64,000 nt of DNA from an uncultured Pelagibacteraceae bacterium (GTDB taxonomy: Bacteria; Pseudomonadota; Alphaproteobacteria; Pelagibacterales; Pelagibacteraceae), in NCBI GenBank assembly GCA_902546795.1, contig CACCLK010000001.1, positions 20,095 to 84,094 on the forward strand, written 5' to 3'. Numbering within the stretch: position 1 is the stretch's first letter; each line of letters starts with the position of its first letter. Both the position numbers and the translations under genes were made by a program. Below, piece after piece: positions 1 through 64,000 of the stretch. The notes beneath the pieces were generated by a model that worked only from the letters and a program-made list of their open reading frames with translations, did not search any database and had not been told where the DNA came from.

Positions 1-1
1 A

Positions 2-778
2 AACGGTTTAATTTTAAAGGAAGATGTAATGAAGCTAATGGGTTATAAGCCAAAACCTTCTGAAAGAAAAATTAATCATGGTCCCGAAGAGAGAATAAAA
101 ATGACAAGACTTAGATTAACAATAGCTAAACGTCTAAAGGAAGCTCAAGAAAATGCAGCTATGTTAACTACTTTTAACGAAGTAGACATGACAGAGGTAA
201 TTTCAATGAGAAATAAATATAAAGAAGAGTTTCAGAACATGTATTCTGTTAAATTAGGTTTTATGTCTTTTTTTGTAAAAGCATGCGTAGTAGGTCTAAA
301 AAATTTTCCTGCAATTAATGCAGAAATACAAGGTGACGAAATAGTTTACAAAAATTACTATAACATAAGCATCGCAGTTGGAACGGACAGAGGTTTAGTT
401 GTTCCCGTTGTAAGAAATACAGATGAAATGTCTTTTGCAGACATAGAGAAAAATATCAGTTTAATGGGGCAAAAAGCTAGAGACGGTAAAATAACAATAG
501 AAGATCTTCAGGGAGGAACTTTTACAATTACAAACGGAGGTATTTATGGATCAATGCTCTCGACCCCAATACTTAACCCTCCTCAATCTGCAGTTTTGGG
601 TATGCATAATATTATTGAGAGACCAGTAGCTATAAACGGAGAACTAAAAATTCGTCCAATTATGTATATCGCTCTTTCATACGATCATAGAATTATTGAT
701 GGTAAAGAAGCTGTTTCATTTTTGAAAACCGTCAAAGATACTTTGGAAAAACCAGATAGACTTTTTTTGGATCTATAA
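2..778 (+). CDS. sucB: 2-oxoglutarate dehydrogenase E2 (dihydrolipoyl succinyltransferase), 5'-truncated by window edge
   Basis: This is the core of the E2 subunit that moves the succinyl group from lipoyl-lysine to CoA in the 2-oxoglutarate dehydrogenase complex. The frame is open to the left edge: the codons before the tracked ATG read NGLILKEDV, which looks like the end of a peripheral E3-binding domain, so the tracked start at 29 is internal. The rest is the acetyltransferase-type catalytic domain, ending in the active-site motif SYDHRIIDG. The lipoyl domain would lie outside the window. lpdA follows after 2 bases, the usual odhB-lpd arrangement. Assignment to oxoglutarate rather than pyruvate dehydrogenase rests on this neighbourhood and on a separate pyruvate-type E2 at 41336-42583; it is likely but not certain. 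Confidence 0.85.
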
Positions 779-780
779 AT

Positions 781-2184
781 ATGGAAAATAATTTTGATGT
801 TATCGTTATAGGTGGTGGCCCTGGAGGATACGTATGTGCTATCAGATCTTCTCAATTAGGTTTGAAAACCGCATGTGTTGAAAGCAGAGGAACATTGGGG
901 GGCACTTGTTTAAACGTTGGATGCATACCCTCGAAAAGTTTGCTGAACCTTTCAGAAAATTATCACAAAGCTAAAAAAGACTTTAAAAATCAAGGAATAG
1001 AAATAAGTGATATCAAATTGAATATTGATAAAATGATGCAAAACAAAGCCAAATCTGTTCAAGTCCTTACTAAAGGAGTAGAATTTCTTTTAAAAAAAAA
1101 CAAGGTCTCTTATTTAAGAGGTAAGGGAGTAATATTTTCTCCTAATGATGTAGTAGTTTATGACGGAAGTGATAAAAAATCGTATAAAACAAAAAACATT
1201 GTTATAGCTACTGGCTCTGCTCCTTTAACTTTGCCCGGCATAGATATTGATGAAAAAAATATTTTATCCTCAACTGGAGCATTATCACTTAACAAAGTGC
1301 CTAAGTCCCTCGCGATAATTGGGGGAGGTTACATAGGCCTTGAAATGGGTTCAGTCTGGTCAAGATTAGGCACTGAGGTAACAGTTATCGAATACTTGGA
1401 TCATATTACACCTGGAATGGATAGAGAAATTTCAAAAGAATTCCAAAAGATATTAACAAAGCAAGGAATTAAATTTAAACTTAATAATAAAGTAAAAAGT
1501 GTTATATCATCTTCTCAGGGATCAACCATAGTATTTGAGGACAATAATTCTAAAAAAGAAGAAAAACTTATTGCAGACAAAGTTTTATTATCAGTCGGAA
1601 GAAAGCCTTATACTGAGGGTTTAAATCTTTCAAAAATAGGGGTTAAAAAAGATTCTAAAGGTAGAGTTGAAGTAAATGAAAAATTACAAACAAGCGTAAA
1701 AAATATTTTTGCAATTGGTGATGTTATCAAGGGACCAATGCTGGCGCATAAAGCTGAGGAGGAAGGTATTGCGGTCGCGGAGATACTCGCTGGTCAAGCA
1801 GGGCATGTAAATTATGATGTTATTCCAGGGGTAATTTACACTGCACCTGAAGTTGCATCTGTGGGGAAAACAGAAGAAGAACTGAAGTCACAAAAAATAA
1901 ATTATAAAGTGGGTAAATTTCCTTTTATTGCAAACTCAAGAGCAAAAGTGAATAATGAAACCGAAGGATTTGTAAAAATTCTCGCTAACGCGGAAACTGA
2001 TAAAGTTCTCGGAGTTCATATTATTGGTCCTCACAGCGGTGACATGATTGCTGAAATGGCTTTAGCAATGGAATTTGGTGCTAGTTCTGAAGATATAGCT
2101 AGAACTTGTCACGCTCACCCAACACACACAGAGGCAATCAAAGAAGCTGCTTTAGCTGTTGATAAAAGACCAATTCATTTTTAA
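781..2184 (+). CDS. lpdA: Dihydrolipoyl dehydrogenase (E3)
   Basis: Flavoprotein that reoxidises dihydrolipoyl groups with NAD+; as the only E3 in the window it could serve both the oxoglutarate and the pyruvate complexes. It has an N-terminal FAD-binding glycine motif (VIGGGPGG, about residues 9-16), the redox-active pair in GGTCLNVGCIPSK (Cys43/Cys48), a second nucleotide-binding glycine motif (IIGGGYIG, near residue 180) and the C-terminal catalytic His-Glu segment HAHPTHTEA. At 467 residues it has the usual family length. No lipoyl domain is fused to it, unlike some betaproteobacterial E3 proteins. It starts 2 bases after the E2 stop, so the two are almost certainly co-transcribed. Confidence 0.97.
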   Translation: MENNFDVIVIGGGPGGYVCAIRSSQLGLKTACVESRGTLGGTCLNVGCIPSKSLLNLSENYHKAKKDFKNQGIEISDIKLNIDKMMQNKAKSVQVLTKGVEFLLKKNKVSYLRGKGVIFSPNDVVVYDGSDKKSYKTKNIVIATGSAPLTLPGIDIDEKNILSSTGALSLNKVPKSLAIIGGGYIGLEMGSVWSRLGTEVTVIEYLDHITPGMDREISKEFQKILTKQGIKFKLNNKVKSVISSSQGSTIVFEDNNSKKEEKLIADKVLLSVGRKPYTEGLNLSKIGVKKDSKGRVEVNEKLQTSVKNIFAIGDVIKGPMLAHKAEEEGIAVAEILAGQAGHVNYDVIPGVIYTAPEVASVGKTEEELKSQKINYKVGKFPFIANSRAKVNNETEGFVKILANAETDKVLGVHIIGPHSGDMIAEMALAMEFGASSEDIARTCHAHPTHTEAIKEAALAVDKRPIHF

Positions 2185-2212
2185 TTTTAAATTTTTTTTA
2201 TAAAATCAACAT

Positions 2213-4165
2213 ATGGATGTGCCAGTTCTTCTGCCAAAAATATTTGATTATCCTCTTACATATAGCACTAGGGATAAATCTATAAGATCAGGTGATCTTG
2301 TTCAGGTGCCTTTTGGAAAAAAAAAAGAAATTGGAGTTGTGTGGGACAAGACTCAAAAAACTGGTAAAAAGATTAAGATTAAAACTATTGATAAAAAAAT
2401 TAGAAATAATTTTTTTAATAAAAATTTAATTAAATTTGTTAATTGGTTCTCAGTATACAATCTTTCTCCTAGAGGTCTTGTGCTTAAAATGTGTTTAGGC
2501 AACTTGAAAAATTTTGAAAAAAAGGGAATTTTTAAAAATAACTTTTGTAATAATATTCAAAATAAATTTAAATTAAGTGAGGAACAAGAGAAATCCGTTC
2601 AAAACTTAAATAGCTTCGGGGAAAAATTTCAAACAACTTTAATCGAAGGTGTGACCGGATCAGGTAAAACACTAGTTTATTTTCAACGAATAAAAAAGAT
2701 AATGAAAGAAAACAAGCAAGCTTTAGTATTATTACCTGAAATTTTTTTAACAAATCAATTTAAAGATAGATTTAATGAATTTTTTGGATTTGAACCTTAT
2801 ATTTGGCATTCAAAAATAACACCGAAAAATAAAAAGAAAATTTGGGATGGTATTCATACTAATAAAATTAAAATTTTAATTGGAGCTAGATCTGCTTTAT
2901 TTCTTCCTTTTAAAAATTTGGGTTTAATAATTGTTGATGAGGAACATGACCCATCCTACAAGCAAGAGGATGTTGTAATTTATAATGCTCGAGATATGGC
3001 AATTATGCGAGCCTCTATTGAAAACATACCTATTCATCTTGTTACTTCTGTTCCCTCATTGGAAACATTTAATAATGTTAAAAAAAATAAGTATAAGCAA
3101 ACTTTTTTAAAAAAAAGATTTAATAATTTTAAGTTTCCTAAGACAAAGATAGTTAATTTGAATTTAGAAAAAATGAAAAAAAGTTTTATAGCTGAGCAGA
3201 CAATAGAAATAGTTAAAGATTATCTAAAAAAAGGTAACCAAGTTCTCTTTTTTTTAAATCGAAGAGGTTATTCCCCATTTCTTATTTGTAAAGATTGTGG
3301 TTTCAAGCACTTATGTCCTCATTGCTCAATTTATCTAACATATCATAAAATAAAGAAAAAAGTTGTATGTCATTTTTGTGGTTACGAAAATAAAATTATA
3401 AATACTTGTAAAAAAACACAGAACAAATGTAATTTCTCAATGTTTGGACCAGGTGTGGAAAGAATATTTGAGGAACTTAAAATCAAACTTCCTGAAAGAA
3501 AAATTAAAATTTTTTCAAGTGACTATCTGTCTAAAAAGAAAGAGTCTGAAAAAATTTTTGAAGAAATTAAAAAAAAGGATGTAGATATTTTAGTCGGTAC
3601 ACAAATGATTTCTAAAGGTTTTAATTTTCCAAAATTAAATTGTATTGTTGTTGTAGATGCTGATTTTTCTGGAAGAGGATATGATCTTAGAGCAACTGAA
3701 AAAAATATTCAATTGTATAACCAATTAAGTGGAAGAGCGGGAAGATTTTCTGACGAGTCTATTATTGTTTATCAAACATTAAATCCTAATAGTGAAACTC
3801 TCAATGACTTAATAATTAATAACCCAAAAAAATTTTTGGAGGAGGAACTAGTTTTGCGAAAAGGAAATAATCTTCCACCCTTTTCAAAACTTATAGCAAT
3901 TATTGTGACATCAAAACATAAAGAAAAAAGTTTTAGAGGAGCACAAGAAATTAAAATTAGACTTTCAAAAATTGACAATATGGATGTTTTGGGCCCAGTG
4001 GAGTCGCCGGTTTCAAAACTTAAAAATAAATATAGAACTAGGCTTCTGATAAGAACTAATAGCCAATTTTTTGCTCAAAAACCTCTAATGAATCTTATAA
4101 AAAATCTAAAGATTTCAAGTCAAATTAAACTTACGGTTGATGTAGATCCAATTAATTTTGTATGA
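2213..4165 (+). CDS. priA: Primosomal protein N' (replication restart helicase)
   Basis: Superfamily 2 DNA helicase that recognises stalled forks and reloads the replicative helicase. Walker A is GVTGSGKT (about residue 146), Walker B is DEEHD, and the later helicase motifs include GTQMISKGFNFP and QLSGRAGR. A cysteine cluster (CKDCGFKHLCPHC, then CHFCG) sits between the helicase lobes as in PriA. The usual final CxxC pair is replaced by a wider CKKTQNKC. The protein has 650 residues, somewhat shorter than the E. coli form of about 730, and the N-terminal fork-binding part is poorly conserved by eye. It lies 28 bases after lpdA and just upstream of the atp operon. Identity is firm. Confidence 0.95.
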   Translation: MDVPVLLPKIFDYPLTYSTRDKSIRSGDLVQVPFGKKKEIGVVWDKTQKTGKKIKIKTIDKKIRNNFFNKNLIKFVNWFSVYNLSPRGLVLKMCLGNLKNFEKKGIFKNNFCNNIQNKFKLSEEQEKSVQNLNSFGEKFQTTLIEGVTGSGKTLVYFQRIKKIMKENKQALVLLPEIFLTNQFKDRFNEFFGFEPYIWHSKITPKNKKKIWDGIHTNKIKILIGARSALFLPFKNLGLIIVDEEHDPSYKQEDVVIYNARDMAIMRASIENIPIHLVTSVPSLETFNNVKKNKYKQTFLKKRFNNFKFPKTKIVNLNLEKMKKSFIAEQTIEIVKDYLKKGNQVLFFLNRRGYSPFLICKDCGFKHLCPHCSIYLTYHKIKKKVVCHFCGYENKIINTCKKTQNKCNFSMFGPGVERIFEELKIKLPERKIKIFSSDYLSKKKESEKIFEEIKKKDVDILVGTQMISKGFNFPKLNCIVVVDADFSGRGYDLRATEKNIQLYNQLSGRAGRFSDESIIVYQTLNPNSETLNDLIINNPKKFLEEELVLRKGNNLPPFSKLIAIIVTSKHKEKSFRGAQEIKIRLSKIDNMDVLGPVESPVSKLKNKYRTRLLIRTNSQFFAQKPLMNLIKNLKISSQIKLTVDVDPINFV

Positions 4166-4168
4166 TGA

Positions 4169-4205
4169 TATCATAAGCTCTTGAACGCAATAATCTCTTA
4201 TGATA
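4169..4205. repeat. Inverted repeat in the atp operon leader
   Basis: Perfect 9-base arms, TATCATAAG at 4169-4177 and CTTATGATA at 4197-4205, separated by 19 bases. They lie between the priA stop and atpH. There is no T-run after the second arm, so it is not a classic intrinsic terminator. An operator, an mRNA-stabilising stem, or chance in AT-rich DNA are all possible. Confidence 0.45.
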
Positions 4206-4252
4206 CGACAAAATAATTTCTTAACATAATCATAGGTATTATTTTGATCTAA

Positions 4253-4801
4253 ATGAAGTCATTTTCTACAGAAACATCCGAGAGGTACGCATCGGCTTTA
4301 TTTCAACTGGCCGTTGAAGAAAAAAACTTAAATATTGTTGAACAGAATGTTTCAAATTTTCAAAAAATTTATAAAAACAATCCTGACTTAAGAAATTTTA
4401 TTAAAAATCCTACAAATACAGATGAAGAGCAATCAGGATTAGTTGAAGCTTTATCAAAAAAAATAAATTTGACAAAAATTTTTAAAAATTTTTTACTTTT
4501 ACTTATTAAAAAAAGAAGAATATTTTTTATTGAAAAAATTTTAGCGAGTTTTAATAAATTTGTTACAAGACAAAAAGGGGAAATAAACGCTTCATTAATT
4601 TCATCAAAAGAGTTATCAAAACAAGAGATTGAAAAAATTTCAAAAGAATTATCTATTGACAGAGGATCTTCGATAAAATTTAGCTTTGAAGTTGATAAAA
4701 GTTTAATTGGTGGCTTTAAAGTCCAGATTGGTAGCTTGATGATCGACTCTTCAATAAAAAATAAACTTAAAAAATTTCAACAATTAATGATTGAAAATTA
4801 A
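4253..4801 (+). CDS. atpH: ATP synthase F1 subunit delta
   Basis: OSCP/delta subunit that joins the F1 head to the peripheral stalk. It has 182 residues, the normal length, an N-terminal helical domain (TSERYASALFQLA motif near the start) and the C-terminal signature SLIGGFKVQIGSLMIDSSI. It is the first gene of the five-gene F1 operon in the order delta-alpha-gamma-beta-epsilon, typical of Alphaproteobacteria, where the F0 genes lie elsewhere. Its stop codon directly abuts the atpA start. The 87-base leader carries an inverted repeat. Confidence 0.95.
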   Translation: MKSFSTETSERYASALFQLAVEEKNLNIVEQNVSNFQKIYKNNPDLRNFIKNPTNTDEEQSGLVEALSKKINLTKIFKNFLLLLIKKRRIFFIEKILASFNKFVTRQKGEINASLISSKELSKQEIEKISKELSIDRGSSIKFSFEVDKSLIGGFKVQIGSLMIDSSIKNKLKKFQQLMIEN

Positions 4802-6328
4802 ATGGATATTAACCCTTCAGAAGTAACTAAATTATTAAAGGAACAAATCAAAAATTTCGGCGATAAAGCAGAAGTTTCAGAGGTAGGTAAAGTTCTCTCA
4901 GTTGGCGACGGTATTGCCAGAGTATATGGTCTAGATAATGTTCAAGCAGGCGAGATGGTAGAGTTTAATGATGGATCTAAGGGTATGGCTCTTAATTTAG
5001 AAAATGATAATGTTGGAGTAGTTATATTTGGTGATGATAGACAGATTAAAGAGGGAGACACTGTAAAAAGAACTAAATCAATCGTGGATGTGCCTGTTGG
5101 CAAGGAGTTATTAGGAAGAGTAGTAGATGGTTTAGGAAACCCAATTGATGGAAAAGGCAGCTTACCGAGTAAGATTAATAGAAAGCGGGTAGAAGTAAAA
5201 GCTCCAGGAATCATACCAAGAAAATCAGTAAACGAACCTATGCAAACTGGCTTAAAAGCAATTGATAGCTTGATCCCAGTTGGACGAGGCCAGAGAGAAT
5301 TGATAATTGGAGATCGTCAAACTGGTAAGACAGCTGTGGCTATTGATACGATAATAAATCAAAAAGAAATAAATAAATCCGGGGATGAAAAGAAGAAGTT
5401 ATATTGTATATACGTGGCTATTGGTCAAAAAAGATCAACTGTAGCACAAATAGTAAAAACCTTAGAAGATGCGGGAGCTCTAGAATATACAACTGTGGTC
5501 TCAGCTACCGCCTCAGACTCTGCGCCATTGCAATTTTTAGCTCCTTACACAGGCTGTACGATTGGTGAGTATTTTAGAGATAACGGTATGCATGCTTTAA
5601 TTATTTATGATGATCTTTCTAAACAAGCTGTGGCTTATAGGCAAATGTCTTTATTGTTAAGAAGGCCTCCAGGAAGAGAAGCATATCCAGGCGACGTATT
5701 TTATCTTCATAGCAGATTACTAGAGCGTGCTGCTAAACTAAATGATGATAAAGGCGGTGGTTCATTAACAGCACTTCCAATAATTGAGACCCAAGCGGGA
5801 GACGTGTCAGCATATATTCCGACAAATGTGATATCAATTACAGACGGGCAAATTTTTCTTGAAACAGAACTTTTCAACCAAGGTATCAGGCCAGCTGTCA
5901 ATGTGGGATTATCTGTGTCACGTGTTGGATCAGCAGCTCAAATAAAAGCGATGAAAAAAGTCGCTGGCTCAGTCAAACTTGAGCTCGCTCAATATCGTGA
6001 AATGGCAGCTTTCGCCCAGTTTGGATCTGATCTTGATGCATCAACACAAAAACTCTTGAACAGAGGATCAAAATTAACTGAATTGTTAAAACAAAATCAA
6101 TACTCTCCGTTTACTGTTGCAGAGCAAGTAGTTTCGATTTTTGCTGGAGTGAGAGGCTTTTTAGATGATATACCATTGGAGAAAATCAAGGATTTTGAGA
6201 CAAAACTAATCGATAAAATAAAAAGTGAAAAAAAAGAGATTCTAGAAAGCATAAATTCATCAGGAAAATTAGAGGAAAAAACCGAGAAACAAATAGAAAC
6301 AATAATAGAAGCTATTAAGAGAAAATAA
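4802..6328 (+). CDS. atpA: ATP synthase F1 subunit alpha
   Basis: Non-catalytic nucleotide-binding subunit of F1. It has a Walker A GDRQTGKT (about residues 170-177), the [29 protein letters not shown] region containing the family signature, and a C-terminal helical domain. At 508 residues it matches the family length. The start codon immediately follows the atpH stop with no gap, and atpG begins after 1 base, so translation is probably coupled. Confidence 0.99.
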
Positions 6329-6329
6329 A

Positions 6330-7208
6330 ATGCCAAGCTTAGACGATTTAAAAAAAAGAATAAAAAGTGTTAAATCAACACAAAAAATCACGAAGGCGAT
6401 GAAAATGGTAGCCGCAGCAAAATTAAAAAAAGCGCAAGAAAATGCTGAAAAAGGAAGACCATTTAGTGATAAAATGCAAAATATCATTTTAAATCTTACT
6501 TTAGCTATGAAAGACGATACGAGCGCTCCAAAGCTTTTAACTGGAACTGGAAATGATAAGACATATTTATGTGTCTTGTTAACAGCTGATAGAGGTTTAT
6601 GTGGAGGTTTCAATACAAACATCTGTAAGCTTGCTAAAAAACATTTTAGGCAAATTTTAAATGATGGTAAAAATTTAAAGATTATTTCTGTTGGCTCTAA
6701 AGGTTATGATCAAATAAAAAAGGAGTTTTCAAAATACGTTATTGAGAAGAGAGATTTTAAAAATATTAAAAATATAACCTTTGATGATGCTCAAAATATT
6801 GGAAAAATTATATTAGAACTTTTTGAAAATAATCAGTTTGATAAATGCTTTTTATTTTTCAATAATTTTAAAAATGTGATTACTCAAGTTCCTAAGGCTC
6901 AACAAATCATACCAGCACAGGAAATTGATAATCAAAGCAAAGATCAAAATAAAACAAACTATGATTTTGAACCTGATGAAGATGAGATACTCGAGGACCT
7001 GTTGCCAAAAAATATATCTACTCAAATTTTCAAAGCCTTTTTAGAAAATGCTGCTAGTGAGCAAGGTTCAAGAATGACTGCTATGGATAACGCTACTCGA
7101 AACGCAGGTGATTTGGTTGAAAAACTAACGATTAATTATAATAGAAGCAGGCAAGCAGCTATCACAAAGGAATTGATTGAAATAATTTCAGGAGCTGAAA
7201 GTTTATAA
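6330..7208 (+). CDS. atpG: ATP synthase F1 subunit gamma
   Basis: Central rotor shaft of F1. The N-terminal coiled coil begins PSLDDLKKRIKSVKSTQKIT, a conserved family start, and the C-terminal helix contains SRMTAMDNATRNAGDL and ends with NRSRQAAITKELIEIISGA. The length of 292 residues is normal. It sits between atpA and atpD with 1-base and 0-base junctions. A 117-codon antisense ORF in the track is a shadow. Confidence 0.98.
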   Translation: MPSLDDLKKRIKSVKSTQKITKAMKMVAAAKLKKAQENAEKGRPFSDKMQNIILNLTLAMKDDTSAPKLLTGTGNDKTYLCVLLTADRGLCGGFNTNICKLAKKHFRQILNDGKNLKIISVGSKGYDQIKKEFSKYVIEKRDFKNIKNITFDDAQNIGKIILELFENNQFDKCFLFFNNFKNVITQVPKAQQIIPAQEIDNQSKDQNKTNYDFEPDEDEILEDLLPKNISTQIFKAFLENAASEQGSRMTAMDNATRNAGDLVEKLTINYNRSRQAAITKELIEIISGAESL

Positions 7209-8629
<1,421 letters not shown>

Positions 8630-8630
<1 letters not shown>

Positions 8631-9019
8631 TGGCTGAAAACTTTAAGTTTGAACTAGTAAAACCAGATCAGTTTGTTTTTTCCTCTGAAGTATCATCAGT
8701 AAAAATACCTTGCTACGAAGGGGAGATGACTATTCTTAGAGATCATATTTCTTTAATAACTTTCTTAAGACCAGGGATAGTTGAAATTGACAAACAGGGA
8801 AATTTGGAAAAATACTATATAGAGGAAGGGACAGTAGAATTTAATAATAATAATCTTTTAGTTCTTACATCTACAGCAGAAAAATTAGTGGAACTCGATA
8901 AAAATAAAATCAATCAAATTTTAGCCGATACAGAGAAAAAACTTAATGATGATCAAATTAGCGATAAAGAAAAATATTTTTTAACTTATAAAGCAAGCAC
9001 TCTCAAACAACTTTCTTAA
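8630..9019 (+). CDS. atpC: ATP synthase F1 subunit epsilon
   Basis: Epsilon subunit that couples the gamma shaft to the c-ring and can inhibit ATP hydrolysis. It shows the N-terminal beta-sandwich (PCYEGEMTILRDHISLITFLRPG) and a shorter C-terminal helical part; 129 residues is within the range for Alphaproteobacteria. It is the last gene of the operon. Its final 17 bases overlap the 3' end of the oppositely directed rppH, so no separate terminator fits after it. Confidence 0.95.
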
Positions 9020-9485
9020 GTGAGTTTTTGATTCTATCAGTGAGCTTTTCATAAACTTCTCTCTTAAAATCTACTATCACTTTGGGCAAACTATCTATAT
9101 CTATCCACTTCCACTCAATAAATTCAGGTTTTAAAGTTTGAATATTAATTTCATTTTCATTACCTAAAAATCTTGTTAGAAACCATTTTTGTTTTTGACC
9201 CTTAAATCTTCCTTTCCAAATTATACCCACAAGTTTTTTGGGAAGAAAGTATTCGTACCACTCATCAAATGCTTCAAGAATCTCTATATTTTTAATACTC
9301 GTTTCCTCGTATAATTCCCTTTTCATTGCATCGATGAAATTTTCATTTTGATCAACACCACCTTGCGGCATTTGCCATTTATCAACTGGGTTATCTTTTC
9401 TTTTTCCTACAAAAACTTTATTTTCATGATTAAGAATTATTACTCCAACTCCAATTCTCATAGGTAAATCATTTTTATTTACCAT
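9003..9485 (-). CDS. rppH: RNA pyrophosphohydrolase (Nudix)
   Basis: Nudix hydrolase that converts 5'-triphosphate RNA ends to monophosphates, the step that starts 5'-dependent mRNA decay. The Nudix box runs from GGVDQNENF to RELYEETSI, fitting GX5EX7REUXEE. The start region MRIGVGVIILN and the downstream PQGG context match RppH/NudH rather than generic MutT. It has 160 residues. It starts overlapping the ctpA stop by one base and ends inside atpC by 17 bases. A dinucleoside polyphosphate hydrolase role is an alternative for the same family. Confidence 0.9.
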   Translation of the reverse strand: MVNKNDLPMRIGVGVIILNHENKVFVGKRKDNPVDKWQMPQGGVDQNENFIDAMKRELYEETSIKNIEILEAFDEWYEYFLPKKLVGIIWKGRFKGQKQKWFLTRFLGNENEINIQTLKPEFIEWKWIDIDSLPKVIVDFKREVYEKLTDRIKNSLKKVV

Positions 9486-10621
9486 TACGATTGAAACAAA
9501 TTTATTGCGTAGTTTAATTGATTGTCTTTATCTGAGCTTATTTCAAAATCTTCGTTTGACTCTTCAACAAAAATATCGGGTGCTACACCTACTTCAGAAA
9601 TAGATTTTCCAGATGGAAGGTAGTACTTTGAGATTGTCAACCTCATTCCTCCACCATTATCCAAAGGAATAATTGATTGAACCGATCCTTTACCATAGGA
9701 ATTCTCACCAAGTAAAATTGCCCTCTTATGATCTTTTAAAGCTCCAGCAAGTATTTCAGATGCCGAAGCGGAACCATTATTAATTAATACGATTACAGGC
9801 TTACCATTAATACCATCACCAGATTTTGCAAAAAACTTTCTTGTTTCTGAAATTTTACGACCTTTTGTTGAAACTATTTCACCTTCGTCTAAGAAAAAGT
9901 CCGTGATACTAATAGCTTGAGTAAGCAATCCGCCAGGATTATTTCTTACATCAAGAATGTAACCAACTGGTTTGTTTTTTTCCATTTTTTTAATTTCTTT
10001 GAAGAGTTGATCATCAGTATTTTGATTAAAAGATTTCAATTTAATATAACCAATATTCATCTTTTTATTCAAAATTTTTGTTTCAACTGATTTTACTTCA
10101 ATAATAGCTCTTTTGATTTTAAACTCTAAAACTTTCTTCACATTTTTTCTTCGGATAGTTAAATTAATTTCAGAACCAACCGGACCTCTCATTAGTTTCA
10201 CAGCTTCCATTAAAGTCTTGCCTTGGACCTGAGTATCATTAATTCTAACAATATAGTCTCCAGCTTTAATACCTGCTTTATCTGCTGGCGTGTCTTGTAT
10301 TGGCGATATAACCTTCACAACTCCAGCTTCCATACCAATCTCGATACCCAGTCCACCAAACTCTCCTTTAGTGTCGGTCTGCATACTTTTAAATAATTCT
10401 GGACTCATATAAGCTGAGTAAGGGTCTAAGGATTGCAACACCCCATTAATAGCAGAGTCCATTACTTCAACTTGATCAATTTCGTCGACATACTCACTTT
10501 TTATTTTATCTAAAACTTCTCCAAACAAATCAATTTTGTCGAATAATTCTTCTTTAGTATTTCCTTTTAAAGGATTAGTAAAAAAAAATAGAACAATAAA
10601 AATATAATAAATTAATCTCAT
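9485..10621 (-). CDS. ctpA: Carboxyl-terminal processing protease (S41)
   Basis: Periplasmic serine protease that trims C-termini of exported proteins. It has an N-terminal signal segment (IYYIFIVLFFFTNPLKG), the S41 N-terminal domain, a PDZ domain at about residues 75-160 (GGLGIEIG, DKAGIKAGDYIVRINDT), then the catalytic core with NNGSASASEILAGAL (Ser near 286) and GENSYGKGSVQ (Lys near 311). The length of 378 residues is slightly short for the family (about 400-440). It overlaps rsfS by 4 bases and rppH by 1 base. Confidence 0.93.
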   Translation of the reverse strand: MRLIYYIFIVLFFFTNPLKGNTKEELFDKIDLFGEVLDKIKSEYVDEIDQVEVMDSAINGVLQSLDPYSAYMSPELFKSMQTDTKGEFGGLGIEIGMEAGVVKVISPIQDTPADKAGIKAGDYIVRINDTQVQGKTLMEAVKLMRGPVGSEINLTIRRKNVKKVLEFKIKRAIIEVKSVETKILNKKMNIGYIKLKSFNQNTDDQLFKEIKKMEKNKPVGYILDVRNNPGGLLTQAISITDFFLDEGEIVSTKGRKISETRKFFAKSGDGINGKPVIVLINNGSASASEILAGALKDHKRAILLGENSYGKGSVQSIIPLDNGGGMRLTISKYYLPSGKSISEVGVAPDIFVEESNEDFEISSDKDNQLNYAINLFQS

Positions 10622-10965
10622 ATGATCGCTTTTTGTTTTGGAACTGGTTCAGACCACATTTTCTCTAAATCATAAAAATTTCTCTTTTCTGGATGGAATA
10701 AGTGAACTATTACATCTATTGCATCAACTAACTTCCAATCGCTACTATCTTTACCTTCAATTTTACAATTTATTATTCCGTTTTTCTTTAAAACATTTAA
10801 TAAGTTTTCAGACAGAGCTTGTAAGTGTCTAGAAGAATTTCCTGAGGCTATAATCATAAAGTCCGCAATTTGAGACTTATTTTTTAAACTAATTACAACA
10901 ATATTTTTGGCTTTATTCTCATCTAAATTTTTAGTTATAATTCTTTTAAGTTTAAAAACTTGCAT
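10618..10965 (-). CDS. rsfS: Ribosomal silencing factor
   Basis: RsfS/Iojap family protein that binds uL14 and blocks subunit joining in starved cells. It has 115 residues with the typical motifs ADFMIIASGNSSRHLQALSEN and the later DSSDWKLVDAIDVIVHLF. Its position directly after nadD, with a 1-base overlap (TAATG), is one of the most conserved neighbourhoods of this family. Confidence 0.94.
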   Translation of the reverse strand: MQVFKLKRIITKNLDENKAKNIVVISLKNKSQIADFMIIASGNSSRHLQALSENLLNVLKKNGIINCKIEGKDSSDWKLVDAIDVIVHLFHPEKRNFYDLEKMWSEPVPKQKAII

Positions 10966-11504
10966 TAAATCTTTTTATATTTATTTCTTATAGTAGAGGA
11001 AGATATATCTATTTTTTTATTTTTAATAAATATGATATTTTTGCCTCTATATCTCTTTATAATTATAGATTTTTTAGCTTTTTTATCAAACCCTTTTCTT
11101 GAAAATACTAACACTTCACATTTTTTAAGTATTTCTCTGTATTTGTGCCATTTATGAAAATAAATTAAATTGTCTGATCCAATAAGCAGAAAAATTTTTG
11201 CTTTCAAATTTTTCCTTTTTAAATAGTTTATTGAGTTAATTGTTCTTAAAGATTTTAATTTTCGCTCTAAATATAGCACTTTAATTTTTTTGTTTTTTTT
11301 GGTGATTTGTCTAGATCTTTTAATACGTTCTTTAAGATTAAAAAAACTCTTTTTTTTAAATGGATTTTTTTCCGTGATTAACCAATAAAGATAACTAGAT
11401 TTCGTCTTTTTCAAAAAAGTTAAAGCAATTTTTAAATGACCATGATGAGGAGGGTCGAAAGAACCTCCAAAAATACCAATTGATTTAAACTTTAATTTCT
11501 TCAT
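10965..11504 (-). CDS. nadD: Nicotinate-nucleotide adenylyltransferase
   Basis: Adenylates nicotinate mononucleotide in NAD synthesis. The nucleotidyltransferase motif is GGSFDPPHHGHL near residue 14, and the second substrate motif is ISSSTIRNKY at the extreme C-terminus. With 179 residues it is at the short end for the family. It is very lysine-rich, like its neighbours. It sits between proA (3-base gap) and rsfS. Confidence 0.93.
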   Translation of the reverse strand: MKKLKFKSIGIFGGSFDPPHHGHLKIALTFLKKTKSSYLYWLITEKNPFKKKSFFNLKERIKRSRQITKKNKKIKVLYLERKLKSLRTINSINYLKRKNLKAKIFLLIGSDNLIYFHKWHKYREILKKCEVLVFSRKGFDKKAKKSIIIKRYRGKNIIFIKNKKIDISSSTIRNKYKKI

Positions 11505-11507
11505 TTA

Positions 11508-12752
11508 TCATTTTGGCCTTATGACTCCGTTTCCTATCACAACATACTTGTATGAAGTAAGCTGGTTTATTCCCACGGGACCTCTTGGTGGTAATTTGTT
11601 TGTTGAAATTCCTATTTCACCTCCAAATCCAAATTCACCGCCATCGGCAAATTGAGTAGATACATTTTGCATTGCGATAGAACTATTCACTCTAGTTATG
11701 AAGTATTCACAATTTTTTTTATCACTAGAAACTATACAATCTGTATGCATCGTCCCATACTTTAGAATATGAGCTACAGCTTCTTTAACATTTTTTACAG
11801 ATTTTACAGATAAAATTGAGTCTAAATACTCTGTTTTCCAGTCCTTTTCATTTGCTAAAGGAAATCTATTTTTAAGAATTTTATTAATTTTTTTATCTAC
11901 CTTTACTTTACAGCCATTTTTTTCTAATAAATCAATTATTTCTTTTCCTCTATTATTGATTAATTTTTCGTTAATTAACAAAGTCTCCAATGCTCCACAA
12001 ATACTAGTTCTTCGCATTTTTGAATTTAAAATTACTCTTTTAGCAATTTTAAAATCTGATTTCTTATCGAGATAAATATGGCACAATCCCTCTAGATGCC
12101 CAATCACATGTATTTTAGAAAATTTTTGCACTTTTTCTACTAACCCTCTGCCACCTCTTGGAACTACAACATCTATATAATGACCCATATCTGAAAGAAG
12201 GTAATTAACAATTTTTCTATTTTTTTTTTCTATGAATTGCACGCAGTTTTTATCTAATCCATTTTTTGTTAATTGTGCTCTAAATAGATCTGCTAAAATT
12301 TTATTTGAATAAAATGCTTCAGAACCACCTCTTAAAATTACACAATTACCTGATTTTAAGGATAATGATGCTACGTCAGCAGTTACATTTGGTCTACTTT
12401 CATAAATGACGCCAATAACACCAATTGGTGTTGAAATTTTTTTAATCTTTAGATTATTAGGTCTTTTCCACTGATCTAAAACTTTTCCAATCGGATTTTT
12501 AAATTTTGCAATTTGATTTATTGAATATCTGATTCCCTCTATTCTTTTTGCATCAAGAATTAATCTGTCAATCAAATTTTTTCTTTTAGCAGACTTTATA
12601 TCTTTTATATTTTCTTTTATTATTTTTAGTTTATTAATTTTCAAACTTTTATTGTAATTATCTAAAACTTTCACAATCTGACTATGTTTTGCGGTTTTAA
12701 GTCTTTCAAAAGCTAATTTAGATTTAATACCAATATCTTTTAAGTATTTCAT
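11508..12752 (-). CDS. proA: Gamma-glutamyl phosphate reductase
   Basis: NADPH-dependent second step of proline synthesis. It has the ALDH-like fold signature with PIGVIGVIYESRPNVTADVASL, the catalytic cysteine in RTSICGALETLL, and the C-terminal GGEFGFGGEIGISTNKLPPRGP. At 414 residues it has normal length. It starts one base after proB stops, so the first two proline enzymes are expressed together. Confidence 0.97.
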   Translation of the reverse strand: MKYLKDIGIKSKLAFERLKTAKHSQIVKVLDNYNKSLKINKLKIIKENIKDIKSAKRKNLIDRLILDAKRIEGIRYSINQIAKFKNPIGKVLDQWKRPNNLKIKKISTPIGVIGVIYESRPNVTADVASLSLKSGNCVILRGGSEAFYSNKILADLFRAQLTKNGLDKNCVQFIEKKNRKIVNYLLSDMGHYIDVVVPRGGRGLVEKVQKFSKIHVIGHLEGLCHIYLDKKSDFKIAKRVILNSKMRRTSICGALETLLINEKLINNRGKEIIDLLEKNGCKVKVDKKINKILKNRFPLANEKDWKTEYLDSILSVKSVKNVKEAVAHILKYGTMHTDCIVSSDKKNCEYFITRVNSSIAMQNVSTQFADGGEFGFGGEIGISTNKLPPRGPVGINQLTSYKYVVIGNGVIRPK

Positions 12753-12753
12753 T

Positions 12754-13842
12754 TTATATTCTTACCATATCATCTTTATGAACAATTTCTGATTTACTTG
12801 GATATCCTAAAATATTTTGAATATCATTACTATGCCTACCTTTGATTTTGTTAATTTCATCAGATGTGAAAGACGATAAACCTCGAGCTAAATTTTTGTC
12901 ATTTTCATCAACAATCAAAACATTATCACCCTTGTCAAATTTTCCTTGAGCTTCCAAAACCCCTGCAGCAAGTAGACTCTTTCCATTCAAAAGTGCTTTC
13001 GCAGCTCCTTTATCAATACAAATCTTTCCTGAAGAAGACAGTGAGCTTGCTATCCATTTTTTTCTCGCGTCTAAATTTGAAATTTTTGGAATGAAACATG
13101 TATGTTTTTTTTCTTTAATTAATCTTTGAAGGGGATTTTTATACTTTCCATTCCCAATAAACATATAGCAACCAGAGTCCATACAAATTTTAGCAGCGTC
13201 TAATTTTGTGATCATACCACCAGCTCCGTAAGTACTATTTTTCTTATCGGCGAGTTTGTAAAATTTTTGGCTTAAATTCTCTACTTGTTTAATGTAGCTT
13301 TTTGATTTTTTATCGTAGAGACCATCCACATCAGAGAATATTATTAAAGTATCAGCACCAACTATCTGGGCAACTCTTGCTGCAAGTCTGTCGTTATCAC
13401 CATATTTTATTTCGGATGTAGCAGTTGTGTCATTTTCATTTACCAATGGAATAGCATTTAATTTAAATAAATTTTCAAATGTCCTTCTTACATTGATAGC
13501 TCTTTTTCTTTGTTCAGTGTCATCTGGTGAAATTAGTATTTGACCCATTTTCATATTATTTTTTACTAAAATATTTTGAAATTCTTTTGCTAATTGTATT
13601 TGGCCAACAGCAGCTATTGCCTGGCTCATTTCAAGTTTTATTCGTTTTTTTTTAATCTTCAAGTAATTTTGCCCTAGAGCTATAGCCCCCGAGGAAACTA
13701 TAATTAAGTTAATCTTTCTTTTAAATTTTTTAATATCTTTAATGAGACTATCAACCCATTTTTTTTTAAAATTTCCAGACGAGTCAACTACAGTGGAGGA
13801 GCCTAGTTTAATAACGACTTTTGATGAGTTTTTAATTAGCAT
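12754..13842 (-). CDS. proB: Glutamate 5-kinase
   Basis: First enzyme of proline synthesis. The amino-acid kinase domain covers about residues 8-250 (VVIKLGSSTVVD, IVSSGAIALG, NENDTTATSEIKYGDNDRLAARVA), followed by a C-terminal PUA domain at about residues 275-350, giving 362 residues as in the bacterial two-domain form. Its start overlaps the 3' end of obgE by 11 bases, so it is expressed with the obg-ribosomal protein operon upstream. Confidence 0.97.
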   Translation of the reverse strand: MLIKNSSKVVIKLGSSTVVDSSGNFKKKWVDSLIKDIKKFKRKINLIIVSSGAIALGQNYLKIKKKRIKLEMSQAIAAVGQIQLAKEFQNILVKNNMKMGQILISPDDTEQRKRAINVRRTFENLFKLNAIPLVNENDTTATSEIKYGDNDRLAARVAQIVGADTLIIFSDVDGLYDKKSKSYIKQVENLSQKFYKLADKKNSTYGAGGMITKLDAAKICMDSGCYMFIGNGKYKNPLQRLIKEKKHTCFIPKISNLDARKKWIASSLSSSGKICIDKGAAKALLNGKSLLAAGVLEAQGKFDKGDNVLIVDENDKNLARGLSSFTSDEINKIKGRHSNDIQNILGYPSKSEIVHKDDMVRI

Positions 13843-14815
13843 TTTTAATCAAAACTTTTTTTAGTTTTATAATATCCTTTTTTTGAAAAATAGAAATTAC
13901 CTCACACTCTTTTTTAATAACTTTTTTAAATTTATAAATTTTTTCACGTGCTTTGTTTTTATCAATTAAATCTGATTTACTAAAACAAATAATTTCTTTT
14001 TTTTTATTTAATTTTTTATCATATGCCGATAATTCTTTCTTAATATTTTTGTAATTGTTAATAAGGTTATCCTCATTTAAATCAATTAAATGTAGTAGGG
14101 TTTTGCATCTTTCAATGTGTCGTAAAAACTTATCACCCAGACCCACGCCTTCATGCGCACCTTTAACTAAACCAGGTATATCTGCTAAAATGATTTCTTT
14201 ATTATCATAATACGAAACTCCTAAATTTGGATTTAAAGTTGTAAATGGATAATTTGCAATTTTAGGTTTAGCTCGCGTAAGTGTAGCCAGAAGACTAGAC
14301 TTGCCAGCATTAGGCAACCCAATGATACCAATATCTGCAATCATTTTTAACTGTAACCATATCCAAAATTCTTCTCCAAATTTTCCATCAGTTTTTTTTC
14401 TAGGCGCTCTATTTGTTGAACTCTTGAAATTAACATTTCCCAATCCCCCTTTCCCACCTGATGCAATTAAATATTTTTCTTTATTTTTTGTAAAATCATA
14501 AATTAAAGTATTATTATCTTCCTCGAAAATCTGTGTTCCGACTGGGATTTTCAAAATTAAATCTTTTCCACTAGCACCAGTTTTATTTCTTTTGCTTCCA
14601 GCGAAGCCATTTTCAGCTTTAAAATGTTGAGTGTATCTAAAGTCAATTAAAGTGTTTAAGTTTCTCTCTGATACAAAAATTATTGAGCCTCCAGCTCCAC
14701 CATTGCCACCATCAGGTCCACCAAACTCAATAAATTTTTCTCTTCGAAAACTTGCTGAGCCAGCTCCACCTCTTCCAGCTTTGATAAAAATCTTTGCTTG
14801 ATCTAAAAATTTCAT
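13832..14815 (-). CDS. obgE: GTPase Obg (ribosome assembly)
   Basis: Obg-type GTPase that acts in 50S assembly and stress control. The glycine-rich Obg fold spans about residues 1-157 (GRGGAGSASFRREKF, GGPDGGNGGAGGSI), then the G domain with P-loop GLPNAGKSS, ADIPGLVKGAHEGVGLG and FSKSDL. It ends at 327 residues and lacks the variable C-terminal extension of some Obg proteins. The neighbours rpmA and rplU upstream and proB downstream form a classic rplU-rpmA-obg-proBA cluster. Confidence 0.97.
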   Translation of the reverse strand: MKFLDQAKIFIKAGRGGAGSASFRREKFIEFGGPDGGNGGAGGSIIFVSERNLNTLIDFRYTQHFKAENGFAGSKRNKTGASGKDLILKIPVGTQIFEEDNNTLIYDFTKNKEKYLIASGGKGGLGNVNFKSSTNRAPRKKTDGKFGEEFWIWLQLKMIADIGIIGLPNAGKSSLLATLTRAKPKIANYPFTTLNPNLGVSYYDNKEIILADIPGLVKGAHEGVGLGDKFLRHIERCKTLLHLIDLNEDNLINNYKNIKKELSAYDKKLNKKKEIICFSKSDLIDKNKAREKIYKFKKVIKKECEVISIFQKKDIIKLKKVLIKNAN

Positions 14816-14844
14816 TTTAACAATGTCGTTGAAATCTAATTTTA

Positions 14845-15099
14845 TTAACTAGGGACTACAGAAACAAAGGTTCTGTTTAATTTTGATTTCTTAAACTTTA
14901 CTTTTCCTTTAATTAAAGAAAAAATTGAATGATCTTTTCCAATTCCAACATTTTGACCCGGATGGACTTTTGTTCCGCGCTGACGAACTATTATATTTCC
15001 TGGTAAGACATCTTGGCTCCCGTACTTTTTTACTCCAAGTCTTCTGCCTTTACTATCTCGTCCGTTTCTAGATGATCCACCTGCTTTTTTTGTTGCCAT
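14845..15099 (-). CDS. rpmA: 50S ribosomal protein bL27
   Basis: Ribosomal protein near the peptidyl transferase centre. It has 84 residues, beginning [20 protein letters not shown] with the conserved [19 protein letters not shown]. The N-terminus begins directly with the mature-like sequence, so no Firmicutes-style cleaved extension is present. It starts one base after rplU stops and lies in the rplU-rpmA-obgE operon. Confidence 0.98.
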
Positions 15100-15100
15100 T

Positions 15101-15517
15101 TTACTTTTTTACTTTCTTAGTTTCTTTCTTTGTATCCTTTTTAACTTCTTTCTTAATAGTTTTTTTTTCGTCAGCCTTGAACTCAGCTATGATTTTACCA
15201 TCTTTTGATAAAATTTTTGTTATTTGAATTTTAGAGTGTCTCTGTCTATGGCCATTTTTTCTTCTTGAGTTTTTTCTTCTTCTCTTTTGAAAAACTAAAA
15301 TTGTTCTATCTTTAATATTTTTCAAAAGTTTTGCTTCGACAACTGCTCCCTCAATATTTGGGTTACCGACCTCAATATTTTTGTCATCATTCAATAACAA
15401 AACCTTTTTGAATTTTATAACTTTGCCTTCTTCGCTGTCAATTTTTTCTACATCTATAATTTTGCTAGCTGAGACTTTGTATTGTTTTCCACCCGTTTCT
15501 ATAATAGCAAATGACAT
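15101..15517 (-). CDS. rplU: 50S ribosomal protein bL21 with lysine-rich C-terminal tail
   Basis: Large-subunit protein. Residues 1-103 carry the usual L21 fold ([31 protein letters not shown]). The protein continues for about 25 extra residues rich in Lys, Glu and Thr ([17 protein letters not shown]), taking it to 138 residues. Such tails occur in other alphaproteobacterial L21 proteins. An AAGGAG Shine-Dalgarno sequence lies 6 bases before the ATG, and a promoter can be placed just upstream at 15542-15569. Confidence 0.97.
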
Positions 15518-15541
15518 AAATATCTCCTTAAATTCTAAGGG

Positions 15542-15569
15542 AATATAGCCTGATAGCTTCTTAAGTCAA
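15542..15569 (-). promoter_or_regulatory. Promoter of the rplU-rpmA-obgE-proBA operon
   Basis: On the minus strand TTGACT (15564-15569) and TATATT (15542-15547) are separated by 16 bases, a good match to a housekeeping sigma promoter. Transcription would start roughly 20 bases before the rplU ATG, leaving a short leader that holds the AAGGAG ribosome site. Promoter calls are by eye. Confidence 0.6.
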
Positions 15570-15578
15570 GATTTTTGA

Positions 15579-16337
15579 TTAAAAAGAGTCTTTTAAATCT
15601 CTCAATTTTTTAAAGGTAAGAATGTCTGAAGCGTTATTAATACCTATATTTTTTTTAACACTTTCATTATCGCACCTTAAGAATATGTTTGTTTTTAGTT
15701 CGTCGTCAATTGTTGTTGGAATAGTTGGAGATTTGTCTCGTAATTTTTGATCGATAAAAAGTTTCTTTTTTTTAAGAAAAGTGTTGTCCTTGTCATACTC
15801 CAAACAAAATTCATAATTATTTTTTGTGTATTCGTGACCACAATATACTTTTGTTTCTGGGGGTAGATTTTTAATTTTGTTCAACGAATTAAACATTTCT
15901 TCATGAGTACCTTCAAATATTCTACCACATCCTAAAGAGAACAAAGTATCTCCTGTAAAAATTATCTTTTCTTTCATAAAAAAAAAAGCAATATGTCCTT
16001 TAGTGTGACCTGGAGTGAAAATTACTCTAAATTCCAAATTACCAATTTTGTGCGTTTGGTTTTCCTCAAGTAAAATATCTATTCCAGGAATGCGATCTTT
16101 TTCCATTCCAAATGCTAAAATTTTTGATCCATATTTTTTTTTTAGCATCAAATTGCCATCTACATGATCAGAATGATGATGAGTATTAAGAATGAAGTCT
16201 AATTTTTTGTATTTTTTTATAATTTCTTCACAAGCATAGAATTCTGAGGGGTCTATTATTGAGACAGTATTTGATTCTTTTTCATGAATTAAATAACTGT
16301 AATTGTCACTCAGACATGGAATAACTTCTACTATCAT
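15579..16337 (-). CDS. gloB: Hydroxyacylglutathione hydrolase (glyoxalase II)
   Basis: Metallo-beta-lactamase-fold hydrolase that releases D-lactate and glutathione from S-lactoylglutathione. The metal site THHHSDHVDGN is present as LNTHHHSDHVDG, with further ligands in FTPGHTKGH, FTGDTLFSLGCGRIFEGT and CGHEYT. The glutathione-binding C-terminal region has 252 total residues behind it, the normal length. It follows metW with a 1-base gap in the same direction. Confidence 0.95.
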   Translation of the reverse strand: MIVEVIPCLSDNYSYLIHEKESNTVSIIDPSEFYACEEIIKKYKKLDFILNTHHHSDHVDGNLMLKKKYGSKILAFGMEKDRIPGIDILLEENQTHKIGNLEFRVIFTPGHTKGHIAFFFMKEKIIFTGDTLFSLGCGRIFEGTHEEMFNSLNKIKNLPPETKVYCGHEYTKNNYEFCLEYDKDNTFLKKKKLFIDQKLRDKSPTIPTTIDDELKTNIFLRCDNESVKKNIGINNASDILTFKKLRDLKDSF

Positions 16338-16338
16338 A

Positions 16339-16932
16339 CTATCCTATTAAAAAGATGCCTAATTTTGAAAAGAGGTTTTTGATTTCTAGGTTGCCCCTTT
16401 TAATAAATGATGTTTGATCTTGATTTACACCAACAACTTTTTTTATGTGAATTTTTTTTTCATCACAAAAATTAAATAAATCTTTAATAGTACACATATG
16501 TAAATTAGGAGTGTTATACCATGTATTTGGTAGCGTCTTTGTGACTGGCATTTTACCAAAAAATAAAAGTTTCATCCTCACTTTCCAATAACCAAAATTG
16601 GGGATAGAAATGATTACTGATTTTCCTATTCTCAATAATTCTTTTAAAACTTTTTCAGGTTTATAAAAAGCTTGAAGCGTTTGACTAAGAACAACATAGT
16701 CAAAAGATTTTTCAGGAAACTGATGAAGCTCAGTTTCAGCATTTCCTTGTATTACTGATAGTCCTTTGTGAATACATATTTGAACATTATCTTGATCAAG
16801 CTCTAATCCTCGAACCTCTATATTTTTTTCATTTTTTAGAAGGCTCATTAAAGACCCATCACCACAGCCTACATCAAGAACTCTACTGTTATTGGGTAAT
16901 AATTCTGCAATTACTTTAAATTCTTTTTTCAT
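16339..16932 (-). CDS. metW: MetW, methionine biosynthesis methyltransferase-fold protein
   Basis: SAM-dependent methyltransferase-fold protein that accompanies MetX and is required with it for homoserine acetylation in several proteobacteria. It shows the SAM-binding segment RVLDVGCGDGSL and the family motif VVLSQTLQAF. The tracked start is a TTG nine codons upstream; the ATG at 16932 (MKKEFKVI) fits the family start better, giving 197 residues. It overlaps the end of metX by 17 bases, so the pair is expected to be translated together under the SAM-II riboswitch. Confidence 0.93.
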   Translation of the reverse strand: MKKEFKVIAELLPNNSRVLDVGCGDGSLMSLLKNEKNIEVRGLELDQDNVQICIHKGLSVIQGNAETELHQFPEKSFDYVVLSQTLQAFYKPEKVLKELLRIGKSVIISIPNFGYWKVRMKLLFFGKMPVTKTLPNTWYNTPNLHMCTIKDLFNFCDEKKIHIKKVVGVNQDQTSFIKRGNLEIKNLFSKLGIFLIG

Positions 16933-18055
16933 TTTTAAATTTATCGTACATTGTGTCAATAAAACCTTTAAGTGTTTTTAAAAATTCTGGTTCATTAAGA
17001 AGAAAAGAATCGTGACCTTTGTCTGTCACAATTTCAGAATAAGAAACATCTGCGCCCGAGGCATTTAGCGCTATTACTATATCCTTATTATCTTTTGTCG
17101 TATAAAGCCAATCTGAGGAAAAAGATATAATCAAAAATTTTGTTTTTTGATTTTTAAAAGCTCCTGAAAGTCCGCCTTTGAATTGCTTTGATAAATCAAA
17201 ATAATCCATCGCTCTGGTAATATAGAGAACAGAGTTAGCATCAAATCTTTCAACAAAAGCATAGCCTTGATGTCTTAAGTAGCTCTCTACTTGAAAGTCA
17301 GCATTGAAACTAAATTCATAATCAGCTTTTTCTTGCAGTTTTCTTCCAAATTTTTCTTGCATGCCTTTTTCTGATAAATAGCTAATATGACCCACCATTC
17401 TTGCAACAGCTAAACCATTTTTTGGTTGTACTTTCTTTAAAACATACTTTCCATTATCCCATATAGGATCAGCCATAATTGCTTGACGCGCCAACTCATT
17501 CAAAGCGATATTTTGAGCGCTATGACTTGAGCTACAAGCTATTGGAACAGCTGAAAAAGTTTTATCAGGAAATGTTGCACAAAACTGTAATAACTGCATA
17601 CCTCCCATTGAACCTCCAGTTGCACATAAAAGTTTTTTGACACCAAGGTGTTCTAATAAAGTCTCTTGAGCTCGAACCATATCTCTAATTGTTATGACTG
17701 GAAAATCCAATCCATAAGGCTTATTGCTATCCGGGTTAATATTTTTTGGACCTAATGAGCCCATACATCCACCAATTACATTTGCACATATAACAAAATA
17801 TTTATTAGTATCTATTGCCTTTCCAGGCCCAACCGCGGTAACCCACCAACCTTCTTTATTAGTTATTGGGTTAGTACCAGTAACAAATTGATCACCTGTT
17901 AATGCGTGGAATACTAGAATAGCATTATCTTTATTAGGATTTAACTTTCCATAAGTTTCATATGCAAGTGGAAAATTCGTTATAGTCTTTCCACAATCTA
18001 ATTTAAGTGGTTTAGTTACATCTAATTTCTTAATATTTTCAAGTTTTATATTCAT
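16916..18055 (-). CDS. metX: Homoserine O-acyltransferase (acetyltransferase type)
   Basis: Alpha/beta hydrolase-fold enzyme that activates homoserine for methionine synthesis by direct sulfhydrylation. It has the nucleophile elbow GGSMGGMQLLQ, the oxyanion region GSLGPKN and the catalytic His in DKGHDSFLLNE. The acyl donor (acetyl or succinyl) cannot be read by eye. I place the start at the ATG at 18055 (MNIKLENI, 379 residues). The track start at 18085 would put codons 1-9 inside a terminator-like hairpin directly after the riboswitch. Neither candidate has a well-spaced Shine-Dalgarno sequence, so the start stays open. Confidence 0.95.
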   Translation of the reverse strand: MNIKLENIKKLDVTKPLKLDCGKTITNFPLAYETYGKLNPNKDNAILVFHALTGDQFVTGTNPITNKEGWWVTAVGPGKAIDTNKYFVICANVIGGCMGSLGPKNINPDSNKPYGLDFPVITIRDMVRAQETLLEHLGVKKLLCATGGSMGGMQLLQFCATFPDKTFSAVPIACSSSHSAQNIALNELARQAIMADPIWDNGKYVLKKVQPKNGLAVARMVGHISYLSEKGMQEKFGRKLQEKADYEFSFNADFQVESYLRHQGYAFVERFDANSVLYITRAMDYFDLSKQFKGGLSGAFKNQKTKFLIISFSSDWLYTTKDNKDIVIALNASGADVSYSEIVTDKGHDSFLLNEPEFLKTLKGFIDTMYDKFKNEKRI

Positions 18056-18057
18056 CC

Positions 18058-18083
18058 AAAAAAAAAGCCCAGCTAAACTGGGC
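18058..18083 (-). terminator. Intrinsic terminator hairpin in the metX leader
   Basis: Minus-strand RNA GCCCAG-TTTAG-CTGGGC followed by nine U residues. It begins 4 bases after the last conserved base of the SAM-II aptamer and ends 2 bases before the metX ATG at 18055. This layout suggests SAM-controlled premature termination. If translation starts at 18085 instead, the hairpin lies inside the first codons. Confidence 0.8.
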
Positions 18084-18087
18084 ATAT

Positions 18088-18138
18088 CCCTTTTTAGCTA
18101 CATTTATTTCGCGCCTGCAATTTGGTTAAATCGGCGCT
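18088..18138 (-). ncRNA. SAM-II riboswitch aptamer controlling metX-metW
   Basis: The minus strand reads AGCGCCGATTTAACC, then TTGCAGGCGC, then ATAAATGTAGCTAAAAAGGG. These are the conserved segments of the SAM-II (metA-type) aptamer I know from marine metX leaders. P1 is a perfect GCGCC/GGCGC stem (18133-18137 with 18111-18115). The GATTTA loop can pair with the downstream TAAAT to form the H-type pseudoknot. Its position in front of a homoserine acyltransferase is the classic context. High SAM would switch expression off. Confidence 0.95.
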
Positions 18139-18142
18139 ATGA

Positions 18143-18172
18143 ATTAGTACTAAATAGTCTTAAACTTGTCAA
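18143..18172 (-). promoter_or_regulatory. Promoter of the metX-metW unit
   Basis: A perfect TTGACA (18167-18172) is followed after 17-18 bases by TACTAAT (18143-18149), a weaker -10. The predicted start of transcription, 6-8 bases further on, falls almost exactly at the first paired base of the SAM-II aptamer, so the leader would contain little besides riboswitch and terminator. Confidence 0.6.
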
Positions 18173-18232
18173 ATTCATATGTAATCAAGCATAGAATTTA
18201 AGATATTTTTTATATATGAAATTAAAATAAAT

Positions 18233-19315
18233 ATGAATTTACCTAAGCCTAAAAAAATTAATGCTGATAAATATGTAGCTGGTTTAAGCCTGTTTAAGCA
18301 GAAAGCAGCAAAAATTAAATTATCAGCCAATGAATCTGCCCTAGGACCAAGCCCGAAAGCCGTTAAGGCTTTTAACAAAGTTTTTAAAAATATTAAACGA
18401 TACCCTGACTCTGATGGTATTTTTCTTAGAAAAGTTTTGGCAAAAAAATTTAAATTAGATTTTAATAGAATTATCTTAGGCTCTGGATCAGATCAAATTT
18501 TGGAATTAATATGTAAGGCTTTTTTAGATAAAAAAGATGAAGTAATAATACCTGAATATAGTTTTATTATTTATAGAATTTATAGTAAAATTTGTGGTGC
18601 AAAGATTATTTACGCGAAAGAAAAAAATTTTAAAATTTCTGTAAAGGAAATTCTTTCTAAAGTGAGTCATAAAACAAAAATAGTTTTTTTGGCAAATCCT
18701 AATAATCCAACTGGCACACTGTTAAGTAAAAAAGCACTCATTGAATTAAGAAGAAAATTAAGAAGTAATATTTTATTAGTAGTAGATGACGCATACTGTG
18801 AATATGTTAAAGAAAAAAATTATTCGTCAGCTCTTGAATTATTTTCCAGCTCTAAAAATGTTATTGTAACAAGAACATTTTCAAAAATTTACGGATTAGC
18901 TGGCCTTAGAGTTGGCTGGGGGTACGGTCCTAAAAATTTAATACAAGCTATTAGCCAATTGAAACCACCTTTCAACGTAAATAGAGCTGCACTATTTGCC
19001 GCGTCAGAGTCTATAAAAGATAGTAAGTGGTTAAATAAAGAGGTGCTTCATATAAAAAAATGGTCCAAAATTTTTTTTAAAACTTTCAAAGAATTGAAAA
19101 TTGATACTAATTATGGCCATGGAAATTTTATGCTTATAAATTTTGATAAAATTAAAAAAAATTCAAAAAATGTTTTTTTGAAGTTAGCAAAATCTGGAAT
19201 CTTAGTAAGAAAAATGGAAGTTTATAAAATAAGAAACTCCCTAAGAGTAACAATAGGAAATAGTAAAGAAAATAAAAAATTTATTCAAGTTTTAAAGAAA
19301 GTTATAAATGTTTAA
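18233..19315 (+). CDS. hisC: Histidinol-phosphate / aromatic aminotransferase
   Basis: PLP-dependent class I/II aminotransferase of the HisC group. It has ANPNNPTGT, the VVDDAYCEY motif and the PLP lysine in TFSKIYGLAGLRVGW. The length of 360 residues fits. The next gene, overlapping by 8 bases, is a prephenate/arogenate dehydrogenase, so the enzyme may act in tyrosine and phenylalanine transamination as well as or instead of histidine synthesis. Alphaproteobacteria often have this HisC-TyrC pairing. The start ATG (MNLPKPKKINADKYVAG) gives a typical N-terminus. Confidence 0.88.
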   Translation: MNLPKPKKINADKYVAGLSLFKQKAAKIKLSANESALGPSPKAVKAFNKVFKNIKRYPDSDGIFLRKVLAKKFKLDFNRIILGSGSDQILELICKAFLDKKDEVIIPEYSFIIYRIYSKICGAKIIYAKEKNFKISVKEILSKVSHKTKIVFLANPNNPTGTLLSKKALIELRRKLRSNILLVVDDAYCEYVKEKNYSSALELFSSSKNVIVTRTFSKIYGLAGLRVGWGYGPKNLIQAISQLKPPFNVNRAALFAASESIKDSKWLNKEVLHIKKWSKIFFKTFKELKIDTNYGHGNFMLINFDKIKKNSKNVFLKLAKSGILVRKMEVYKIRNSLRVTIGNSKENKKFIQVLKKVINV

Positions 19316-20207
19316 AAAAATTTGTATATTAGGATGTGGTTTAATCGGTTCATCTATTTTGAGAGCAATTAATAAAAACAAATTAAGCAAAGAAAATTCT
19401 GTTTTTGATAAGTCAAAAAAAGTTTTGGACTTTCTTAAAAAAGAAAAACTTTCTAGTGAGGTGACAGATGATATACAGCTTGCAGTAAAAAATGCAGATC
19501 TTATAATAATTTCGACACCGCTTAGCTCTTATGCTGAATTAATTTCTTTAATAAAAAACGATCTGAAAGCAGGAGTTATTTTAACTGATACTGGATCAGT
19601 CAAAAAAGAAATTAATAAAGTTATAGAAAATTCAAAATTAAAAAATATCCATTGGATAGCTTCTCATCCTATAGCTGGAACCGAAGAAAGTGGGCCAGAG
19701 GCGGGCTTTGCGGATTTATTCAAAAATAGATGGTGTATTCTGTCAGCTAACAATCAAGTTGCTAAAGATAAAATAGAAATTCTAGAGAGATTTTGGTCTA
19801 AGCTAGGGAGTAAAGTAAAACTCATGTCATTTGAAGATCATGACTATGTATTGTCCTTAACAAGCCATCTTCCTCACGCAGTTGCTTACAGTATTGTGAG
19901 AACTGCAATTAATAATGAAGATAAATTTAAAAATGATGTGATCCAATACAGTGCTGGAGGATTAAGAGATTTTACTAGAATTGCCGCATCAGATCCTTTG
20001 ATGTGGAAAGATATTTTTATTGATAACAGTGATTATATTTTAAAGGTTTTAGATAACTATTCCAAAAATCTTGATGAAATTAAAAATGCCGTTAAAAATA
20101 AAGACAGTAAAAAGCTTTTAGAAATTTTTTCGTCAACTAAAAAAGTAAGAAAAGAAATTATTGAAGCAGGCCAAGACACTAAAAAACCTGACTTTGGACG
20201 AAAATAA
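19308..20207 (+). CDS. tyrC: Prephenate/arogenate dehydrogenase
   Basis: NAD(P)-dependent oxidative decarboxylase of tyrosine synthesis. The Rossmann motif is ILGCGLIGSSI at the N-terminus; downstream are STPLSSY, DTGSVK, HPIAGTEESGP and the catalytic-domain helix SLTSHLPHAVAYSIV. It has 299 residues, a monofunctional length without chorismate mutase. It overlaps hisC by 8 bases. Its stop codon abuts the stop of the opposing plsC with no base between. Substrate preference for prephenate versus arogenate cannot be decided from the sequence alone. Confidence 0.9.
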   Translation: MFKKICILGCGLIGSSILRAINKNKLSKENSVFDKSKKVLDFLKKEKLSSEVTDDIQLAVKNADLIIISTPLSSYAELISLIKNDLKAGVILTDTGSVKKEINKVIENSKLKNIHWIASHPIAGTEESGPEAGFADLFKNRWCILSANNQVAKDKIEILERFWSKLGSKVKLMSFEDHDYVLSLTSHLPHAVAYSIVRTAINNEDKFKNDVIQYSAGGLRDFTRIAASDPLMWKDIFIDNSDYILKVLDNYSKNLDEIKNAVKNKDSKKLLEIFSSTKKVRKEIIEAGQDTKKPDFGRK

Positions 20208-20915
20208 CTAATAATATTTTTTTATTTCAGTATAAATCTTATTTTCAATTTCTTTTGTAAATTCATCATTATCTTTGCCTGGCATTATCGGCTCTAAAAA
20301 TGAAATATGAATATCTCCTGAAAACTTCATAAAACTATTTTTTGGCCAAACTTTTCCTGTATTTAATGCAACAGGAATACAAGGTAAATTCAGTGCTTTG
20401 TATATTCTACCAACTCCTTTTTTGAAAGGAGGCTGTTCATCTAATTTTACTCGGGTTCCCTGAGGGAATATTAAAAGCGGTCTTTTACTTTTTTCTAATC
20501 TCTCTTTTATTTTTTCAAAAAAATTTAAATTTTCCTTGGTAGTCGTCTCTCTGATAATTGCTATAGAGCCAATCTTTCTCAAATACCAACCAAACAAAGG
20601 TATATTTAAAAGCTCTTTTTTTAAAATAAAAATCGGACCATCCAAAGGTATTTGTAATGCAAAAGTTTCAAACATAGATTGGTGTGCTGAAGCAACAAAA
20701 AAATGATCAACTTTTTTTAAGTTTTCTTTTCCGTGAAAAATTACTTTAGTATTCATTACAAGCTTCAATATGAACACCATATATTTTGCTGATAACCTTC
20801 CAAAAAAAATTGTAAATCTGTCAGGTAGAATTAATGTAGGTATAGCTAATAAAAAAATTAAAATTAGTCCAAAGTAAAGAAAAAAATTAAAAATTAAAGA
20901 TTTAATAAATTGCAT
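20208..20915 (-). CDS. plsC: 1-acyl-sn-glycerol-3-phosphate acyltransferase
   Basis: Membrane acyltransferase that makes phosphatidic acid. An N-terminal hydrophobic helix (residues about 7-30) precedes the acyltransferase domain. The catalytic box reads AHQSMFET, an HX4E form where many families have HX4D, and the substrate motif is FPQGTR. The HX4E form occurs in alphaproteobacterial PlsC-like proteins. It has 235 residues. It starts at the lysA stop region with a 1-base overlap, so both are likely transcribed from the argH operon. Confidence 0.9.
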   Translation of the reverse strand: MQFIKSLIFNFFLYFGLILIFLLAIPTLILPDRFTIFFGRLSAKYMVFILKLVMNTKVIFHGKENLKKVDHFFVASAHQSMFETFALQIPLDGPIFILKKELLNIPLFGWYLRKIGSIAIIRETTTKENLNFFEKIKERLEKSKRPLLIFPQGTRVKLDEQPPFKKGVGRIYKALNLPCIPVALNTGKVWPKNSFMKFSGDIHISFLEPIMPGKDNDEFTKEIENKIYTEIKKYY

Positions 20916-22144
20916 TAAGAATTAATCAATTTTAGTAAATTTTGTTTTTTTCTAATATATCTAAATTTATTTCTTTTAATTAAAATTTCAGCGATTAAAG
21001 GCCTAGTATTATAATTTGACGATAATGAGGACCCATATGCACCAACATTTGTAATTGCAATAAAATCGTTCTCGCTTAGTTTTTGATATTTCCTATAAAC
21101 TCCAAATTTACAAGTGCTTTCACAAATTGGCCCTACAAATTCTACCGCGTTTTTCATTTTAGATGAATTTTTAGTAATAGGTATAATTTTATGAAATGCA
21201 TTGTATAAAGCTGGTCGCATGAAATCATTCATTCCGGCATCTAATATTATAAAGGTTTTATTTTGCCCTTTTTTAATAAATTGAACTTTACTTACTAGTA
21301 TACCTGTGTTCCCAATTATGGATCTCCCTGGCTCAAAAATTATTTTACATTTAATTTTTCTTGCAAAATTATTTACTAATTTTGCATAAATATTAAGATT
21401 AATTGGTTTTTCTTTATCCTTGTAATTAATCCCAAAGCCCCCACCTAAATCAACATATTTTAAATTCAACCTTAATTCTTTTATTAATTTATTCATCACT
21501 TTAAGTGTTTTTTTGAAGGGCCCATCATTTAATATTTGGCTTCCTATATGAACACTTAAAGCTTCTAATTTAATATTTTTTAATTTGTCAATTTTTTTTA
21601 TAAAAAATTTAAAATTTTTAATTGATAAGCCGAACTTGTTATCTGCTTTACCCGTAGATATATTTTTATGTGTTTTTGCGTCGACATTAGGATTTAATCT
21701 AAACCCAATTGAAACCTTTTTTTTCATTTTTTTTGCCAATGCATTGACTAGCTTCGCTTCACTCTCAGACTCACAATTAATTAGTAAAATTTTTTTGCTA
21801 ATCGCAATTTTTAATTCTTCCTCTGTTTTACCAACTCCTGAAAAAACTATCTTTTTTGCTTTTATACCAGCCTTAAGAGCTTTTAAAAGTTCTCCGCCAG
21901 ACACAACATCGGCTCCAGCTCCTAGTTTACCTAAAACTCTCAAAATATTTGTATTGCTATTAGATTTTGCTGCAAAGCATATCAAAGGATTAGTTTTTTT
22001 GAATGTTTTAACAAAATTTAAATAGTTAAAAACAATTTGATTTTCTGAATAAATATAAAAAGGTGTTTTATTCTTTTTTAAAAAATTTCGAATTGATATT
22101 TTCTCAAGAAATAAATTTTTGCCTACATATCTTAAATTTTGCAT
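20915..22144 (-). CDS. lysA: Diaminopimelate decarboxylase
   Basis: PLP enzyme for the last step of lysine synthesis. Group IV decarboxylase fold: PLP lysine in CFAAKSNSN (about residue 59), the glycine loop VDLGGGFGINY, EPGRSI for phosphate binding, and the catalytic cysteine in GPICESTCKFG. It has 409 residues, normal. It follows argH and a small lipoprotein gene in the order argH-lipoprotein-lysA, which is conserved in many Alphaproteobacteria. Confidence 0.97.
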   Translation of the reverse strand: MQNLRYVGKNLFLEKISIRNFLKKNKTPFYIYSENQIVFNYLNFVKTFKKTNPLICFAAKSNSNTNILRVLGKLGAGADVVSGGELLKALKAGIKAKKIVFSGVGKTEEELKIAISKKILLINCESESEAKLVNALAKKMKKKVSIGFRLNPNVDAKTHKNISTGKADNKFGLSIKNFKFFIKKIDKLKNIKLEALSVHIGSQILNDGPFKKTLKVMNKLIKELRLNLKYVDLGGGFGINYKDKEKPINLNIYAKLVNNFARKIKCKIIFEPGRSIIGNTGILVSKVQFIKKGQNKTFIILDAGMNDFMRPALYNAFHKIIPITKNSSKMKNAVEFVGPICESTCKFGVYRKYQKLSENDFIAITNVGAYGSSLSSNYNTRPLIAEILIKRNKFRYIRKKQNLLKLINS

Positions 22145-22148
22145 AAGA

Positions 22149-22259
22149 TTATAAAACTATTTGTATATGATCGAGTTTTCCTTGATATTTAGGCTCTGAT
22201 TTTTTTCCACATCCCGACAGAGTTAAGATTATTATACAAGTAAATGTCAATATTTTCAT
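22149..22259 (-). CDS. 36-residue lipoprotein between argH and lysA (LptM/YifL-like)
   Basis: Not in the ORF track because of its size. The product starts MKILTFTCIIILTLSGCGKK: one or two basic residues, a hydrophobic stretch and a lipobox LSGC (Cys17), leaving a mature lipopeptide of about 20 residues. Its ATG overlaps the argH stop (ATGA), so it is translationally coupled, and lysA begins 4 bases after its stop. Position and form match the YifL/LptM-type mini-lipoproteins that sit next to lysA in other proteobacteria, where LptM supports LptD maturation. That function is inference from context. Confidence 0.85.
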   Translation of the reverse strand: MKILTFTCIIILTLSGCGKKSEPKYQGKLDHIQIVL

Positions 22260-23650
22260 TTCAATTCCTTTTTATATTTTTTTAACATCTTTTTAATATT
22301 TTGTTCAGCAGTTCCACCATGAGAAATCTTTGAGTTCATTGAGTTTTTAACATTCAAAATCTTCTGAACTTTACTATCGATTTCTTTAAAAAACTTTTTA
22401 AGCTCATTCAATGATAATTGATCAAGCTTTTTAGATTTTTTTTCAGCATAATTTACCACCTTTGAGGAAATATTATAAGCTTCTCTAAAAGAGAGCTTTT
22501 TTTCTCTCACCAAATAATCTGAAAGGTCTGTCGCTGTTGTGTACCCTTCGTTGGCCATTTTAAGCATTCTGTTTCTATTAGGTGTAATACTTTTAATTAA
22601 TTCATTTGCCATAATTAATGTATCTTTTAGTGTATCGTAACCATCAAACACAAGCGATTTATCGTCTTGTAAGTCTTTAAAATAAGAAATAGGAAGGCCT
22701 TTCATTATTGTTAATAAAGAGTTCAATTTTCCATAATTTATACCCGTTCTTCCTCTAATTAACTCTGCAGGATCTGGGTTCTTTTTTTGTGGCATAATCG
22801 ATGAACCAGTCAACATTCTATCCGAGAAAGATATAAGTTGGTATGCATCAGAATTCATAATAATGAAATCCTCTGCTAGTCTAGATAAGTGCATAGCGCA
22901 AACAGCGCTTGCATACAAAAAATCTATAGCGAAATCCCTATCAGAGACAGAGTCTATTGAGTTATCTGTTGGTTTTTTAAACCCAAGTTTTTTTGAAGTA
23001 AAATTTCTATCAATTTTATACGAAGTACCTGATAAAGCCGCAGACCCCAATGGAGACTCGTCAAGCAAAATTAAATTGTTTTTAAATCTTTTTTTGTCTC
23101 TTTTTAGCATTTCAAAGTAAGCTAATAGATAATGAGCAAAAGAAATAGGTTGAGCATTTTTTAAATGCGTCAATCCTGGCATTGTAGCATCAGTGTATTT
23201 TTCTGATTTTTTTAATATTGATTTCATTAATTCATTTATTTGATGAATTATTTCTTTAGTAGAATCTTTTATCCATAACTTAAAATCAGTGACAACTTGG
23301 TCATTTCTTGATCTGGCAGTGTGCATGTGACCAGCAGCCGGTCCAATTATTTCAAATAATTTTTTTTCGATATTGAGATGAATATCCTCATATTTTTCTT
23401 TAAAGGAAAAGTTACCTTTTTCAATTTTTTTAAGTATTTTTTCAAGCCCACTTATAATTTTTTTTCCATCTTTTGCAGATATAATCTTTTGTTTAATTAA
23501 CATCTGGGTGTGTATTTTTGATGCAAAAATATCTTGTTTATATAGCCTTTTATCGGTGTTGATTGACGCACCTATTCTTTGAAAAGATTTAGAAGTTTGA
23601 CTTTTAAACCTTTTTGACCAGACTGTTTTATTTTTATTTTTTATTTTCAT
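22256..23650 (-). CDS. argH: Argininosuccinate lyase
   Basis: Last enzyme of arginine synthesis, a fumarase-superfamily lyase. It shows HMHTARSRNDQV, TPLTHLK-type segment PGLTHLKNAQPISFAHY, and the family signature GSSIMPQKKNPD. It has 464 residues, normal. It begins 24 bases from the divergent thioredoxin gene, and its stop is shared by ATGA overlap with the small lipoprotein gene. A head-to-tail argH-lipoprotein-lysA-plsC unit follows from the spacing. Confidence 0.98.
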   Translation of the reverse strand: MKIKNKNKTVWSKRFKSQTSKSFQRIGASINTDKRLYKQDIFASKIHTQMLIKQKIISAKDGKKIISGLEKILKKIEKGNFSFKEKYEDIHLNIEKKLFEIIGPAAGHMHTARSRNDQVVTDFKLWIKDSTKEIIHQINELMKSILKKSEKYTDATMPGLTHLKNAQPISFAHYLLAYFEMLKRDKKRFKNNLILLDESPLGSAALSGTSYKIDRNFTSKKLGFKKPTDNSIDSVSDRDFAIDFLYASAVCAMHLSRLAEDFIIMNSDAYQLISFSDRMLTGSSIMPQKKNPDPAELIRGRTGINYGKLNSLLTIMKGLPISYFKDLQDDKSLVFDGYDTLKDTLIMANELIKSITPNRNRMLKMANEGYTTATDLSDYLVREKKLSFREAYNISSKVVNYAEKKSKKLDQLSLNELKKFFKEIDSKVQKILNVKNSMNSKISHGGTAEQNIKKMLKKYKKELK

Positions 23651-23674
23651 GTGTTATTTTCAATTTAAATTAAT

Positions 23675-24202
23675 ATGAAAATTAGTAAATCTTTTAAAAC
23701 CTATATTAACATAATTTTAAGTTTCTTTATCTTCACTATTCAGGCGGCCAACTCAGAATTATCAGGAAAAGTGATAATATATGACAAACCTCTTGAAGTG
23801 GGTGAATTAAAAATAAAAGATTTTAATCTTCAAGAGATTGATCTAAGTGAAGAAAGAGGCAAGATCATGATACTTAATTTCTGGGCTACATGGTGTGCTC
23901 CTTGTAAAAAAGAGATGCCATCTTTAGAAAAATTAGCTAAAAATCACCCAGATTTAAAGATTTTTCCTATAAACTTAGAAGCACCTAATAAAAAAAGAAC
24001 AAGCAATTTCTATAAAGAGCTTGAAATTGTCAATTTGGATATTTTCTTTGACCCTGACTTCAATCTTCCAAAAAAATTTAAGATGCGTGGACTTCCCACA
24101 ACTATTCTTATCGATAAAAAAGGCAATGAGTTTGGCAGGGTTATAGGTGAAATAGATTTTTCAAGTAAGGAGTTCTATAATTTAATAGAAAAGTATCTTT
24201 AG
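23675..24202 (+). CDS. TlpA/ResA-like thioredoxin, exported
   Basis: Membrane-tethered or secreted thioredoxin-fold reductase. An N-terminal hydrophobic segment (YINIILSFFIFTIQAANS) looks like a signal peptide or anchor. The AhpC/TSA-like core has the redox site FWATWCAPCKKEMPSL and a cis-proline region RGLPTTILIDKKG. It has 175 residues. It transcribes away from argH across 24 bases. A role in cytochrome c maturation or in periplasmic disulfide reduction is plausible for the family, but nothing in the flanks decides it. The 3' end overlaps the opposing twin-TM gene by 4 bases. Confidence 0.88.
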   Translation: MKISKSFKTYINIILSFFIFTIQAANSELSGKVIIYDKPLEVGELKIKDFNLQEIDLSEERGKIMILNFWATWCAPCKKEMPSLEKLAKNHPDLKIFPINLEAPNKKRTSNFYKELEIVNLDIFFDPDFNLPKKFKMRGLPTTILIDKKGNEFGRVIGEIDFSSKEFYNLIEKYL

Positions 24203-24399
24203 TTTTTAAAAAGGTAAGCAAGTAAAACTAAAACTATAATAGCAATAAATTGCAGTAAGACTCTAAGTTGCATTAGTTTATTTGAATATTTTTTGCTGGT
24301 ACTTCCACCTTTAAATAAAGTATAAATACCTAATACTAAAACTATGCCAACAGCACCTAAAAGTGAAAAACCAATAAAGTTAAAAATAAATTCAGACAT
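24199..24399 (-). CDS. HIG1-domain twin transmembrane protein
   Basis: Small inner-membrane protein of 66 residues with two hydrophobic helices (about 4-24 and 45-64). They are separated by a polar loop and by NKLMQLRVLLQFIAI, which resembles the conserved arginine motif of HIG1-type proteins that associate with cytochrome oxidase in mitochondria and Alphaproteobacteria. The track start gives 31 extra residues with an unlikely polar and cysteine-rich N-terminus. The ATG at 24399 (MSEFIFNF) gives the family-like start. The start lies only 15 bases from the divergent esterase gene. Confidence 0.8.
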   Translation of the reverse strand: MSEFIFNFIGFSLLGAVGIVLVLGIYTLFKGGSTSKKYSNKLMQLRVLLQFIAIIVLVLLAYLFKN

Positions 24400-24414
24400 A
24401 AATATTTTACTACC

Positions 24415-25071
24415 ATGAGCTATTCTCTTAACACAACAATAATTAACGCACAATCTGATCAAAAACCAAAAAACGCTGTAATACTTTGTCACGGATATGG
24501 GGGTAATGGAAAGGATATTTCAATATTAGCTAATTATTGGAAAAATTATCTCAAAGATACTGTATTTATTTGTCCCGATGCACCCGAAATTTGTGCAGTA
24601 AGCCCAAGCGGATTTCAATGGTTTGATTTGTTAGATGAGAATAAAGAGCAAATTTTATCAAAATCATTAATTGCGGAAATGAAACTAAATAAATTTATTG
24701 ATGAGGTAAAAAATAATTATCAACTCGCTGCTAATAAAATTGTCATGTGTGGTTTTAGTCAAGGTTGCATGATCGCATTACAAACTTCACTAAAAAGAGT
24801 AGATAAACTAAAAGGGGTAATCGGATACTCTGGTAAAATAATAAATAAGGAACATTTAGCGAAAAATATCAATTCACGGCCTAGTATTTTTTTGATGCAT
24901 GGAGATAAAGACGAAGTAGTTCCAATAAGTTTTCTTCTGGAGGCTAAAGAATTTTTCAGTAATAATTCTTACGAAATAAGCACTGCAATATTCAAAAATT
25001 GTGAACATCGAATTCCACAAGAAGGATCAAGCCTTGGATTAGAATTTATTAAAAAAAATTTGTATAGTTGA
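24415..25071 (+). CDS. Alpha/beta hydrolase, phospholipase/carboxylesterase family
   Basis: Serine esterase of the YpfH / acyl-protein thioesterase-like family. The nucleophile is in CGFSQGCMIAL (GxSxG), with an oxyanion-type N-terminal segment CHGYGGNGKD. The acid residue is in MHGDKDEVVP and the catalytic histidine in CEHRIPQEG. At 218 residues it has the usual short one-domain length. The natural substrate is unknown. It starts back to back with the HIG1-type gene. Confidence 0.87.
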   Translation: MSYSLNTTIINAQSDQKPKNAVILCHGYGGNGKDISILANYWKNYLKDTVFICPDAPEICAVSPSGFQWFDLLDENKEQILSKSLIAEMKLNKFIDEVKNNYQLAANKIVMCGFSQGCMIALQTSLKRVDKLKGVIGYSGKIINKEHLAKNINSRPSIFLMHGDKDEVVPISFLLEAKEFFSNNSYEISTAIFKNCEHRIPQEGSSLGLEFIKKNLYS

Positions 25072-25131
25072 TAATCAAGCTGTTACAAAATAGAACTTGA
25101 TAAAATTATTAGTTTCAGATAGCTTTTGATT

Positions 25132-25701
25132 ATGATTATTTCTGCGACCGAAAAAGTTCCATTAGAAAAATGTCCAGCACTGGTGCTTAATGCTGATTTC
25201 AGACCATTAAGCTATTATCCATTGTCTCTATGGTGTTGGCAGGACGCAGTTAAATCCGTTTTTTTAAAAAGAGTTAGTATTGTCTCAAATTACAAAAGAA
25301 AAATAAGAAGTCCATCATTCGAGATGAATTTGCCAAGTGTAATTGCATTAAAAAGTTTTATCAAACCCTCTGAGAATCCAAACTTCACAAGATTTAATGT
25401 TTTTTTAAGAGACAAATTTACTTGTCAGTATTGTGGAGATGGAAAAGACCTAACTTTTGATCATCTTCTTCCAAAATCCAAAGGTGGAATAACAGACTGG
25501 GAAAATGTGGTAACTGCTTGCTCAACCTGCAATGTTAAAAAAGGTGGAAAGCTTTACGAATTGAGTGGAATGAAATTATTTAACAAGCCTTACAGACCTT
25601 CTGTAGAAGACCTTCATAAAAATGGGAGACATTTTCCTCCCAACTTTCTACACGAAAGCTGGATGGACTACTTGTATTGGGATATTGAACTTGAGCCTTA
25701 A
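25132..25701 (+). CDS. HNH endonuclease family protein
   Basis: Protein of 189 residues with a C-terminal HNH/zinc domain: CQYCG, then the metal-binding FDHLLPKSKGG, then CSTCNVKKGG. The N-terminal half begins CPALVLNADFRPL and is a conserved extension of chromosomal HNH proteins in Alphaproteobacteria. The track starts at a TTG; the ATG two codons later (25132) is preferred. There is no phage or toxin gene nearby. The family is usually a single-copy housekeeping gene of unknown role, so restriction activity should not be assumed. Its stop abuts the coq7 stop. Confidence 0.85.
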   Translation: MIISATEKVPLEKCPALVLNADFRPLSYYPLSLWCWQDAVKSVFLKRVSIVSNYKRKIRSPSFEMNLPSVIALKSFIKPSENPNFTRFNVFLRDKFTCQYCGDGKDLTFDHLLPKSKGGITDWENVVTACSTCNVKKGGKLYELSGMKLFNKPYRPSVEDLHKNGRHFPPNFLHESWMDYLYWDIELEP

Positions 25702-26235
25702 TTAATATTTTTCTGATATTGCTATAGCAATTCGTGATGAAGTTTTAATTACATTGTCTAAAATCTTATATAATCCTTTTTTTGTTGCTCCTTCTTCATA
25801 TGCAATATCCTTGTGATCTAATTCATCTTGTCTAAACTTTTCAATCTTCTTTTTTAAATCTTTTTCGTCCTCTTTTAATTTATATGTCTGATTTTTATAA
25901 TGATCATCTATTACCTCTTCTACCGAGGCAGTGCAAAGCATTGCTGCTTTCTTTCCCAACATAGCGGTTCCAAATCCTAACGCGACACCCATTATGTCCC
26001 AAAGGGGCAATAATCTTGTTGGTTTGATGTCTCTTCTATTTATTTCTTTTTCGAAAAATTCGAAGTGCTCTTTCTCATGCTCTTTCATCTCTTCGATTTT
26101 TTTTTTTAGGTCTTCGTCCTGTTTAAAGGTTTTGAGGGCTAAAAGTTGACCTTCATAAATTTTAATCGCACCTCTCTCACCGGCATGATCAACTCTAATA
26201 ATTTCTTCTAAAGTTTTTTTATCTGTTTTGTTCAT
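25702..26235 (-). CDS. coq7: Demethoxyubiquinone hydroxylase
   Basis: Di-iron monooxygenase for the last ring hydroxylation in ubiquinone synthesis. The carboxylate ligand sequence is complete: DHAGERGAIKIYEGQL, EHEKEHFEFFE, EEVIDDHY, and DELDHKDIAYEEGA, laid out as two EXXH-type repeats. It has 177 residues, the normal bacterial length. It overlaps the end of dsbB by 17 bases. An aerobic ubiquinone-using respiratory chain is implied. Confidence 0.96.
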   Translation of the reverse strand: MNKTDKKTLEEIIRVDHAGERGAIKIYEGQLLALKTFKQDEDLKKKIEEMKEHEKEHFEFFEKEINRRDIKPTRLLPLWDIMGVALGFGTAMLGKKAAMLCTASVEEVIDDHYKNQTYKLKEDEKDLKKKIEKFRQDELDHKDIAYEEGATKKGLYKILDNVIKTSSRIAIAISEKY

Positions 26236-26689
26236 TTTTTAAATTTATAAGAAGAATACCACTTAAGACAAGAGATAAAAGTGTATTTATTGTAGCAAGC
26301 GACAAACCAAAAAATCTTATAGTAACATCTTTGCAACTAATTACTGTTTTCTCTAATGCTTTGAGCAATTCTTCTGGGTTAGTAATTTTATTATTATCTA
26401 AATTACAAATAAAAGACTCCTCAAAAAAGCCTTGTTCTATTCCAAAATGATAAAAAGAAATTGATGAACCTATCAAAAAAAGCAAAGCTACAACCATTAT
26501 CAAAGCTTTTTTGAATTTATGAAAAATTATTGAGAAAGGTAACAACACAACAGCTGCTGCATAAGGAATTCTTTGTAGAATACATAGATTACACGGTTTA
26601 TGTCCGAGGCCAAATTCAATAAAGTAAGCCATACATAATATCAAGAAACTTAAAAAAGAAATATTTATTAAAACTGTATTTTTTTTCAT
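26219..26689 (-). CDS. dsbB: Disulfide bond formation protein B
   Basis: Inner-membrane quinone reductase that reoxidises DsbA. Four hydrophobic helices span the 156 residues. The first periplasmic pair is CNLCILQRIPY and the second pair is the separated cysteines in ESFICNLDNN and VISCKDVTIRF. It sits between a YqaA-like membrane gene and coq7, overlapping the latter. Quinone linkage with coq7 is a sensible but unproven connection. Confidence 0.92.
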   Translation of the reverse strand: MKKNTVLINISFLSFLILCMAYFIEFGLGHKPCNLCILQRIPYAAAVVLLPFSIIFHKFKKALIMVVALLFLIGSSISFYHFGIEQGFFEESFICNLDNNKITNPEELLKALEKTVISCKDVTIRFFGLSLATINTLLSLVLSGILLINLKNEQNR

Positions 26690-26690
26690 T

Positions 26691-27287
26691 TTATTTCAAA
26701 AATAAGTAAGCTATTCCCATTAATAAAACTATGAATAAACCAAGTAGTAAAAATAATTTCTTACCTTCTGCAGAAAAATAATCTTCGAATTTTTTACCAA
26801 ATTTCATTGATAAATACGAAACAATAAAAAACCTCAAACCTCTTGAAATAAGACTGATAATTACAAATAAAAAAAGATTAAAATTCATCAATCCACTTGT
26901 GATAGTAAAAACTTTGTAAGGCAAAGGGGTGAATCCAGCTAAAAAAAGTGTGCTTATCCAAAAAATCATACCTTCTTTATTTGATAATTTTCCTTGAAGA
27001 TCTAAAACCTTTTCTTCATAGTTATATAGCTCAATTACTGACATGGAAATATCAATAAACATATAACCCAAAAAATATCCGAAAACTCCACCGAGAACTG
27101 AAAAAATTGTTGCTACCAAAAAATTTTTAAAATAGTCCTCTTTTTTAGCTATGGACATCGGAATTAACATCACATCTGGCGGTATGGGAAAAAATGAACT
27201 TTCTATAAATGATACAAATCCTAATGCTATCTTAGAAAATTTATGTCTAGCCAATTCTAAACATCTATCGTATAACTTTTTTATCAT
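26691..27287 (-). CDS. yqaA: YqaA-like membrane protein (SNARE-associated/DedA-like domain)
   Basis: Protein of 198 residues with about five hydrophobic segments and the VTT/SNARE-associated domain features GFVSFIESSFFPIPPDVMLIP and AGFTPLPYKVFTITSG. This short form matches YqaA-type proteins rather than full DedA. DedA superfamily members are linked to lipid carrier flipping and membrane potential. The start codon is only 9 bases from the divergent small membrane gene. Confidence 0.85.
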   Translation of the reverse strand: MIKKLYDRCLELARHKFSKIALGFVSFIESSFFPIPPDVMLIPMSIAKKEDYFKNFLVATIFSVLGGVFGYFLGYMFIDISMSVIELYNYEEKVLDLQGKLSNKEGMIFWISTLFLAGFTPLPYKVFTITSGLMNFNLFLFVIISLISRGLRFFIVSYLSMKFGKKFEDYFSAEGKKLFLLLGLFIVLLMGIAYLFLK

Positions 27288-27296
27288 TTTGAATTT

Positions 27297-27482
27297 ATGA
27301 ACTTAAAATGCACAATACTCAAGTTCTTAGCAAGTCTAATCTTGTCTCCCATAGCTATTTATGCAGTGTTGCTTTTAGCGAAAATATTTGGTGCAGATTA
27401 TGAATTCACCCATGGAGAGTCATTTGTTGTGTGGCTTTTGATGGCAATTTTAATATCTAATAGCGTAACATGGAAAAAATAA
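27297..27482 (+). CDS. Small membrane protein of unknown function (61 aa)
   Basis: Two hydrophobic stretches (residues about 8-28 and 43-57) with a short loop containing ADYEFTHGE; the C-terminus is WKK. I do not recognise the family. It starts 9 bases from the opposing yqaA-like start and ends one base before the tandem winged-helix gene, so it probably shares its transcript with that regulator-like protein. The coding assignment rests on this tight fit and on the coherent membrane-protein composition. Confidence 0.6.
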   Translation: MNLKCTILKFLASLILSPIAIYAVLLLAKIFGADYEFTHGESFVVWLLMAILISNSVTWKK

Positions 27483-27483
27483 T

Positions 27484-28563
27484 ATGTCTGAATTAAAAAA
27501 AGAAAATATAACTGAGTTGCACCCATCAATTAAAAATACTTCTCGGTTCCCTACACAATTTACACACAATGCAGATATTGATAATATTTTAATCAACAAC
27601 ATGGGTTTAGTTGTAAATAACTGGTTTAGGTTTCAATCAGAGTGGACTTATAATGCTTATAAGACTCTTAAAGATTTAGATAAATATTTAATTCTTATTT
27701 ATTTAATTCAAAAAACATTCAATCATTATTCAGACATGTTTTTAGTACAATCGGAAAAAACGTTTTATGATATTGAAAAATTTGAAATAGAAAAAATTAA
27801 CCTGATAGAAATATCTGAAGAATTGAATATCCCAAAAGAGACAGTAAGAAGAAAAATAAATGAACTTAATAAGTCTGGTTTTGTTGAAAGATCGGGAAAA
27901 AGAATTATCATAAGAACAGGGGCTTTCGATAAGCAAAGACCTGTAGAAACAGTAAAGCGTTTATCTACTTTTTTATCAAATGTATCGAAAATTCTATCCG
28001 ATCAAAATAAAAACATTATTAATTCTCCGGTCGAAGCATTAGAGCTTGAAAACTTCATAAGATCAAATTTCACATTAATTTGGAAATTCTTTTTTAGAAC
28101 ACAAATTCCAAATTTAGTCGGATGGAGAAATTTTTATGGAGATCTTGAGACCTGGGTAGTAGTTGCAACCGTTTTAATAAATCAAATGCAAAAGCTTAGA
28201 GACAAGTACAAAGGTAAAGGAGTAATAGAAGACTCAGAAAAATTTTCTAATGATGAAAAATTTAGAAAATCTTGGGAAAATGCTCTTTCTAAAGGAAATG
28301 AAATTACAGGAGTGAACGCCTCTTCAATTTCAGAAGTATCTGGTATTCCACGAGCAACAGTCATCAGAAAACTTAAACATGGGGTAAAAATGGGAGTATT
28401 AGAGAGAGATAAAAATCAGCTTTACACTATGAAAAAAATGAAAGCACCAAAGCTGAAACAATTCTTACAAACTGGTAAAACTATTCAATTTAGAATTTAT
28501 AGTTTTATTGGTACATTTTTCGACCTTTATAAAAACAAAGAAAGAATACCAAGGGCAAAATAA
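27484..28563 (+). CDS. Tandem winged-helix DNA-binding protein, likely transcription regulator
   Basis: Protein of 359 residues with no recognised enzyme motif. Two winged-helix segments are visible: LIEISEELNIPKETVRRKINELNK with a following wing (about residues 103-140) and SSISEVSGIPRATVIRKLKHG (about 280-315). Each is preceded by a helical, aromatic-rich stretch of about 100 residues, so the chain looks like an internal duplication. The recognition helices share IP-x-x-TV-x-RK. It follows a small membrane gene after one base. Target and signal are unknown. Confidence 0.72.
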   Translation: MSELKKENITELHPSIKNTSRFPTQFTHNADIDNILINNMGLVVNNWFRFQSEWTYNAYKTLKDLDKYLILIYLIQKTFNHYSDMFLVQSEKTFYDIEKFEIEKINLIEISEELNIPKETVRRKINELNKSGFVERSGKRIIIRTGAFDKQRPVETVKRLSTFLSNVSKILSDQNKNIINSPVEALELENFIRSNFTLIWKFFFRTQIPNLVGWRNFYGDLETWVVVATVLINQMQKLRDKYKGKGVIEDSEKFSNDEKFRKSWENALSKGNEITGVNASSISEVSGIPRATVIRKLKHGVKMGVLERDKNQLYTMKKMKAPKLKQFLQTGKTIQFRIYSFIGTFFDLYKNKERIPRAK

Positions 28564-28603
28564 ATCTTTTTTTTTTAATAAAAATAATATTATATTTAAA
28601 TTA

Positions 28604-28687
28604 GGGCGAATGGTGGAACTGGTAGACGCGCCGGACTCAAAATCCGGTGGTAGCAATACCTTGAGAGTTCGAGTCTCTCTTCGCCCA
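28604..28687 (+). tRNA. tRNA-Leu (anticodon CAA)
   Basis: Acceptor GGGCGAA pairs with TTCGCCC; the anticodon arm CCGGA-CTCAAAA-TCCGG gives CAA, reading UUG. The long variable arm expected for leucine tRNA is present, and the T arm is GAGAG-TTCGAGT-CTCTC. The CCA end is not encoded. The start codon of the acyl-CoA synthetase gene is only 7 bases downstream. Confidence 0.97.
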
Positions 28688-28694
28688 CAAATTT

Positions 28695-30371
28695 ATGGAA
28701 ATAAATAAATTAAACAGCCTTGTAGAACTATTTTTTAAAAAATATAACGAGGTAAATTCTAGCAAACCTTTTTTAAGATGGTTGAAACTTGAGAAACAAA
28801 ATTACAACTGGCAGGAAACAGCAGAAAGAATTTTTAAACTTACTCACGAAATAAAGTCATTGATTAATGAAGGAGACAGATGTTTGATACTATCAGAAAA
28901 CAGACCTTATTGGTTGATGGTAGATATAGCTGTTATGAATGCAGGTGGTGTTTCAGTTCCTATTTTTACAACTTATTCGTCAAATGATTACGAATATATT
29001 TTAAATGACTGTAGACCGTCAGTAATAATTGTTTCAAATAATGATCAATTTATTAAAATAAAGAATTATATAAATCCTGAAGTAAAAAAAATTATTTCTT
29101 TCGAAAAATTAGAAAAAGCAAGTTTATTAATAAATGATATCATTGAGAGAGGAAATTCAGAAAAAATAATAAATCATAAATTGAAAAGAAATATGCCTGC
29201 ATGCATAATTTATACCTCGGGAACCTCGGGGAATCCAAAAGGTGTGATATTAAGCCATGGAGGAATTCTCTCTAATTGCGAAGGTGCTTTTGATTTATTG
29301 AAACCACTTATTAAAAAAAAGGATCCGATATTTTTAACGTGGCTGCCACTGTCTCACTCGTATGAGCATACCGTTCAATTTGTACAAATTCTCTTAGGTG
29401 CAAAAATTTTTTATGCAGAAAGCCTTGAAAAACTTTTGTCCAATATGTCAATCGCAAAACCTACAATTATGACAGCCGTTCCAAGGTTCTATCAAAATTT
29501 ATATCATAAAATTTCAATGAATTTTGAAAAGCAAAAAGGTTTAAAGAAAAAATTAATTGAAAATACTATTTCTCTTGGCACAAAAATTTTAAAAAAAAAA
29601 CAATTAAATTTTAAAGAAAAATTTGTAAACTTTTTATGTGAGAATCTGGTTAGAAAAAAAATTAAAAAGCAATTTGGAGGACAGCTCCAAGCTTTTGTTT
29701 CTGGTGGCGGAGCGCTCGATAGAAAGATAGGTGAATTTTTAAATTCTATTGGATTACCTACTTTACAGGGGTACGGTCTTACAGAGGCCTCTCCTGTGGT
29801 AAGTTGTAATTTACCTCATAATATTCAAGTGGAAAGCGTGGGACCTCCTTTTAAGACTAATAATGTAAAGATCGCAGAAGATGGAGAAATTTTAATAAAA
29901 GGTGAGAATGTAATGTTAGGATATTGGGAAAAGAAAAAGGAAACTTCCGAGGTAATAATTGATGGTTGGTTACATACAGGCGATATAGGGCAAATCAATC
30001 ATGATGGAAATTTAATAATCACAGATAGAAAAAAAGAGCTTATCGTTAATTTAGGTGGCGATAATATCTCACCAACAAAAATAGAAAATTTACTGTGTTT
30101 AAGTGAAAATATTAAACAAAGTTTTGTTTATGGTGACAAAAAAAATTATTTAGTTGCTTTAATTGTTTCAGAAAACTTAAAAGATGAAGAAAAAATAAAG
30201 AAATACATTGAAAATCTTAACAAAAACTTATCTTTAATAGAAAAAATAAAGAAATTTAAAATAATTTCAAAAGAATTTACAATTGAAAATAGAATGCTCA
30301 CTCCCACATTAAAATTAAAAAGAAAAGAAATTTTAAAAAATTATAAACAAGATCTAGAAAGTCTTTATTAA
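28695..30371 (+). CDS. Long-chain acyl-CoA synthetase-like AMP-dependent ligase
   Basis: ANL-superfamily ligase that would activate a fatty acid through an acyl-adenylate. The AMP-binding signature is IIYTSGTSGNPKGVILSH (about residue 170), later motifs are LQGYGLTEASPVVS and WLHTGDIGQI, and the C-terminal hinge is ITDRKKELIV. It has 558 residues, similar to FadD/long-chain synthetases. No later methionine gives a full N-terminus, so the ATG 7 bases after tRNA-Leu is the likely start. There is no room for its own promoter or ribosome site. The carbon chain preference is not visible. Confidence 0.9.
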   Translation: MEINKLNSLVELFFKKYNEVNSSKPFLRWLKLEKQNYNWQETAERIFKLTHEIKSLINEGDRCLILSENRPYWLMVDIAVMNAGGVSVPIFTTYSSNDYEYILNDCRPSVIIVSNNDQFIKIKNYINPEVKKIISFEKLEKASLLINDIIERGNSEKIINHKLKRNMPACIIYTSGTSGNPKGVILSHGGILSNCEGAFDLLKPLIKKKDPIFLTWLPLSHSYEHTVQFVQILLGAKIFYAESLEKLLSNMSIAKPTIMTAVPRFYQNLYHKISMNFEKQKGLKKKLIENTISLGTKILKKKQLNFKEKFVNFLCENLVRKKIKKQFGGQLQAFVSGGGALDRKIGEFLNSIGLPTLQGYGLTEASPVVSCNLPHNIQVESVGPPFKTNNVKIAEDGEILIKGENVMLGYWEKKKETSEVIIDGWLHTGDIGQINHDGNLIITDRKKELIVNLGGDNISPTKIENLLCLSENIKQSFVYGDKKNYLVALIVSENLKDEEKIKKYIENLNKNLSLIEKIKKFKIISKEFTIENRMLTPTLKLKRKEILKNYKQDLESLY

Positions 30372-30577
30372 AAAAAATTAATTCATTATAAAATTTGCGC
30401 TAAAAACATTGAAATACTTATGTTTTTTTACAAATATTTATTTAAGTAAAATTTAATTTTTTTTTTATTTTTTATAAAATTTGAAAGTGAATTTGTGTTT
30501 GACATGTAACAAAAAAAACTTAAAGATTAAAAATATAAACGAATCACAATGATTTGTTTAATTAACAGGGAGATAAG
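30372..30577. other. Intergenic leader of the polycationic mini-protein gene
   Basis: This 206-base AT-rich gap contains T-runs, no further ORF, and a perfect TTGACA at 30499-30504 followed by only weak -10 candidates around 30521-30528. A ribosome site AGGGAGA lies 6 bases before the ATG at 30578. No terminator for the upstream ligase gene is evident. Confidence 0.5.
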
Positions 30578-30652
30578 ATGGCTAAAAGAAGAAAAAAAGC
30601 TAAAAAGAAAAAGAAAGCTAAAAAAGGTAAAAAAAGAAGAAGAAGAAGATAG
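30578..30652 (+). CDS. 24-residue polycationic (Lys/Arg) mini-protein
   Basis: Absent from the track. It has a strong Shine-Dalgarno sequence (AGGGAGA) 6 bases before the ATG. The product consists almost wholly of Lys and Arg with four Ala and one Gly, starting MAKRRKKAKKKKKAKKG and ending in five arginines. Its own intrinsic terminator follows 17 bases later. No acidic or hydrophobic residue is present. The composition resembles histone H1-like tails; binding to DNA, RNA or another polyanion is inference. An alternative is that the reading frame is chance in A/G-rich DNA, but ribosome site plus terminator argue against that. Confidence 0.7.
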   Translation: MAKRRKKAKKKKKAKKGKKRRRRR

Positions 30653-30669
30653 TAACTTTCTTTTTAAAA

Positions 30670-30707
30670 AACGCCCTACTTTATTTGAAGTGAGGGCGTT
30701 TTTTTTA
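30670..30707. terminator. Bidirectional intrinsic terminator between the mini-protein gene and carD
   Basis: ACGCCCTACTT and AAGTGAGGGCGT form a stem with one bulged base around the loop TATTTG or a similar short loop. A T-run follows on the plus strand (30699-30707), and an A-run precedes the stem (30663-30671), giving a U-run on the minus strand. It can stop transcription from both converging genes. This is the only convergent junction in the window with a clear shared terminator. Confidence 0.85.
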
Positions 30708-31361
30708 TTCTAATTTCGCTAATTCTAAACGACCTAAAGCTTTATCCATTTTTTTTTGTACATCTTCAGGACCTAAAGATAAAACTGCCTCAAACTCTGA
30801 TTTAAGTCTTTCGTAAGCTTTTTCAAAAAGTTGCCTCTCAGAGTAAGACTGGTCTGCGATAATGTCGGTATTTTTGTTAAGATCTTTTACTACCTCTGCA
30901 AGCTCATATATCTTTCCAGAGTTAATTTTTTGATCGTATTCTTGAGCTCTTCTGCTCCACATAGTTCTTTTAATTTTTGGTTTAGTTTTAAGGATCGCTA
31001 TACATTTGTTAACTTGATTAATGGATGCAATTGGTCTTAAATTTGATTGTTGGTTTATTGGAACAGTCAAAGTCAATTTTTCTTTTTCAATAAATATTTT
31101 ATAAAATTGAATATCAATTTGGCCTATTTTAGCTTTTTCTACGGCTACTATTTTTCCAACTCCATGTTTAGGATAGACGACAAAATCTTTTACATTATAA
31201 ACTTTTTTTTCTGAGGCTTGTTTTTTGACTTTTGTAATTATTGGTTTTTCGTCAGAATTAGCTGATGCAGGCTTTTTATCATTTGAGGAAGTCTTTTTTT
31301 TTAATATAACTTTTTTTAATTTTATTTTAGCCTTCTTTTTGACTTTCTTTTTTTTTGGCAT
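30705..31361 (-). CDS. carD: CarD-family RNA polymerase-binding regulator with lysine-rich N-terminal tail
   Basis: CarD proteins bind the RNA polymerase beta subunit and stabilise open complexes, often at rRNA promoters. The core starts at about residue 57 with VVYPKHGVGKIVAVEKA and continues through LTLTVPI and MWSRRAQEYDQKI. Before it lies a tail of about 55 residues that is strongly basic (PKKKKVKKKAKIKLKKVILKK), longer than in typical CarD of about 160-170 residues. The tail could contact DNA. The gene ends at the shared terminator opposite the polycationic mini-protein, and ferredoxin lies 3 bases upstream. Confidence 0.92.
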   Translation of the reverse strand: MPKKKKVKKKAKIKLKKVILKKKTSSNDKKPASANSDEKPIITKVKKQASEKKVYNVKDFVVYPKHGVGKIVAVEKAKIGQIDIQFYKIFIEKEKLTLTVPINQQSNLRPIASINQVNKCIAILKTKPKIKRTMWSRRAQEYDQKINSGKIYELAEVVKDLNKNTDIIADQSYSERQLFEKAYERLKSEFEAVLSLGPEDVQKKMDKALGRLELAKLE

Positions 31362-31364
31362 TTT

Positions 31365-31706
31365 TTAACTTCCTGGTTTTTCTGAAAAGTGTTTATCGTA
31401 TTTGTTTTTAAGATTTCTGAATTTTTCTTGATCTGTCATCGGATCTTTCTTTTTTGTAATATTAGGCCATATTGCAGAAAACTTTTTATTAATCAACAAC
31501 CATTTTTCCTTATCTTCAACACTGCTATCTGCATCTGATTTTATTGCGTCTATTGGACATTCAGGTTCGCAAACTCCACAATCTATACACTCGTCTGGAT
31601 TTATAACTAACATATTTTCCCCTTCATAAAAACAGTCAACCGGGCAGACCTCAACACAATCTGTTAGTTTACATTTTATACATTCATCTTTTACAATATA
31701 CGTCAT
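31365..31706 (-). CDS. fdxA: Ferredoxin FdxA-type (7Fe, 3Fe-4S plus 4Fe-4S)
   Basis: Small electron carrier of 113 residues. The first cluster motif is [14 protein letters not shown], where the spaced cysteines fit a 3Fe-4S site, and the second is [12 protein letters not shown] for a 4Fe-4S site. The C-terminal 50 residues form the extension usual for alphaproteobacterial FdxA. It overlaps the TerB-like gene upstream by 4 bases and lies 3 bases from carD, in the order TerB-fdxA-carD; fdxA-carD adjacency is conserved in Alphaproteobacteria. Confidence 0.93.
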
Positions 31707-32095
31707 TTATTTTCTAAAAGTTTTAATTTTATCTCACCACATAGCTTGTCTGGAAAATAAATCAAGCCACAAATTCGTCTGAGTAAATTTGACTCGTATT
31801 GATCAATTTTATTATCTGAAATCATTATCTTACAAATCTGTTCAATAATTTTTGATTTAATTTCCTCTGATTTTTTTTTTATTTCATTAGTAAATTGAAG
31901 AAGTTGATTTGAATTTGCCTCAAGTCTTTCAGCTTCTTTTAGAGTTTCTTTATTTTGAGTTGATGTATCTGAAATAGAGTCAATGAAGTGCAAGATTAAG
32001 TCTTTTTCATCATTAGAATAATTCTCATCAATTTTAGCTGCATGAACTAATAATGCGCTTATACCCACAATTTCACTTTTACTAAATTCACTCAT
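31703..32095 (-). CDS. TerB-like (tellurite resistance B family) helical protein
   Basis: Protein of 130 residues, all helical by eye, with an N-terminal segment [21 protein letters not shown] and a second acidic helix pair ([20 protein letters not shown]) as in TerB folds, which bind metal. Despite the family name, no other ter genes are nearby, so tellurite resistance is not implied. It begins 2 bases after the SUV3-type helicase ends and overlaps fdxA. Confidence 0.8.
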
Positions 32096-32097
32096 TA

Positions 32098-34563
32098 TTA
32101 TTTTATGTTTAACTCTAGTAATTTGCTAAAAGGATTAGATGCACTTTTACTTTTTACTTCTCTCCTCTTTTTTTGGTTATCCCCAAGATAAATATAAGTT
32201 TTTTCATCTTTTGTTTTTTTATAATTCATAAAGTTCATTAACTTATGAAAATTTTCGGTGGAGCAACCAATTAAATTAATCATATCTGAATTTATATTAA
32301 ACTTACGATTTTTAGTGTTATCTATCATCTTTATAAATAATTTTTCTAAAATATCTACCCTAACATAGAAATCTCTAAATTTTTCAAAACCACATAACAG
32401 CATAAAATCTTTATTTAAATTTTTATTATTTATAAAATTAAGCCCAGATTTTGGTAGTATATGATTAGATGTATTATTAAACAACTTCCAAAGTGACACT
32501 CTTAAATTTAAAGCTTTTGGTTTTAACATTTTTGGTAAATAAATATGATATCTTCCTATTTTTATACCCATACCCCAAAGTTTTTTTCTATCGTTATTTG
32601 TAATCAGCTTTACTATTTGATTTGCTTCATTCCTTTTGACAAGACCATTCTTTTCGTAAAGTTGAAAAGCCAAAGCTCTTAGATATTGACTATCAATTTT
32701 CCTTGTTGTTAAATTTAGTAAATCCCCTAAAACTTCACTAAGATAAGATTGTAACCAGTTATTCAAGAAATTTTCAAGCTCAGCTCTAAGATCGCTTTCC
32801 AAAGACTCATCCGCAATTATTTCAATCTCAGGAGAAAGATAATTGTAACCTTTTTTAAGTTTAGCTATTACACTGTTATTCCAAATAATTTTATTTTCAT
32901 CATTTAATGCTATTTCTTTATTTTCAATTATTTTTTCCACTCTTTTTGTAAGCTCTTTTTTTATTCCTTTTCTAGCTGCTTTTTTTATAGACTTGATATC
33001 AGTGTCTAAAGTTTTGGAGGTATAAGCTATAGAAAATGTTAATCCTTTTAATTCTCCAATAAGCTGACCATCGATTATTATTTTGTTATTTTCATCAATT
33101 TCCGTTTTAAGAACTAAGTCCTGTTTAAGGTTTCTTGATAAAACACTGATTTTTTTATCTATAAAACTTCGGGTTAATTCATCATGAAGTTTGTCAGATA
33201 ATTTATCTTCTATGTCTTTAGTGAGTTGAACCCAATAATCTGAATTTTCTACCCAATTTTTTTTATTTGCAACATAAGACCATGTTCTAACATTAGAAAT
33301 TCTATGAGATAAAACATCAATATTACCGTGATCTTTTTCCAAACCTTTTAATTGTTCTTTCATATAATCGTTTGGGATTTTCTTTTTTTGAGTCGATAAG
33401 AATCTATAAACTTTATCTACTACATTTATATGCTGTCCGTAAGCCTTTTTTTCAAAATCTGGAATTTGACAACATTCCCAGAGTAATTCTAAATTATTAA
33501 AATAAAGATTATTATTTTCACCTTTTTTCAAAAAAAATCTTAAAACGTTTTCGTCAAGTGAGTCTTGTGTTTTAATTAATGATCTATTTTTTGGTCTCAT
33601 TTCTAATGACTCTAATAATGCATTAGGATTTTTAAAATTTAAATTATTATTTCGCCAATAAATCATTTTAGTGTCCGGCAGATTATGTTTTTCAACATTT
33701 TCAATCTCATCTGAGTTTATACTTTCACAATCCCCAGTAGTGCCAAATACTCCATCGTTTTTGTATCTTCCTGCTCTTCCAGCTATTTGTGATATCTCAA
33801 TTAAATTAAGTCTTCTTGTTTTTTTTCCGTCAAATTTTTTTAAATTTGAAAAAAAAATTTCATTTATATCCATATTTAAACCCATTCCAATCGCATCTGT
33901 TGCAACTAAATAATCAACATCTCCAGATTGATATAGTTCTACTTGAGAGTTTCTTGTTTTGGGGCTTAACGATCCCATTATGACTGCCGCACCACCTTTT
34001 TGTCTTCTAATAAGTTCAGCTAATGCATACACTTCCTCTATTGAGAAAGCGATTATTGCTGCTTTCCTGTCTAATCTTGAAATCTTTTTATAACCACCAT
34101 AACTTAACTTAGAAAATCTATCTTTTTTTATAAACTCAACATCTGTAATCAATTCATTAATTATATTTTGCATGACCTGCGAGCCTAAAAACATTGTTAA
34201 TTTTTTACCCCTAAAATTAAGAAGCCTGTCGGTAAAAATATGACCCCTTTCTTTATCCGCGCACATTTGTATTTCATCAACTGCAATAAATTCTACATTT
34301 TTATCCTTCGGCATAGACTCGACTGTGCAAATAAAATATTTTGCTGTGCTTGGTATGATTTTTTCTTCACCAGTTATTAAAGCGACTTTTTCAATCCCTA
34401 CTTGTTTAGAGCATTTATCATAAACTTCTCTTGCAAGAAGTCTAAGCGGTAAACCAAATATACCGCTCTCAAATTTTAGCATCTTTTCAATAGCTAGATG
34501 AGTTTTTCCTGTATTAGTCGGACCTAGCAGACATAAAATTTTCTCAGAACTATTTTTTTCCAT
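32098..34563 (-). CDS. SUV3-type ATP-dependent RNA helicase
   Basis: DExH-box helicase of 821 residues like the alphaproteobacterial relatives of mitochondrial Suv3. Walker A is GPTNTGKTHLA near the N-terminus, motif II is VDEIQM, and the C-terminal helicase lobe has VATDAIGMGLNMD and QIAGRAGRY. A long C-terminal region follows, with no recognised exonuclease domain. A role in RNA degradation or processing is inferred from the family. It is the first gene of the helicase-terB-fdxA-carD unit. Confidence 0.9.
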   Translation of the reverse strand: MEKNSSEKILCLLGPTNTGKTHLAIEKMLKFESGIFGLPLRLLAREVYDKCSKQVGIEKVALITGEEKIIPSTAKYFICTVESMPKDKNVEFIAVDEIQMCADKERGHIFTDRLLNFRGKKLTMFLGSQVMQNIINELITDVEFIKKDRFSKLSYGGYKKISRLDRKAAIIAFSIEEVYALAELIRRQKGGAAVIMGSLSPKTRNSQVELYQSGDVDYLVATDAIGMGLNMDINEIFFSNLKKFDGKKTRRLNLIEISQIAGRAGRYKNDGVFGTTGDCESINSDEIENVEKHNLPDTKMIYWRNNNLNFKNPNALLESLEMRPKNRSLIKTQDSLDENVLRFFLKKGENNNLYFNNLELLWECCQIPDFEKKAYGQHINVVDKVYRFLSTQKKKIPNDYMKEQLKGLEKDHGNIDVLSHRISNVRTWSYVANKKNWVENSDYWVQLTKDIEDKLSDKLHDELTRSFIDKKISVLSRNLKQDLVLKTEIDENNKIIIDGQLIGELKGLTFSIAYTSKTLDTDIKSIKKAARKGIKKELTKRVEKIIENKEIALNDENKIIWNNSVIAKLKKGYNYLSPEIEIIADESLESDLRAELENFLNNWLQSYLSEVLGDLLNLTTRKIDSQYLRALAFQLYEKNGLVKRNEANQIVKLITNNDRKKLWGMGIKIGRYHIYLPKMLKPKALNLRVSLWKLFNNTSNHILPKSGLNFINNKNLNKDFMLLCGFEKFRDFYVRVDILEKLFIKMIDNTKNRKFNINSDMINLIGCSTENFHKLMNFMNYKKTKDEKTYIYLGDNQKKRREVKSKSASNPFSKLLELNIK

Positions 34564-34674
34564 ATTTGTGTTTGAATAATTTTTTTATACTATATATAGG
34601 CAGTTGTTGAGAACAAAGTAGGATTAAAACATGACCGAATCGATTTGTCAAATGTTCTAGTTTTAAAATTTGAA

Positions 34675-34704
34675 TTGACTGTAAACCCCAAGTCCCCGTA
34701 TAGA
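34675..34704 (+). promoter_or_regulatory. Probable promoter of the aminotransferase gene at 34733
   Basis: TTGACT (34675-34680) and TATAGA (34699-34704) are separated by 18 bases, ending 29 bases before the ATG. The same 169-base divergent gap carries the palindrome CTATATATAG at 34590-34599, near the start of the opposing helicase gene. Called by eye. Confidence 0.45.
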
Positions 34705-34732
34705 ATTAAGCAGTTTAATGAATTAAGTAATA

Positions 34733-35968
34733 ATGAATTTAATCAAAAAAAATATTACTAAAGTAAAACAGTCAGCAACTTTGGTAATAAATGAGAAATC
34801 AAAACAATTAATCGCTGACGGAAAAAAAGTTTACAGCTTTGGCTTCGGACAGTCGCCATTTCCAGTTCCTGAGAAGATAGTTTCCGTATTAAAAGATAAC
34901 GCTCATAAAAAAGAATACTTACCTATGCAGGGATTAGAAGAATTAAGAGAGGCAGTATCTAAATATTTATTTAGTCAAACTGGAGTGAACTATTCTAAAG
35001 AAAATATTTTAATTACACCAGGCTCGAAAGAAGCAATGCTTTTAATGCACGTTGCTTTTAATGGTGATATCTTGCTTCCTACCTCAAGCTGGGTTTCTTA
35101 TGAACCCCAAGCAAATATTGCAAAGAATAAAACTCATTGGATAAAAACAAAAAGAGAAAATAACTGGTTTCCTACCGCAGACGAACTTGAAAAAAAGATA
35201 AAAATGAAAATAAAAAACAAAAATATTATTTTAATATTAAATTCTCCAAATAATCCATCAGGAAGTGTATGTAAGAATCTTAAACAATTAGCAAAAATTG
35301 CAAAGAAAAATAAAATCCTCGTATTATCAGATGAAATTTATACTGATCTTACATTTAATGGCAGTTACGACTCGATTTCAAAATATTACCCGGAGGGCAC
35401 TTTAATTTCTGGAGGTCTAAGTAAATGGTGCGGTGCAGGTGGTTGGAGATTGGGTTTTATAGCCGTGCCAGATAAATTGAAAAAATTTTTAAAAAGCTTA
35501 AAAACATTAGCTAGCGAGTCTTATTCCACTGTTAATACACCATTGCAATATGCAGCAGTAGAAGCATATAGCGGGGACTATGAAAATTATAAAAATAAAA
35601 CTAGAAAAATTTTAGAGGGTGTTGGTAATTATGCTTACAATAATTTAAAATCAAACAAAATTCTTTTAACACCACCTGAAGGGGCATTTTATCTAATGCC
35701 AGAATTTTTAGGCACTAAATTTAAAAACTCAAATCATCTTTGTGAAAAAATTTTAGAAGACACAGGAGTAGCTTTACTACCAGGATCTGACTTTGGCTTT
35801 GAACCAAAAAAAATGATAGCAAGACTAAGCTATACTGATTTTGATGGTGAAAATTTTTTAAACTCTCTTGAAGATAACGGTAATTTAACTGACGGTATGG
35901 TTGAAAAATTTGCACCAAATGTTGTGGAGGGTATTAAAAAGCTATCAAATTGGGCTAAAAAAATCTAA
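34733..35968 (+). CDS. Class I/II pyridoxal-phosphate aminotransferase
   Basis: Fold-type I aminotransferase of 411 residues, aspartate-aminotransferase-like. The substrate/PLP motifs are NSPNNPSGSVC, LSDEIYTDLTF and the PLP lysine in GGLSKWCGAGGWRLGF, and the C-terminal region has PGSDFGF and an arginine in MIARLSYT. The amino donor cannot be told by eye. It is transcribed divergently from the helicase, and the TAXI transport genes follow after 63 bases, so an amino-acid-related substrate for that transporter is conceivable but not shown. Confidence 0.9.
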   Translation: MNLIKKNITKVKQSATLVINEKSKQLIADGKKVYSFGFGQSPFPVPEKIVSVLKDNAHKKEYLPMQGLEELREAVSKYLFSQTGVNYSKENILITPGSKEAMLLMHVAFNGDILLPTSSWVSYEPQANIAKNKTHWIKTKRENNWFPTADELEKKIKMKIKNKNIILILNSPNNPSGSVCKNLKQLAKIAKKNKILVLSDEIYTDLTFNGSYDSISKYYPEGTLISGGLSKWCGAGGWRLGFIAVPDKLKKFLKSLKTLASESYSTVNTPLQYAAVEAYSGDYENYKNKTRKILEGVGNYAYNNLKSNKILLTPPEGAFYLMPEFLGTKFKNSNHLCEKILEDTGVALLPGSDFGFEPKKMIARLSYTDFDGENFLNSLEDNGNLTDGMVEKFAPNVVEGIKKLSNWAKKI

Positions 35969-36031
35969 AGATTCTCTTTGACCTTAAGATAACAAAGTAG
36001 TTAAATCTTGGTCCTAACGAAGGGAGATACG

Positions 36032-37030
36032 ATGAAAAAACTAATATCAACAATCTCTGCTACATTAGTATTGTTTGCGCTATCAAGCCCATTAACAACA
36101 ATAGCTAAATCCGCTGAGTTCTTTTCTATTGGAACAGGTGGACCTACTGGAGTTTATTTCCAAGTAGGAAATGCTGTGTGTAAAATGGTTGCAAAGATAC
36201 AATCTGCAGAACACGGAAGAAAAAAAGGAACGGACAAAGCATACAGATGCTCTGCTCCTTCAACAGGAGGTTCTACTTATAACATTGGTCAAATCATGCA
36301 GGGTGAGTTACAATTTGGTGTAGCTCAGTCAGACTGGCAATACCATGCATATAATGGAACAAGACCTGATAAAGTTAAACCTTACGACAAATTACGAGCA
36401 GTTTTCTCAGCTCATCCAGAGCCATTTCAAATTATAGCTAGAAAAGGTTCTAGAATAAAAGACTGGAATTCTTTAAAAGGCAAAAAAGTAAATATTGGAA
36501 ACCCAGGTTCTGGACAAAGAGGAACATTCGAAGTTCTTATGGAAGCACATGGCGTAGACACTGGTTATTTTGGTTCTACTTCAGAGCTTACTTCATCTGA
36601 ACAATCAGGAGCTCTTTGTGATAAAAAAATCGACGCATTTGGTTACACAGTTGGTGTGCCCAATGCTGGTGTTGCACAATCTACAGATGGATGTGGAGCA
36701 AGCATAATTAACTTAGAAACAGACGCAGTTAAAAAACTTGTGGCTGATAACCCTTTTTATGCCTTTGCTACAATTCCGAAAGGTACTTACAAAACATCAA
36801 AAAAAGATGTTACTACTTTTGGAGTAATGGCTTCATTTGTAACAAGTGCGGATGTTTCTGATGATCTTGTATACTCAGTAACAAAAGCTGTTTTTGAAAA
36901 TCTTGATGATTTTAGAAAACAACATCCTGCATTTGCAAATTTAGATCCAAAGAAAATGATCGTAGATGGTCTTTCTGCCCCGCTACATCCAGGTGCAGTA
37001 AAATACTATAAAGAAAAAGGCTTAATGTAA
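36032..37030 (+). CDS. TAXI-family TRAP transporter substrate-binding protein
   Basis: Periplasmic binding protein of 332 residues. The signal peptide is MKKLISTISATLVLFALSS with a cleavage region near TTIAKSA. The TAXI-type opening SIGTGGPTGVYFQVGNAVC is diagnostic. The track begins at a TTG 8 codons upstream; the ATG at 36032 has a GGGAGA ribosome site 7 bases before it. A strong hairpin terminator lies between it and the permease gene, a common way to make more binding protein than permease. The ligand is unknown; TAXI relatives bind glutamate or other carboxylates. Confidence 0.93.
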   Translation: MKKLISTISATLVLFALSSPLTTIAKSAEFFSIGTGGPTGVYFQVGNAVCKMVAKIQSAEHGRKKGTDKAYRCSAPSTGGSTYNIGQIMQGELQFGVAQSDWQYHAYNGTRPDKVKPYDKLRAVFSAHPEPFQIIARKGSRIKDWNSLKGKKVNIGNPGSGQRGTFEVLMEAHGVDTGYFGSTSELTSSEQSGALCDKKIDAFGYTVGVPNAGVAQSTDGCGASIINLETDAVKKLVADNPFYAFATIPKGTYKTSKKDVTTFGVMASFVTSADVSDDLVYSVTKAVFENLDDFRKQHPAFANLDPKKMIVDGLSAPLHPGAVKYYKEKGLM

Positions 37031-37043
37031 GTCAAATAAATTT

Positions 37044-37076
37044 AAGGCCCAGTTGAAAAACTGGGCCTTTTTTTTT
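37044..37076 (+). terminator. Intrinsic terminator/attenuator between binding protein and TRAP permease
   Basis: Perfect 11-base stem AAGGCCCAGTT / AACTGGGCCTT closed by a GAAA tetraloop, followed by a T-run of about eleven bases including the end of the stem. It lies between the TAXI gene and the permease, so read-through would set a lower permease level. Confidence 0.9.
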
Positions 37077-37087
37077 ATGTTCTTTTA

Positions 37088-39433
37088 ATGTCACAAGTTA
37101 ATCAAAATTTTTTTAAAAAACACGATGAAGAGGGCGGGTCCAGAAGAGTCCTTCATAATTGGAATCTTAAATTAGTTGGATTTTTGGCAATTACTTGGTC
37201 TCTTTTTCAATTATGGTATGCTTCACCTCTTCCATTTATACTTGATTTCGGAAAATTTATTGACGTTCCAGCAAGAGCAATTCACCTAGCTTTTGGTATG
37301 GGTCTTTGTTTTTTAGCTTACCCGGCGATCAAATCAAAAAGAAACTCATCAATAAATATCTCTGATTATACTTTAGCTTTTATTTCTACTTTAGCTACAA
37401 TTTATCTAGTCATAGAGTACGAAGGTTTAGTTTATAGGCAGGGTATACTAGCATCATTAAATTTTTTTGGTCTAAAGATTCCTTATGAATTAATTCTTGG
37501 GGGTCTCGGAATTATTCTTCTGTTAGAGGCAACTAGAAGGGCCATCGGAATTCCTTTGGTGGCAATAGCTCTTATATTTCTATTATTTTCAATTTTTGGT
37601 CAAAAGATGCCTGATTTAATCTCTCATCAAGGCTTATCAATCACAAGACTTGTTGGATACCATTGGTTCGGTGGAGAGGCAATTTTTGGTATACCCATAA
37701 GTGTCTCAGTAAGTTTTATTTTCCTTTTTGTTTTATTTGGCGCAACTTTGGATGCTGCAGGAGGTGGAAAATATTTCCTTAATTTAGCATTTGCATTAGT
37801 CGGTAAAATGAGAGGTGGGCCAGCAAAGGCCGCAATTTTAGCTTCTGGATTGACCGGATTAATTTCTGGATCTTCAGTAGCAAATACTGTCACAACTGGA
37901 ACTTTTACAATTCCAATAATGAAAAGGACTGGTCTTAGTCCTACAAAAGCAGGTGCTATTGAAGTTGCTGCATCTGTAAACGGACAAATTATGCCTCCAA
38001 TTATGGGTGCCGCAGCTTTTGTTATGGCAGAATTATTAGGAATTTCTTATTTTACAGTTATTACTCATGCGTTCTTGCCCGCAATAATATCTTATATAGC
38101 TTTATTTTATATCTCGCATTTAGAGTCTGTTAAATTAGATATCAAGGGATTACCAGCAGATCAAATACCGCCATTAGGCAAAACATTTTTAAGTGGCATT
38201 CATTTCTTGATACCAATATTTATTTTAGTTTATTTATTATTAGTTGAGCGTTGGACCGCAGCATCAGCCGTATTTTATTCAATTCTATCTTTATTTTTAA
38301 TTATTATAGTAAAAGAAATTTTTACTGCAATTAGGGTTAACGAGAGTTTTGTTAGTGGATTACGAGAGGGATATAATAAAGTTATTACTGGATTAGAGAA
38401 AGGCGCTCTTAACATGATAAGCGTTGCAATAGCTATTGCAACCGCAGGAATAATTGTTGGTGCTGTTGCATCAACTGGTTTGAGCAACAATCTTATTGTA
38501 ATCGTGGAGGCTATTTCAGGTGGTAATGTGATCACACTTCTTTTGTTAACAGCTGTTCTTTGTATTATTTTGGGAATGGGGTTGCCAACAACAGCAAACT
38601 ATCTAGTTGTTGCGGCCTTGATGGCTCAGGTAGTTGTAGAGGTGGGAAGTGCTTCGGGCTATGTTTTTCCACTAATCGCTATTCACTTATATGTTTTTTA
38701 TTATGGACTTATGGCTGATGTTACACCGCCAGTTGGTCTTGCTTCTTATGCTGCTGCGGCAATATCAAAAGCAGATCCAATTAAAACTGGTGTTCAAGCT
38801 TTTTGGTATAGTTTAAGGACTGGAATTTTACCGATCGTATTCATATTTAATACTGAATTGCTTTTAATAGGTATTGAGAGTTTTTGGCACGGATTAGTTG
38901 TGGTTATAACCTCTTTATCAGCAATATTAATTTTTACTGCGGCAACACAAGGTTGGTTCATAAATAGATTAAAATGGTATGAAATTATCGCTTTCCTTTT
39001 AATTTCAATGTCATTATTTAGACCAGGATACATTCTTGATAAATTTTATCCTAAATTTGAAAAACAAGCTCTTAATGTTGAGAAGATAAGTAGTATTGAA
39101 TTTAATCCTGAAAGAGAAGTTCATATAAAAGTAACTAGAAGAACAGAATATGGTGACAGGTATAAGCTTTTTGTGATTGAAAAAAATAGTTTTGAACAAG
39201 ACTTCAGCTTCGAAGAATATGGAGTAAATTTGATTAATCAAGATGGAAGACTTACGGTTGATACTTTGAAGTGGAACGGTTTAGCTAAAAAGGCTGGAAT
39301 TGAGACTGGTGATGTAGTCAGCGAATTCAAAATTGAAAATCTAGACCGACCGGATAAAGCAATAATTTATCCTTTTTCATTTTTATTAATTTTCATTTTT
39401 GGATATAATAATTATAGAAGAAAATTAAAATAA
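37088..39433 (+). CDS. TRAP transporter fused 4TM/12TM permease with C-terminal DUF3394
   Basis: Single protein of 781 residues joining the small (about residues 25-190) and large (about 190-640) TRAP membrane subunits, the usual partner of TAXI binding proteins. The DctM-like core shows SGLTGLISGSSVANTVTTG, VNGQIMPPIMGAAAFVM and GMGLPTTANYLVVAALMA. The last 100 residues, after the membrane helices, contain a PDZ-like segment (LAKKAGIETGDVVSEF) typical of DUF3394, and end with another hydrophobic helix. It is energised by a sodium gradient in characterised relatives. Confidence 0.94.
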   Translation: MSQVNQNFFKKHDEEGGSRRVLHNWNLKLVGFLAITWSLFQLWYASPLPFILDFGKFIDVPARAIHLAFGMGLCFLAYPAIKSKRNSSINISDYTLAFISTLATIYLVIEYEGLVYRQGILASLNFFGLKIPYELILGGLGIILLLEATRRAIGIPLVAIALIFLLFSIFGQKMPDLISHQGLSITRLVGYHWFGGEAIFGIPISVSVSFIFLFVLFGATLDAAGGGKYFLNLAFALVGKMRGGPAKAAILASGLTGLISGSSVANTVTTGTFTIPIMKRTGLSPTKAGAIEVAASVNGQIMPPIMGAAAFVMAELLGISYFTVITHAFLPAIISYIALFYISHLESVKLDIKGLPADQIPPLGKTFLSGIHFLIPIFILVYLLLVERWTAASAVFYSILSLFLIIIVKEIFTAIRVNESFVSGLREGYNKVITGLEKGALNMISVAIAIATAGIIVGAVASTGLSNNLIVIVEAISGGNVITLLLLTAVLCIILGMGLPTTANYLVVAALMAQVVVEVGSASGYVFPLIAIHLYVFYYGLMADVTPPVGLASYAAAAISKADPIKTGVQAFWYSLRTGILPIVFIFNTELLLIGIESFWHGLVVVITSLSAILIFTAATQGWFINRLKWYEIIAFLLISMSLFRPGYILDKFYPKFEKQALNVEKISSIEFNPEREVHIKVTRRTEYGDRYKLFVIEKNSFEQDFSFEEYGVNLINQDGRLTVDTLKWNGLAKKAGIETGDVVSEFKIENLDRPDKAIIYPFSFLLIFIFGYNNYRRKLK

Positions 39434-39437
39434 CGAT

Positions 39438-39587
39438 ATGTTAAAGCAGATTTACAGATTATTCTGCTATTTAGGTTTGCATAGATACGATGTGATTGAT
39501 ACAAACTATGGTTTTGGCGCAGCTGGTTCAACACAAACAGTCAAGTGCAAGGATTGTGGACTTCAGAAAGTAAGACAAAAAAAATGA
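39438..39587 (+). CDS. 49-residue zinc-finger-like small protein upstream of msrB
   Basis: Not in the track. The product starts MLKQIYRLFCYLGLHRYDV and ends with CKDCGLQKVRQKK. The spacing C-x4-H, then CxxC, resembles small zinc-ribbon proteins of the DUF1660 type, here with a glycine-rich middle. The ATG lies 4 bases after the permease stop, and its stop TGA overlaps the msrB ATG (ATGA), so it is translationally coupled with msrB. Homology is a guess from pattern; metal binding is inference. Confidence 0.68.
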   Translation: MLKQIYRLFCYLGLHRYDVIDTNYGFGAAGSTQTVKCKDCGLQKVRQKK

Positions 39588-40048
39588 ATAAAAAAAAAAG
39601 AAATTTTTTTAAATTTATTTTACTAACAGCTGTTTCAGTAAGTGTTGGTAAATATAGTCAATTATTTGCTCTAGAAAAATCAAAAATCCTCAATCCTAAT
39701 TTAACAGAAGAGCAAAAAAAAATTATGTTTAGAGGAGGCACGGAACTTGCCGGGTCAAGTGTTTTAAATTTTGAGAAAAGAAGGGGCTCATATCATTGTG
39801 CTAATTGTAATGCTAAACTGTTCGAGTCAGTAGCAAAATATGATAGTGGCACCGGGTGGCCATCCTTTACAGACGCGATACCAGGAGCGTTCAAAACAAA
39901 AATAGATTATTCGTATGGCATGAAAAGAATTGCTTATTATTGTGCTAAATGCGGTGCCCACCACGGACATGTTTTTAATGATGGCCCAGGACAATCTGGT
40001 AAAAGGTATTGCAATAATGGTGTTTGCTTAATATTTATACCTCAATAA
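39584..40048 (+). CDS. msrB: Peptide-methionine (R)-S-oxide reductase, exported form
   Basis: MsrB repairs the R form of methionine sulfoxide. It has the zinc cysteines YHCANC and YYCAKCG, the KYDSGTGWPSF motif (here AKYDSGTGWPSF) and the catalytic region GKRYCNNGVCL, which carries the reactive cysteine. An N-terminal hydrophobic stretch (FFKFILLTAVSVSVG) suggests export or membrane anchoring. The track start is a TTG 13 codons upstream; the ATG at 39584 gives 154 residues and a clean signal-like N-terminus. Its stop abuts the stop of the opposing thioesterase gene. Confidence 0.9.
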   Translation: MNKKKRNFFKFILLTAVSVSVGKYSQLFALEKSKILNPNLTEEQKKIMFRGGTELAGSSVLNFEKRRGSYHCANCNAKLFESVAKYDSGTGWPSFTDAIPGAFKTKIDYSYGMKRIAYYCAKCGAHHGHVFNDGPGQSGKRYCNNGVCLIFIPQ

Positions 40049-40441
40049 TTAAGATAATATTTTCCAGGTACCATTTGCTGAGGCAACGATTCCATTTCCG
40101 TTTAAGATCTCACAATAAATAAATATCAATGTATTTGTTTTTTTTAAAATCTTTACTTTACCGGATAGTATTTCGCCTGATTTTCCAGCAGAAATAAATT
40201 TTATATCTAAATTAATAGTAACGCATCTTTTTCCTGAGGCTATCATATGAGCTGCAGTTCCCATTCCAGCGTCCGCAATAGTTGATAAATACCCACCGTG
40301 GGCTATTCCTCCAGTATTCAAATGCATATCCAGAACCTTTGCTGAAAATTGATAATTTTCGTTATCAATCTTTTTGAAAGATAGACCGCCTAAATGTTTC
40401 ATAAAACCTTTTTTAGATTCGTCCATACTTTTTTTTATCAT
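40049..40441 (-). CDS. PaaI-type thioesterase (hotdog fold)
   Basis: Acyl-CoA thioesterase family protein of 130 residues. The hotdog catalytic segment is LNTGGIAHGGYLSTIADAGMGTA, followed by VTINLDIKFISAGKSGEIL. Two in-frame starts are possible (40441 and 40426, MDESKKGF). The longer overlaps the end of the DMT transporter gene by 29 bases and the shorter by 14. The substrate is not visible; phenylacetyl- or aryl-CoA esters are typical of the family. Confidence 0.86.
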   Translation of the reverse strand: MIKKSMDESKKGFMKHLGGLSFKKIDNENYQFSAKVLDMHLNTGGIAHGGYLSTIADAGMGTAAHMIASGKRCVTINLDIKFISAGKSGEILSGKVKILKKTNTLIFIYCEILNGNGIVASANGTWKILS

Positions 40442-41312
40442 ACATAGGAGCTAATTGTGAAAAAATAACAGCAAATAGTATTAGCATAATACCGATTACT
40501 TTAATTTCAGTTAAATATTGACTTAGAATGATCCAGCCAAAAACTGATGCAAAAACACCTTCAAGTGAAAATATAATTGCAACAGGAGCAGGAGATAAAT
40601 TCTGTTGACCATAAATTTGTAAAAGAAAAGCTAATCCACTCGATAAAACTCCTGCATAAATCATTTCTTTCCCATCTAAAGCCATATTTGAAAACTGAAC
40701 ATTTTCAAAGACTAAAGCCGCGCATAATGCGAAAAGTGATGCTAATAAGCATTGCACACATGCAATTGTGATTGGGTAATTGAATATTTTTAAGAATCTG
40801 GAAATAAAAACAATATGAAACGCCCAAAATAAAGCATTAAAAATTGCGATACTATCCCCAATTCTTACTTGAATATTTTCAAACTCAGTTAAAAGAATTC
40901 CACCGAATAAACAAATTATTATTGATAGCCAAACCGATTTATGAATATTTTTTGAAAAAAAATAGTAAGCAACAAAAGGAACTAGAACTACATAAAAAAC
41001 AGTAAAAACTGCTGTGTTTGCGACATCAGTGTAAAGCAAAGCGTATTGCTGCAAAATATTTCCTGCTGATAATAGAAATCCTATAAGAAGCAGATTAAAA
41101 ATATTTTCTTTTTTTATAATTAACGATTTGATTTTACCATACTCAAAAATTAATAAAAAAGGTACCAATGTTAGAAAACCAAGGAACAGTCTTCCAAAAG
41201 TAAATGTAAATGGACCGTTATAGTCCATACCCATGTCTTGAGCTATAAAAGCAGATCCCCAAATTAATGAACAGCTTATTGCACAAATAAGAGAGAATAT
41301 TTTTTTATTCAT
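40413..41312 (-). CDS. EamA/DMT-family permease
   Basis: Drug/metabolite transporter superfamily protein with ten hydrophobic helices in two EamA repeats over 299 residues. Visible landmarks are CSLIWGSAFIAQDMG at the N-terminus and IIFSLEGVFASVFGWI in the second repeat. The substrate is unknown; such proteins export amino acids or other metabolites. It lies downstream of the pyruvate dehydrogenase E2 gene on the same strand and could be a later part of its transcript. Confidence 0.88.
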   Translation of the reverse strand: MNKKIFSLICAISCSLIWGSAFIAQDMGMDYNGPFTFTFGRLFLGFLTLVPFLLIFEYGKIKSLIIKKENIFNLLLIGFLLSAGNILQQYALLYTDVANTAVFTVFYVVLVPFVAYYFFSKNIHKSVWLSIIICLFGGILLTEFENIQVRIGDSIAIFNALFWAFHIVFISRFLKIFNYPITIACVQCLLASLFALCAALVFENVQFSNMALDGKEMIYAGVLSSGLAFLLQIYGQQNLSPAPVAIIFSLEGVFASVFGWIILSQYLTEIKVIGIMLILFAVIFSQLAPMYDKKKYGRI

Positions 41313-41335
41313 GCTTTGTACTATTTTATAATTTC

Positions 41336-42583
41336 TTAAACAGCAAGTTTAAAAGCAAAATCTTTTCCAAGACTTTGAGACAAATGAACACAAAATCTAG
41401 CACCCTCAGCCCCATCTATAATTCTATGATCATAAGATAATGAAATCGGCAATATCTTTCTTGATAGATATTTTCCGTCTTGAAATACAATTTTATCAAA
41501 TACCTTACCAACTCCTAAAATAGCAACTTCAGGTGGGTTTATAATTGGAGTAAAAAAATTTCCTCCTATTCCGCCTAAACTTGAGATGGTCATTGATCCA
41601 CCAAAAAATTCCTTTTTATCAATTTTTAAATCTCTACATAACTTACTTACTCTCCTTAACTCATTTGAAATCTTTTTAATTGACATTTTCTCTACATCTC
41701 TAATTTTAGGTACCATCAAACCATGAGGCGTATCTACTGCAAAGCCTATATGATAATATTTTTTGAAAGTAATTTTGTTAGTTTCTGTATCAATTGAACA
41801 ATTAAAATTTGGATAAGTTTGTAAAGCTTTTACTAAAGCTCTAGTTATGAATGCTAAAGGTGTAATAGCAACCTTCTCACCAGTATAAACATCTCTTAAT
41901 GATTTTCTGAAAATTTCCATTTCAGTAATATCAATTTCATCGTGCTGAGTAACGTGAGGTATCTCAGTCCAAGATCTAACAAGTTGAGGTCCGGAAAGCC
42001 TTTTTACTCTTGGAATATCTTTAATTTCTATTTCACCGAATTCTGAGTGATCGTACTCATCTTTGTATTTCGTCTTATTTATTTGACCTTCTCCAGATGA
42101 TGAAAGTTTTGATTTAATATGTTTCTTCACATCTTCTACTGTTACTCTCCCTAATCTTTCAGTCCCAGCTATTTGAAAAATGTCCGCTCCCATTTCTCTC
42201 GCAAATTTTCTTATTTTTGGACTTGCAGATTTTACTGCGCCCTCAACACTTTTAACTTTTTGTTGAGCGGTGCTAATTTTTTTTTCTGGGATTTCTTTAT
42301 TTTCTGTTTCCTTGCTTGCACTGGTTTTTATTTCTGATTTTTTTTGACCAACTTCTAGTGACAAAATTAAATCACCTTTATTTACTTTGTCTCCGACTTT
42401 TACATCAATATTTTTAATTACTCCATTATGAGTAGATGGAACTTCTACACTGGATTTATCGCTTTCAAGAGTGATCAAAGAATCATTCTTTTTTATATTT
42501 TGACCAGACTTTACAAGAACTTCTATAATTTCAACATCTTTGAAATCACCTAAATCTGGAACTAAAATTTTCTCAATCGACAT
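41336..42583 (-). CDS. aceF: Pyruvate dehydrogenase E2 (dihydrolipoyl acetyltransferase)
   Basis: E2 core of the pyruvate dehydrogenase complex, 415 residues. It carries one lipoyl domain (residues 1-77, lipoyl lysine in ESDKSSVEV), a linker, a peripheral subunit-binding domain (about 118-156, SPKIRKFAREMGADI) and the acetyltransferase domain with [12 protein letters not shown]. The lipoyl domain is strikingly similar to the one fused to the E1 protein at 47139. This E2 style (VPDLGDFKDVE) resembles beta/gammaproteobacterial AceF. It begins 21 bases after tRNA-Arg, which leaves no room for its own promoter and shows no Shine-Dalgarno sequence. Confidence 0.93.
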   Translation of the reverse strand: MSIEKILVPDLGDFKDVEIIEVLVKSGQNIKKNDSLITLESDKSSVEVPSTHNGVIKNIDVKVGDKVNKGDLILSLEVGQKKSEIKTSASKETENKEIPEKKISTAQQKVKSVEGAVKSASPKIRKFAREMGADIFQIAGTERLGRVTVEDVKKHIKSKLSSSGEGQINKTKYKDEYDHSEFGEIEIKDIPRVKRLSGPQLVRSWTEIPHVTQHDEIDITEMEIFRKSLRDVYTGEKVAITPLAFITRALVKALQTYPNFNCSIDTETNKITFKKYYHIGFAVDTPHGLMVPKIRDVEKMSIKKISNELRRVSKLCRDLKIDKKEFFGGSMTISSLGGIGGNFFTPIINPPEVAILGVGKVFDKIVFQDGKYLSRKILPISLSYDHRIIDGAEGARFCVHLSQSLGKDFAFKLAV

Positions 42584-42604
42584 ATCATTAATGTAGCAAA
42601 AATT

Positions 42605-42681
42605 TGGTGCGCCTGCTAGGATTTGAACCCAGAACCTCCTGGTCCGTAGCCAAGCGCTCTATCCAGTTGAGCTACAGGCGC
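42605..42681 (-). tRNA. tRNA-Arg (anticodon ACG)
   Basis: On the minus strand the acceptor GCGCCTG pairs with CAGGCGC, the anticodon arm is CTTGG-CTACGGA-CCAGG (ACG, expected to be edited to ICG), and the T arm is CTGGG-TTCAAAT-CCTAG. The CCA end is encoded, unlike that of tRNA-Leu in this window. The pyruvate dehydrogenase E2 gene starts 21 bases downstream. Confidence 0.97.
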
Positions 42682-42743
42682 ATTATCATCAATTACCAAA
42701 TAAACTATTGTATTTAAAGGACTAACATCTATATATTATAAAA

Positions 42744-43922
42744 ATGGCAGATAATGCAGTAGTAATTACATCAGCGGTAAGAACCGCAGTTGGATCATTG
42801 AACAGAAGCTTAAAAAATGTACCTGGTCACGAGCTTGGATCTGCAGTGATTAGCGAAAGTATTGACAGATCTAATTTAAAAAAAGACGAAGTTGATGAAG
42901 TAATAATGGGACAAGTGTTAACTGGAGGAACAGGTCAAAACCCAGCGAGACAAGCTTCCATTCACTCTGGAATTCCAAAAGAAAAACCTGCCTTTATTGT
43001 TAATCAAGTTTGTGGTTCAGGAATAAGATCAGTTGCTTCAGGTTACCAAAGTATTAAGGCCGGAAACTCAAGTATAATAGTTGCTGGAGGACAAGAAAGT
43101 ATGTCTTTAGCACCTCACGCAATTCATTTAAGAGATGGAAAAAAATTAGGTGATACTGAGATGACAGACACTATGATAAAAGATGGTTTGTGGGATGCAT
43201 TTCACGGTTATCATATGGGTATTACGGCAGAGAATGTTGCATCAAAATTTCAGGTAACGAGAGAACAACAAGATAAATTTGCATTAAGCTCTCAGGAAAA
43301 AGCATTGAAAGCTCAAAAAGAAAATAAATTTAAAGAAGAAATTATTAATTTTCAGATAAAGTCAAAAAAAGCTCAAATCGATTTTAAAAAAGATGAGCAT
43401 CCAAGAGAAGGAATTAATTTGGAAGCCTTAAAAAGATTAAAGCCAGTTTTTAAAAAAGATGGCACTGTTACAGCTGGTAATGCCTCAGGTATTAATGATG
43501 GGGCCGCTGCAGTAACAATGATGTCGTCTTTAGACGCAGAAAAAAAAGGTTTAAAAAAATTAGTAACAATAAAATCGTGGGCTAGCTGTGGAGTTGATCC
43601 TGCATTAATGGGTACTGGCCCAATTCCATCGTCAAAAAAAGCTTTAGATTTAGCAGGTTGGTCAGTTAAAGATTTAGATCTTTTAGAGGTCAACGAGGCT
43701 TTCGCAGCTCAAAGTATTGCTGTTCTAAAAACCTTAGGTGTACCAGAGGAGAAGGTAAATGTTAATGGCGGTGCTATTGCTATTGGACATCCTATAGGAG
43801 CTTCGGGTACTCGAATTCTTGTAACATTAATACACGAAATGATAAAACGTGACGTAAAGAGAGGTTTAGCCACATTGTGTATTGGTGGAGGTATGGGTAT
43901 AGCAATGTGTATTGAAAGATAA
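42744..43922 (+). CDS. phaA: Acetyl-CoA C-acetyltransferase (thiolase)
   Basis: Thiolase that joins two acetyl-CoA to acetoacetyl-CoA or cleaves it. It has 392 residues. The nucleophilic cysteine is in NQVCGSGIRSV (about residue 90), the family signature NVNGGAIAIGHPIGASGTRI follows and the C-terminal acid-base cysteine is in LCIGGGMGIAMCIER. The symbol atoB would serve as well. A small TM gene overlaps its stop by one base, and a deacetylase-fold gene and acetoacetyl-CoA synthetase follow, suggesting acetoacetate or short-chain acyl metabolism. Confidence 0.95.
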   Translation: MADNAVVITSAVRTAVGSLNRSLKNVPGHELGSAVISESIDRSNLKKDEVDEVIMGQVLTGGTGQNPARQASIHSGIPKEKPAFIVNQVCGSGIRSVASGYQSIKAGNSSIIVAGGQESMSLAPHAIHLRDGKKLGDTEMTDTMIKDGLWDAFHGYHMGITAENVASKFQVTREQQDKFALSSQEKALKAQKENKFKEEIINFQIKSKKAQIDFKKDEHPREGINLEALKRLKPVFKKDGTVTAGNASGINDGAAAVTMMSSLDAEKKGLKKLVTIKSWASCGVDPALMGTGPIPSSKKALDLAGWSVKDLDLLEVNEAFAAQSIAVLKTLGVPEEKVNVNGGAIAIGHPIGASGTRILVTLIHEMIKRDVKRGLATLCIGGGMGIAMCIER

Positions 43923-44056
43923 TGGAAATTTCAAAACCATATAAAGGTAAAGGCAAGCGTAAATTAAAAAAAATGCCATTCACCCCAAAAGGCTATGTAC
44001 TTTACTATGCCTTTTTTTGGGTTGTAATTATTTCTATTTATTTAGCCTATAATTAA
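43922..44056 (+). CDS. 44-residue single-TM small protein downstream of thiolase
   Basis: Absent from the track. The ATG overlaps the thiolase stop (TAATG). The product has a basic N-terminal half (MEISKPYKGKGKRKLKKMPF) and one C-terminal transmembrane helix (about residues 25-42). Positive-inside topology would put the N-terminus in the cytoplasm. The next gene starts 6 bases after its stop. I know no family for it; junction spacing and the clear amphiphilic layout support it being real. Confidence 0.65.
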   Translation: MEISKPYKGKGKRKLKKMPFTPKGYVLYYAFFWVVIISIYLAYN

Positions 44057-44062
44057 AAATTG

Positions 44063-44956
44063 ATGCAGCTTCCTATCGTAAATCATCCTGATTACGTTGC
44101 TAAAATAAATGATGATAACAAATTTCCAATTAAAAAATTCGGTGCGCTAGCAAAACATCTGTTAAAAAATAGAGTTGTAAAGCATTTCCATATCCCCAAA
44201 GAGTGCTCAGTCGAAACTTTGAGGACATCCCATTCCCTAAAATATATCAACGATATAAAGAACAAAACACTTGATATTAAGGCACAGAAGAAAATAGGGT
44301 TTCCTATTAATGACAGTGTAGTTAGGAGATCATTTGTTGCAACTGGCGGCACTGTGCTAGCTAGTAAACTAGCTTTAGACGCAAAACTTGCTTGTAACAC
44401 TGCAGGAGGAAGCCATCATGCGACTTTTGATTATGGGGCAGGATATTGTGTTTTTAATGATACCGCTGTTGCAGCGAACTATTTAAAAAAAAAGGGACTT
44501 GCAAAAAGGATTTTAATTTTAGATTTGGATGTTCATCAAGGAAATGGTAATTCAGAAATATTTCAAAACGATAAAGATGTAATGACCTTTAGTATGCATT
44601 GCGCATCTAATTATCCTGCTAAAAAATCTCAAAGTGATTTAGATATTGAGCTTAAGGATAATATGGAAGATAATGAGTATCTTAATGTTTTAAATGAAAA
44701 TTTAAAAAGACTGAATCAAAACACTTATGACTTTGTTTTCTATGTTGCCGGAGTTGATATTCATTATAATGACAGATTAGGTAAGTTAAAGATCACTGAC
44801 GAAGGTATTAATAAAAGAGACCAGATAGTAATTGAGAACTTCTATTCAAAAAATGTTCCGTTATGCGGGGTTTTGGGAGGCGGCTATAACAAAAGTTTCG
44901 AAAAACTTGTTGAGCTTCATTCGATGTTACACAAAAATTGTGCAAATTATTTCTGA
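44063..44956 (+). CDS. Histone deacetylase superfamily protein
   Basis: Zinc-dependent amidohydrolase of the HDAC/acetoin-utilisation/acetylpolyamine family, 297 residues from the ATG at 44063 (the track start is a TTG one codon earlier). The catalytic histidines are in GGSHHATFDYGAGYCVFND, the zinc ligands in LDLDVHQGNG and in VDIHYNDRLG. The real substrate is not decided: acetylated protein, polyamine or small molecule. It is co-oriented with thiolase and the small TM gene, and its last 10 bases overlap the opposing acetoacetyl-CoA synthetase gene. Confidence 0.9.
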   Translation: MQLPIVNHPDYVAKINDDNKFPIKKFGALAKHLLKNRVVKHFHIPKECSVETLRTSHSLKYINDIKNKTLDIKAQKKIGFPINDSVVRRSFVATGGTVLASKLALDAKLACNTAGGSHHATFDYGAGYCVFNDTAVAANYLKKKGLAKRILILDLDVHQGNGNSEIFQNDKDVMTFSMHCASNYPAKKSQSDLDIELKDNMEDNEYLNVLNENLKRLNQNTYDFVFYVAGVDIHYNDRLGKLKITDEGINKRDQIVIENFYSKNVPLCGVLGGGYNKSFEKLVELHSMLHKNCANYF

Positions 44957-46875
44957 GCTAGTTGTGGTAAATTTTTAAAAAATTCTAGAGAGTCTGGATT
45001 TGCGATTGCTTCTTTGTTATTTATCTGTTCTCCATTAATCACTTGTCTCACCGCCAATTCTACAATCTTCCCACTTTTTGTTTTTGGAATTTCTGGAACT
45101 TTAATAATAATTGTTGGTACATGTTTAGGGGAACAATTTTTTCTAATTTTAGATTTAATGGATTTTATTTTTTCATCATTGAGTTCTTGATTATTTTTTG
45201 TTGTAACAAATAAAATTATTCGAACATCATCATCGAAATCTTGGCCGACCACCAATCCTTCAGTAATAAAATCAATATCTTCTACCTGTTGATAAATTTC
45301 AGAAGTTCCTATTCTTACCCCACCAGGATTTAAAGTAGAATCAGATCTACCTCTCATAATAAAACCATTGTCAGAAGTTCTCTCTATGAAATCACCATGA
45401 TGCCAAATATTTTTATACTTTGTAAAATAAGCCTTATGGTATTTTTCACCATTGTCATCACCCCAAAATTTTACTGGCATCGATGGAAAGGGCTGCTTAA
45501 CAACTAATTCTCCTTTCTCTCCATCAGCAGTGCTCTTTCCGTCATCGGTAAAAACATCAACGTCAATACCTAAGCTTTGACCTTGTATTTCACCTTTGTA
45601 AACATTTGAAAAAAGATTTCCAAGGACTAAGCAGCCAACTAAATCTGTGCCACCTGCTATGGATGCTAAATGCACATCTTTTTTAATATTCTTGTAAATA
45701 TAATTGAAACTTTCCTCAGCTAATGGCGAGCCGGTAGAAGTAATAATTTTAATTGATCTTAAATCTAAATTTTTACTATTATAGTTTTCATTTTTAAGAT
45801 GATCTATATATTTGGCACTAACACCAAAAAGATTAATCTTTTTGTTTTGACAGTATTCAAGAAGCGTATCAATTTTCGGGTAAACTGGTGCCCCGTCATA
45901 CAGAAATATCGATGATCCTGTCGCTAGCCCTCCGACCAACCAATTCCACATCATCCAACCAGTAGTAGTATAGTAAAATAACTTTTCATTATCTCTTATA
46001 TCGCAATGGAGCATGAACTCTTTATTATGTTCGATTAAAACGTTCCCAGCCCCATGCGTTATACATTTTGGCTTTCCAGTTGTGCCACTTGAGAAGAGGA
46101 TATAGATGGGATGATTAAATTCAAATCTTTCAAATGTTACATCTAAATCTTCTTTAATAGCTTCATCAAAACGTACAAAATTTTTCAAATCCTTTTTATC
46201 TTGATTATTATAATTATAGGCAATAACTGTCTTTATTGACGGAATTTGTTTAAGAATTTCATCAACCTTATCAAGAATATTTATTTTTTTTCCATTATAA
46301 AAATAATAATCACACGTAATAAGCATCTTTGGCTTAATCTGTTTAAATCTATCTATTACACCTTGTGGACCAAAATCAGGGGAACAAGAAGACCAAATAA
46401 TTCCGTTTTTAGCACATCCTAAGAAGCTAATAATATTTTCTATTTTGTTTGGTACGTAAGCAGCTACTCTATCTCCCTTTTTTAAATTGCTTTTTTTTAG
46501 ATAAGAAGAAAATCTACAAACCTTTTGGTAAAGTTCCTGCCAAGAAATTTTTTCTTCAAAACCCTGTTCTGATAAAAAGTTAACCGCAATATCTTTGGTT
46601 CTTTTTTTTAAAATATTTTCAGAGTAATTTATTTTTGAGTCAGGGAAAAATTTAGATTTATTAAAAATTTTATCTTTAATTATAATTTCATTTCCTTTAT
46701 CGCCAATTATTTTTGAGAAATCCCAAAATTTAGACCAAAAAATATCTGGGTTTTCAACACTCCATCTCCAGAGACTTTTAAAATTCTTATCAAAATCTAA
46801 ATCCAGATATTTTGTGAATTTATTTAATATTGAATTTTCTATTAAATTCGCAGATGGTTTCCAAAGATAGTTCAT
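44947..46875 (-). CDS. acsA: Acetoacetyl-CoA synthetase
   Basis: ANL-family ligase of 642 residues that activates acetoacetate. Motifs are LFSSGTTGKPKCITHGAG (AMP binding), the conserved YTTTGWMMWNWLVGG and the hinge GRSDSTLNPGGVRIG, which points to acetoacetyl-CoA synthetase rather than acetyl-CoA synthetase. The N-terminal WxxSVENPDIFWSKFWDF (here WSVENPDIFWSKF) is also typical. It faces thiolase across the deacetylase-like gene: acetoacetate activation and thiolytic cleavage to acetyl-CoA would fit together. The symbol aacS would also do. Confidence 0.93.
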   Translation of the reverse strand: MNYLWKPSANLIENSILNKFTKYLDLDFDKNFKSLWRWSVENPDIFWSKFWDFSKIIGDKGNEIIIKDKIFNKSKFFPDSKINYSENILKKRTKDIAVNFLSEQGFEEKISWQELYQKVCRFSSYLKKSNLKKGDRVAAYVPNKIENIISFLGCAKNGIIWSSCSPDFGPQGVIDRFKQIKPKMLITCDYYFYNGKKINILDKVDEILKQIPSIKTVIAYNYNNQDKKDLKNFVRFDEAIKEDLDVTFERFEFNHPIYILFSSGTTGKPKCITHGAGNVLIEHNKEFMLHCDIRDNEKLFYYTTTGWMMWNWLVGGLATGSSIFLYDGAPVYPKIDTLLEYCQNKKINLFGVSAKYIDHLKNENYNSKNLDLRSIKIITSTGSPLAEESFNYIYKNIKKDVHLASIAGGTDLVGCLVLGNLFSNVYKGEIQGQSLGIDVDVFTDDGKSTADGEKGELVVKQPFPSMPVKFWGDDNGEKYHKAYFTKYKNIWHHGDFIERTSDNGFIMRGRSDSTLNPGGVRIGTSEIYQQVEDIDFITEGLVVGQDFDDDVRIILFVTTKNNQELNDEKIKSIKSKIRKNCSPKHVPTIIIKVPEIPKTKSGKIVELAVRQVINGEQINNKEAIANPDSLEFFKNLPQLAQK

Positions 46876-47138
46876 AAAGCAAAGCTTTAAGAACTTATCT
46901 CAATAGGTATTTTTTTAATAGGATTTTTTGAACAACCAGATCACTACTTAATTTGGGTTCCTTTTTTTTAAATAGAATGTTTAAAAGCCAGTTCATAGGT
47001 TTATTATTCAACAACAGGTGTCAAAATAAGGTGATAAATGTGTCAAAAATCAAGCTATAGGGGTATAATGCTTCATTTTTTACATTTATTATTAGATGAA
47101 TATTTATTAAATTTTAATCCAGTTTATAATAAGAAATT
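46876..47138. promoter_or_regulatory. Intergenic control region of the lipoyl-E1 gene
   Basis: The longest gap in the window (263 bases) has no convincing gene. A perfect TATAAT lies at 47064-47069, with a poor -35. Two exact copies of GTGTCAAAA (47018-47026 and 47040-47048) lie 22 bases apart just upstream of it, on one face of the helix; they are candidates for activator or repressor binding. The unusual gap length fits a regulated promoter. Confidence 0.55.
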
Positions 47139-50100
47139 ATGGCTCAAAACATATCAGTTCCAGATATCGGTGACTTTAAAGACGTAGAGGTAATAGAAAT
47201 TTTAGTAAAGCCAGGTGATCAAATAAAAAAGAATGATCCGATCGTCACTATAGAAAGTGACAAATCAAGTGTTGAAATCCCATCACCATCGGAGGGGCAA
47301 ATAAAAGATTTGAAAGTTAAAATTGGTGACAAAGTTTCAGAAGGAAGTATTTTAGCCACAATAGAAAATGGCCAGGCAGCAAACAATCAGACAATTGTTC
47401 AAAAAGAAAAGCCAAAGAAAATTATAGAGCCAAAAAAAACTGATGATACTGTAAAAAGGAATGGAAATCTTAGTAACGGTGCATCAGTTAAACAAGTCAA
47501 AAAAGTATTTGCTGAGCCGGCATCAAAAGATGATATTGATCCTTTAGAAACAAATGAATGGATTGACTCATTAAATTCTGTAATAGAAAATGATGGGGCA
47601 TCAAGGGCGAGCTATTTACTAAATAAAGTTATAGATCAAGCTTACAAAGCTGGACTCGTGTTACCTGATACAAGAACCACTCCGTACATAAATACAATAC
47701 CACCAGAGGCTGAAGCAAAGTCGACAGGGGACCAAAACATAGAGAAAAAAATAAGAGCTTATATTAGATGGAATGCTGCCGCCATGGTGGTTAAAGCAAA
47801 TAAAAAAAGTTCAGAACTAGGAGGGCATATTGGGACTTTTGCATCAGCAGCAACTTTATATGATATCGGAATGAATCATTTTTGGAGAGCTAAAACAAAT
47901 AAGTTTGGTGGGGATCTAGTTTATTTTCAAGGCCATTCAGCACCCGGAATGTATGCAAGGGCGTTTTTGGAGGGAAGAATGACATCTAAACAGCTTGATG
48001 GTTTTAGGCAGGAAGTAAATAAAGGTGGATTATCTTCTTACCCTCATCCCTGGTTGATGCCAAACTTCTGGCAGTTTCCAACCGTCTCAATGGGCTTGGG
48101 TCCAATCATGGCAATCTACCAAGCTAGGTTTTTAAAATACTTAATTAATAGAGGTTTAATAAAAGATCAGGGAAGAAAAATATGGGTATTTCTTGGTGAT
48201 GGAGAGATGGATGAACCTGAGTCTTTAGGAGCCATAGGATTAGCTGCGCGTGAAAAATTAGATAATTTAATATTTGTCATTAATTGCAACCTTCAAAGGT
48301 TAGATGGTCCAGTAAGAGGTAATGGAAAAATTATTCAAGAATTAGAAGGAAGCTTTAGAGGAACTGGTTGGAATGTAATCAAGGTGATATGGGGATCATA
48401 TTGGGATAAACTTTTAATGAAGGATAAAACGGGACTTCTAATAAAAAGAATGAACGAATGCGTGGATGGAGAATATCAGGCCTTTAAGGCAAAAGGTGGT
48501 GCATATGTTCGAGAAAAGTTTTTTGGAAAGTACGAAGATCTGAAAGATTTAGTCTCAACAATGACGGATCAGGATATTTGGAAATTGAATAGAGGTGGAC
48601 ACGATCCACATAAAGTGTACGCAGCCTATCACGCTGCAATGCAACACAAAGGTTCCCCAACTGTTATATTAGCTAAAACAATCAAAGGTTATGGTATGGG
48701 AAAATCTGGTGAAAGTATAAACACAACACATCAACAAAAAAAACTTGATGAACAAGATCTTCTTTACTACAGAGACAGGTTTGATGTCCCTCTAACTGAT
48801 AAGCAAGTCAAGAATATTGAATATTATAAACCGAGCGAAAATTCAGAAGAAATAAAATATCTCAAAGACAGAAGAGCAAAACTTGGTGGATTTATTCCTG
48901 AAAGATCCTCATTCGCAAAACCAATAAAATCTCCACCAAAAGATATCTTCGATAGTTTTATGAAATCAACTGGTGACAAAGAGATGTCAACAACAATGGC
49001 TTTAGTAAGAATGCTTACAGCGTTATTAAGGGATAAAAATGTTTCACCAAGATTGGTCCCGATTATTCCAGATGAGGCTAGAACTTTTGGTATGGAGGGA
49101 TTTTTCCAAAAAATAGGTATATACGCACATGAGGGCCAAAAATATGAGCCTGTGGACTCGGAGCAGCTGAGTTCTTACAGAGAGGATAAAAGTGGTCAAG
49201 TTTTAGAAGAAGGTATTACAGAGTCAGGCGCGATGTCTTCATGGATAGCCGCTGGAACTGCATATACAAATCATGATTTGGAAATGATACCAATTTATAT
49301 TTTTTATTCAATGTTTGGATTTCAAAGGGTCGGTGATTTAGCTTGGGCCGCGGGTGACTCCCAAGCGAGAGGATTCTTGATTGGAGCAACTGCAGGGCGA
49401 ACAACCTTAGCAGGTGAAGGATTACAACACCAAGATGGACATAGTCATTTATTAGCCTCAAATATTCCAAACTGTGTAAGTTATGACCCAACTTTCTCTT
49501 ATGAAATGGCTGTTATTTTAAGAGATGGAATTAAAAGGATGCATGAAAAAAAAGAGAATATTTTTTATTACATTACAGCAATGAATGAAAATTACTCTCA
49601 CCCAGAAAAACCAAAAGGATCAGATGAAGGAATTCTTAAAGGTATGTATTTATTTAAAGAGTTTAAAAATAAAGGAAAAGTTAAGGTTCAGCTATTAGGC
49701 TCGGGAACTATTTTGAGAGAGATTATTTCAGCCGCAAAAACTTTATCAGAAGAATTTGGAGTGGACTCAGACATCTGGAGCGTAACAAGTTTTAATGAAT
49801 TGAGGAAAGATGGTATGGAAACTGAACGTTGGAATCTGCTACACCCTGAAGAAAAAAGTAAAAAATCATTTGTTCAGAAATGTTTAGAAAGTCGAGATGG
49901 ACCAGTGATAGCTGCATCAGATTATGTAAGATCATTTTCTGATCAGTTAAGACCATACGTACAGAAACCTTTTTATTCGTTTGGTACCGATGGCTATGGC
50001 AGAAGTGATACAAGAAAAAATTTAAGAAAGTTTTTTGAGGTAGACAAAGAGCACATTGTAGCTTACACATTAAGTGCTCTTTCAAGAGAGCAATTAATCG

Positions 50101-50174
50101 AGAGTAAAAAAGCCGAAAAAGCATTGAAAAAATATAAGATAGATCCAAATAAACTATTTCCGCCTAAATTATAA
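47139..50174 (+). CDS. aceE: Pyruvate dehydrogenase E1 (homodimeric type) with fused N-terminal lipoyl domain
   Basis: Thiamine diphosphate enzyme that decarboxylates pyruvate and acetylates lipoyl groups. Residues 1-77 form a complete lipoyl domain (VPDIGDFKDVEVIEILVK, lysine in ESDKSSVEI), followed by a charged linker of about 50 residues. The E1 part, about 885 residues, then starts DPLETNEWIDSLNSVIE and runs like E. coli AceE: QGHSAPGMYARAFLEGR, FLGDGEMDEPES, NCNLQRLDGPVRGNGKI, HQDGHSHL. With 1011 residues it exceeds a plain AceE by one domain. The lipoyl part matches that of the E2 at 41336 in about 45 of 74 positions by eye. Lipoyl domains normally sit on E2. Confidence 0.95.
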   Translation: MAQNISVPDIGDFKDVEVIEILVKPGDQIKKNDPIVTIESDKSSVEIPSPSEGQIKDLKVKIGDKVSEGSILATIENGQAANNQTIVQKEKPKKIIEPKKTDDTVKRNGNLSNGASVKQVKKVFAEPASKDDIDPLETNEWIDSLNSVIENDGASRASYLLNKVIDQAYKAGLVLPDTRTTPYINTIPPEAEAKSTGDQNIEKKIRAYIRWNAAAMVVKANKKSSELGGHIGTFASAATLYDIGMNHFWRAKTNKFGGDLVYFQGHSAPGMYARAFLEGRMTSKQLDGFRQEVNKGGLSSYPHPWLMPNFWQFPTVSMGLGPIMAIYQARFLKYLINRGLIKDQGRKIWVFLGDGEMDEPESLGAIGLAAREKLDNLIFVINCNLQRLDGPVRGNGKIIQELEGSFRGTGWNVIKVIWGSYWDKLLMKDKTGLLIKRMNECVDGEYQAFKAKGGAYVREKFFGKYEDLKDLVSTMTDQDIWKLNRGGHDPHKVYAAYHAAMQHKGSPTVILAKTIKGYGMGKSGESINTTHQQKKLDEQDLLYYRDRFDVPLTDKQVKNIEYYKPSENSEEIKYLKDRRAKLGGFIPERSSFAKPIKSPPKDIFDSFMKSTGDKEMSTTMALVRMLTALLRDKNVSPRLVPIIPDEARTFGMEGFFQKIGIYAHEGQKYEPVDSEQLSSYREDKSGQVLEEGITESGAMSSWIAAGTAYTNHDLEMIPIYIFYSMFGFQRVGDLAWAAGDSQARGFLIGATAGRTTLAGEGLQHQDGHSHLLASNIPNCVSYDPTFSYEMAVILRDGIKRMHEKKENIFYYITAMNENYSHPEKPKGSDEGILKGMYLFKEFKNKGKVKVQLLGSGTILREIISAAKTLSEEFGVDSDIWSVTSFNELRKDGMETERWNLLHPEEKSKKSFVQKCLESRDGPVIAASDYVRSFSDQLRPYVQKPFYSFGTDGYGRSDTRKNLRKFFEVDKEHIVAYTLSALSREQLIESKKAEKALKKYKIDPNKLFPPKL

Positions 50175-50176
50175 AT

Positions 50177-50254
50177 ATGTCTTTACAAAACTCAGTAATT
50201 ATATTTTTTGTTTTGGTTTTTTTAATCCTTCTTTTGCTTACAACGATTTTATAA
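50177..50254 (+). CDS. 25-residue hydrophobic peptide after the E1 gene
   Basis: Short ORF starting 2 bases after the aceE stop. The product is MSLQNSVIIFFVLVFLILLL plus five more residues, a single transmembrane helix. It overlaps the 3' end of the opposing O-antigen ligase-like gene by 6 bases. There is no Shine-Dalgarno sequence, and AT-rich DNA easily gives such frames, so it is only a candidate small membrane protein. Confidence 0.35.
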   Translation: MSLQNSVIIFFVLVFLILLLLTTIL

Positions 50255-51649
50255 TCTAATATTTGTTTTAAAAATGTTTCTAAAGTTTAAAAGCATTGGG
50301 AGCAATAGAAAAATTATAGAGGCATTTTGAGTAGAAAAAAAACTACCCGAACTTCTAATTGGAAAGGCCTCAGAAAAAATAATTAAGAAAATAGGAAGGA
50401 TTATAAATCTTATATTAATTGTCAAATTATAATTTATATCTTTGATATATACGATGATAAATTTTAATAGAGGATAGTAAAATAATATTAAAAAGAACAC
50501 TAAACCTATAACGCCCAGGTCAGCCAAAACTTCTATGAAATAGTTATGTGTATGAGGAGCGCAACTGTGGTTAAATTTCCACTCACAGTTTATTTTAAAA
50601 GATTTGATACCACCACCGAATACAGGCTTTTCTTTCCAAGTATTTACTCCTGCATTAAAAATACGCAGATGAGGTGAACTAATAAGATACTTGTCTTTTG
50701 TTTCTTCTTCAAATCGTTTTTTTTCTTCTTTAGAAGACTCAACAAAAGTTACCCAATCGTGTTTATATTGCTCTTTTCCTAAAAAAACATCTTTAGTTTG
50801 TATTAAAATTTCTTTTGATTGAATAAAAAGATTCTTAAAATGAACCTGCAAATTTTCATTGATCATTTTTCCCATGCTAGTGTTTAGAATAATTAAAATT
50901 AAAGCGATTATGGATAAGAATGATATTAATAAACTTTTTAGTAATTTTTTTTCAATAAAACATAATGCACAAAGATTTAATAAAAATAATAGAAACGGCA
51001 TCCTATTGCCTGAGATAAATATACATATGAGAAAAAAAATCGAAGTAATTGAAAATAATAGTATTAATTTTTTTTTTGATAAATCTTTAAAAAAAAATAA
51101 AGAAAAAATTGCAAATAAACTAAATTTTTGAAGGTAACTCCCTGCAACATATTCTTGATTAAAAAATCCAGCCAGTCTTCTTGTTTCGCTTCCATCTTTT
51201 GGAACAAATCCAAAAATATCTTTACCGAAGTTATATTGAATTATTAAATCTATCCCTAAAAAAAAACTTGTAATTATACAGATGTAGTAAAAATATTTAA
51301 TATTAAATAGATTTTGTTCAATAATTTTATTTATTACAAAAAATAAAAGAAGATACCTTAAAAAAAATATGGATTTAAGAAAATTTTCGTAATAAAGACC
51401 TCCATCATTAAAAAACTTAAAATAGTTTAAAAAAGATATTAGAACTATATAAGAAAAAAAAATAATAATTACGTATTTGAAAAATTTATCATCACTATCA
51501 AATAGAGAAAATTTAAATAAATATACACCAAAAAAAATAATTAAAATAGTATTTATATTTATAGCCAATGTTCCAAAAATAATTGAAATTGGAAATAGGG
51601 CAATCAATATATTTATTATGTAATATTCTTTTTTATTATGAGTATCCAT
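50249..51649 (-). CDS. O-antigen ligase-like / Wzy-C membrane protein
   Basis: Polytopic membrane protein of 466 residues with about 11 hydrophobic helices and a large periplasmic loop between them. The loop carries the Wzy_C family cues GNRMPFLLFLLN and, after the loop, APHTHNYFIEVLADLGVIGL. Such proteins attach or polymerise surface glycans. Sequence divergence between WaaL ligases and Wzy polymerases is high, so the exact role is open. It overlaps the end of uppP by 14 bases; the pair fits envelope assembly. Confidence 0.82.
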   Translation of the reverse strand: MDTHNKKEYYIINILIALFPISIIFGTLAININTILIIFFGVYLFKFSLFDSDDKFFKYVIIIFFSYIVLISFLNYFKFFNDGGLYYENFLKSIFFLRYLLLFFVINKIIEQNLFNIKYFYYICIITSFFLGIDLIIQYNFGKDIFGFVPKDGSETRRLAGFFNQEYVAGSYLQKFSLFAIFSLFFFKDLSKKKLILLFSITSIFFLICIFISGNRMPFLLFLLNLCALCFIEKKLLKSLLISFLSIIALILIILNTSMGKMINENLQVHFKNLFIQSKEILIQTKDVFLGKEQYKHDWVTFVESSKEEKKRFEEETKDKYLISSPHLRIFNAGVNTWKEKPVFGGGIKSFKINCEWKFNHSCAPHTHNYFIEVLADLGVIGLVFFLILFYYPLLKFIIVYIKDINYNLTINIRFIILPIFLIIFSEAFPIRSSGSFFSTQNASIIFLLLPMLLNFRNIFKTNIRL

Positions 51650-52394
51650 AAAATAAAATTAGTAAACCAATAATGACTCTATAAATAACAAAAAACAATA
51701 AAGTAAATTTTCTTATAAACTTTAAAAAAAATTTAATAGTCAAATAAGAAAAAGTAAAAGAAAGCAAAATACCTATTAAGTTTAAATCTTTTATAATATC
51801 AGCTGTTTCTTTTGAAAGGTTGTAAATACCATAAAAACTCAGAACAAATAAAGTTGGTATTGAAAGTATAAAAGAAATTTTCGCAGAGTCCAATCTGCTA
51901 AATGATAAAAATCTTCCAGCCGTGATAGCTATACCTGACCTACTTACTCCAGGTATAACTGCCAAAGAATGTATTAAGCCAATAACTATTGCAGCTTTCA
52001 TAGAAAAATGATTATTATAATTTTTACTTGTTTTTGATTTATCGCTTAGAAAGAGTAATAAACCAAAAATGATTGTAGTCCAACCAATTACTTTTATATT
52101 TCTTAAATTTTCAATAAAACCAGTTTCTGAAATAATAAAACCAATAATCAAAACCGGCAAAACCGCTACAATTAAAATTATTAACTTTTCTTTATCTTTA
52201 ATAATTTTAATAATGTCTTGAAAAAAATAAAAAGTCACTGCCAAGAAAGAGCCTATATGTAAACTTATATCTAATAATAGATTTGAAAATGAAAAATTAT
52301 AAAATTTTGAAATTAAAACTAGGTGGCCAGTAGAACTTATTGGCAAAAACTCTGTCACTCCTTGAATAAAAGAAAGAATTAAAACTTCTAACAT
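51636..52394 (-). CDS. uppP: Undecaprenyl-diphosphate phosphatase
   Basis: Inner-membrane BacA-type phosphatase that recycles the lipid carrier for cell wall and O-antigen synthesis. It has 252 residues with about eight hydrophobic helices. Signature motifs are QGVTEFLPISSTGHLVL near the N-terminus and PGVSRSGIAITAGRF in the middle. It is paired with the O-antigen ligase-like gene. Confidence 0.95.
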   Translation of the reverse strand: MLEVLILSFIQGVTEFLPISSTGHLVLISKFYNFSFSNLLLDISLHIGSFLAVTFYFFQDIIKIIKDKEKLIILIVAVLPVLIIGFIISETGFIENLRNIKVIGWTTIIFGLLLFLSDKSKTSKNYNNHFSMKAAIVIGLIHSLAVIPGVSRSGIAITAGRFLSFSRLDSAKISFILSIPTLFVLSFYGIYNLSKETADIIKDLNLIGILLSFTFSYLTIKFFLKFIRKFTLLFFVIYRVIIGLLILFYGYS

Positions 52395-52477
52395 AACTAA
52401 TATTTATTAAACTTTAGATTGAATTCCAAAGGTATTATAGATTCACATAGCAGCTATGAATTTTTAAAGTGCATATT

Positions 52478-52506
52478 TACTTACCTTTTTTCAATATAGG
52501 TAAGTA
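52478..52506. repeat. Inverted repeat in the gltD leader
   Basis: Perfect 9-base arms TACTTACCT (52478-52486) and AGGTAAGTA (52498-52506) with an 11-base spacer, located about 57-85 bases before the gltD ATG in the 168-base gap shared with divergent uppP. No T-run follows, so an operator or a leader stem is more likely than a terminator. Confidence 0.55.
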
Positions 52507-52562
52507 GTTATTACTTATTTATTCTTTTATTTCATCTGTTTTTGTTTTAAACCCTCCTACTT

Positions 52563-54011
52563 ATGACTAATAAAATGTTAAAGTTTGTAAAGTTAAATCA
52601 AGAAACCCCTGAAAAAAGAAAAATATCAGACAGAAAAGGGGATTTTCACGAAATTTATAACGAGTACATTATTGAAAAGGCAAAAGACCAATCCAGCAGA
52701 TGTTCACAGTGTGGAGTTCCTTTTTGTCAAGTGCACTGTCCGTTGCATAATAATATTCCCGACTGGCTAAAATTGACAGCAGAGGGAAGATTAAAAGAAG
52801 CTTACGAAATTTCACAAAGCACAAATAATATGCCAGAAGTTTGCGGTAGAATATGCCCGCAAGATAGACTTTGCGAGGGAAATTGTGTTATCGAACAATC
52901 TGGTCATGGTACTGTAACCATAGGCTCGATTGAGAAATATATTACAGATACGGCATGGGAAAAAAATTGGGTTAAACCTTTAAAAGTTGAAAAAGAATTA
53001 ATTGAGAGCATTGGGATTATTGGTGCTGGACCAGCAGGCCTAGCTTGTGCTGAAGAGCTAAGACGTTTTGGCTACAAGGTTACCGTTTATGATAGATATG
53101 ATAGACCAGGTGGACTTTTAATTTATGGAATACCTAACTTTAAACTTGAAAAATTTGTAGTAGAGAGAAGAACGAATATTTTAAAAGAAAGCGGTATTAA
53201 GTTTGTCCAAAATTTTGAAGTTGGGAAAGATAAGACCTTAGATGAATTGAGGGAAATGCACGACGCAATATTAATTGCTACAGGAGTCTATAAAGCGAGA
53301 GAAATTGAAATACCTGGGTCCGAATTAAAAAATATATTTCCAGCAATGGATTTTCTTACTGCATCAAACAGAAAAGGACTTGGGGACAAAGTTGACTTAT
53401 TTGATAATGGCACTTTGGATGCAAATAATAAAGATATCGTTGTAATAGGAGGCGGTGATACAGCTATGGATTGCGTTAGAACTGCAGTTAGACAGAAGGC
53501 AAAAAGTGTTAAATGTTTATACAGAAGAGATAAAGCGAACATGCCTGGTTCAGCGAGAGAGGTTTTAAACGCTGAAGAGGAAGGTGTAGAATTTATATGG
53601 CTCTCAAGTCCAAAAAAATTTATAGGAAATTCCAAAGTTGAGTCAATCGAAGTTAATAAAATGGAACTTGGATCACCAGACTCGTCAGGTAGAAAAAAAC
53701 CAGTCATTAAAGATGGAGCTGAGTTTAAATTAAATGCAGATTTAGTAATAAGATCTTTAGGTTTTGATCCTGAAAATCTTCCCAAGCTTTTTAAGTGTGA
53801 GAGTTTGGCCATATCTAAGTGGGGAACTCTAAAAATAGATTTGAATACTATGAGCACAAATTTAAAGGGCGTATTTGCTGCGGGGGATATTGTTCGTGGC
53901 GCTTCCTTGGTCGTATGGGCAATTAAAGATGGAAGGGATGCCGCTGTTCAAATAAGAAAATTTTTAATTGAAAAAGACAAGTTAAAAAATAAAAAAACAG
54001 TTGCGGCTTAA
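52563..54011 (+). CDS. gltD: Glutamate synthase (NADPH) small subunit
   Basis: Flavin and iron-sulfur subunit that passes NADPH electrons to the large subunit. The N-terminal cysteine clusters CSQCGVPFCQVHCP and CGRICPQDRLCEGNC bind 4Fe-4S centres. The FAD motif is GIIGAGPAGLACAEEL (about residue 145), and the NADPH motif is VVIGGGDTAMDCVRTA. It has 482 residues, normal. gltB follows after 5 bases. The order gltD-gltB reverses the common gltB-gltD order. The start ATG at 52563 is the longest form; M5 is possible. Confidence 0.96.
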   Translation: MTNKMLKFVKLNQETPEKRKISDRKGDFHEIYNEYIIEKAKDQSSRCSQCGVPFCQVHCPLHNNIPDWLKLTAEGRLKEAYEISQSTNNMPEVCGRICPQDRLCEGNCVIEQSGHGTVTIGSIEKYITDTAWEKNWVKPLKVEKELIESIGIIGAGPAGLACAEELRRFGYKVTVYDRYDRPGGLLIYGIPNFKLEKFVVERRTNILKESGIKFVQNFEVGKDKTLDELREMHDAILIATGVYKAREIEIPGSELKNIFPAMDFLTASNRKGLGDKVDLFDNGTLDANNKDIVVIGGGDTAMDCVRTAVRQKAKSVKCLYRRDKANMPGSAREVLNAEEEGVEFIWLSSPKKFIGNSKVESIEVNKMELGSPDSSGRKKPVIKDGAEFKLNADLVIRSLGFDPENLPKLFKCESLAISKWGTLKIDLNTMSTNLKGVFAAGDIVRGASLVVWAIKDGRDAAVQIRKFLIEKDKLKNKKTVAA

Positions 54012-54016
54012 TTTAG

Positions 54017-57000
54017 ATGAGTGATTTAAAAAGAAATAAAAAAATTTTGGAAAAAAACTTTGTATACTATCCAGAAATGGAGCACGAGGCATGTGGAGTT
54101 GGTTTGATTGCTTCGACTAATGGAAAAAAATCAAGAAAAGTTGTTGAATACGGCATAGAAGCTCTTAAAGCTGTTTGGCATAGAGGAGCAGTAGACGCTG
54201 ATGGAAAGTCTGGTGATGGCGCAGGAATAAAAGTTGAAATATCACCCGATTTCTTTAATGAAAAAATTACGGAAACTGGCCACTCGCATGACTCAGATAA
54301 AAGAATTTGTGTGGGTATGGTTTTTATGCCAAGGAATGATTATGGGGCTCAAGAAAAATGCAGATCAATAATTGAAACTGTTTTACTTAACAATAATTAT
54401 TATATCTATGGTTGGCGACAAGTGCCTGTGAATCCAAAAGTTTTAGGCTTAACAGCCGAAGCAAGTAGGCCTGAGATAGTACAAGTTTTATTCAGAAGAA
54501 ATGAAAATTTAGAGACGGATGATTTAGAGAGAAATTTATATGAGTCTAGAAAAAAAATTGAGAAATTTGCAAGAGAGTCCCAATTGAAAGATTTTTACAT
54601 TTGTTCGATGAGTTCAAGATCAATAGTTTATAAAGGCATGTTTTTAGCAGAAGCTTTAGCGGATTTTTATCAAGATTTGAACAATAAAAAATTTACATCC
54701 AGGTTCGCAATTTTTCATCAAAGATATTCTACTAATACTTTTCCAAGTTGGGATTTAGCTCAACCTTTCAGAACTCTTGCGCATAATGGGGAGATAAATA
54801 CATTAAAAGGTAATGTAAATTGGATGAAAATTCATGAGCAGGATATGTCAAACAATTTATTCTCTAACATTAATGATTTAAAACCAGTAATAATTCCCGG
54901 AAACTCAGACTCTGCTTCCTTAGATAATGTTTTTGAACTTCTTACCCACTCAGGCAAGCTAGCGCCTTTGATAAAACTCATGATGATACCAGACGCTTGG
55001 TCAAAAAGAAGTAAAACTGTTCCAAAAAATCATCAGGAGTTATTTAATTTCCTTAACAGCACAATAGAGCCTTGGGATGGACCAGCAGCAGTTTGCGCTA
55101 CTGATGCAAAGTGGGTTATAGCTTCTGTTGATAGAAACGGTCTGAGACCTCTTAGATATACGATAACTTCAGATAATTTAATTTTCGCAGGTTCAGAGAC
55201 TGGCATGATTAGCATTCCCGAAGAAAAAATTGTAAAAAAGGGTAGGCTTGGGCCAGGTGAAATAATAGCTGTTGAATTAAAAAAAGGTAAACTTTTTTTA
55301 GATCAAGAAATCAAAGATTATGTATCAAAAAGTTATAAAAAATTTAATAAGCAAATTGTTGATTTAGAAAAAAAAATTAAAAGCCCTAAAGAGATAAATA
55401 ATTTTTTCGGAGATGAGCTTAGAAGAAGACAGTATCTTAGCGGTCTAAGCGTTGAGGATTTGGAGATGATTCTTCATCCAATGGTAGAGGAGAGTAAAGA
55501 GGCCACCGGTTCAATGGGCGACGATACTCCCGTAGCAGTTTTATCAAGCCACTACAGACCTATATCCCATTACTTTAGACAAAATTTTAGTCAAGTCACT
55601 AATCCACCTATTGACTCATTAAGAGAAAACAAAGTAATGAGTTTGAAAACTAGATTTGGAAATCTCGGAAATATCCTTGATTTTGATAATTTAACAGAAG
55701 AAATAATTTATGTTTTAGACAGTCCAATACTTTCAAATGCGCAATTAAAAAAATTTAAATCTATATTTTCAAAAAAAGTAAAAGTTATCGATTGCGTTTT
55801 TAATTTGAATACCTCATTAAAAGAAAACATTGAAAAAATAAAAAATACTGCTGAAATTTCAGTAAGAGAAGGGAGCACTACATTAATTTTGAGCGATAAA
55901 AGCATAAGCTCTGAGAAAGCTAATATACCAATGATTTTAGCAGTTGGTGCCGTTCATTCTCATCTGGTAAAACTAGGTTTACGAGGATATTGTTCGATTA
56001 ACGTAGAAACATCAGAAACTCTGGATACACATTCTTTTGCAGTCTTAATTGGTGTTGGAGCAACAACAATAAATCCTTATTTAGCTATAGACAGTATTTT
56101 TCAAAGATATGAAAAAAAACTTTTTGGGAAATTAAGCTTTGACGAGTGTGTTGAAAGATTTAAAAAATCTATTGAAAACGGACTACTAAAAATAATGTCA
56201 AAAATGGGTATTTCAGTTTTAAGCGCTTACAGAGGGGGTTGTAATTTTGAGACAGTAGGTTTGAGTAGAGCATTAGTTTCTGATTATTTTCCAGGCCTTG
56301 TTTCTAGAATTTCTGGGATTGGTGTTACTGGAATTGAAGAAAAAATAAAGAAATTACATACAAAAGCGTATGAGAAAGATGTGTATGTCTTGCCAATTGG
56401 TGGGTTATACAAATATAGAAAGTCTGGAGAAAATCACCAATTTCAAGGGAATTTGATACATACACTCCAACATTCAGTTTCAACTAATTCTTATGAAGTT
56501 TTTAAAAAATATACTGATGGAATGAATTCTCTACCGCCAACAAATCTAAGAGACCTTTTAGAATTTAAAAAAGCGAATAACCAAATCAATATAAACGAGG
56601 TAGAACCAATCGAGAGTCTTACCAAGAGATTTGGAAGTGGTAGCATGTCACACGGAGCTCTATCAGAGGAGGCACACGAAACTTTAGCAATTGGAATGAA
56701 TAGAATTAAAGGAGCTTCATGTAGTGGAGAGGGTGGAGAAGATGCAAAAAGATTTAAAAAACTTCAAAATGGTGACTCCGCTAACTCTCGTGTAAAACAA
56801 GTAGCCTCTGCTAGATTTGGTGTTACAGTCGATTATTTAAATAATTGTAATGAAATTGAAATAAAAATTGCACAGGGGGCTAAACCAGGTGAAGGTGGAC
56901 AACTGCCCGGTTTTAAAGTAACAAAGGATATTGCTAGACTTAGGCATTCAACACCTGGAGTAACTTTGATTTCTCCTCCTCCTCACCATGATATTTATTC

Positions 57001-58516
57001 AATTGAGGATTTAGCTCAACTCATTTACGATTTAAAACAAATTAATCCAAATGCTAGAATTGGCGTGAAACTTGTAGCATCAACAGGTATTGGAACGATA
57101 GCTGCAGGGGTAGCAAAAGCAAAAGCAGATGTCATTTTAATTTCTGGTCATTCAGGGGGGACCGGAGCTAGTCCACAAACCAGCGTGAAATACGCAGGTG
57201 TTCCTTGGGAAATGGGTTTAACCGAGGCTCATCAAATTTTGACCTTAAATAATTTAAGACACAAAGTTACTCTAAGAACTGATGGAGGAATAAAAACTGG
57301 TAGAGATGTTGTTATTGCTGCAATGATGGGGGCAGAGGAGTTTGGGATGGGAACATCATCTTTAATTGCAATGGGCTGTATAATGGTTAGACAATGTCAT
57401 TCAAATACGTGCCCAGTTGGCGTTTGTTCTCAAGACGAAGAATTAAGAAAAAAATTTACTGGCACACCAGAAAAAGTAGTTAATTTCTTCAGATTTGTTG
57501 CTCAGGAAGTTAGAGAAATTTTAGCTTCTTTAGGTTTTAAAAGCTTAAACGAGGTAATTGGCAGAACAGATTTACTTACTCAAGTAAGCAGGGGCTCTCC
57601 TAATCTGGACGATTTAGATTTAAACCCTTTACTAGTTCAAACTGATCCTGGGAAAAACCCTAGATTTTGTGAAGAAAAGGGTATTAACAAAGTTCCAGAT
57701 ACTTTAGATGAAAAAATATGGCTAGACATAAAAGATAAATTCACTCCCCATCAACCCATTAAAGTTGAGTATGGTGTAAAAAATACATTTCGTGCAATTG
57801 GTACAAGGCTATCGCATTATGTGCATAACAAATTTGGAAATAATAAATTAAATGATGACTCTATAAATATTTCTCTTAATGGCTCAGCCGGACAATCTTT
57901 AGGAGCTTTTTTGGCAAAAGGTATCAAAATTACTGTTTTTGGTGACTCAAATGATTATGTTGGAAAAGGTCTTTCAGGAGGGAAAATAATTGTAAGACCT
58001 TCAAGAGTGAATAAGTTAAAATCAAATGAAAACGTCATAATTGGTAACACTGTTCTTTACGGAGCGACTGGCGGGATGCTTTTTGCATCTGGAAAAGCAG
58101 GTGAAAGATTCGCAGTCAGAAACTCTGGCGGCAAAGCCGTAGTTGAAGGATGTGGATCGAATGGATGTGAATATATGACGGGTGGAGTTACAGTTATTTT
58201 AGGTAAAGTTGGTGATAATTTCGGCGCTGGTATGACTGGCGGCATGTCATTTGTTTACGATCCAAATAATGAATTTGAAAATTACGCAAACCCGCAAACT
58301 ATTGTATGGCAAAAACCTGAGACTGAATACTGGAAGAAAGAATTACAATCTCTAATGACACAATTTGTTTCTGAAACAGGCTCTAAAATTGCAAAAGATA
58401 TACTAGATGATTTTGAAGATGAGGTGCTAAAGTTTAAACAAATTTGTCCAAAGGAAATGTTAGATAAGTTAGAAAATCCAATTTCTTTAAAAGATTTAAA
58501 ATCGAAAACTGCTTAA
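54017..58516 (+). CDS. gltB: Glutamate synthase (NADPH) large subunit
   Basis: Main subunit of GOGAT, 1499 residues. The amidotransferase domain begins with the catalytic cysteine in HEACGVGLIAS (Cys26), so a propeptide of 25 residues would be removed. The synthase domain has SGHSGGTGASP and DGGIKTGRDVVIA for FMN binding, and the 3Fe-4S cluster in CHSNTCPVGVCSQDE. The C-terminal beta-helix domain (GSAGQSLGAF, GANGGM-like ATGGMLFASG) ends the chain. It is required for ammonium assimilation with GlnA. Adjacent gltD completes the enzyme. Confidence 0.98.
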   Translation: MSDLKRNKKILEKNFVYYPEMEHEACGVGLIASTNGKKSRKVVEYGIEALKAVWHRGAVDADGKSGDGAGIKVEISPDFFNEKITETGHSHDSDKRICVGMVFMPRNDYGAQEKCRSIIETVLLNNNYYIYGWRQVPVNPKVLGLTAEASRPEIVQVLFRRNENLETDDLERNLYESRKKIEKFARESQLKDFYICSMSSRSIVYKGMFLAEALADFYQDLNNKKFTSRFAIFHQRYSTNTFPSWDLAQPFRTLAHNGEINTLKGNVNWMKIHEQDMSNNLFSNINDLKPVIIPGNSDSASLDNVFELLTHSGKLAPLIKLMMIPDAWSKRSKTVPKNHQELFNFLNSTIEPWDGPAAVCATDAKWVIASVDRNGLRPLRYTITSDNLIFAGSETGMISIPEEKIVKKGRLGPGEIIAVELKKGKLFLDQEIKDYVSKSYKKFNKQIVDLEKKIKSPKEINNFFGDELRRRQYLSGLSVEDLEMILHPMVEESKEATGSMGDDTPVAVLSSHYRPISHYFRQNFSQVTNPPIDSLRENKVMSLKTRFGNLGNILDFDNLTEEIIYVLDSPILSNAQLKKFKSIFSKKVKVIDCVFNLNTSLKENIEKIKNTAEISVREGSTTLILSDKSISSEKANIPMILAVGAVHSHLVKLGLRGYCSINVETSETLDTHSFAVLIGVGATTINPYLAIDSIFQRYEKKLFGKLSFDECVERFKKSIENGLLKIMSKMGISVLSAYRGGCNFETVGLSRALVSDYFPGLVSRISGIGVTGIEEKIKKLHTKAYEKDVYVLPIGGLYKYRKSGENHQFQGNLIHTLQHSVSTNSYEVFKKYTDGMNSLPPTNLRDLLEFKKANNQININEVEPIESLTKRFGSGSMSHGALSEEAHETLAIGMNRIKGASCSGEGGEDAKRFKKLQNGDSANSRVKQVASARFGVTVDYLNNCNEIEIKIAQGAKPGEGGQLPGFKVTKDIARLRHSTPGVTLISPPPHHDIYSIEDLAQLIYDLKQINPNARIGVKLVASTGIGTIAAGVAKAKADVILISGHSGGTGASPQTSVKYAGVPWEMGLTEAHQILTLNNLRHKVTLRTDGGIKTGRDVVIAAMMGAEEFGMGTSSLIAMGCIMVRQCHSNTCPVGVCSQDEELRKKFTGTPEKVVNFFRFVAQEVREILASLGFKSLNEVIGRTDLLTQVSRGSPNLDDLDLNPLLVQTDPGKNPRFCEEKGINKVPDTLDEKIWLDIKDKFTPHQPIKVEYGVKNTFRAIGTRLSHYVHNKFGNNKLNDDSINISLNGSAGQSLGAFLAKGIKITVFGDSNDYVGKGLSGGKIIVRPSRVNKLKSNENVIIGNTVLYGATGGMLFASGKAGERFAVRNSGGKAVVEGCGSNGCEYMTGGVTVILGKVGDNFGAGMTGGMSFVYDPNNEFENYANPQTIVWQKPETEYWKKELQSLMTQFVSETGSKIAKDILDDFEDEVLKFKQICPKEMLDKLENPISLKDLKSKTA

Positions 58517-59391
58517 TGACAAATAATTATTTTTTTTTTGGTTTTGGTCAAGTTGCAAAGTATTATGTTGATGAATTAATTAAAAGAAAAAAAAAATTTA
58601 ATTTTTTTGTTACAACAACATCTAACTCGTCAACTAAGAGATTTAAAGGTAAAGCTTACCGATCATTTAAGTTTAATGGTAATAAATATGATAAAAAAAT
58701 CTCTGATTATTTAAAATCTTCAAATTACTTATTAATTTCTATACCTCCATCCAAAGGTAAAGATTATGTATTATCAAACTTTGGTAAAATAATTAAAAGC
58801 CTTAATTTTAAAAAAATTATATATCTTTCAGCAACCAGTGTTTATGGAAATCATAATGGTAAGTGGGTTTCTGAAAAGTCGAATTTAAAACCCTCAACTG
58901 AATTTGGAAAATCAAGACTCAAAGCTGAAAAAAGATGGTTAAAGATTAGCAAAAAAAAAAATTTCAATTTAGTTATCTTACGACTTTCAGGAATTTACTC
59001 AAAGGAAAGCAATCCTCTAATGAGATTAAAAGCAGGATCAAAAACATTCATATCGAAAAAGAATCAATTTTTTTCAAGAATTAGAGTAGAGGACATTTCG
59101 AGAGTATTGAATAAAATTTTTTATGATAAGAAAATTTCTAGAGAGATAATTAATATTTCAGACGATTTACCTGCTTCAAATGAAAATGTAACTAAATTTG
59201 CAGCCAAATTACTTGATATTAAAAATCTAAAATCAATATCTTATAAAAATTTAGAGGGTAAAATGATTAAAGGTTTTTATAAGGACTCAAAAAAAGTAAG
59301 CAATAAAAAGATGAAAAGTTTATTGAATATCAAACTTTTGTATCCTGATTACAAATCAGGCTTAAGAAATCTGTTTAGAAAATCTTTTTAA
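58516..59391 (+). CDS. NAD(P)-binding SDR family protein (YeeZ-like)
   Basis: Extended short-chain dehydrogenase/epimerase-like protein of 291 residues. The cofactor region reads FFGFGQVAKYYVDEL near the start, and LSATSVYGNHNGKWVSE holds the active-site Tyr. The later part matches NAD-dependent epimerases of the YeeZ group. The substrate is unknown. It overlaps the gltB stop by 1 base. Its 3' end overlaps the opposing hydrolase gene by 30 bases, the longest convergent overlap in the window. Confidence 0.8.
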   Translation: MTNNYFFFGFGQVAKYYVDELIKRKKKFNFFVTTTSNSSTKRFKGKAYRSFKFNGNKYDKKISDYLKSSNYLLISIPPSKGKDYVLSNFGKIIKSLNFKKIIYLSATSVYGNHNGKWVSEKSNLKPSTEFGKSRLKAEKRWLKISKKKNFNLVILRLSGIYSKESNPLMRLKAGSKTFISKKNQFFSRIRVEDISRVLNKIFYDKKISREIINISDDLPASNENVTKFAAKLLDIKNLKSISYKNLEGKMIKGFYKDSKKVSNKKMKSLLNIKLLYPDYKSGLRNLFRKSF

Positions 59392-60138
59392 CTCTGATAA
59401 TATTTTATTTAAATTTTTGGTTTGAGATAAGCTATGATCTCCATTTTTTAAAATTACCATTCTCTTTTTAGCTTTAGTAAAAATAGACAAAACTTTTTTT
59501 GAGAAGGATACTGGTACAATTCCATCCTTTTGGCCATGAAACATAGTAACATTTATTTTAAGATTTATTTTTTTTGATAAAACTTTATTCTTTCTTCCAT
59601 CTTTAATAAGTTGAAAAGAAATAGGATACTCATATTGTTTTTGTCTTAACTTGGAGTCTCCATGTTTTATAATACTTAAACCTTTTTCTTTTATCTCATT
59701 CTTTATTTTTTTTGGAAATTTTTTCCACATTAGCCTGTCCAAAAATTCTGGTGCAGAGCCAATTCCAATAAAACCCTTAATTTGTTTTTTAAAATGTTTG
59801 AATAGATTGAGAGAGATCCATGCGCCCATACTTGATCCAATTAAAATAAAATTATTTTTTTTTACAATTCTTTTTATAGCTATTTTAGCATCGTAAGACC
59901 ATTTGCTTATATTTCCTTTAATAAAATCTCCTGATGACTTACCATGACCTTCATACTCTATTGCTAAAAAACCTAACTTGTTTTTAATGGCATATTTTCT
60001 AAACGTTTGTGGTTTTTTACCATCAATATCAGACATAAAACCTGGGAGAAAAATTATATAAAGTTTATTTTTGTAATAATTGTCAATAAATCTTAGTTTT
60101 TTAGTCTTTGAGATTTTAAGATATTTAAATCTTTTCAT
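59362..60138 (-). CDS. Alpha/beta hydrolase
   Basis: Serine hydrolase of 258 residues resembling small bacterial palmitoyl-thioesterase-like or acyl hydrolases. It has the nucleophile motif ILIGSSMGAWISL, the oxyanion segment FLPGFMSDIDGKKP, an acid residue in HGQKDGIVPVSF and the catalytic histidine in NGDHSLSQTKN. The substrate is unknown. It starts 42 bases from the divergent glycosyltransferase gene. Confidence 0.82.
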   Translation of the reverse strand: MKRFKYLKISKTKKLRFIDNYYKNKLYIIFLPGFMSDIDGKKPQTFRKYAIKNKLGFLAIEYEGHGKSSGDFIKGNISKWSYDAKIAIKRIVKKNNFILIGSSMGAWISLNLFKHFKKQIKGFIGIGSAPEFLDRLMWKKFPKKIKNEIKEKGLSIIKHGDSKLRQKQYEYPISFQLIKDGRKNKVLSKKINLKINVTMFHGQKDGIVPVSFSKKVLSIFTKAKKRMVILKNGDHSLSQTKNLNKILSELKRFSKQIS

Positions 60139-60180
60139 GTAAATTTTATTAAATTAATCTGATATTATTATTCTTATCAT

Positions 60181-61335
60181 ATGTCATCTAAAATAAAAGT
60201 TTTACAAGTAATTCCAAGACTTGGTTTTGGAGGTGCAGAAACAGGTTGTTATGATCTTGCTCACTATTTATCAGAAAAAGAATGTAAATCTTTTTTGATA
60301 ACTAGTGGCGGTGAACTTTTAAAGTATGTAAAGAGAAATAAAGTAAAAGTGATTAAATTACCCGTTCATAGCAAAAACCCAATATTGATATTTTTAAACT
60401 TTATTTTTATAACGATAATAACATTATTTTATAACATAGACATAATTCATGCACGAAGCAGGGCACCAGCCTGGTCTTGCTACTTCTCTTGTTTATTGAC
60501 TAGAAGAAAATTTGTCACAACTTTTCATGGAACTTATAGTTTTAAAAGTAAAATAAAAAAGTTTTATAATAGTATAATGTTAAAATCCAAGCTTACAATT
60601 GCAGGATCAAACTTTATTTTTGATCATATAAATCAAAACTATAATGAAATTTTGGGCTCTAAAAAAAAATTAATGGTTATTTTCAGAGGAATTAACCTTG
60701 ACTATTTTAGTAAAAAAAATCTATCAGAAAAAAAAAGAATTCAATTAAAATCAGATTGGAAAATAAATGAAAATTTTACTAAAATTCTCTTACCCGGTAG
60801 ATTGACTTCTTGGAAAGGACAAGAAAAATTTATTGAAGCATTAAACATTTTAATTGAAGATTACAACAATTCTAATTTTCAAGCTATTATCCTTGGATCA
60901 GATCAAGGAAGGAAAGTTTATAAAAAAAAACTTTTAGATTTAGTGCAAAGATATAATTTACAAAATAAAATTTTATTTAAAGAGAGCTATAGAGAAATGC
61001 CAATTGCTTATTCTATATCCGATATCGTGGTATCTAGCTCAATACGCCCCGAAGCCTTTGGAAGAGTAGCTGTTGAAGCTCAAGCAATGGAAAAACCAAT
61101 AGTCGCCAGTGACATCGGAGGCTCAAAGGAAACAATAATTAATAATAAATCTGGGTATTTGTATAACCACAATGATCCGAGAGATTTGGCTAAAGTGCTA
61201 AATGAAGTTATGCATAAAGATAAAGAGACATTGAATTCAATTGGAAACGAGGGTAGAAAAAACGTAACAAAAAAATTTGATGTTGAAAAAATGTGTCATA
61301 CAACCTTTACTGAGTACAAAAAATTATTAAATTAA
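60181..61335 (+). CDS. Glycosyltransferase family 4 (GT-B)
   Basis: Retaining glycosyltransferase of 384 residues. The N-terminal lobe begins VLQVIPRLGFGGAETG, and the donor-binding C-terminal lobe has LLPGRLTSWKGQEKFIEAL and the EX7E-type SSIRPEAFGRVAVEAQAME plus PIVASDIGGSKE. Such enzymes act in lipopolysaccharide or surface glycan synthesis. The acceptor is unknown. It is followed by thrS after 3 bases, a tight junction between an envelope gene and a translation gene. Confidence 0.9.
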   Translation: MSSKIKVLQVIPRLGFGGAETGCYDLAHYLSEKECKSFLITSGGELLKYVKRNKVKVIKLPVHSKNPILIFLNFIFITIITLFYNIDIIHARSRAPAWSCYFSCLLTRRKFVTTFHGTYSFKSKIKKFYNSIMLKSKLTIAGSNFIFDHINQNYNEILGSKKKLMVIFRGINLDYFSKKNLSEKKRIQLKSDWKINENFTKILLPGRLTSWKGQEKFIEALNILIEDYNNSNFQAIILGSDQGRKVYKKKLLDLVQRYNLQNKILFKESYREMPIAYSISDIVVSSSIRPEAFGRVAVEAQAMEKPIVASDIGGSKETIINNKSGYLYNHNDPRDLAKVLNEVMHKDKETLNSIGNEGRKNVTKKFDVEKMCHTTFTEYKKLLN

Positions 61336-61338
61336 GAT

Positions 61339-63258
61339 ATGCCTGAAATTTTATTACTTGATGGAAAAAAAATCAAATTTTCTAAATCGATAGACGGTTT
61401 TGAACTCTCTAAAAAAATAAGTAAGTCATTAGAAAAATCTGCTCTTATTATGGAGGTTGATGGTGAATTAAAAGACTTGAGTTTTGAAATAAAAAAAGAT
61501 TCAAAAGTCAAAATTATTACTTCAAGGGACAAAGAAGGATTAGAAGTAATTCGTCACGATGCTGCTCATATAATGGCGATGGCAGTTCAAGAACTTTTTC
61601 CAGGCACACAAGTAACAATTGGTCCAGTTATTGAAAATGGTTTTTATTATGACTTTGCTAGAAAAGAACCTTTTACTGAAAATGATTTAACAAAAATTGA
61701 AAAGCGAATGGCTGAAATAATTGATAGAGACGTAAAAACAAAAAGAGAGGTTTGGACTAGAGAAAATGCAATAAAACATTTTAAGAAAATTGGAGAAAAG
61801 TACAAAGCGGAAATAATTGAAAGCATTCCTAAAAATGAGGAGCTTTCAGTTTATCATCACGGAGAAACTTGGCATGATTTATGCAGAGGCCCACATTTAG
61901 CATCTTCGGGAAAAATAGGAAAGGCATTCAAACTTACAAAAGTTTCTGGCGCATATTGGAGAGGTGACTCTAATAATGAAATGCTACAAAGAATTTACGG
62001 TACCTGCTGGGAAAATAAGAAGGATCTTGATGGTTACTTACAAAGGCTAGAGGAAGCAGAAAAAAGAGATCACAGAAAACTAGGAAAAGAGATGGATCTG
62101 TTCCACTTTCGTGAAGAGAGCCCAGGATCAGTTTTTTGGCATGAAAAAGGTTGGATTTTGTTTCAGAGATTAGTTGAATATATGAGAATGAAGCAACGAT
62201 TAGCTGGCTACAGAGAAGTTAGTACACCAGAGTTATTAGATAAAAATTTGTGGGAAAAATCTGGTCATTGGGAAAAATTTGGTGAACATATGTTTACCTC
62301 TCAAACACCTGATGAAAAAGTTTTTGCAGTTAAACCGATGAATTGTCCTGGATGTGTTCAGATTTTTAATCAAGGGTTAAAAAGCTACAGAGATTTACCT
62401 CTCAAACTTTCAGAATTTGGAAAGGTGCATAGATATGAGCCCTCTGGTGCGCTGCATGGCTTATTACGAGTAAGAGCATTTACCCAAGATGATGCACACA
62501 TTTTTTGCACAGAGGATCAGATAACAAATGAAAGCATAACAGTAACTAATTTGATTATAGAAATATACAAAACTCTTGGATTTGAAAATATAATTTTAAA
62601 ATACTCCGACAGACCAGAAAAAAGAGTTGGTGATGATAAAGTGTGGGATAAGTCTGAAGCAGCTTTGTTGGATGCAATTAAAAAATCAAAACTTGAATAT
62701 ACAATTAATAAAGGAGAGGGTGCTTTTTATGGACCAAAAATTGAATTTGTTTTAAGAGATGCAATCGGAAGAGATTGGCAATGTGGAACTTTGCAAGTTG
62801 ACCTTAATTTACCTGGAAGATTAGGAGCGACTTTTGTTGACAAAGATGGGTCAAAAAAAACACCAGTTATGCTTCATAGAGCACTTTTTGGATCAATAGA
62901 GCGATTTATAGGAATTCTTATCGAACATTATGCAGGCAAATTGCCTTTATGGTTGTCACCAACACAAGCTGTAGTGTTACCAATATCAGAGGAAAACAAT
63001 TCTTACGCAAAAAAGGTGTTTGAAGATTTATTTAAAGAAGGTATAAAATGTGAAGTGGATTTAAAAAATCAAAAAATAAATTACAAAATAAGAGAACACT
63101 CTTTAACAAAAATTCCAATGCTTTTAATTTGTGGAAAAAAAGAGCAATCCGATGACACTGTCACAATTAGAAAGCTGGGTTCTGAAAAACAAGAAACAAT
63201 AAAAAGGTCTGATTTTATAAAACAAATGTCAAAACTAAATAAGCTTCCCTTAAATTAA
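61339..63258 (+). CDS. thrS: Threonyl-tRNA synthetase
   Basis: Class II synthetase of 639 residues. It has an N-terminal TGS domain (residues about 1-60), the editing domain with HDAAHIMAMAVQELFPG and a zinc-type histidine/cysteine set (HDLCRGPHL), then the catalytic core (MNCPGCVQIFNQ, HRYEPSGALHGLLRVRAF, TQDDAHIF) and the anticodon-binding C-terminus. All expected domains are present. infC follows with no gap, as in many bacteria. Confidence 0.98.
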   Translation: MPEILLLDGKKIKFSKSIDGFELSKKISKSLEKSALIMEVDGELKDLSFEIKKDSKVKIITSRDKEGLEVIRHDAAHIMAMAVQELFPGTQVTIGPVIENGFYYDFARKEPFTENDLTKIEKRMAEIIDRDVKTKREVWTRENAIKHFKKIGEKYKAEIIESIPKNEELSVYHHGETWHDLCRGPHLASSGKIGKAFKLTKVSGAYWRGDSNNEMLQRIYGTCWENKKDLDGYLQRLEEAEKRDHRKLGKEMDLFHFREESPGSVFWHEKGWILFQRLVEYMRMKQRLAGYREVSTPELLDKNLWEKSGHWEKFGEHMFTSQTPDEKVFAVKPMNCPGCVQIFNQGLKSYRDLPLKLSEFGKVHRYEPSGALHGLLRVRAFTQDDAHIFCTEDQITNESITVTNLIIEIYKTLGFENIILKYSDRPEKRVGDDKVWDKSEAALLDAIKKSKLEYTINKGEGAFYGPKIEFVLRDAIGRDWQCGTLQVDLNLPGRLGATFVDKDGSKKTPVMLHRALFGSIERFIGILIEHYAGKLPLWLSPTQAVVLPISEENNSYAKKVFEDLFKEGIKCEVDLKNQKINYKIREHSLTKIPMLLICGKKEQSDDTVTIRKLGSEKQETIKRSDFIKQMSKLNKLPLN

Positions 63259-63801
63259 GTGTCAAATATCAAATCAAACAGTTTCCATCGTAGAAAATCT
63301 CATGGGCCAAGATCTAATGAGAGAATTAGAGCTTTGGATGTCCAAGTAATAGGAAGCGAAGGAAACAATCTTGGAATTCTACCCTTAAAGAAAGCAGTTG
63401 AGATGGCAAAAGAGGAGGGGCTTGATCTAATAGAGATATCACCTAATGCTAATCCTCCAGTTTGTAAAATAATGGATATGGGAAAATACAAATACGATTT
63501 GCAAAAAAAAGCTAATCTGGCAAAAAAAAAGCAAAAGGTTGTCTCGTTAAAAGAAATTAAGCTAAGACCAGTTACTGAGATACACGATTATAATTTTAAA
63601 ATTAAAAATGCTAAAAAATTTATAACAAAAGGAGATAAAGTTAAATTTACAGTCAGATTTAAAGGTAGAGAGATGCAACATGTCGATCTAGGAAAAAAGT
63701 TAATGGATAGAATTATTGAAGATGTTAAAGACATAGGAAAAGTTGAGACAAGCCCTAAATTTGAAGGTAAACAAATGATAATGGTAATTCAGCCTAATTA
63801 A
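63259..63801 (+). CDS. infC: Translation initiation factor IF-3, GTG start
   Basis: IF-3 controls start-codon fidelity and subunit splitting. The N-terminal domain starts RRKSHGPRSNERIRALDVQVIG and the C-terminal domain contains EIHDYNFKIKNAKKF and FKGREMQHVDLGKKLMD; 180 residues is normal. No in-frame ATG lies before conserved residues, so the GTG directly abutting the thrS stop is the likely start. The family commonly uses unusual start codons for autoregulation; ATC and ATA-type codons nearby cannot be excluded. It belongs to the thrS-infC-rpmI unit. Confidence 0.95.
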   Translation: MSNIKSNSFHRRKSHGPRSNERIRALDVQVIGSEGNNLGILPLKKAVEMAKEEGLDLIEISPNANPPVCKIMDMGKYKYDLQKKANLAKKKQKVVSLKEIKLRPVTEIHDYNFKIKNAKKFITKGDKVKFTVRFKGREMQHVDLGKKLMDRIIEDVKDIGKVETSPKFEGKQMIMVIQPN

Positions 63802-63818
63802 TTCAAATTAAAATTACC

Positions 63819-63847
63819 TTGTAAAATAAATACTTTACTTATATAAA
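63819..63847 (+). promoter_or_regulatory. Possible promoter in front of rpmI
   Basis: TTGTAA (63819-63824) and TATAAA (63842-63847) are separated by 17 bases. A start about 7 bases downstream would leave a leader of only about 6 bases before the rpmI ATG at 63860. No Shine-Dalgarno sequence precedes that ATG. Confidence 0.4.
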
Positions 63848-63859
63848 ACCGAAATATTT

Positions 63860-64000
63860 ATGCCAAAATTAAAAACAAAAAGCTCAGCAAAAAAAAGATT
63901 TAAGGTAACTGCCTCAGGCAAAGTTATTATGCCACAAGCCGGAAAGAGGCACGGTATGATTAAGAGAACAAATTCCCAAATTCGAAAACAAAGAGGCACG
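63860..64000 (+). CDS. rpmI: 50S ribosomal protein bL35, 3'-truncated by window edge
   Basis: The frame is open to the right edge for 47 codons, starting [20 protein letters not shown] and continuing with [10 protein letters not shown], the standard bL35 beginning. The full protein is normally about 65 residues. It follows infC after 58 bases in the usual infC-rpmI-rplT order; rplT would lie outside the window. The truncation explains its absence from the ORF track. Confidence 0.95.

Follow-up and report, generated by a model that had tools for sequence, protein, structure and literature searches.

In the textbook pyruvate dehydrogenase (PDH) complex the swinging lipoyl arm is tethered to the E2 core, so that the arm stays concentrated there and many active sites are coupled. 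A typical E2 has one to three lipoyl domains at its N-terminus (PMC6270654). The E. coli AceE/AceF complex (PMC8421416, PMC6270654; PDB 1l8a, 4qoy and 9h1n) has the same type of E1 as SAR11 bacteria, with the same docking segment and catalytic residues, but its E1 lacks a lipoyl domain and its E2 has three, whereas in SAR11 a lipoyl domain is found on E1.

There are precedents for lipoyl domains outside E2. The heterotetrameric PDH of Zymomonas mobilis has one at the N-terminus of E1-beta (PdhB), as reported in a 1999 FEMS Microbiol Lett paper cited in PMC7873978 (where the text says alpha, whereas the title of the cited paper says E1-beta). As in SAR11, the domain is N-terminal on E1 and present besides that of E2, but the Zymomonas-type E1 is an alpha2beta2 enzyme, whereas the SAR11 E1 is a homodimeric AceE with an AceF-like domain and its E2 can be lipoyl-less. 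According to the same source, the domain is on E3 (PdhD) in Mycoplasma hyopneumoniae (Matic et al. 2003), again a subunit other than E2 but not the one used in SAR11, and the lineages and enzyme types are separate. The source also cites E3 proteins with a lipoyl domain from Neisseria (p64k, PDB 1gjx) and Alcaligenes eutrophus. These resemble the SAR11 E1 in placing an extra lipoyl domain on a peripheral enzyme, although that enzyme is E3 rather than E1. Actinobacterial OdhA/KGD (PMC10415282) shares with SAR11 a lipoyl-less acyltransferase domain served by an arm from another polypeptide. However, OdhA is an E1o-E2o fusion that takes its arm from the AceF of another complex, whereas the SAR11 arm is on the E1 of the same complex. 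Short E2 proteins also exist elsewhere, as seen from the NCBIfam model PRK11857 (308 positions).

A sequence-only reading of the locus described here had placed lipoyl domains on E2 and, in some bacteria, on E3. The Neisseria and A. eutrophus proteins bear this out, but the E1-beta proteins (Zymomonas; NCBIfam NF008854) make the list incomplete. In the literature searched, with subscription journals mostly outside its coverage, neither lipoyl-AceE fusions nor SAR11 E2 proteins devoid of a lipoyl domain turned up, and lipoyl goes unmentioned in a paper on SAR11 genomes in which aceE copies are discussed (PMC10030771). The combination of a lipoyl-homodimeric AceE fusion with a lipoyl-less E2 appears to be unreported there.

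An AceE protein with its own lipoyl domain

The window (the whole stretch of 64,000 nucleotides analysed, from an uncultured Pelagibacteraceae bacterium) contains the PDH genes listed in Table 1. The aceE ORF starts with ATG, has no internal stops and encodes in one frame a lipoyl domain (Pfam Biotin_lipoyl, residues 4-75, E = 3e-20), a linker of ~50 residues and a complete E1 (NCBIfam TIGR00759, residues 129-1008, 1438 bits against a curated cut-off of 859.9). The N-terminal part has the Biotin_lipoyl fold, and its lysine is at the hairpin turn within a DKx motif. AlphaFold2 (AF2) gave pLDDT blocks of 70-88 for residues 1-77, in a full-length model made from a shallow alignment in which the lipoyl domain is the only confident part and the E1 core is poor. 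Over 81 columns, Foldseek placed the modelled N-terminal part within 1.9-2.0 A of two solved lipoyl domains, 1gjx and 1qjo; the former, from Neisseria p64k, was the best of the structural matches to lipoyl domains.

Table 1 Features of the PDH genes in the window
Feature	Position	Strand	Basis
aceE fusion gene: lipoyl domain, linker and homodimeric-type E1, 1011 aa	47139..50174	+	ORF, Pfam, NCBIfam; kept in 80/80 Pelagibacteraceae contigs
Lipoyl domain of AceE, residues 1-77	47139..47369	+	Pfam Biotin_lipoyl, AF2, Foldseek
Lys42 codon, predicted lipoylation site in ESDKSSVEI	47262..47264	+	K in 88/88 aligned E1-borne domains
Lys/Glu-rich linker of AceE, residues 78-128	47370..47522	+	AF2 pLDDT about 25; dN/dS 0.18
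E1 core of AceE, residues 129-1011	47523..50171	+	TIGR00759 1438 bits; alignment to 1l8a
aceF, E2: one lipoyl domain (about 42353-42583), subunit-binding domain, catalytic domain	41336..42583	-	Domain matches; synteny
lpd, E3 dihydrolipoyl dehydrogenase without lipoyl domain	781..2184	+	TIGR01350 588.9 bits, residues 4-467
Inverted block: tRNA-Arg, thiolase, HDAC-like, acetoacetyl-CoA synthetase, aceE	42605..50174		Gene order in relatives

Of 81 aligned positions, 46 (57%) are the same in the E1-borne and E2-borne lipoyl domains of the window, which agrees with the roughly 45 of 74 counted by eye in the sequence-only reading. That reading had also recognized a complete lipoyl domain ahead of a full E1 and the lipoyl lysine, and both observations held. 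An assembly or reading-frame error is ruled out as the cause of the fusion, since it recurs in each of the 80 Pelagibacteraceae contigs retrieved, which were assembled independently and match the query from the lipoyl domain into E1. The lipoyl domain on AceE is thus confirmed as real and as part of one intact ORF.

The remainder of the protein is a regular AceE. Residues H531 and E695 align with H407 and E571 of E. coli AceE, which we take to be catalytic residues, and are invariant in 22 aligned sequences. The core aligns with E. coli E1 (1l8a) at 1134 bits, and the full-length TIGR00759 match is accompanied by the catalytic His/Glu equivalents. Residues 131-173 align with the N-terminal segment of E. 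coli E1, including the E1 peptide (9h1n_C) that PDB 9h1n holds together with an E2 subunit-binding domain. NMR had assigned E2 binding to this N-terminal region of the E. coli protein (PMC6270654). As the docking segment is kept, the SAR11 E1 should dock on E2 in the normal way.

The window E2 also keeps a complete lipoyl domain with its lysine. In relatives the gene order is tRNA-Arg, thiolase, HDAC, acetoacetyl-CoA synthetase, aceE, aceF, DMT transporter and thioesterase (single genes went undetected in some), with tRNA-Arg on the thiolase side. Relative to seven of them (L270, L005, L032, L010, L052, L013 and L051) the window genome has the genes from tRNA-Arg through aceE inverted, which left aceF on the other side and strand from aceE. 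Because the inverted block explains the separation, and the window aceF adjoins the same DMT transporter and thioesterase genes as the aceF of relatives, it is the true syntenic partner of aceE, parted from it by a local inversion. No inverted repeat was found within either breakpoint region, and the only clear match between the two is a 14-bp direct one; in this genome (61% complete, 27 contigs) the inversion is possibly real and possibly an amplification chimera. The lpd gene follows sucB, whose start falls just outside the window (sucB lipoyl match at C1:19592). The aceF genes of the window genome and of G919 (L270) form a divergent pair, with about 77% identity or less to other g1 aceF in the catalytic part, whereas their aceE genes are about 86-90% identical to those of g1 relatives. 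This suggests recombination or fast change of aceF.

The fusion is a fixed trait of Pelagibacteraceae

In a survey of the order, the lead AceE copies of Pelagibacteraceae were open frames of 998-1133 residues, and the lipoyl domain was present in every adequately covered one. A purpose-built lipoyl HMM found the domain upstream of E1 in 97 of 97 SAR11 frames; the 52 frames that lacked it were all from other Pseudomonadota. Surveys of the class, the phylum and the gammaproteobacteria, covering Pseudomonadota, gave no lipoyl domain in >200 AceE frames from outside Pelagibacteraceae. The listed frames longer than about 955 residues from outside the family were found with the lipoyl HMM to be open upstream read-through, and a Paraburkholderia plasmid match that covered the query was a piece of aceE followed by aceF. 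The E1-borne domain is therefore a fixed trait of the family and no oddity of the window genome. The view that such an E1 fusion is unusual stands among AceE proteins of Pseudomonadota, but not within Pelagibacteraceae, and E1-beta offers a precedent.

No loss of the domain from a lead AceE was seen in Pelagibacteraceae. In the one apparent exception, L243 (genome G918), an indel in the poly-A tract of the linker puts the lipoyl domain in a separate frame immediately upstream, which rules out loss. Tandem pairs of N-terminal lipoyl domains were found on AceE of L102 and L171 (g2) and of L277 and L204 (g5).

The E1-borne domain resembles those of AceF

In a tree of lipoyl domains, which has few columns and modest support, the E1-borne SAR11 domains cluster with their AceF counterparts and are distant from SucB, in keeping with the likeness to E2 noted from the sequence alone. 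The E1-borne domain scored 92.7 bits with an AceF model and 20.6 bits with the E1-beta model NF008854 (cut-off 454), the latter over the lipoyl region only. The window E1 is thus of the TIGR00759 homodimeric type and not an alpha2beta2 E1-beta enzyme. An origin from SucB or E1-beta lipoyl domains is supported by neither the tree nor the model scores. The g3 E1-borne domains sit among the E2-borne ones in this tree, and given this placement an exchange of lipoyl domains between aceE and aceF is possible.

E2 proteins without a lipoyl domain

Most Pelagibacteraceae have aceF directly behind aceE, with one lipoyl domain. However, 33 non-redundant loci from six or more genus-level groups encode an E2 of ~300 residues that has the subunit-binding and catalytic domains and no N-terminal lipoyl domain, a state of the relatives that the sequence-only reading had missed. 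In these proteins the subunit-binding domain (ASPKVRKFAREL...) comes first, the frame starting a few bases from the aceE stop, and the catalytic motif DHRxxDG is intact. For L092, L013 and L094, Pfam returned E3_binding (PF02817) and 2-oxoacid_dh (PF00198) only. Among 247 family genomes surveyed, short E2 frames occurred in g1, g3, g6, g415, g416, g418, g419, g420 and g421. The strong Biotin_lipoyl matches in 14 genomes with a lipoyl-less E2 (2 of them 97-99% complete) were to AceE, SucB-sized and BCCP-sized proteins only; a weak match in G056 (L237) was by eye an HlyD-like protein rather than an extra arm. The 14 include G918, with its AceE domain in a separate frame. As the 14 genomes have no other strong lipoyl/biotinyl match, the only arm left to the complex is that on E1.

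The genomes in question often come from single cells or metagenomes, and the short E2 could in principle be an artefact of assembly or gene calling, with the domain encoded elsewhere. We consider this very improbable, as the state recurs over all of these loci and groups, the distance from the aceE stop leaves no room for a domain, and no further lipoyl protein was found in the 14 genomes, the two nearly complete ones included. The E2 proteins of L085, L086 and L204 have two lipoyl domains, of which the second carries Glu where the lipoyl lysine would be and is a degenerate arm. The mean AceE linker is 51 residues where E2 is lipoyl-less versus 39 where E2 keeps its domain; the difference was not significant after phylogenetic pairing (five independent pairs, median p 0.25), so that linker length as an adaptation to the state of E2 is a trend only.

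The AceE proteins of the family form a single clade in the E1-core tree (support 100). The presence of the lipoyl domain on E2 requires at least 7 changes on this tree and at least 8 on the E2 tree. A single loss for all lipoyl-less E2 loci was rejected by an AU test on the E1 tree (p 9e-34), as was a single loss within g1 (p 0.015), whereas one within g3 was not (p 0.105). In the lipoyl tree the domains that g1 and g6 carry on E2 cluster with other E2-borne ones and not with the E1-borne domain of their own genome. For this reason several independent losses from E2 are favoured over regain, a reading for which tree support is moderate and g3 is ambiguous. Fewer losses may suffice if aceF has moved between lineages.

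The E1-borne domain as a probable working arm

The lipoyl lysine is conserved in every aligned E1-borne domain (Table 1). Pooled pairwise dN/dS, from simple Nei-Gojobori counts on close pairs, came to 0.071 in the E1-borne and 0.080 in the E2-borne lipoyl domain, against 0.030 in the E1 core; the linker, at 0.181, was the most relaxed segment of AceE. These ratios indicate that the E1-borne domain is under purifying selection. LipB was found in 11 and LipA in 10 of 12 genomes checked, some of them incomplete. Given the invariant lysine, the purifying selection, the encoded LipA and LipB and the retention of the domain where E2 lost its own, the E1-borne domain is most likely a working arm.

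The domain might instead be a vestigial or structural copy that is never lipoylated, with E2 doing all the work. In the window the E1 copy could indeed be redundant, as E2 has a complete lipoyl domain with its lysine. However, we give this little credence: the lysine is invariant, dN/dS is about 0.07, and the domain was lost from E2 in several lineages and from E1 in none seen. What a decaying copy looks like is given by the second E2 domain of L085, L086 and L204, in which the lysine is gone. It is equally doubtful that complexes with a lipoyl-less E2 borrow a lipoyl group in trans from SucB (or GcvH) and that the E1 arm is regulatory. Such genomes do encode a SucB-sized protein whose lipoyl domain is intact, and actinobacterial OdhA, which borrows from AceF, is a precedent (PMC10415282), but the E1-borne domain is AceF-type and far from SucB, and if SucB served the complex there would be no reason to keep and constrain a domain on E1.

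We therefore prefer, with a probability of roughly 0.88, the reading that AceE of Pelagibacteraceae has a functional N-terminal lipoyl domain, a copy of the AceF type that would predate the diversification of the family and would be the sole arm where E2 lost its own. LipB and LipA would lipoylate Lys42, and the N-terminal segment of E1 would bind the E2 subunit-binding domain as usual. By means of the disordered linker the arm would reach an E1 active site, be it on its own chain, as the sequence-only reading had proposed, on the dimer partner or on a neighbouring subunit, for reductive acetylation, after which the acetyl group would be passed to CoA at the E2 core and the arm re-oxidised at E3. 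Lipoylation of Lys42 and the assembly and activity of the complex are inferred from sequence. Where E2 has a lipoyl domain, as in the window, the E1 arm would add to the E2 arm; where E2 has none, it would replace it. In several SAR11 lineages the only swinging arm has thus very probably been handed from E2 to E1, the arm of each E1 chain serving E1, E2 and E3.

SAR11 bacteria, which rank with the ocean's most abundant cells, offer a natural series of PDH complexes: some have an arm on both E2 and E1, some have two on E1, and in some E1 is the only carrier. The series can test whether active-site coupling needs an E2-tethered arm and whether one arm per E1 suffices, and can show how a domain is relocated in a central metabolic machine. 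It also bears on annotation, in which a short E2 would otherwise be taken for a truncated or inactive protein.

The sister family and second AceE paralogues

No AceE above the cut-off was found in sister family f2 in the survey of the order. The f2 Biotin_lipoyl matches (G002, G004, G006, G010 and G018) were to SucB-, BCCP- and carboxylase-sized proteins only, with no third lipoyl E2. This family may lack an AceE-type PDH complex altogether.

Multiple aceE copies have been noted in SAR11 IIIa (PMC10030771). A minority of Pelagibacteraceae genomes encode a second AceE paralogue of 887-902 residues, and the four examined (L212 6742-9414 on the minus strand, L211, L213 and L214) have neither a lipoyl domain nor an E2 nearby. 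This paralogue scores equally with TIGR00759 and TIGR03186, and in L212 it adjoins, by eye, a branched-chain-type ABC transporter and oxidoreductases.
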